Virus record (IMG/VR): IMGVR_UViG_3300009083_000009
Span: 1 to 21,757 of that record
Strand: one strand, 5' to 3'
DNA: 21,757 bases
Source: a virus
Shown here: in pieces, positions 1-21,757 of the stretch
Position numbering within the stretch: position 1 is the stretch's first letter
Layout of the letters: each line of letters starts with the position of its first letter
The notes under the pieces: generated by a model
What the model saw: the letters and a program-made list of their open reading frames with translations, nothing else
What the model was told of the DNA's origin: nothing
The model's database searches: none
Position numbers and translations under genes: made by a program

Positions 1-53
1 CCCAGGCGGCCGCTCTGTCACTCTGGCGCGGCGAAATATTCACCCCTCTGCCG

Positions 54-353
54 TTGAGACAGCTCATCGGCCTTTTCAAGGCTGAGGCTGCTGCACGCTA
101 CGGCGTGACCGTGGAGGAGATCAACGGCCGGTCTCAGGTTCGCCCGATCGCATGGGCCAGGCAAGAGGCCATGGCCGCGACCTATCACCATACGAGGCTC
201 TCCATGCCGCAGGTCGGACGCATCTTCGGCCGCGACCACACAACCGTGCTGCACGCGATCCAGCGTGTCGCCGAGCGAGCCCAAAAAACCGTTCTAGCAG
301 AGCGAGTGTCGCATGCCGGATTGGCGGGCCTTAAGGCAGAATCGTTCGCATGA
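54..353 (+). CDS. Stand-alone DnaA domain IV-like DNA-binding protein (5' end uncertain)
   Basis: The protein is essentially only the C-terminal DNA-binding domain of the initiator DnaA. Residues 1-25 match the helix before the HTH, residues 33-46 carry the ARQ-A helix, and residues 58-69 are the DnaA signature FGRDHTTVLHAI. Arg60, Asp61, His62, Thr63 and Thr64 match the residues that read the DnaA box in E. coli DnaA. One glycine is missing compared with the usual FGGRDH. There is no AAA+ ATPase domain. The TTG at 54 is the first listed start, but the frame is open back to the window edge (it reads RGEIFTPLP upstream), so the gene may begin earlier or outside. It overlaps the next gene by ATGA at 350. 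It probably binds DnaA boxes to direct or compete with host initiation; the role is inferred. Confidence 0.85.
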   Translation: MRQLIGLFKAEAAARYGVTVEEINGRSQVRPIAWARQEAMAATYHHTRLSMPQVGRIFGRDHTTVLHAIQRVAERAQKTVLAERVSHAGLAGLKAESFA

Positions 354-1006
354 GCATCGTCGCGCTTATCCGAGACCTAGTAGCCAAAGGGCTGTCGTGG
401 GAGGACGCGGCGATATTTGCCGAACGGTTCGAGGCGGGCGTTGAGGAAGCCGTGTCGCAGCGGACTAAGCAGAGATCATCGGGGGCCGTGCGCCAAGCCC
501 GCTATCGCGCCCGTCATAACGATAGTGACGTAACGGGTGACGTAACGAGTGACGCGTCACAAACCCTTTCCCAAGGTTCCAAGCAAAAGGTTTCCCCCAC
601 ACCCCCTTCTAAAACTCAACCTCCTAACCCTATCCTAGAGCCCCCTATAGTCCCCCACGAAAAGCCCAAAAAACCTCGGCTGAAGGGCGACTTCGAAAGC
701 TTCTGGCTGGCCTATCCCCGGAAGGTCGGCAAGGGCGCCGCCAAGCGGGCTTACGACCGGGCCTTGGCGAGGGCTGGCGACGAGCCGGGCCTGACAATTC
801 TCGACGGCCTGCACCGTGTCCGGCCGTTCTGGGCCGATCCTGAGTTCATCCCCCATCCGACGACCTGGCTAGGCCGCGACGGCTGGCTTGACGAGCCCGA
901 GCCTGACGCCTGCGCCACCGGCCCCCCCGCCTTCGACCTGACGAAGTTTGAGGCGGATCGGGCCCGGATGCGGGCGGCGTATGAGGCGGAGGAAGTCGGA
1001 GCGTGA
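350..1006 (+). CDS. Phage replication protein (replisome organiser-like)
   Basis: A 218-aa protein in three parts. The N-terminal third is helical and ends in the basic segment RQARYRARH (around residues 48-56). A Ser/Thr/Pro-rich linker (about 57-110) is encoded by 12-bp iterons followed by a C/A-rich stretch. The C-terminal part starts at FESFWLAYPRK and runs to FIPHPTTWLGRDGWLDE. That C-terminal pattern recurs in phage replication initiators and helicase-loader-type proteins, where it ends proteins that act like lambda O. It probably binds the phage origin and recruits the replicative helicase. The start ATG at 350 overlaps the DnaA-like gene, and the end overlaps the next gene by GTGA, so the three form one translational unit. 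The family assignment rests on recalled motifs, not a search. Confidence 0.7.
   Translation: MSIVALIRDLVAKGLSWEDAAIFAERFEAGVEEAVSQRTKQRSSGAVRQARYRARHNDSDVTGDVTSDASQTLSQGSKQKVSPTPPSKTQPPNPILEPPIVPHEKPKKPRLKGDFESFWLAYPRKVGKGAAKRAYDRALARAGDEPGLTILDGLHRVRPFWADPEFIPHPTTWLGRDGWLDEPEPDACATGPPAFDLTKFEADRARMRAAYEAEEVGA
512..690. other. Candidate replication origin inside the replication gene
   Basis: The iterons at 524-559 are followed (about 560-690) by a stretch that is much richer in A/T than the rest of the window. It is strongly strand-asymmetric, with many C and A and very few G. In lambdoid phages the origin has this layout: iterons plus an adjacent asymmetric A/T-rich element inside the O gene, between the DNA-binding and partner-binding parts of the protein. 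Here the elements fall in the linker at the same relative place. I see no perfect DnaA box (TTATNCACA) nearby. Origin activity is an inference. Confidence 0.4.
524..559. repeat. Three tandem 12-bp iterons inside the replication gene
   Basis: Units agtgacgtaacg (524-535), ggtgacgtaacg (536-547) and agtgacgcgtca (548-559) lie head to tail. The third unit is part of the perfect 12-bp palindrome GTGACGCGTCAC (549-560), and a further inverted CGTCA lies at 512-516. TGACG half-sites fall at 526, 538 and 550, exactly 12 bp apart. They encode the repeated peptide SDVT-GDVT-SDAS. Confidence 0.85.
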
Positions 1007-1287
1007 GCGAACAGGACCTGGAAAAATGGCGCGGAAAGTCTAAGCCTGGAATGCCGATTTTCGAGGGACCGGCCGAGGTCCGCGAGTCCTTCATTGGATC
1101 GCACGGCATCGACTGGACGGCCAGCTACATCGACCCAGCGATCTGGATAGAGCGCACCCGGACCATCGTCACCCGAACCCGCGTGGCCTATCAGCAGATC
1201 AACCAAACCGCGTCGAAGAAATGCGCCGCCATGAGCATCCGGCTTTCTCAGCCGCCGCCTGTCGTCAGTTCGGACAAAGCAGCATGA
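1003..1287 (+). CDS. Hypothetical early protein, replication-associated
   Basis: A 94-aa protein starting at GTG 1003, which overlaps the stop of the replication gene (GTGA). The central part (around residues 33-65) reads IDWTASYIDPAIW and then ends in a repetitive basic run TRTIVTRTRVAYQQI. Similar 'YLDP..W....LV.RT' segments occur at the ends of other phage replication proteins as I recall them, so this may be a split-off domain that works with the upstream protein. This is weak. There is no signal peptide or membrane segment. The last 20 residues are low-complexity. Confidence 0.6.
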   Translation: MSEQDLEKWRGKSKPGMPIFEGPAEVRESFIGSHGIDWTASYIDPAIWIERTRTIVTRTRVAYQQINQTASKKCAAMSIRLSQPPPVVSSDKAA

Positions 1288-1682
1288 ACCCCATCACCCA
1301 AAAGGATCTCGCCATGACCGCAGCCCACGACGAACGCCTCCGCTCTCGCGCTCCTGGCGCACCAGCCGCAATGACGGATGAGGTGCGGGAGTTGTCGGTG
1401 GATTACACCTGCGGGCTTACCGAATGGGCTCCCGAACTGACGCTGGCCGACGCGCCCGACCTGAAGATGCGAGAGCGTGCCCGATCGGCCGAAGCCCAAG
1501 TCGCCACCCTGACCGTGAGGCTAGAGACGGCGATGGAGGCGCTGCGGCCGTTCGCCGATATTTGTGACGCCGAGGTCTATGGCTTCGACGAGCCGCTCTC
1601 CAAGCTGGGTGTGCACATCTATTTCCTCCGTGAGGCCCGCGCCGTCGTCCGCGCCGCCCAGCTTACGGACGGCGAGGAATGA
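1284..1682 (+). CDS. Hypothetical early phage protein with a coiled-coil segment
   Basis: The chosen start is ATG 1284, which overlaps the preceding stop as ATGA; an ATG at 1221 would add 21 residues inside the upstream gene and is less likely. The product is 132 aa. Residues about 60-87 (RARSAEAQVATLTVRLETAMEAL) form a predicted helical coiled coil, followed by a mixed C-terminal part ending in TDGEE. Small proteins with such a helix and a trailing ARAVV segment are common accessory genes in phage early regions. No function can be assigned. Confidence 0.65.
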   Translation: MNPITQKDLAMTAAHDERLRSRAPGAPAAMTDEVRELSVDYTCGLTEWAPELTLADAPDLKMRERARSAEAQVATLTVRLETAMEALRPFADICDAEVYGFDEPLSKLGVHIYFLREARAVVRAAQLTDGEE

Positions 1683-1825
1683 GCGACCCCAAAGAAGAAG
1701 CAGCCACCGCCGCCTACATGGCGGCCCGAGAGGCTGCCCTCGCTGCCTATGACGTTGCGCTGGTTGCTGCCCGGCACGCATACGACGCCGCCGTCGCCCC
1801 CGCCCAACCCCAGGAGCCGACATGA
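1679..1825 (+). CDS. Small alanine-rich hypothetical protein (48 aa)
   Basis: An ATG-started ORF of 48 codons whose start overlaps the upstream stop (ATGA at 1679-1682) and whose stop overlaps the next start (ATGA at 1822-1825). About 40% of the residues are alanine, and the middle is one amphipathic helix containing AREAALAAYDVALVAARHAY. The SD candidate is GGCGAGG just before the ATG. Its place in a chain of 4-bp overlaps is the main support for it being real. No family recognised. Confidence 0.55.
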   Translation: MSDPKEEAATAAYMAAREAALAAYDVALVAARHAYDAAVAPAQPQEPT

Positions 1826-2001
1826 CCACATTACGAGTTCTGGCGTCGGCGGCCTTCGTCGTATTCTGCGTTATGGCGGCGGCCTGCTGGATGCTCGGCG
1901 CGGGTCCATGGTGGCTACCCTTCGCGGTAACGGGTTTCATTATGGGTGTGATCGGCGGGGCGCTGCTGATTTTGGCTGGCCCGTCCGTTTTCAAGGAATG
2001 A
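1822..2001 (+). CDS. Small membrane protein with two transmembrane segments (59 aa)
   Basis: ATG 1822 overlaps the preceding stop as ATGA. The product has two hydrophobic stretches: residues about 5-24 (LRVLASAAFVVFCVMAAACW) and about 32-53 (PFAVTGFIMGVIGGALLILA). They are joined by a short turn with GPWW, and the tail FKE is short and charged. This is a typical two-TM hairpin. Phage proteins of this kind can be superinfection-exclusion factors or holin-like, but its place in the early region argues against a lysis role. Function unknown. Confidence 0.6.
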   Translation: MTTLRVLASAAFVVFCVMAAACWMLGAGPWWLPFAVTGFIMGVIGGALLILAGPSVFKE

Positions 2002-2090
2002 TGCGCCCATGACCCGCCCCAAGTAAGCGTTGCCTAGCAAGGCGAACAACTACAGACTTTCAACCATGGCAAAACGGGGATTGTTCCATA

Positions 2091-2696
2091 ATGGGTAAGG
2101 CAACTAAGACAAAAGGCCCAAGCGACCCAGCAGCCGCAGCCCGCGTTCGCCAAGAGCAGCGCCGCAAGGACTTCATCGCGGTTGGCCTCTCGCGCTCCTC
2201 CGCTGATCTGACGGCCAATGATGCTGTCGGTGTTGAGCGGGCCTCTCGCGGAACAACCGACAAGAAGGCTCACACCGACCGCGCCCGCCGCTATGACGTG
2301 TTCCAACTACTCTACAGCCGCAAGTCCATCACCCCGGCCCAGCTCGAAGCCGTGCGCCACCTGGAGGAAGACATCGCCACCAGCCTTCACGCGGACGGCT
2401 TCCGACCAGCAGCTCGCGTTGACACCAGCGGATCATCGGAGGCCAAGGAGATCCGCGCCATTGAGGCCGGCAATCGAGTGGCTGAAGCCTACGCCGCCCT
2501 CACTCCTCGCCAAGCCCAACTGCTCAAGGCTCTTTGCGAGCCCACGACGGACAGCCAGCGGGTCAACTGGCGCCAGGTCGTTATCCGCACGCTAGGCGAC
2601 CACAGGAAGGCGCAGCAGGCCGATTACGTGATCCTGGCGTGCGAGGCCCTGGCCAACCACTACGCGGCCCCCAGGCGCTCAAAACAAGCCGCTTGA
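2091..2696 (+). CDS. Hypothetical protein, possibly DUF6456-like
   Basis: A 201-aa protein with a basic, disordered N-terminus (residues 1-30, MGKATKTKG... with RVRQEQRRK) and a helical C-terminal part from about residue 66. The C-terminal pattern is RRYDVFQLLYSRKSITPAQLEA, then LTPRQAQLLKALC, then a Trp (NWRQVV), ILACEALANHY near the end. This resembles the layout of DUF6456 proteins of Alphaproteobacteria, but I cannot confirm it. DNA binding or regulation is possible from the basic N-terminus. The start at ATG 2091 has only a weak SD (GGGGA, about 12 nt upstream). It stands apart from the early overlap chain, 89 nt after it, and is followed by a 177-nt gap. Confidence 0.7.
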   Translation: MGKATKTKGPSDPAAAARVRQEQRRKDFIAVGLSRSSADLTANDAVGVERASRGTTDKKAHTDRARRYDVFQLLYSRKSITPAQLEAVRHLEEDIATSLHADGFRPAARVDTSGSSEAKEIRAIEAGNRVAEAYAALTPRQAQLLKALCEPTTDSQRVNWRQVVIRTLGDHRKAQQADYVILACEALANHYAAPRRSKQAA

Positions 2697-2873
2697 CAAC
2701 CCAATTCGAACGAGCCGCTCTAGCGTCATTGGCGGTTTCCGCGCCCTGATTTGCGCACCGCCGCCCCAATCGCCCCGCCCGCAGACAACATCCAAGCACG
2801 CCGCATCCCCCCATGCGAGCGATCAAACCGAGCTGCGTAGGCGGGGTGATACCAAACAGCCCATAGAGGCTTG

Positions 2874-3770
2874 ATGCAGTCCATCTCCATCTCCATCCTG
2901 CTCCTGACCCGCAATCGCCCCGAGGGGCTGAAGCGCGTTCTGGACAGCCTGGCACACACGACCGCCCAGCCGGACCTATTGGAAGTGATCGTCTCTGTTG
3001 ACGAGGACGACCCTGAGACCGAGCGAGCCCTGACCGGCGAAATGCCCTTTCGGGTGATCGGCGTGAAGGCCCCAAGGCCCGACGCTGTGACGGCGATCTA
3101 CAACGGCCAATATGCAAAGAGCCGCGGCAACATCGTCAGCATCTGCCCGGACGACATCGTGTTTGAGACTGCCGGGTGGGATAACCTGACGCGGCAGACC
3201 TTTGAGACGGACCTAATCGGCCCGGCCGGCCTCGGCATAGCCTTTCCCTACGATGAGCAGGTAGGCTTCAACTTCGCCACCGCCCCGCATATGACGCGGC
3301 AGACCATCGAGTATCACCGCCAGATCACCGGCTTTTACATGCCGCCCTGGTTTCCGTTCTGGTTCGCAGATACCTGGTGGGACGAGATCGGCCTCTTGAT
3401 GAGCTGTCACGTCCAGATGGACTGGCGACAGATGACCCCGGACGGCAAGGGCCTGACCCGAGGGCTTCGTGACTTACCGTTTTGGGCCGACGTATTCGAC
3501 GCCACCCGCGCCATGCGCCTGACCGTGGTTCGCAAGCTAATCGACGCCGCCTATTGGGACCGGCCCGGCCTGCGCTCCACGCTGCAACACACCTTGGAAG
3601 ACCGGGCGATGCTCTGCCTCGGCCTGACACAGCGATACCGAAACCCCGAGATCGTCGCCACGCTCATGCAGCAGGGCGAAGAAACCGAACCATCCGAGCG
3701 ATACCTTAGAGCCAAGGCCACGGCCCGGGCTCTGATGGACAAGATAGGCCCCTTCCCAAGGGCCGAATAG
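2874..3770 (+). CDS. Glycosyltransferase family 2-like (GT-A fold)
   Basis: Start ATG 2874 has a good SD (AGAGG at 2864-2868); the TTG three bases upstream is less likely. The 298-aa product opens with a GT-A Rossmann strand and helix, ISILLLTRNRPEGLKRVLDSL (residues 6-26). The second strand ends in VSVDEDD (40-46), where family 2 enzymes hold the nucleotide base. The DxD-equivalent is CPDDIVF (Asp93-Asp94), the site for metal and nucleotide sugar. The second half is Trp/Phe-rich (PPWFPFWFADTWWDE) and presumably binds the acceptor. There is no signal peptide or TM segment, so it is cytoplasmic. It lies alone between early and packaging genes. Substrate unknown; virion protein, phage DNA or host envelope glycan are all possible. 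Confidence 0.75.
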   Translation: MQSISISILLLTRNRPEGLKRVLDSLAHTTAQPDLLEVIVSVDEDDPETERALTGEMPFRVIGVKAPRPDAVTAIYNGQYAKSRGNIVSICPDDIVFETAGWDNLTRQTFETDLIGPAGLGIAFPYDEQVGFNFATAPHMTRQTIEYHRQITGFYMPPWFPFWFADTWWDEIGLLMSCHVQMDWRQMTPDGKGLTRGLRDLPFWADVFDATRAMRLTVVRKLIDAAYWDRPGLRSTLQHTLEDRAMLCLGLTQRYRNPEIVATLMQQGEETEPSERYLRAKATARALMDKIGPFPRAE

Positions 3771-3829
3771 ACCAGCCCGCTGAACCGCGCTCAGACCCAT
3801 TCCGACAGGAGAGCGAACCAAAGGCAGGG

Positions 3830-3874
3830 ATGCGCAAGTCAACATCGGTGCGGGCCTCAATCATTGGCCGATGA
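3830..3874 (+). CDS. Possible 14-codon leader ORF before the terminase genes
   Basis: ATG 3830 follows an SD-like AGGCAGGG and reads MRKSTSVRASIIGR. Its stop overlaps an in-frame ATG of the small terminase frame at 3871 (ATGA). It would couple translation to that upstream terminase start. There is no protein evidence, and the spacing of the SD to the ATG is tight. Confidence 0.2.
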   Translation: MRKSTSVRASIIGR

Positions 3875-3936
3875 ATCCCAGCAAGTCGGAACCACAACGG
3901 CCAGGACGCCCGCAAGGGTCTGGCGAAGGACATCAC

Positions 3937-4308
3937 ATGACCATTGGTCGCCCAAGCCTCTATCAGGAGGTGTTCTGTCAACTTGCCTACGACACGCTCG
4001 GCAGCGGCTACAGCCTAGCTGTTCTGGCCGGTGAGTGCGGCGTTTGCCTCGACACCGTGAAGGAATGGCAGAAGGTCCACGAAGAGTTTTCCGCCGCCGT
4101 AAAAAGGGGCCGGGCCAAGGGCGCGCGGGTTTGGGAAGACCGGCTGATCAAACTGGCGGACAGCAACACCGGCAGCGCGCCGGGGATCATCTTCGGCCTG
4201 AAGAACCGCATCCCTGACGAGTGGAGGGACAAGACCGAGCAGGAATTGAGCGGCGCCGTCGCCGTGACGAGCATTGTCAGGCGCATCATTGACCCAGCTA
4301 ACCCTTGA
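3937..4308 (+). CDS. terS: Terminase small subunit
   Basis: Recognises the phage packaging site and brings the large subunit to it. From ATG 3937 the product is 123 aa and begins MTIGRPSLYQE, the usual start of this family. A helix-turn-helix follows (residues about 25-50: LAVLAGECGVCLDTVKEWQ), then an oligomerisation region, and the family's typical FGLKNRIPDEWRDKTEQE (about 87-104). The start at 3937 is chosen because GAAGGA lies 6 nt upstream. An earlier in-frame ATG at 3871 would add 22 basic/Pro-rich residues and overlaps a short leader ORF, so it cannot be excluded. The 3' end overlaps the large-subunit gene by 35 nt. Confidence 0.88.
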   Translation: MTIGRPSLYQEVFCQLAYDTLGSGYSLAVLAGECGVCLDTVKEWQKVHEEFSAAVKRGRAKGARVWEDRLIKLADSNTGSAPGIIFGLKNRIPDEWRDKTEQELSGAVAVTSIVRRIIDPANP

Positions 4309-5563
4309 TACGCCTAGGGCGTTCAAGCTTCTACTGGAGCCCGCCCGTTACAAGGGAGCCCATGGAGGCCGCGGCTCCGGCAAGTCACACTTCTTCGCCG
4401 AGCTTCTGGTGGAGGACTGTCTCCGACAACCTGGTATGCTGGCCGTCTGCATCCGAGAGGTGCAAAAGACCCTTGCTCAATCCTCAAAGCGATTGATCGA
4501 ACACAAGATCGAGGCGCTGGGCGTAGGTGCGCAGTTCGGCGTGTTCCATGACCAGATCAAGACCCCCGGCGATGGGCTGATCATCTTTCAGGGGATGCAG
4601 GACCATACCGCCGAGAGCATCAAGTCCCTGGAGGGGTTCAAGCGCGCCTGGATCGAGGAAGCGCAAACTCTCTCGCAACGCAGCCTGACCCTGCTGCGCC
4701 CTACGATCCGCGCCGAAAGCTCGGAGATTTGGGCAAGCTGGAACCCCAGGCGCAAGACCGACGCCATTGACGATTTTCTGCGCGCCAAAAAGCCTGCCGG
4801 CTCAGTCGTCGTGCAAGCCAACTGGCGAGACAACCCGTGGTTTCCAGAGGAGTTGAAGGCCGAGCGCCTGCTGGACCTGGAGCTATACCCCGATCGCTAT
4901 GAGCACATTTGGGAAGGCGGCTATGCCACGGCGCTTGAGGGCGCCTACTTCGCCAAGCAACTGGCCGAGGCCAAGGCGCAAGGGCGCATCACCGAGGTCG
5001 CCGCCGATCCGCTCCTACAGGTGCGCGCCGTCTGCGATATTGGCGGCTCTGGCGGCTCGGCGGACGCCATGGCCATTTGGATCGTCCAGTGGGTCGGCCA
5101 GAAGATCCTGGTGCTGGATTACATCGAGGGCGTTGGCCAGGTGCTGGCCTATTACGTCCAAGAGCTACGATCACGCGGCTGGGGCAAGGCCCTGGTCGTC
5201 CTGCCCCACGACGGGGTGAACGAGAACAACGTCACCGGCAAACGCTACGAGGACCATTGGCGGGACGCTGAGTTTCAGGTCGAGGTCATCAAGAACCAGG
5301 GCAAGGGCGCCGCAATGATGCGGGTCGAGGCCGCGCGCCGGCTGTTCCCGCGCATCTGGTTCAACGAGACCACCACGGAAGGGGGCAGGGATGCCCTCGG
5401 CTACTACCACGAACGCAAGGACGAGGCCCGAAACGTGGGTCTGGGGCCGGAACACGACTGGTCTTCGCACGGGGCCGACGCCTTCGGGCTGATGTGCGTC
5501 GCCTACGAAGAGCCGCAAGCGAGCATGGCCGCGCCGCGCCGAGGAATAAGGGGGATCGTCTAG
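4274..5563 (+). CDS. terL: Terminase large subunit (PBSX/Terminase_3-like)
   Basis: The DNA-packaging motor and headful nuclease, acting at the portal. Walker A is GGRGSGKS (residues 31-38, Lys37). Walker B is RAWIEEAQ (124-131), with Glu129 as the likely catalytic base. The C-terminal RNase H-like nuclease has candidate metal-binding Asp255 (AVCDIGG), Asp313 (LPHDG) and Asp402 (HGADAFG). At 429 aa it has normal length. An in-frame TGA at 4265 blocks any earlier start and no ATG or GTG lies before the conserved region, so translation must begin at a TTG (4274, or 4289 giving MTQLTLDTPRAF). The gene sits inside the end of terS, so coupling is likely. Its stop TAG is directly followed by the portal ATG. 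Confidence 0.95.
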   Translation: MSGASLTQLTLDTPRAFKLLLEPARYKGAHGGRGSGKSHFFAELLVEDCLRQPGMLAVCIREVQKTLAQSSKRLIEHKIEALGVGAQFGVFHDQIKTPGDGLIIFQGMQDHTAESIKSLEGFKRAWIEEAQTLSQRSLTLLRPTIRAESSEIWASWNPRRKTDAIDDFLRAKKPAGSVVVQANWRDNPWFPEELKAERLLDLELYPDRYEHIWEGGYATALEGAYFAKQLAEAKAQGRITEVAADPLLQVRAVCDIGGSGGSADAMAIWIVQWVGQKILVLDYIEGVGQVLAYYVQELRSRGWGKALVVLPHDGVNENNVTGKRYEDHWRDAEFQVEVIKNQGKGAAMMRVEAARRLFPRIWFNETTTEGGRDALGYYHERKDEARNVGLGPEHDWSSHGADAFGLMCVAYEEPQASMAAPRRGIRGIV

Positions 5564-7711
5564 ATGAAGATGGACGACGAGACCCTCGCAACCATCGTCT
5601 CGTCGGAGATCGCCGACAGCGTGAGCTTTATCGACAGCGACATAGGCCCCCAGCGCGCCAAGGCCGTTGACTACTACTTCGGCCGCCCGTTCGGCGATGA
5701 GGAGGATGGCCGTTCGCAGGTTGTGTCCCGCGACGTTCACGACACCATTCAAGCCCTGCTGCCGAGTCTGATGCGGATATTCTTCGGCTCGCAGAACGTG
5801 GTCGAGTTCGTCCCCGAGGGCCAAGAGGACGTGAAGACCGCCGAGAAGGCGACCGAATACGTGAACTATGTTGTCAGCCAGGACAACGATGGGTTCGAAA
5901 TCTTCTATGCCGCGATCAAGAACAGCCTTCGCGAGCGGGTCGGCTTTGTCAAATACTGGTGGGACGAAAGCGTTACCGTCTCCACCAAACGATACACAGG
6001 CCTGGACGCCGACGCCGCGACCAAACTGCAAGAAGAGTTGGGCGGGGCCGAGAAGGTCGAGATGCTGGAGAGCAGCCAGGACGACGAAGGCCTCTGGTCC
6101 GTCAAACTGAAGATCAAGTGCAAGGTCAACCGCGTCCGCATCGACGCCCTGCCGCCTGAAGAGTTCCTGATTAGCCGCGACGGCCGGACTATCGACGCCG
6201 CCCGCTTTGTCGCTCACCGTTGCATGAAGACCGTTTCCGATCTGGTGGCGATGGGCCTGGACCGAGAGCTTGTCGAGGAACAATCGCAGGACGGCGACGA
6301 TCTGGGCAGTGTCGAGGAGCGTCTGGCGCGCAACCCCTATTCCGACGACTGGAGCGCCGGATCGGGCGGGGACAAGTCGCAGCGCCTGGTGCTCTACGTT
6401 GAGGCCTATCCGCTGGTGGACTTCGACGGGGACGGGATCGCCGAGCTTCGCAAGGTCTGCACCATCGGCCCCGGCTATACGGTCGTGTCCAATGAGGAGT
6501 GGGACGGCCGCCCGTTCGCCGACTTCCAATGCGATCCCGAGCCGCACACCTTCTTTGGCCAGTCCGTTGCCGATAAGACGATGGACATTCAACGCATCAA
6601 ATCAGCCGTTCTTCGCGGCGGCCTGGACAGCCTGACCAACAGCATCTTCCCCCGCACCGTCGTGATTGAAGGCGACGGCTATATGGAAGACGCGATGAAC
6701 ACCGAGAACGGGGCCGTGCTGCGCTCGCGCAAGGGCATCGGCTATGTGCCCCTGGTGACGCCGTTCGTAGGGCAGCAGGCGTTCCCGTATCTGACCTATA
6801 TGGACGAGGTGCGTGAGGGCCGGACGGGTATGTCCAAGGTCTCCATGGGACTTGACGCCGAAAGCCTGCAAAACACCACAGCCACAGCGGCGGAGGGGCA
6901 GTTCACTCGCTCACAGGACCGCATCGACCTGATAGCCCGTATCATGGCCTCGGGCATGAGGCGTTTGTTCCGGGGCATCCTGCACCTACTGGTGGAGAAC
7001 CAGACCGAAGGCCGGATGGTCAAGCTATCGTCGGCTTGGGAAGATGTGGACCCCCGCGCATGGCGGGCTGATATGGACGTGATCTGCACCCTTGGCCTTG
7101 GCGGCGGCTCGGACGCCGAGAAGCTGCGGCTGATGATGCTGGTCAAGGAATCGCAAGAGCAGATCATGCTTACAGCCGGCGTGGATAACCCGCTGGTGAC
7201 GCCCAAACAGTATCACAAGACGCTCACCGATATTGTCCAGCTTGGCGGCAACCGCAACCCGGACGCCTACTTCACCGACCCGGATGGCGAAGAGGCGCAG
7301 CAGCGCATGGCGGCCAAGGCCCAGCAGCCGCCGCAGGTCGATCCGAAGGTTCTTGAGGTCCAGCAGAAGGGCCAGCTTGCCCAGCAGTCGGCCCAAGCCG
7401 GCATGGATCTTGAGAACGCCAAGGCCGGCCACGCCGCAGAACTACAGTCTCAACAGGCCCAGGCGGACAACGAGCTGGCGATGGCCAGGATACAGTCCGA
7501 AGGCGAGATGAAACGCTGGCAGATCGAACAGGAAATGGACCTGAAGCGTGAGCAGCTACAGGCTGAACTGACCCTGAAGCGCGAACTTGCCTATGCTGAA
7601 CTGGACCTGAAGCGTGAGCAGATCGCCATGGGCGCTGCAACCGACATGCACGGTATCGACGTTGACGCTGATGTGGCGTCCAGCGTCCACACGGGCGGGG
7701 AGCCGGGCTGA
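5564..7711 (+). CDS. Portal protein (P22-type, long C-terminal helical barrel)
   Basis: Forms the dodecameric channel for DNA entry and exit. At 715 aa it is close to P22 gp1 (725 aa). The N-terminal part has conserved phage-portal features: AKAVDYYFGRPFGDEEDGRSQVV (around 32-54), then DTIQALLPSLMRIFFGS and a central core with ERVGFVKYWWDE. From about residue 580 to 690 the protein becomes a long Gln/Glu/Lys-rich helix, matching the extended barrel of P22 portal. It contains three 11-residue repeats of the type DLKREQLQAEL, with an 18-nt direct repeat (gacctgaagcgtgagcag) 66 bp apart in the DNA. The start abuts the terL stop, and the stop overlaps the next ATG (TGATG). Confidence 0.9.
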   Translation: MKMDDETLATIVSSEIADSVSFIDSDIGPQRAKAVDYYFGRPFGDEEDGRSQVVSRDVHDTIQALLPSLMRIFFGSQNVVEFVPEGQEDVKTAEKATEYVNYVVSQDNDGFEIFYAAIKNSLRERVGFVKYWWDESVTVSTKRYTGLDADAATKLQEELGGAEKVEMLESSQDDEGLWSVKLKIKCKVNRVRIDALPPEEFLISRDGRTIDAARFVAHRCMKTVSDLVAMGLDRELVEEQSQDGDDLGSVEERLARNPYSDDWSAGSGGDKSQRLVLYVEAYPLVDFDGDGIAELRKVCTIGPGYTVVSNEEWDGRPFADFQCDPEPHTFFGQSVADKTMDIQRIKSAVLRGGLDSLTNSIFPRTVVIEGDGYMEDAMNTENGAVLRSRKGIGYVPLVTPFVGQQAFPYLTYMDEVREGRTGMSKVSMGLDAESLQNTTATAAEGQFTRSQDRIDLIARIMASGMRRLFRGILHLLVENQTEGRMVKLSSAWEDVDPRAWRADMDVICTLGLGGGSDAEKLRLMMLVKESQEQIMLTAGVDNPLVTPKQYHKTLTDIVQLGGNRNPDAYFTDPDGEEAQQRMAAKAQQPPQVDPKVLEVQQKGQLAQQSAQAGMDLENAKAGHAAELQSQQAQADNELAMARIQSEGEMKRWQIEQEMDLKREQLQAELTLKRELAYAELDLKREQIAMGAATDMHGIDVDADVASSVHTGGEPG

Positions 7712-8007
7712 TGGGCCTGTTCACCAAGCCCGACCCGATCACCCCCCAGGCCAAGCTCGACAGGGGCTCCAGCGCCGCCCGCATCCTCAGTGAGGAGGCG
7801 ATCATGGCGGCCCTGGACGAACTGGCCGCTCAGGCGCAGCAGGAGTGGCGTCAGAGCCGTTCCGCCGACGATATGGTCAGGGATGTAGCTTACCGGCAGA
7901 TCGCCGCCCTGGACGCCCTCAGGGCCCAACTGGAAAGCTGGGCCGGCGAGGCTCAGATGATCCAGGCCAATCTCGACAAAGCCGAGCGCCGCAGCAGAGC
8001 GCGCTAG
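7711..8007 (+). CDS. Small hypothetical protein following the portal gene
   Basis: A 98-aa, highly helical protein (Ala, Gln, Arg and Glu rich). ATG 7711 overlaps the portal stop as TGATG. The N-terminus MGLFTKPDPITPQAKLD looks like a short flexible arm; residues about 28-95 are predicted helix with no membrane segment. Small genes at this place in podovirus genomes are common and usually unassigned. It could be a head-assembly accessory, but nothing in the sequence shows a specific job. Confidence 0.65.
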   Translation: MGLFTKPDPITPQAKLDRGSSAARILSEEAIMAALDELAAQAQQEWRQSRSADDMVRDVAYRQIAALDALRAQLESWAGEAQMIQANLDKAERRSRAR

Positions 8008-8019
8008 AGCCGCACCCAT

Positions 8020-8031
8020 CCCCGCAAGGGG
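8020..8031 (+). other. GNRA-type hairpin upstream of the scaffold gene
   Basis: CCCC-GCAA-GGGG, a 4-bp all-GC stem closed by a stable GNRA tetraloop in the 72-nt gap before the scaffold start. No T-tract follows. It may be an RNA processing or stability element. Weak. Confidence 0.3.
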
Positions 8032-8079
8032 CCTCCAGCCACCAAGCCCATGGCAGTGGCGCCAACCCAAGAGCCAAAC

Positions 8080-9072
8080 ATGACAGATTCCAGCACGGCG
8101 CAAGCCACTGGAGACGAGGGCCTGACGATTGCGCAGGCCGCAGAAGCGTTCATGGCGATGGAGCCCGACGAGGGCCAAACCGGAGACGAGACGCAGGGCG
8201 ATGAGCCCACGGGTGATGAGCCCGAAACCGAGGCCGACGACGAGGATCAATCCTCCGACGAGGCCAACGAGCAGTCCGAAGAGGACGAGGAAGACGCCGA
8301 CGCCCAAGGGCAACCTCAAAAGCTGACCTTCACCATCGAAGGCAAGCCGGTAGAGGTCACGCTTGAAGAGGCCCAGGCCGGATACCTCCGAACCGCGGAC
8401 TACACCCGCAAGACGCAGGAAGTGGCTGAACAGCGCAAGTCGCTCGAAGCCGAGAAAACCAGCGCCCTAGCGGAGCGCGAGCAATACAGGGCCGTCCTGG
8501 GGTATTGGGAGCAACAGCTCGCCCAGCCCCTCTACGACCCTGCGGAGACCGAACAACTCCGAAGCATCGATCCGGCCGAGTACGCGGCCCGGCTCGCCGA
8601 GGAGCAGCAGCGGCAAACCCAACTGTCGGCCAACAAGGCTGAACAGACCCGGATCGCTGCGCAAACGACACAAGAGCAGGCGAAGGCCCATCAACAGGCC
8701 ATCGAAGAGGCTGAAAAGAACCTCCTAGACGCCGTTCCCGAATGGAAGGCCGACCGCAAGAAGTTCGCGGACGGTCTGAAGGTGATGTTCGACTACGCGG
8801 AAACCCACGGGTTTACGCCGGCCGACATCCTGCAAGGCGCCGACCATCGCGCCCTGCTGATCCTCAAGGATGCCGCCGCTCTTCGGGCGCTCCAGTCGAA
8901 AAGGCCGGCCGTCGAGCAGAAACTGGCTGCGGTGAAAACCGCCACGCCTGGCGCTGCGAAGACGCTGCCGACCAAGGGCACCGAAATTACTCGCGCGAAG
9001 CAACGTCTCGCCAAGACCGGGAACGTCGATGACGCCGCCCGGATCTTCATGCTCCGTGAACCCCCCACCTAA
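8080..9072 (+). CDS. Head scaffolding protein
   Basis: Guides capsid assembly inside the procapsid and is then removed. From ATG 8080 the product is 330 aa. Residues about 25-80 are extremely acidic and low-complexity (runs of Asp/Glu such as EEDEEDADAQ). Next comes LTFTIEGKPVEVTLEEAQAG and the motif GYLRTADYTRKTQEVAEQRK, which I know from scaffold proteins next to SU10-like coat genes. A long coiled coil follows (about 120-220), and the C-terminus is basic and Thr/Lys-rich. An acidic front, helical middle and basic tail is the usual scaffold plan. ATG 8050 would add 10 residues; 8080 is preferred for AAGAG upstream. The capsid gene is 15 nt downstream. Confidence 0.78.
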   Translation: MTDSSTAQATGDEGLTIAQAAEAFMAMEPDEGQTGDETQGDEPTGDEPETEADDEDQSSDEANEQSEEDEEDADAQGQPQKLTFTIEGKPVEVTLEEAQAGYLRTADYTRKTQEVAEQRKSLEAEKTSALAEREQYRAVLGYWEQQLAQPLYDPAETEQLRSIDPAEYAARLAEEQQRQTQLSANKAEQTRIAAQTTQEQAKAHQQAIEEAEKNLLDAVPEWKADRKKFADGLKVMFDYAETHGFTPADILQGADHRALLILKDAAALRALQSKRPAVEQKLAAVKTATPGAAKTLPTKGTEITRAKQRLAKTGNVDDAARIFMLREPPT

Positions 9073-9087
9073 GAAAGGCGGACCAAC

Positions 9088-10056
9088 ATGGCCGCTCCCT
9101 CCGGCACTTTCACTCTCTACGACGCCAAAGGCATCCGCGAGGACCTCGCAGACCAAATCTATTCGATCAGCCCGACCGAGACCCCGTTCGTCTCCAACAT
9201 CGGCAAGAGGAAGGTCAAGCAGAGCTTCTACGAATGGCAGACCGATGACCTCGCCGCCGCCGTCACCACCAACGCCAAGGTGGAAGGTGATATCGTCTCC
9301 GCGACGACCATCACCCCTACCACCCGCGTCGGCAACTACACCCAGATCATGGACAAGCCGTTCACGATCTCGGGCACCTTGGAAGCCACTGACCGCGCCG
9401 GCCGCAAAGCCGAGTGGGCCTATCAGATGGCCAAGAAGGGCAAGGAGCTGAAGCGGGACATGGAAAAGACTTTCCTGTCCACTCAGGTCGCGGTTTCCGG
9501 CGGCAACACCACGGCTCGCAAGACCGCGGCGTTCAATAGCTGGCTGAAAACCAACACCAACAACGGCAACGGCACGACCGGGGACTACGCCTATACCGCC
9601 ACCCCGATCACCGCCCGCACCGCCGCCACGACCGGCACCATCCGCACCTGGACCGAGACCATCTTCAAGGATGTCGTCTCGCAATCCTGGGAAGAAGGCG
9701 GTGAGCCGGATATGGTCATGGTGGGCGCCTTCCAAAAGCAGCGCGCTTCCGCGTTCGCCGGCATTGCTGACCAACGCCACGAGGTCGGCAACGGCAAGGC
9801 GCGGATCATCGGTTCCGCCGACATCTATGTCTCGGACTTCGGCAACCTGACCTTCGTCCCCAACCGCTTCGTGCCTACGGACCTAGCCTATCACATCGAC
9901 CGCAACTACGCGTCGGTGGCGACCCTGCGCCCGTTCCACGACGAGAAGCTGGCCAAGACGGCGGATGGCGAGAACTACGTCATCCGTGTTGAAGTCGGTC
10001 TCCAGGTGGATAACGAAGCGGCTCACGGTGTGGCCCGCGATCTGAACCTCGCCTAA
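9088..10056 (+). CDS. Major capsid protein (SU10/DUF5309-type HK97 fold)
   Basis: Forms the icosahedral shell. The 322-aa product has the hallmark N-terminus of the SU10-like coat family: TFTLYDAKGIREDLADQIYSISPTETPFVSNIG (starting at residue 7). This is followed by FYEWQTDDL and a central GNYTQIMDKPFTISGT. The C-terminal part has VMVGAFQKQRASAF and the DIYVSDFGNLTFVPNRF strand. The start ATG 9088 has a strong purine-rich SD region (AAGAAAGGCGGA). The gene ends in front of a terminator-like hairpin. No separate decoration protein or protease gene lies nearby, in keeping with a scaffold that does not need a dedicated protease. Confidence 0.9.
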   Translation: MAAPSGTFTLYDAKGIREDLADQIYSISPTETPFVSNIGKRKVKQSFYEWQTDDLAAAVTTNAKVEGDIVSATTITPTTRVGNYTQIMDKPFTISGTLEATDRAGRKAEWAYQMAKKGKELKRDMEKTFLSTQVAVSGGNTTARKTAAFNSWLKTNTNNGNGTTGDYAYTATPITARTAATTGTIRTWTETIFKDVVSQSWEEGGEPDMVMVGAFQKQRASAFAGIADQRHEVGNGKARIIGSADIYVSDFGNLTFVPNRFVPTDLAYHIDRNYASVATLRPFHDEKLAKTADGENYVIRVEVGLQVDNEAAHGVARDLNLA

Positions 10057-10078
10057 CCGCTCTCTCCCCAGAGCAACT

Positions 10079-10120
10079 GCCAAAGGGCTGTCCTTAACCG
10101 GGCGGCCCTTTGGCCTTTCT
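10079..10120 (+). terminator. Terminator-like hairpin after the major capsid gene
   Basis: GCCAAAGGGC (10079-10088) pairs perfectly with GCCCTTTGGC (10105-10114). The pairing continues inward (10089-10093 with 10100-10104, two G-T wobbles), leaving a 6-nt loop TTAACC. It is followed by the short pyrimidine run CTTTCT. It lies 22 nt after the capsid stop and before the next SD, so it could be a partial terminator or a 3'-end stabiliser for abundant capsid mRNA. Confidence 0.65.
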
Positions 10121-10129
10121 GGAGCGCCC

Positions 10130-10441
10130 ATGAAGCGCCATTTCGACTTCGATCCCCTCACCGGGATCACCCAGACGTTCCACATGGACGCCGGGAGCGA
10201 CACGTTCTGGATCGAAGAGACCCAGGACCTCACGCCCCTGATCGACGCCAACAAGGCGAAGTTCAACGAGTTTTCAGGCCCCCGCGACAAGTGGGGAGAC
10301 CTCGCGCACGTCGCCAGCATCCCGTTTCTGCTCGCCAACCAGCTCATGCAGGAGGGGAAAATCTGGGATCAGGAATACCTCCGCCGCTGGGTCAATGACT
10401 CGGATAACGCCGTCTTTCGCACCCGTCCGGGGAGGATTTGA
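10130..10441 (+). CDS. Conserved phage head-region protein
   Basis: A 103-aa soluble protein directly after the capsid gene. The start ATG 10130 has GGAG 5 nt upstream. The front reads KRHFDFDPLTGITQTFHMD and the end DSDNAVFRTRPGRI. Both ends match a small, widely shared phage protein that sits after the coat gene and that I have seen only as 'hypothetical'. A conserved His/Ala segment (WGDLAHVASIPFLLANQL) lies in the middle. A role in the head or connector is inferred from position. The stop overlaps the next ATG (TGATG). Confidence 0.75.
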   Translation: MKRHFDFDPLTGITQTFHMDAGSDTFWIEETQDLTPLIDANKAKFNEFSGPRDKWGDLAHVASIPFLLANQLMQEGKIWDQEYLRRWVNDSDNAVFRTRPGRI

Positions 10442-11139
10442 TGACCGTCAAAGTCAAGGTCGGCATCCCGGCCCGCGATACGGTGATGACCGGGTTCGCT
10501 CATTCCCTGGCCATGATGACCGCTCGCTCTGCCGTGGCCGGAATCGAGATCGGCCTGACCACATCATCGGGAACCCTGATCGCCGACCAACGCAACAATC
10601 TGGCCAAAGCCACCCTGGACGAGGGGCAGGATTGGCTGCTGTTTCTGGACAGCGACATGGTGTTTCCATCCGACGCCCTGCTGCGCTTGCTGGCGCGCAA
10701 TGCCCCCATCGTGACCTGCAACTATTCCACCCGCCGCGCCCCTGCCGAGCCGGTCGCGTTCAAGCGCATCGGCACGCTGGAAAAGCTCTACACCGAAGAG
10801 GACAGCACCGGGGTTGAGGCCTGCGCCGCCAACGGCATGGGCGTGGCGCTGATTCATCGCACCGTGTTTGAGCAGACGCCGAAGCCCTGGTTCAACATCC
10901 CCTATATCCCCTCGTCGGATGGAAATTGGGGCGAAGACGTCTGGTTCTGCAACGCAGCCCGCAAGGCCGGCTTCGATGTCCTGGTGGACCACGACCTGTC
11001 CAAGCAGGTGCGTCACATCGGAATGCGTGAATACGACTACATGGACACGCTCGCCGTCAAGGAAGAGGTGGTGGCGCTGTGGGAAGCCGAACAGGCCGAC
11101 CGAGACGCCAAGGCGGCCCTCAAGGTCGCGGCCAAGTAG
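10441..11139 (+). CDS. Glycosyltransferase family 2-like protein in the structural cluster
   Basis: The start is ATG 10441, preceded by a strong SD (GGGGAGGA) and overlapping the upstream stop; the TTG at 10438 is not needed. The 232-aa product begins with VKVGIPARDTVMTGFAHSL. It has the DxD motif WLLFLDSDMVFP (Asp70-Ser71-Asp72) that binds metal and nucleotide sugar, then GEDVWFCNAARKAGF (Glu165/Asp166, a catalytic-base-like position), and ends with VDHDLSKQVRHIG (His192), a typical GT-A metal ligand region. No signal peptide. It sits between a head gene and the adaptor gene and probably glycosylates a virion or host component. It differs strongly from the other glycosyltransferase at 2874, so it is not a recent duplicate. 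Confidence 0.8.
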   Translation: MTVKVKVGIPARDTVMTGFAHSLAMMTARSAVAGIEIGLTTSSGTLIADQRNNLAKATLDEGQDWLLFLDSDMVFPSDALLRLLARNAPIVTCNYSTRRAPAEPVAFKRIGTLEKLYTEEDSTGVEACAANGMGVALIHRTVFEQTPKPWFNIPYIPSSDGNWGEDVWFCNAARKAGFDVLVDHDLSKQVRHIGMREYDYMDTLAVKEEVVALWEAEQADRDAKAALKVAAK

Positions 11140-11760
11140 ATGGCCCTCGACACCTTCGCCAACCTGAAGACCGCCCTCGCCACTTGGCTGCGGCGCGATG
11201 ATCTAACCGCATCCATCCCCGATTTTATCACCCTGGCCGAGGCGCAGATCAACCGCCGGCTGAAGGATGCGAAGGTAACGGCCCGCGCGACGGCTACGAT
11301 CTCCGATGAATACAGCGCCGTCCCCAGCCGTTTCGGCGGCGTCGTTTCCTTCGACCTGGCCACCAGCCCCAAGACGCCCCTGAGGCAATATTCCCCGCCT
11401 GAACTGAACGGGCTGGTGGCGACGATCTACCAAACTACGGGCAAGCCGCTGGCCTTCGCCGTGGTCGGGTCGGAGTTCCGCTTCGCGCCGTCCCCCGGTG
11501 AAAGTTACACAGCCGAGCTGACCTATTACCAAGGCGTAGCGGCCCTGTCGGACAGCGCCACGACCAACTGGCTGCTGACCGATCATCCCGACGCCTACCT
11601 CTACGGCGCCCTGGTTCAGTCGGCCCCGTTCCTGCGCGCGGACGAGCGCTTAGGCGTCTGGGGAACGCTGTTCACCACAGCCCTGGACGACATCATCACA
11701 AACGCCGAGCGGGCCAAGTTCGGCGCCCGGCCACTGGCGCGCTTTCGGTCCTTCGGCTGA
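11140..11760 (+). CDS. Head-tail adaptor (SU10/P22 gp4-like)
   Basis: Binds under the portal and joins it to the tail. The 206-aa product opens with LATWLRRDDLTASIPDFITLAEAQINRRLKD (from residue 13), the usual helical start of this adaptor family. It continues with GKPLAFAVVGSEFRFAPSPGESYTAELTYYQG and closes with NWLLTDHPDAYLYGALVQSAPFLRADERLGVW. These segments are well conserved in adaptors of alphaproteobacterial phages as I recall them. The ATG follows the glycosyltransferase stop without a gap (TAG-ATG), and its own stop overlaps the next start. The position (after coat, before tail hub) fits P22 gp4, though gp4 itself is shorter (166 aa). Confidence 0.83.
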   Translation: MALDTFANLKTALATWLRRDDLTASIPDFITLAEAQINRRLKDAKVTARATATISDEYSAVPSRFGGVVSFDLATSPKTPLRQYSPPELNGLVATIYQTTGKPLAFAVVGSEFRFAPSPGESYTAELTYYQGVAALSDSATTNWLLTDHPDAYLYGALVQSAPFLRADERLGVWGTLFTTALDDIITNAERAKFGARPLARFRSFG

Positions 11761-11930
11761 TGCCCTGGTCCCCCGTCTCCCCAATCGCTGAGACATGGAT
11801 CTACCTCCCGGCCGTCCGGATCACGACCGAAGCCGACATCACACTGACCACGGAAGACGGCGTCGAGTTGGCGACCGAAACCGACACGCGGGCCGATCCC
11901 TGGACGCCCGTCCCCATAACGGAGGCCTGA
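11760..11930 (+). CDS. Small hypothetical virion-region protein (56 aa)
   Basis: ATG 11760 overlaps the adaptor stop (TGATG) and the stop overlaps the next ATG in the same way, so it is embedded in the operon. The protein is acidic and Thr-rich with a beta-type pattern (IYLPAVRITTEADITLTTEDG, then WTPVPI). It has no membrane segment. It is probably a small beta structure, perhaps part of the connector or fibre attachment. No family recognised. Confidence 0.6.
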   Translation: MPWSPVSPIAETWIYLPAVRITTEADITLTTEDGVELATETDTRADPWTPVPITEA

Positions 11931-12787
11931 TGCGCCACCTCGCCCGTCTTGCCGTCGCCTGGTTGATCCTGGGGGCTGGCCTCGCCCTGCCTGCCTCTGC
12001 GCAGATCCGCATCTCGGAACTGCCCGCCGCTACGGCAGTTGCCGACGCAGACCAGACCATCATCGTCCAGGGCGGGGTGACGAAGCGGGCCACGGCCGCC
12101 CTGGTCCGCGACGGCCTGGCCACCGACGCCGAGCTTGCCGCGGTGCAGGCCGCCAACCCTTCGGCAAGCATTGGCCTTTCGGCCGTCAACGGCGTGGCCA
12201 CGACCTATATGCGGTCCGATGCGGCGCAGGCGCTGTCTCAGGCCATCGTCCCGACCTGGACCGCCACGCACAACTTCTCAACCATCCTGGCGCGAACCGA
12301 CAACACCTATGACATAGGGGCGTCCGGGGCCACTCGGTTCCGCGACCTGTTCCTGGCCCGCAATGCGTCCATCGGTGGAACGCTCAGTGTAACTGGAGTC
12401 GCCACCTTCACGACCGCACCGGTTTTCGGCACCCCCGTCTTGGTCTCTGCCGGCCGATCGACCAAGGCCACCGTCACCATCGCCACGGCGACCTTCACGC
12501 CCAACTTCGACACGGCCGCGGACTTCGAGATCAGCCTCACATCGGCCTGCCCTTGCACGCTCGCGAACCCCTCGACCACGCCGGTCGCCGGGCAAAAGGG
12601 CGTGATCTATGTGACCCAAGACGCGACCGGATCGCGGACCATCGGGACATACGGCTCGTTTTACAAAATCCCATCCACCGGGATCACCCTCACCACGACC
12701 GCCAGCCGAACGGACGTCCTTAGCTATGTGGTGCGGAGCGCCACGCAAATCGTTCTGACCCTGGGGGCTGTAAATGTTCCGCAATAG
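11930..12787 (+). CDS. Tail fibre-like protein with N-terminal signal peptide
   Basis: The start ATG 11930 has a strong SD (GGAGG, 4 nt before) and overlaps the upstream stop; no other usable start follows for about 90 codons. Residues 1-24 form a classic Sec signal peptide: MRHLAR, a Leu/Ala/Val/Ile core, then LPASA before Gln25. The mature part starts IRISELPAATAV with IIVQGGVTKRATAALV, a fibre-type N-terminal pattern. NTYDIGASGATRFRDLFLARNASIGGTLSVTG (about 124-155) is the repeat motif common in phage tail fibres. A beta-rich C-terminal domain has ITLTTTASRTDVLSYVVRS. The 285-aa product is probably part of a fibre. The signal peptide is unusual for a virion protein. It overlaps the next gene by 14 nt. 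Confidence 0.75.
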   Translation: MRHLARLAVAWLILGAGLALPASAQIRISELPAATAVADADQTIIVQGGVTKRATAALVRDGLATDAELAAVQAANPSASIGLSAVNGVATTYMRSDAAQALSQAIVPTWTATHNFSTILARTDNTYDIGASGATRFRDLFLARNASIGGTLSVTGVATFTTAPVFGTPVLVSAGRSTKATVTIATATFTPNFDTAADFEISLTSACPCTLANPSTTPVAGQKGVIYVTQDATGSRTIGTYGSFYKIPSTGITLTTTASRTDVLSYVVRSATQIVLTLGAVNVPQ

Positions 12788-13706
12788 CCGCACCCTTGCC
12801 GCGTTTGCGGCCCTTCTACTCTTCCATATCTGGACCGTTTCCCCGGCCCTAGCGTGCATCCAGGCGACTGGCGGGACCATCACCCAAGTCGGCGCTAAAA
12901 AGGTTCATACATTCACGACTAGCGGCACCCTGACCGTTACGGCCATTCCGGCCGGCAGTCCGGTCGACTACCTGACGGTTGCCGGGGGTGGTGGTGGGGG
13001 CCGGGGAAACGTGACAAACGCCGGCTCGGGTGGGGGCGGCGGTGGCGGTGTTCTGTTCGGGTCCTCAACCGCGATCACGGCCATAAACTACACCATCACG
13101 GTGGGCGCTGGCGGCACGGGATCGACCGCAATCGGCTCGACGGGCGTGTCCGGTAGTAATTCGAGCTTTGGCGCTATTGCCAATGCCACTGGTGGGGGCG
13201 GCGGTGGGTCTAACTCTAATCTGAACGGACTGCTCGGCGGCTCTGGCGGCGGTGGCGCGGTCGGCGGCGGCGGGCAAGGCACGGGCGGAACGGGCACTGC
13301 CGGGCAAGGATTCCAGGGCGGCTCGGGAACCGCGACCCTAGTTAATGGCGGTGGCGGCGGGGGCGGCTGCTCTGCCGTAGGCACGGGCGGCGGAAGCAGT
13401 GTTGGAGGGCCGGGCGGGCCAGGCTGCGCCTACTCCATCACCGGACTGAGTGTGACCTATGCGGGCGGGGGTGGGGGGAGTATGGCGGGCGGCGTCGGCG
13501 GAACGGGGGGAGGCGGGAGTCAGCCGGGCGGCGCTGGCACTGCCAATCTGGGCGGTGGCGGTGGCGCTGGCTCATCAACAAACGACGGCGGAACGGGCGG
13601 GAGTGGCATCGTCATCATCAGCTATAATTCGTCCTGCGCGGCCGGCTTCTTCATGGGCCCGCTGTCGGATAACGACAACGAATCGCCCCTGCGCGCCGCG
13701 GCCTGA
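12774..13706 (+). CDS. Glycine-rich adhesin-like tail protein with signal peptide
   Basis: A 310-aa product from ATG 12774, with GGGGGC upstream. Residues 1-27 form a signal peptide: MFRNSRT, a hydrophobic stretch with LLLFHIW, then SPALA before Cys28 (the -3 to -1 residues do not form a standard lipobox). A short beta part (KKVHTFTTSGTLTVTAIP) leads into VDYLTVAGGGGGG. About 200 residues of Gly-rich repeats follow, with ITVGAGG, NSSFGAIANATGGGGGG and finally GGTGGSGIVIISY. This order matches the phage glycine-rich domain family, related in style to polyglycine-II adhesins such as S16 gp38. It likely forms a receptor-binding tip. The DNA has many G-runs that could form quadruplexes. Confidence 0.75.
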   Translation: MFRNSRTLAAFAALLLFHIWTVSPALACIQATGGTITQVGAKKVHTFTTSGTLTVTAIPAGSPVDYLTVAGGGGGGRGNVTNAGSGGGGGGGVLFGSSTAITAINYTITVGAGGTGSTAIGSTGVSGSNSSFGAIANATGGGGGGSNSNLNGLLGGSGGGGAVGGGGQGTGGTGTAGQGFQGGSGTATLVNGGGGGGGCSAVGTGGGSSVGGPGGPGCAYSITGLSVTYAGGGGGSMAGGVGGTGGGGSQPGGAGTANLGGGGGAGSSTNDGGTGGSGIVIISYNSSCAAGFFMGPLSDNDNESPLRAAA

Positions 13707-13715
13707 GATCGAACT

Positions 13716-13740
13716 GCCCCTTGAGGGGCGACTAAGCCCC
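13716..13740 (+). promoter_or_regulatory. Two mutually exclusive hairpins (three-arm element)
   Basis: Arm 1 GCCCC (13716-13720), arm 2 GGGGC (13725-13729), arm 3 GCCCC (13736-13740). Arm 2 can pair with arm 1 (loop TTGA) or with arm 3 (loop GACTAA), but not with both. It lies between the glycine-rich gene and the SD (GAAGGA) of the 29-codon ORF. No T-tract follows, so an intrinsic terminator is not supported. A switch is possible but unproven. Confidence 0.35.
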
Positions 13741-13757
13741 AATCCGAAGGAATCCCC

Positions 13758-13847
13758 ATGTTGAAACTCCTGCGCCCCCTGCTGGCGCTGGTCGTGGCGA
13801 CGTGCGCCGCGCCGTCCTTTGCCGACACCACACCCTCGACAATCTGA
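13758..13847 (+). CDS. 29-codon ORF, almost only a signal peptide
   Basis: ATG 13758 has a strong SD (GAAGGA, 6 nt upstream). The product is MLKLLRPLLALVVATCAAPS then FADTTPSTI: a basic n-region, a Leu/Val/Ala core and a clean signal-peptidase site after SFA. Cleavage would leave a 7-residue peptide, DTTPSTI. It could be a remnant of a third signal-peptide-bearing appendage gene, a leader controlling the gene 17 nt downstream, or a genuine tiny exported peptide. Confidence 0.45.
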   Translation: MLKLLRPLLALVVATCAAPSFADTTPSTI

Positions 13848-13864
13848 CACATCGGAGCCTGTGA

Positions 13865-14695
13865 ATGGCTGACACCATCCTATCGCCCTCTGGTCTCGTC
13901 CAGATCGAGGTTGGCGCTTCCGACTCCTCCTGGGGGGAAAAGGAGAGCGCCGACAAGGCGACCATCAACGGCTGGTTCACGACCGGGCCCGCGCTGAAGA
14001 CGGCCAACGGGGGCTTCGGAGCTGCCCTGACGCCCGTTGTCGGCGATATGCTCTACGCCTCCACCACCAGCGCATTCGCCCGTCTGGCGGCCCCCGCTGT
14101 GGGTCAGGTGCTCACCTCGGCCGGCGTGGGCGTGGCGCCCTCCTGGAGTAACGCCCCGGCCGTCACCAACATTGCCGTTGGTCTGCACAATAACCTGACG
14201 GCATTATCCGCTTCGGTTAGCGGGGAGGCGACAGCAGCCGGCAAATACGGCGGTCAGTTCATGTCCAGCAATGGCTCGTCTGGGCAGTATGCGGCGATGT
14301 TCAGGACCGACCGCATTGATGGCGGCTTCACCCTGTTCAAATACGGCACCACCACTGTTGGCTACCATGTTACCGACAGCACGGGGGTGAGCCTGACCAG
14401 CCTTTCAGATGGTCGCCGCAAGACGATCTTGGCCGAATACGACCCCGGCGACATCTTCGACCGCATCGAGCATCGCAACTACGTCTGGGACAACGGCGTC
14501 AAAGGCTTCGGCCCAATCGCTCAGAAACTCTATCTGGTCGCCCCCTGGCTTGTGGTGAAGGGCGACGACGATCCAGACAAGCGCCCCGGCGACGAAGGTT
14601 TCGAGCCTTGGACGATCAAGCTCAGTCCCGGCGAAAAGATGCTGTTTGCCGAGGTGAAGGCCCTGCGTCGTCGCATGGCGGTGCTCGAAGGCTGA
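13865..14695 (+). CDS. Tail appendage with C-terminal S74 intramolecular chaperone
   Basis: The 276-aa product begins at ATG 13865 with GGAG 8 nt upstream and has no signal peptide. The first part (MADTILSPSGLVQIEVG, then DSSWGEKESADKATINGWF and LTSAGVGVAPSW) resembles tail-fibre shaft segments. From about residue 175 the S74 domain is clear: SDGRRKT with Ser181 and Lys186 (the Ser-Lys dyad of endosialidase-type chaperones), then NYVWDNGVKGFGPIAQKL, then a helical end FAEVKALRRRMAVLE. In this family the domain helps trimer folding and cuts itself off at the Ser, which here would release about 96 residues. It is likely a trimeric spike or fibre. The stop overlaps the next start (TGATG). Confidence 0.8.
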   Translation: MADTILSPSGLVQIEVGASDSSWGEKESADKATINGWFTTGPALKTANGGFGAALTPVVGDMLYASTTSAFARLAAPAVGQVLTSAGVGVAPSWSNAPAVTNIAVGLHNNLTALSASVSGEATAAGKYGGQFMSSNGSSGQYAAMFRTDRIDGGFTLFKYGTTTVGYHVTDSTGVSLTSLSDGRRKTILAEYDPGDIFDRIEHRNYVWDNGVKGFGPIAQKLYLVAPWLVVKGDDDPDKRPGDEGFEPWTIKLSPGEKMLFAEVKALRRRMAVLEG

Positions 14696-16161
14696 TGTCC
14701 CTCCTCAGCCTCAAGCTCCCCCCCGGCGTCGTCAATAACGGCGCAGAGAGCGAAAGCGCAGGCCGATACCGCATCACCAACCAGGTCCGCTGGATCGACA
14801 GCATTCTGCGCCCTTGGGGCGGCTCTCGCGCGCGATCCAGCGCGGCGGCTGTCACAGGCAAGGCCCGCGCGGTCCTGCCTTGGCGCGACAATTCGGGCGA
14901 CCGCTGGATCGCCATTGGCACGAATAGCAAGCTCTACGCCCAAAAGCAGGACGGCACGAATTACGACATCACCCCGTCAGGCTTCACGGCTGGGTTGGCC
15001 GATGCAGCATATAATACGGGTTATGGCGGCGGCCTCTACGGCGCCGGGACCTATGGCACGCCGCGTGCATCGACCGGCTCTGTCACCTCGGCCGGGCTCT
15101 GGACCCTCGACGTTTTCGGCCAAAACCTCATTGGCTGCATGGGCGACAGCGACGGCAAAATCTACCAATGGGCCTTGGCGACAGGAACCCCCGCCGCTGT
15201 CGTCACCAACGCCCCTACCGGCTGCGCAAGTTGCTTTACATCCCCAGAAGGCCACCTGGTCGCGCTGAAAAACCGCACCGTTCTGTGGTCGGATCAGGAG
15301 GCCGCGACGACCTGGACGGCGACGGCCACCAACCAGGCCGGCGACCAGAACCTGCAAACCACGGGCAGCTTGATCTGCGGCCGGGGAATGAAGGGCCAGA
15401 GCCTGGTTCTGACCTCCACTGACGCGTGGTCTATGGTCTATAGGGGACAGCCCTATATCTACGGCTTCACCCGCGTAGGGCAGGGCTGCGGGGCAATCTC
15501 CAAGGGCGCCCTGGTCGTCACCGATACGCTTGCCGCGTGGATGGGTGCGGAGGGCTTCTTCGGCTTCGACGGCTTCGTATCGCCGATCCCGTGCGATGTC
15601 ACCGACTACGTTTTCAAGGACATCAACCGCGCTCAGGTGTCCAAGGTCGTCGGCATCCACTACGCCGCCGCCGCCGAGGTCCGCTGGCACTATCCCTCCG
15701 GGGCGTCTGTTGAGGTGGATCGCTACGTCGCCTTCAACTACCGCGACAATCACTGGAGCGTCGGCACAATCGACCGCATCGGCGGCTGCGATAAAGGCCC
15801 CTACGACTATCCGATGATGACTTCTGCGGACGGCTACCTCTACGAGCATGAGGTGGGGCTCAATAGCACCTGGTATGCGGAAACCGGCCCCTTCCGCCTC
15901 GGCCGGGGCGACCGGATGCTCCAGGTCAACCGCATTGTTCCCGATGAGGGCACGCAAGGCGACGTGACGGTGACGATCTACACCAAAACATGGCCCAACG
16001 GATCTGAGACGACGCGAGGCCCCTACACCATGGCCGATCCAACCGACGCCCTATTCCAGGCGGCTCAGATGCGCATTCGCTACACCGGCAACACCCTGGC
16101 TGACGCTCGCATTGGAGAGTTCCGCATGGATGTGGTTCCGGGCGATTATCTGGTGATCTGA
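14695..16161 (+). CDS. Tail hub / packaged-DNA stabilisation protein (P22 gp10-like)
   Basis: ATG 14695 overlaps the upstream stop; an ATG 29 codons earlier lies inside the S74 gene and is rejected. The 488-aa product is close in length to P22 gp10 (472 aa). It is beta-rich and repetitive: RWIAIGTNSKLYAQ, NLIGCMGDSDGKIYQW, HLVALKNRTVLWSDQE, KGALVVTDTLAAWMGAEGFFGFDG, then a C-terminal RIRYTGNTLADARIGEFRMDVVPGDY. Such blade-like repeats fit a propeller hub under the adaptor that holds needle and spikes. The C-terminal 'IRYTG...RIGEFRMDV' ending is common in these phage proteins. The exact family name is inferred from these patterns and from gene order. Confidence 0.75.
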   Translation: MSLLSLKLPPGVVNNGAESESAGRYRITNQVRWIDSILRPWGGSRARSSAAAVTGKARAVLPWRDNSGDRWIAIGTNSKLYAQKQDGTNYDITPSGFTAGLADAAYNTGYGGGLYGAGTYGTPRASTGSVTSAGLWTLDVFGQNLIGCMGDSDGKIYQWALATGTPAAVVTNAPTGCASCFTSPEGHLVALKNRTVLWSDQEAATTWTATATNQAGDQNLQTTGSLICGRGMKGQSLVLTSTDAWSMVYRGQPYIYGFTRVGQGCGAISKGALVVTDTLAAWMGAEGFFGFDGFVSPIPCDVTDYVFKDINRAQVSKVVGIHYAAAAEVRWHYPSGASVEVDRYVAFNYRDNHWSVGTIDRIGGCDKGPYDYPMMTSADGYLYEHEVGLNSTWYAETGPFRLGRGDRMLQVNRIVPDEGTQGDVTVTIYTKTWPNGSETTRGPYTMADPTDALFQAAQMRIRYTGNTLADARIGEFRMDVVPGDYLVI

Positions 16162-16373
16162 TGCCGCTTCCGACGCCCCCCCAAGCCTATAACCTGCACG
16201 ATCAACAGGAGCTGCGGACCCTCATTGAGCGGGCCCTTGCCGATCGCCTGCGGACAGATCAGGACATCATCCTGCCCTACGCCATCCGGCTGGTGCTGAC
16301 CTCGCCCAGCGGATCGCTTTGGGCCTTGTCGGTTGATAATGCCGGCGCCCTTTCAGCCGTGGCCTATCCATGA
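16161..16373 (+). CDS. Small hypothetical tail-region protein (70 aa)
   Basis: ATG 16161 overlaps the hub gene stop, and the stop overlaps the next ATG (ATGA). The front is helical (YNLHDQQELRTLIERALADRLRTDQDI) and the back is a beta hairpin (AIRLVLTSPSGSLWALSVDNAGALSAVAYP). No TM segment. The helix-then-hairpin layout recalls small phage proteins found between hub and ejection genes, perhaps a needle or fibre-linking part, but no function can be claimed. Confidence 0.6.
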   Translation: MPLPTPPQAYNLHDQQELRTLIERALADRLRTDQDIILPYAIRLVLTSPSGSLWALSVDNAGALSAVAYP

Positions 16374-16561
16374 CCGTTCACACCGACCAACTGGACGCGG
16401 CGGGCCTGGTCTGGCGCCTGGACGGGGATGTGTGCGTCATCACCCTGCCTGACGACGGCTCTGGCGTGGTTGAGGTCAGCGTCTGCACAGAGGGCGGCGA
16501 ATTGGCCTTCCACCCGGCCCGATCGTCGCTGCAACGCGCTGTCCTGGCCCTGCTGCCGTGA
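16370..16561 (+). CDS. Small hypothetical protein (63 aa)
   Basis: ATG 16370 overlaps the upstream stop by 4 nt and its own stop overlaps the next start (GTGA). The predicted fold is a small beta sheet: GLVWRLDGDVCVITLPDDG, then VVEVSVCTEGGELAF. It ends with a short helix SLQRAVLALLP. Acidic, soluble, no motif. Support comes from the double overlap and codon use. No family recognised. Confidence 0.55.
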   Translation: MTVHTDQLDAAGLVWRLDGDVCVITLPDDGSGVVEVSVCTEGGELAFHPARSSLQRAVLALLP

Positions 16562-16914
16562 ACGATTGGGAGCGTTGCCGGGGATGGATCGAAGCCGCCC
16601 TGACAACCTGTCCAACCCACAACATTGACGACGTTCAAACCGGCATATCGACCGGGCATTTCCAGTTCTGGCCCGGCGAGCGGTGCGCGGCTGTGACTGA
16701 GGTCAACGACTATCCCCGAGTCCGAATGCTGCATTTCTGGCTGCTCGGCGGCGACCTCAAGGAACTGCTGACCATGCGCCCGATGATCGAGGATTGGGGG
16801 CGCCGGGTGGGATGCAAGGCTGTAACCGGCGAGGGCAGGGATGCTTGGGGCCGGGTGCTGATCAAACACGGATACCGGCGAGGGCCGTCTGAGTTCGCAA
16901 AGGACCTTACCTAA
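16558..16914 (+). CDS. GNAT-like fold phage protein
   Basis: The 118-aa product starts at GTG 16558. The pattern WERCRGWIEAAL, then GHFQFWPGERCAAVTEVNDYPRVRMLHFWLLGG, then DLKELLTMRPMIEDWGRRVGCKAVTGEGRDAWGRVLIKHGYRR fits the strand-helix order of GNAT acyltransferases. The 'W...GC..V...GR..W.RVL...GY' end is typical for a group of phage proteins of this kind. An acetyl-CoA-binding Q/RxxGxG/A loop is not obvious, so it may be structural or an unusual enzyme. It sits between the hub and ejection genes and overlaps both neighbours by a few bases. Confidence 0.65.
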   Translation: MNDWERCRGWIEAALTTCPTHNIDDVQTGISTGHFQFWPGERCAAVTEVNDYPRVRMLHFWLLGGDLKELLTMRPMIEDWGRRVGCKAVTGEGRDAWGRVLIKHGYRRGPSEFAKDLT

Positions 16915-17873
16915 TGGGCGGCAAGAACAAGCAAACGCAGACCACGGTCGTTGACCCCAAGGTCCAGGGCCTTCAGATGGACAACTACGCTGGCGCCCGC
17001 GCCAAGATCGACACGCCGACGACCTCATATGGCGGCCTCCTATCCGCTGGCGGCAATTCCAGCCTGATGGACGCCACAGGGGCAGCGCGGGGCCTTCTGG
17101 ACTTCAACGCGCCTCAGATCAGCGCATCGACGTATGATCCGACGCAAATCAACCGTTCCAGCGTGCGCGACCTGACCACGGGGCCAGCCTCAGCGGAGGC
17201 GATCCGGGGCTACTACGACCCGTTCCAACAAGACGTTATCACCAATTTCCAGGCCGACAACGAGCGTCAGCGGCAAATGGCGATTGACGCCGGCCAGGCC
17301 CGAGCCACGGCGGCCGGCTCGTTCGGTGGCACGCGCCATGGCGTAGACGACGCCCTGACCAACGAGGCGGCGTTTCGCAGCGGTAACAGCTTCACCGCCG
17401 GGCTGCGCTCGACGGGCTTCCAAACGGCGCTACAGGCGGCGCAGGCAGACCAGGCGCGCAGGCTCCAGGCCGACCAGGCGAACCAGGGCATCGACTACGG
17501 CGTGGCGGGCCAGAACGCGGGCTTCCTCAACTCGGCCGGGCAGTTCAACGCTGGTCAGCGTCAGGGCGCGGACATGGCCAACCAGGGCGCCAGCATCAGC
17601 AGCGCGGGTGTTCGAACCGGCGCGGCGGGCTTGCTCGGAAACTTCGGCCAGCAACAGCAGCAGCAAGAGCAGCAGGCCCTTGACGCCGCCTATAACGAGT
17701 GGCTGCGGCAACAGCAGGACCCGTTCGTCAAGCAAGGCCTGCTCAACCAATCGCTCGGCGCGATCTCTGTTCCGCAGACCACGACCACGACCTCGCCCAA
17801 GGGCGGGCTGTTCAACAGCGGGGTCAAGGTCGGCTGGAGCTACAAGGACGGCCTGTCGGTGGGGAGCGCATAA
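16914..17873 (+). CDS. Internal virion / DNA-ejection protein
   Basis: A 319-aa protein that starts at a TAATG overlap. Sequence blocks such as AEAIRGYYDPFQQDVITNFQADNERQRQMAIDAG and ARATAAGSFGGTRHGVDDALTNEAAFRSGNSFTAGL (from about 98 to 165) are typical of a phage protein set encoded after the tail hub. They fit proteins ejected with the DNA. The second half is Gln/Ala-rich with a CAG/CAA tract (17649-17676) coding for QQQQQQEQQ. A conserved-looking end GGLFNSGVKVGWSYKDG closes it. There is no TM segment. The role is inferred from position and composition, like P22 gp7/gp14-type genes. Confidence 0.65.
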   Translation: MGGKNKQTQTTVVDPKVQGLQMDNYAGARAKIDTPTTSYGGLLSAGGNSSLMDATGAARGLLDFNAPQISASTYDPTQINRSSVRDLTTGPASAEAIRGYYDPFQQDVITNFQADNERQRQMAIDAGQARATAAGSFGGTRHGVDDALTNEAAFRSGNSFTAGLRSTGFQTALQAAQADQARRLQADQANQGIDYGVAGQNAGFLNSAGQFNAGQRQGADMANQGASISSAGVRTGAAGLLGNFGQQQQQQEQQALDAAYNEWLRQQQDPFVKQGLLNQSLGAISVPQTTTTTSPKGGLFNSGVKVGWSYKDGLSVGSA

Positions 17874-18538
17874 TGGGATTGTTCGGAGGCATGAAGGGCG
17901 CGGTCGGCACGCCCGGTTCCGGCGGCTTGCTGACCCGCTTCCTTGCCGGGCAGAGCGGCGTGGATGCTTCGGAGAGGGCGGCCCTGCTTCAAAAGCAGCG
18001 CAGCTTGCTGGGGGCCATGCCCTTGTCCAATGACTACGCCCCGGCGCCGTTCGCGGCCCCCAACGGCGAGGCCGATCCCTTGGCCAATGTCCCCATGGCT
18101 ACGCGGCAACAGGCCTGGCTTCGGGACCTGGCGGCGGCTGGAGGCGATGTTCCATTGAGCGCGCTTATGCCCAAGCCGGCCGAGCGCCAGATATACAACA
18201 CCCGTCGCGGCTTGGTCGGCGTTGGCCCTGAGATGGACGCCACGCCCGAGATGATCATGGAGATTCCCGAGGATGGGCCTGCGGCGCCGACTGGGACGAT
18301 GTGGAAAGACCCCGCCAATCCCGCCCTCGGCGTGTTGCCTCTGCCCGGCTATCTGGACGCCATAGGCGGCCTTGCCGATACGCGCGCGGCGGCTACGGCC
18401 AAGTACCGCAGGCCGCTGGCTGGGCGCGGCGGCGGCGGACGTGGCGGTGGTGGCCCCCGAGGGCCCGCTGCTCCGGCTGGCAACCCGGCGCTTGCTGGAA
18501 TGGAAGCCGCTCTCCGTGCCAGAGGGTTGATTAAATGA
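17873..18538 (+). CDS. Hypothetical internal virion protein (221 aa)
   Basis: The start is ATG 17873 in a TAATG overlap; a longer reading from 17699 would run inside the previous gene. The N-terminus MGLFGGMKGAVG is glycine-rich and amphipathic. Residues about 95-115 read RQIYNTRRGLVGVGPEMD. The C-terminal third is Gly/Pro-rich, including a GRGGGGRGGGGPRG stretch, and ends in a short helix. Low complexity limits any family call. The neighbours on both sides look like ejection proteins, so this is probably another, or an assembly partner. The stop overlaps the next ATG by ATGA. Confidence 0.6.
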   Translation: MGLFGGMKGAVGTPGSGGLLTRFLAGQSGVDASERAALLQKQRSLLGAMPLSNDYAPAPFAAPNGEADPLANVPMATRQQAWLRDLAAAGGDVPLSALMPKPAERQIYNTRRGLVGVGPEMDATPEMIMEIPEDGPAAPTGTMWKDPANPALGVLPLPGYLDAIGGLADTRAAATAKYRRPLAGRGGGGRGGGGPRGPAAPAGNPALAGMEAALRARGLIK

Positions 18539-19425
18539 CCGACTACAACAGCATGAGCGACGACCAACTTTTGGCGCTCTATCAGCAGGAAAAGGCGAAG
18601 GCCGCGCCCACGACTGACGCGGGCGGTATGGAAATGCTCGGCGACGGCTACCGTCGCAACACCATAGGCCAGACCTTCCGGGCGGGTCCGCGCGGCGGCT
18701 TCCAACAGGTCGGCGGCCCGACGATGACGATGGCCAACGATGCGAGGGGGCAGGCCCAAGGGCTGAACACGGCCCTGGCCGGCATCGACCGCGTTGACCG
18801 CCAGTTGAAGAACACCAAGGATATTGGCCCGCTCGGGTTCCTGACGAACTCGTCGGACATCAGCGTTCTGACCCAGAGCGTGAAGGATCTGCAACTTCGC
18901 CTGAAGGAGCAGCCCTACAATCTAGGGGTTCTGAACGGCCCTGATCTGGACCTTTTGGAATCCATCGTCGCGGACCCCAGTCAACTGAAGTCGGCGGTGT
19001 TCCGCCAGTCCATCGGACCTCGCCTCGCCAACCTGTCGTCCATCATTGGCGATCAGTATCGGTCGGGCGCGGATAGCTTCAAGGGCATCGGCGGCCGAAC
19101 GGAAGTGCTGCCGCCGCTCTATCGCTCGCCTACGTCCAAGTTCACCCCGGAGGAGTTTGGGCGTGATGGCCGGGTGACACCAGAGGCTATGGCCCGCAAA
19201 CCAGGCGCAGCCCCGTCCAGGCCGGTGTCGCCCGCCCTGGCCAGTCGCACACCCGCCGCCCGCGATGCTTACAAAGCCCGCGTTCTGGCTGGCACGATCG
19301 ACCCTAAGGCCCCCATGGGTTCCAAGGCGCATCCCTACATCGCACGAGATGCGGCACAGGCTGACCAGCTACCGAAGGGCACACACGTCATGATGCCTGA
19401 CGGCGCTATCGGGATTGTTGAATAA
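18535..19425 (+). CDS. Putative DNA-ejection protein (296 aa)
   Basis: The start overlaps the upstream gene (ATGA) and the stop overlaps the next one (TAATG). The N-terminus has YNSMSDDQLLALYQQEKAK, an 'MSDDELLALY' type opening seen in phage internal proteins. The centre is helical (LNTALAGIDRVDRQLKNTKDIGP, then SVLTQSVKDLQLRLKEQPYNLGVLNGPDLDLLESIVADP). The C-terminal part is Pro/Ala-rich and ends with KGTHVMMPDGAIGIVE, a small beta hairpin. No TM. Likely packaged in the head and injected; this rests on operon position and the general plan of P22-like phages. Confidence 0.6.
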   Translation: MTDYNSMSDDQLLALYQQEKAKAAPTTDAGGMEMLGDGYRRNTIGQTFRAGPRGGFQQVGGPTMTMANDARGQAQGLNTALAGIDRVDRQLKNTKDIGPLGFLTNSSDISVLTQSVKDLQLRLKEQPYNLGVLNGPDLDLLESIVADPSQLKSAVFRQSIGPRLANLSSIIGDQYRSGADSFKGIGGRTEVLPPLYRSPTSKFTPEEFGRDGRVTPEAMARKPGAAPSRPVSPALASRTPAARDAYKARVLAGTIDPKAPMGSKAHPYIARDAAQADQLPKGTHVMMPDGAIGIVE

Positions 19426-20939
19426 TGCCCGTCCGCATCATTGAGCCCGCCGCAACGGCTGAACCCACAAGGGTCGGGCGCGTGCGGATTATCGAGCCGG
19501 CGCCACAAGCCGCCAAGCCCGGCGTTTTCGAGCAGGTGGGCGGCCTGATGGCCAACGTGAACGCGTCCATTCCCTTTGGCGACGAGATCGTGGCCGGACT
19601 GAACACAGCCGGCGGCGTAGTCTCAGCAGCGGCCCGCGGCCAGCCCGTTTCGCTAGGCCGCATTCAGGATCGTTTCAAGTCGGAGATGGGCACACAGCGG
19701 GGCCTGGAGAGCGGCTTTGCCGCTGCGCATCCCGTTGCGGCAAATCTGGGCAAGGGAACCGGCATGGCCGCTACCCTGGCGCTACCTGGCGCTAAGGCGC
19801 TCCAGGGTAGCCGGCTAGGCAATGTCGCACGGGGCGCGATTACGGCCTCCACCACGGCCGCCGCTTATAGCCTCGCCGACAGGGGCACGGGCCAGGAGCG
19901 CATTCAGCGGGCCACGGCGGCGGCGTATAACCCCTTTGTCTTGGCGCTCGGCGGCGGAGCCGGCGCTTTGGTGGGGCGCAGTGCGGCCAAGCCGCAAGCG
20001 GCGGCGGTCCCCAGTGTCGACGCGCTCCGGGCCGCGAAGTCTGCCGCCTATGACGCCGCTGATAAGGCCGGGGTCCGCTACACTCCCGCGGCCTTCGACG
20101 GGTTTGTTACTGGCCTGACTAAAGAGGCCAGGGCCGCCAACCTTAACCCGACGCGCCATCCTCACGCGGCATCCATGCTCGATGATATTCAGGCGATGCA
20201 GGGCCAATCGCCGTCCCTCACCGAACTGGACCAGCTTCGCCAAGTCGTTCAGCGCGATGTTGTCGGTAAGAGCGACCGAGCTGAAAAGATGTTCGGTCGC
20301 AAGATGATCGACCACATCGACAACCTGATTGAGACGGCCGGCCCTGGCGGGGTCGTGGCCGGAAACGCCGACGAAGGCGCAAAGGCCATCGCCCTGGCTC
20401 GCGAACTGAACGGCGCCTACCGCAAGGTCGAGGCCGTCAGCAATGCGGTTGAGAGCGCGACCCGGCGCGCCAAGGCCACTGGGTCTGGCGGAAACATCGA
20501 CAATGCTATTCGGACGAAGCTGATAACGGTTCTGGAAAAGACGCCGAACCTGTCGGGAGCAGAGCGGGCGGCGCTACAGCGCGCTATTGATGGCGGCAAT
20601 GTCCAAAATGCATTGCGCCTGTTGGGCAAACTCTCGCCCCAAGGCAACGGCCTCATGCTGGCCCTAAACTTGGGCGGCGCGGCGCTCGGCGGTATGGCTG
20701 GGGCTGGTCCTGCTGGCTTGGTTCCAGCCATTGTAGGGGCCGCGTCGAAAACAGCCGCCGACCAGATGACGCGACAGAACGTGCAGAGGATAACGAGGCT
20801 AATGGCGACTCCGGCCATCCCCGCGGCGGCCCCTACCTTTGCTCGTCCAGGCCTTTTGCCCCAGCCCGTCGAGGACCGAGCCGCGCGAGCAGCCGGACTG
20901 TTCGGCTACTCAGGCGGACAGCGTGCTTCCAACCGATAA
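19425..20939 (+). CDS. Putative large DNA-ejection protein with hydrophobic C-terminal segment
   Basis: A 504-aa protein starting at a TAATG overlap. VRIIEPA appears twice at the very start (residues 3-9 and about 20-26). A hydrophobic, Gly/Ala-rich segment lies near residues 100-180 (MAATLALPGAKAL, LALGGGAGALVG). A stronger one is at about 409-442 (LMLALNLGGAALGGMAGAG, then LVPAIVGAAS), able to form a membrane hairpin. Helical parts between contain DELDQLRQ-type and RAEKMFGRKMIDHID segments. Membrane-active segments fit ejection proteins that build a channel across the envelope, as P22 gp16/gp20 do. The last 107 nt overlap a minus-strand gene tail to tail. Confidence 0.65.
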   Translation: MPVRIIEPAATAEPTRVGRVRIIEPAPQAAKPGVFEQVGGLMANVNASIPFGDEIVAGLNTAGGVVSAAARGQPVSLGRIQDRFKSEMGTQRGLESGFAAAHPVAANLGKGTGMAATLALPGAKALQGSRLGNVARGAITASTTAAAYSLADRGTGQERIQRATAAAYNPFVLALGGGAGALVGRSAAKPQAAAVPSVDALRAAKSAAYDAADKAGVRYTPAAFDGFVTGLTKEARAANLNPTRHPHAASMLDDIQAMQGQSPSLTELDQLRQVVQRDVVGKSDRAEKMFGRKMIDHIDNLIETAGPGGVVAGNADEGAKAIALARELNGAYRKVEAVSNAVESATRRAKATGSGGNIDNAIRTKLITVLEKTPNLSGAERAALQRAIDGGNVQNALRLLGKLSPQGNGLMLALNLGGAALGGMAGAGPAGLVPAIVGAASKTAADQMTRQNVQRITRLMATPAIPAAAPTFARPGLLPQPVEDRAARAAGLFGYSGGQRASNR

Positions 20940-21081
20940 CGAGTAGATAGACGATCATGAAGGGGAAGGCGGCGACGATGCTGCTGTTCTCAAATATCGC
21001 GTCGCCCGTTTCCCATCGGATCGGTTTTTCTGGCGCCAGCGGCCGATAGAGTTTCGGCTTGTAGGGCTTTGGCTCACTCAT
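20833..21081 (-). CDS. Single-TM small protein on the minus strand
   Basis: From the ATG at 21081 the product is 82 aa. ATGs at 21117 and 21093 are also possible but have poorer SD context. The order is a Pro/Lys-rich front (SEPKPYKPKLYRPLAPEKPIRW), one transmembrane helix at residues about 34-51 (SIVAAFPFMIVYLLVIGW), then a strongly basic C-terminal tail (KHAVRLSSRTVRLLARLGPRR). By the positive-inside rule the tail would be cytoplasmic. It lies antisense to the end of the ejection gene and just before the presumed lysis region. It could be a membrane regulator or superinfection factor. No family recognised. Confidence 0.5.
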   Translation of the reverse strand: MSEPKPYKPKLYRPLAPEKPIRWETGDAIFENSSIVAAFPFMIVYLLVIGWKHAVRLSSRTVRLLARLGPRRAGAKGLDEQR

Positions 21082-21166
21082 CGCCCCGCCCATCTCAGCG
21101 TCAGTTACCCTTGGCATTAGGAGACCATAGCGATGTTGGACCCTCTCGTCACGGACGGCGCGCTAT

Positions 21167-21442
21167 TCAACTGGGGTGATCCTGTCCCGAGCCTTTGTGA
21201 ACAAGGGGGATTAGGCCCTCGCCTAGAAGCTTTTGAAGGCCGTCGAGCATCCCCGCTGCGTCCATCGTGGAAACCGGGATGGAGATGGTCACTGTCTCTG
21301 GCCCGGCCAGGCCTTCTCGTGTGGTCTGAAACCGTAGGCGAATAAAGCCTGGCTCCTCAGTCCCCCGAAAGCCGAGGAACTTCATGATGGGCAGGCCGAA
21401 ACGGCCGGGCCCCAACAGTAGCGGCTTGATCTCGTCGTCCAT
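21167..21442 (-). CDS. Hypothetical soluble protein on the minus strand (91 aa)
   Basis: From ATG 21442 (GCGGGGGCG upstream) the protein reads MDDEIKPLLLGPGRFGLPIM, then a beta pattern EPGFIRLRFQTT and ETVTISIPVSTMDAAGMLDGLQKLLGEG. The alternation of beta strands and one helix looks like a true protein. The opposite frame (21133-21345) is Arg/Trp/Pro-rich and looks like a shadow, although it has an AGGAG ahead of its ATG. No motif for function. It is divergent from the lysis-type gene at 21544 and co-directional with the single-TM gene, 85 nt apart. Confidence 0.55.
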   Translation of the reverse strand: MDDEIKPLLLGPGRFGLPIMKFLGFRGTEEPGFIRLRFQTTREGLAGPETVTISIPVSTMDAAGMLDGLQKLLGEGLIPLVHKGSGQDHPS

Positions 21443-21517
21443 CGTCGCCCCCGCGCTCTGCCCGCAACCTGCCCTCAATCCATAGCGGCGCCTAGCCCGC
21501 CCGGAAGGACCACCCTC

Positions 21518-21547
21518 ATGCGTAACCCCGGGGGCCTAGCCCCATGA
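21518..21547 (+). CDS. Nine-codon leader ORF coupled to the next gene
   Basis: ATG 21518 has the best SD in the area (GGAAGGA, 9 nt upstream). It encodes MRNPGGLAP and stops at TGA 21545-21547, overlapping ATG 21544 (ATGA). The next gene has no clear SD of its own, so ribosomes finishing the leader probably restart there. A hairpin (21531-21543) lies inside the leader. Confidence 0.4.
   Translation: MRNPGGLAP
21531..21543 (+). promoter_or_regulatory. Hairpin abutting the start codon at 21544
   Basis: GGGGC (21531-21535), loop CTA, GCCCC (21539-21543), ending right before the ATG at 21544. It could limit independent initiation there and be opened by ribosomes translating the leader. Inferred from sequence only. 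Confidence 0.4.
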
Positions 21548-21757
21548 ACCTGGACCCATCACTGATGACGGCGATCATCGGCAATTTGCTGGTGGTCGGC
21601 GTGGCCTGGGGTGCGCTGCACCAGCGGGTGAGGTCGCTGGAAGGCGAAATGGCCGGCCTGAAGGACCTTGATAGCCGCATGGCCCGCGTGGAGACCCGCA
21701 TAGATGGGCTCTACGAGCAAATGAAGGAGCTGAACGCCTCGATCCGGTGGATGCGCC
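21544..21757 (+). CDS. Membrane protein with coiled coil, possible lysis protein (3' end cut)
   Basis: The reading frame runs off the window, with 71 codons seen. Residues 8-25 (MTAIIGNLLVVGVAWGAL) form one N-terminal transmembrane helix. From residue 32 the rest is a coiled coil, with hydrophobic residues at 46, 49, 53, 56, 60, 63, 67 and 70 in perfect 3-4 spacing (Met, Val, Ile, Leu, Met, Leu, Ile, Met). One TM followed by a coiled coil fits an inner-membrane spanin-like or holin-accessory protein, and the place after the ejection genes is where many phages put lysis genes. No endolysin is visible in the window, so this remains a suggestion. Confidence 0.6.
   Translation, partial: MNLDPSLMTAIIGNLLVVGVAWGALHQRVRSLEGEMAGLKDLDSRMARVETRIDGLYEQMKELNASIRWMR

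Follow-up and report, generated by a model that had tools for sequence, protein, structure and literature searches.

Two adjacent genes in the tail cluster of a podovirus genome fragment, here called ORF1 and ORF2, encode a fibre-like and a glycine-rich protein that both begin with a predicted Sec signal peptide (SP). Genes of this kind recur in unrelated phages, with fibre domains behind the predicted cleavage site and with an even-cysteine and CPC-loop signature in the mature proteins. These features make it very probable that fibre proteins of the ORF1/ORF2 type are exported from the cytoplasm. Our main reading, to which we assign a probability of roughly 45%, is that they represent a mobile cassette of fibre-derived adhesins that undergo Sec export, fold in the periplasm and attach to virions at lysis.

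The window, by which we mean the whole stretch of DNA that was analyzed, corresponds to the whole virus record, a 21.8 kb (21,757 nt) fragment. It derives from a podovirus and encodes a portal, a major capsid protein and an adaptor of the SU10 type. Its terminase groups it with podoviruses such as Bradyrhizobium phage ppBeUSDA76-2 (70% identity), EBPR podovirus 2 and Sulfitobacter phage phiGT1. Downstream of the adaptor come ORF1 and ORF2, then an ordinary fibre-like protein and a virion structural protein (Table 1). A search of the tail cluster for sigma-70-like promoters, which is a weak test, returned none. The window also hosts two glycosyltransferase-like genes. The first (10438-11139; phrog_12406 glycosyltransferase, 2e-9; weak Anp1 match) is located between the capsid and adaptor genes, within the structural cluster, and its product might modify virion or fibre proteins. 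The second (2871-3770; phrog_14945, 2e-15) is upstream of the terminase.

Table 1. Features of the tail cluster in the window
Feature	Coordinates	Strand	Evidence
SU10-type adaptor; tail cluster begins here	11140..11760	+	Profile match
ORF1, fibre-like, predicted Sec SP	11930..12787	+	SP rule, domain comparison, same pair in L002
ORF2, glycine-rich, predicted Sec SP	12774..13706	+	SP rule, Pfam Gly_rich_2, phrog_2295
29-codon ORF, SP-like	13758..13847	+	SP rule; SP-like stretch followed by six residues
Canonical fibre-like protein without SP and without cysteine	13865..14695	+	SP rule, N-terminus comparison
Virion structural protein phrog_3287; fibre cluster ends here	14698..16161	+	PHROG match

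We called SPs with our own rule, which looks for a basic start, an uncharged hydrophobic core and an AxA-type site. This is a rule-based score rather than SignalP, and both the score and the longest-ORF gene calls are sources of noise. Among the 29 window genes, only four scored as SP-bearing: ORF1, ORF2, the 29-codon ORF and a 59-aa hydrophobic ORF of holin-like size (1822-2001), which is more likely a membrane protein. ORF1 and ORF2 have all three elements expected for Sec export. In ORF1 (285 aa) the SP spans residues 1-24 and ends at an ASA/Q site (MRHLARLAVAWLILGAGLALPASA/Q), with GGAGG as SD just 5' of the start. In ORF2 (310 aa) it spans residues 1-27 and ends at an ALA/C site (MFRNSRTLAAFAALLLFHIWTVSPALA/C); the best-scoring site is SPA/L, two residues early, while ALA/C is better by eye. 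The start of ORF2 overlaps the stop of ORF1 by 14 bases, and its SD is weak (GGGGG). Lipoproteins, the substrates of signal peptidase II, are marked by the lipobox pattern [LVI][ASTVI][GAS]C. We rejected ORF2 as a lipoprotein since P-A-L-A/C has L at -2 and P at -4.

In GC-rich DNA, SPs of this sort could arise by chance or from a wrong start codon. Antisense frames do yield an occasional false match: in the real window, the ATG ORFs of at least 200 aa with an SP are ORF1, ORF2 and one antisense chance ORF (5909-6781), and the 29-codon ORF could be another such case. However, 60 dinucleotide-preserving shuffles of the window gave no SP-scoring ATG ORF of at least 200 aa, and the rule found no SP in 90 head-side genes of related viral contigs or in 42 structural CDS of the nearest cultured relatives. 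Together with the conservation of the pair in contig L002 described below, these counts contradict chance or a wrong start for ORF1 and ORF2. We regard this explanation as extremely improbable, and the SPs of the two genes are no accident.

The original prediction had listed three successive SP-bearing ORFs, each with a plausible SD. ORF1 and ORF2 withstood the shuffles and the background comparisons, but the third ORF, 29 aa in all (MLKLLRPLLALVVATCAAPSFA/DTTPSTI-stop), has no protein body behind its SP-like stretch and therefore cannot be counted as a third exported fibre. As for the SDs, the claim holds for ORF1 and for the 29-codon ORF, which has an SD-like GAAGGA, and less well for ORF2. 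The 29-codon ORF is probably the vestige of a third SP gene of this kind, or else a chance ORF. ADTTPSTI around its cleavage site resembles the start of the next fibre (MADTILSPS) and that of L047-type fibres (MADTTTSN), and the ORF may possibly be a remnant of an SP-fibre fusion. An RNA hairpin 5' of it was no better than in shuffles (z 0.15). The true next gene is the SP-less fibre-like one, with an N-terminus like that of the L047/L031 fibres and a weak, sub-threshold Peptidase_S74 match.

Behind its SP, ORF1 has an N-terminal fibre domain marked by 'ISELPAATAVADADQTIIVQGGVTKRAT', then a 'YMRSDAAQALSQAIVPTWTATHNF' segment, and finally a tip domain (residues ~178-281) that is all-beta and carries Cys207-Pro-Cys209. 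The N-terminal domain is found with an SP in ORF1, L116 and L152, and without one in L155, L102, L103 and L106. The tip domain also occurs on SP-less phage fibres, in agreement with the earlier description of ORF1 as tail-fibre-like. The description of ORF2 as glycine-rich and adhesin-like was likewise borne out, with its mature part matching Pfam Gly_rich_2 (2.6e-16) and phrog_2295 (1.9e-47). No match to ORF2 was found in cultured phages, probably owing to the low-complexity filter, and no sequence match was found among solved structures. The AlphaFold model of ORF1 is usable for the C-terminal beta domain only (pLDDT 70-85). Its Foldseek matches are weak, the best being the Pa223 capsid spike (E 1.4e-3), followed by StcE, a chaperone-substrate complex, the KP1 baseplate cup and T4 gp9, and we therefore left the predicted fold out of the evidence. 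The ORF2 model (mean pLDDT 38) is too poor for structural comparison.

The same gene pair, in the same order and with an SP on both genes, is found in L002, a myovirus-like contig of 5.6 kb with a baseplate-J-like gene upstream (recognized by position and start sequence, with no Pfam match) and a DUF2612 gene downstream. The first 28 residues of ORF2 differ from those of L002 at only five positions. The C-terminus of the adjoining ORF1 shows 46 differences over 342 bases, and 35 of these fall at third codon positions. Since the domain behind the ORF1 SP differs between the two, the N-terminal domain appears to have been swapped, yet the SP is present in both. Homologues that begin after the SP would speak against export, and here the outcome is mixed: the close relatives L002 and L003 retain the SP, while distant fibres with the same domains begin where the mature protein would.

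A scan of IMG/VR with the N-termini of L002, L003 and L008 returned 31 loci, of which we analyzed 30 and left out L149. In 22 of these 30, a strict SP (score at least 6) precedes 'QSSPGLxxGQVPTAAQWNSYFAAKQD'. L124, L133, L136, L139 and L147 score 4.4-5.8, with the site misplaced by the rule and a normal junction visible by eye; inspection by eye makes an SP plausible in L137, and none is present in L125 and L148. The PHROG matches of this fibre family are mostly tail fibre, tail spike and virion structural protein (4 of 10 are without a match), and its loci lie beside baseplate and fibre genes. Rows of two to four SP genes, often adjoining a canonical fibre, occur in L003, L122, L126, L134, L136, L138, L141 and L142; in L009 such genes lie close together. 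In L136 (4008-7868), four successive tail-cluster ORFs with SP-like starts, two by rule and two by eye, precede an SP-less 'QSYGGAGDGVTDNVTPL' tailspike-type ORF. In L163 (MW202444), a gene annotated as a sep15/selm redox domain (9907-10152) lies on the opposite strand just before a 1253-aa SP-bearing protein, and would thus be a phage redox gene adjoining the gene of a putatively exported fibre-like protein. Among 80 relatives of the window, SP genes are rarely found after the adaptor. We therefore do not regard them as a trait conserved in this lineage, and prefer a mobile cassette to vertical inheritance.

In two loci, L145 and L146, an SP-like N-terminus stands before a complete canonical fibre N-domain: the match to phrog_12796 'tail fiber protein' begins at residue 25/26, which corresponds to profile position 3/4. 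The same domain type is SP-less in L127, L134, L135, L003, L141 and six cultured phages, and in the latter the protein begins at the fibre domain itself. The SPs of L145 and L146 are weaker, and that of L145 fails the rule. One copy of the domain was found in each of these contigs, which are fragments of 32 and 22 kb, and another fibre could lie elsewhere. Were the exported protein still to dock on a tail, a conserved docking domain would be expected at this very place, immediately after the cleavage site.

Exported bacterial proteins favour even cysteine counts (PMC7678975). The idea of using this signature arose from the fibre family and was then tested on all loci of the set. Cysteine counts are even in 40 of 49 mature SP-bearing proteins and in 91 of 201 SP-less genes of the same loci (p = 5e-6). 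When one member per cluster is considered, the figures are 78% of ~44 and 44% of ~165 (Fisher test, median p = 4e-5, worst p = 6e-4). The family that suggested the idea is for this reason excluded from the cleanest test, in which the enrichment is still detectable (18/24 compared to 91/201, one-sided p = 0.005). It is also present when only proteins with at least two cysteines are counted (32/36 and 91/148, p = 0.0009). ORF1 and ORF2 follow the same trend, with two cysteines in the mature part of the former and four in the latter (positions 28, 199, 218 and 288). In the SP-bearing ORF1, L002, L003 and L122, the tip domain contains 'SACPCT', where a two-residue insertion gives Cys-Pro-Cys. The insertion and both cysteines are absent from the tip domain of the SP-less fibres L101, L118, L100, L119, L047, L050, L037 and L031; several of these eight copies come from window relatives (L047 type), and the rows are partly dependent, with L047, L050, L037 and L031 close to one another. 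The SP-bearing L134 has a diverged tip-like domain with the insertion and without the cysteines. Even counts and the CPC loop point to an oxidizing compartment and, together with the SPs before fibre domains in unrelated contigs, they support the export that had originally been proposed.

These data also bear on the possibility that the hydrophobic N-terminus is a virion-anchoring or trimerizing segment rather than a working SP, and that the protein stays in the cytoplasm. Virion proteins normally do so, and the SP prediction used here is rule-based. However, the AxA-type motif lies right before domains that elsewhere start the protein, and in a reducing compartment the even-cysteine bias and the CPC insertion would have no obvious reason. 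We consider this explanation improbable.

Virions of tailed phages are put together in the cytoplasm, which speaks against our main reading. Free fibres can join finished particles in lysates, as P22 tailspikes and T4 long fibres do, and export followed by joining at lysis is therefore physically reasonable. According to our proposal, ORF1 and ORF2 form a mobile cassette that encodes adhesins derived from tail fibres, and late in infection the host Sec system would send these proteins to the periplasm. In this compartment, the SPs would be removed, the proteins would fold and disulfides would form, yielding a fibre shaft with a beta tip from ORF1 and a glycine-rich tip-type adhesin from ORF2. 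The mature proteins would most likely meet virions at cell lysis and attach as extra fibres. We infer cleavage, disulfides, late timing and attachment from the sequence features described above. Like phage tail fibres, the proteins have domains common to fibres and are encoded in the tail cluster, and that virions are their destination has, in our judgement, slightly less than an even chance. Assembly may be split between two compartments, a scheme that we put forward tentatively: heads and tails would be made in the cytoplasm, while fibre subunits would leave it through Sec, be oxidized and folded in the periplasm, and join virions at lysis only. Double-stranded DNA phages would then have a route of fibre maturation in the periplasm. 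We found no precedent for periplasmic fibre maturation in the open-licence literature and no report of SPs on tail fibres; the latter is weak evidence of novelty, as preprints and most subscription papers lie outside this literature.

In several of these phages, among them that of the window, an SP-less fibre is encoded as well, and exported fibres may therefore be extra rather than virion parts. An SP-less fibre beside SP-bearing genes fits attachment to virions and a decoy role alike. The proteins could indeed be free adhesins, never present on the virion, that attach to receptors or surface glycans of the host, either from the periplasmic side or once the cell has lysed, and in this way save progeny from being lost on debris or exclude superinfecting phages. 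The evidence for export and the cysteine signature apply equally to such adhesins, their receptors could be common to virion fibres given the common tip domains, and in the window and many contigs the SP genes accompany the SP-less fibre instead of replacing it. There is also a precedent in T5 Llp, a disulfide-bearing phage protein that blocks the receptor from the periplasm (PMC9586334). On the other hand, conserved N-terminal fibre domains with variable C-termini would be needless for a pure decoy, and in L145 and L146 the sole canonical fibre found is the SP-bearing one. The genes also lie within the structural cluster, where the weak promoter test gave no promoter-like site. Free adhesins are, in our opinion, possible but doubtful.

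Alternatively, lysogens may make these proteins from prophages as surface adhesins that alter the sticking or recognition of the host. Besides the export signals, this would fit gene 380 (phiAO1_380) of the mitomycin-inducible Acetobacter phage phiAO1, which encodes an SP-bearing tailspike-like protein of 820 aa whose weak pectate-lyase-like match falls slightly short of the Pfam cut-off; the phage is inducible but predicted to be defective (PMC8566455). However, the genes touch or overlap those of the tail and seem to be transcribed together with late genes, no domain for anchoring in the outer membrane was found, and only two matches to the N-terminus of family A turned up in 397 genomes from a single order. 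In cultured phages, the 56-aa N-terminus of one family A member had no match. Lysogenic conversion is therefore quite unlikely.

If our main reading is true, phages rely on the secretion and disulfide machinery of the host for their receptor-binding proteins, and the cytoplasm is, contrary to the rule, not the only place where tailed virions are built. It would explain a class of SP-bearing ORFs in phage tail clusters that is undescribed in the open-licence literature, and would provide a sequence rule for finding such genes, namely an SP, a fibre domain and even cysteines. Even if the proteins are free exported fibre-tip adhesins, which is the milder reading, they would constitute a new and apparently common phage action on the host surface.

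Among known systems, the fibres of the phrog_12796/Bcep781 gp31 type and similar Acinetobacter myophage fibres share with L145 and L146 the N-terminal fibre domain and the location after baseplate J and DUF2612-type genes; they differ in that the six cultured members compared lack the SP-like N-terminus before the domain. Gly_rich_2 and phrog_2295 proteins are both matched by the mature part of ORF2, which differs in being a stand-alone protein with an SP and four cysteines, and which is presumably analogous to the glycine-rich tip adhesins of the T-even gp38 type. Superinfection-exclusion lipoproteins such as T5 Llp and those of the Cor type are also made by phages, exported to the periplasm and encoded beside receptor-binding genes. 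T5 Llp is a small lipoprotein, whereas ORF1 and ORF2 are fibre-like or glycine-rich proteins of 285-310 aa without a proper lipobox, and we rejected their assignment to this class on size, lipobox and domains. Finally, signal-peptide endolysins and spanins are likewise phage proteins that use the host Sec system, but they are lysis proteins, whereas ORF1 and ORF2 encode fibre-like ones.
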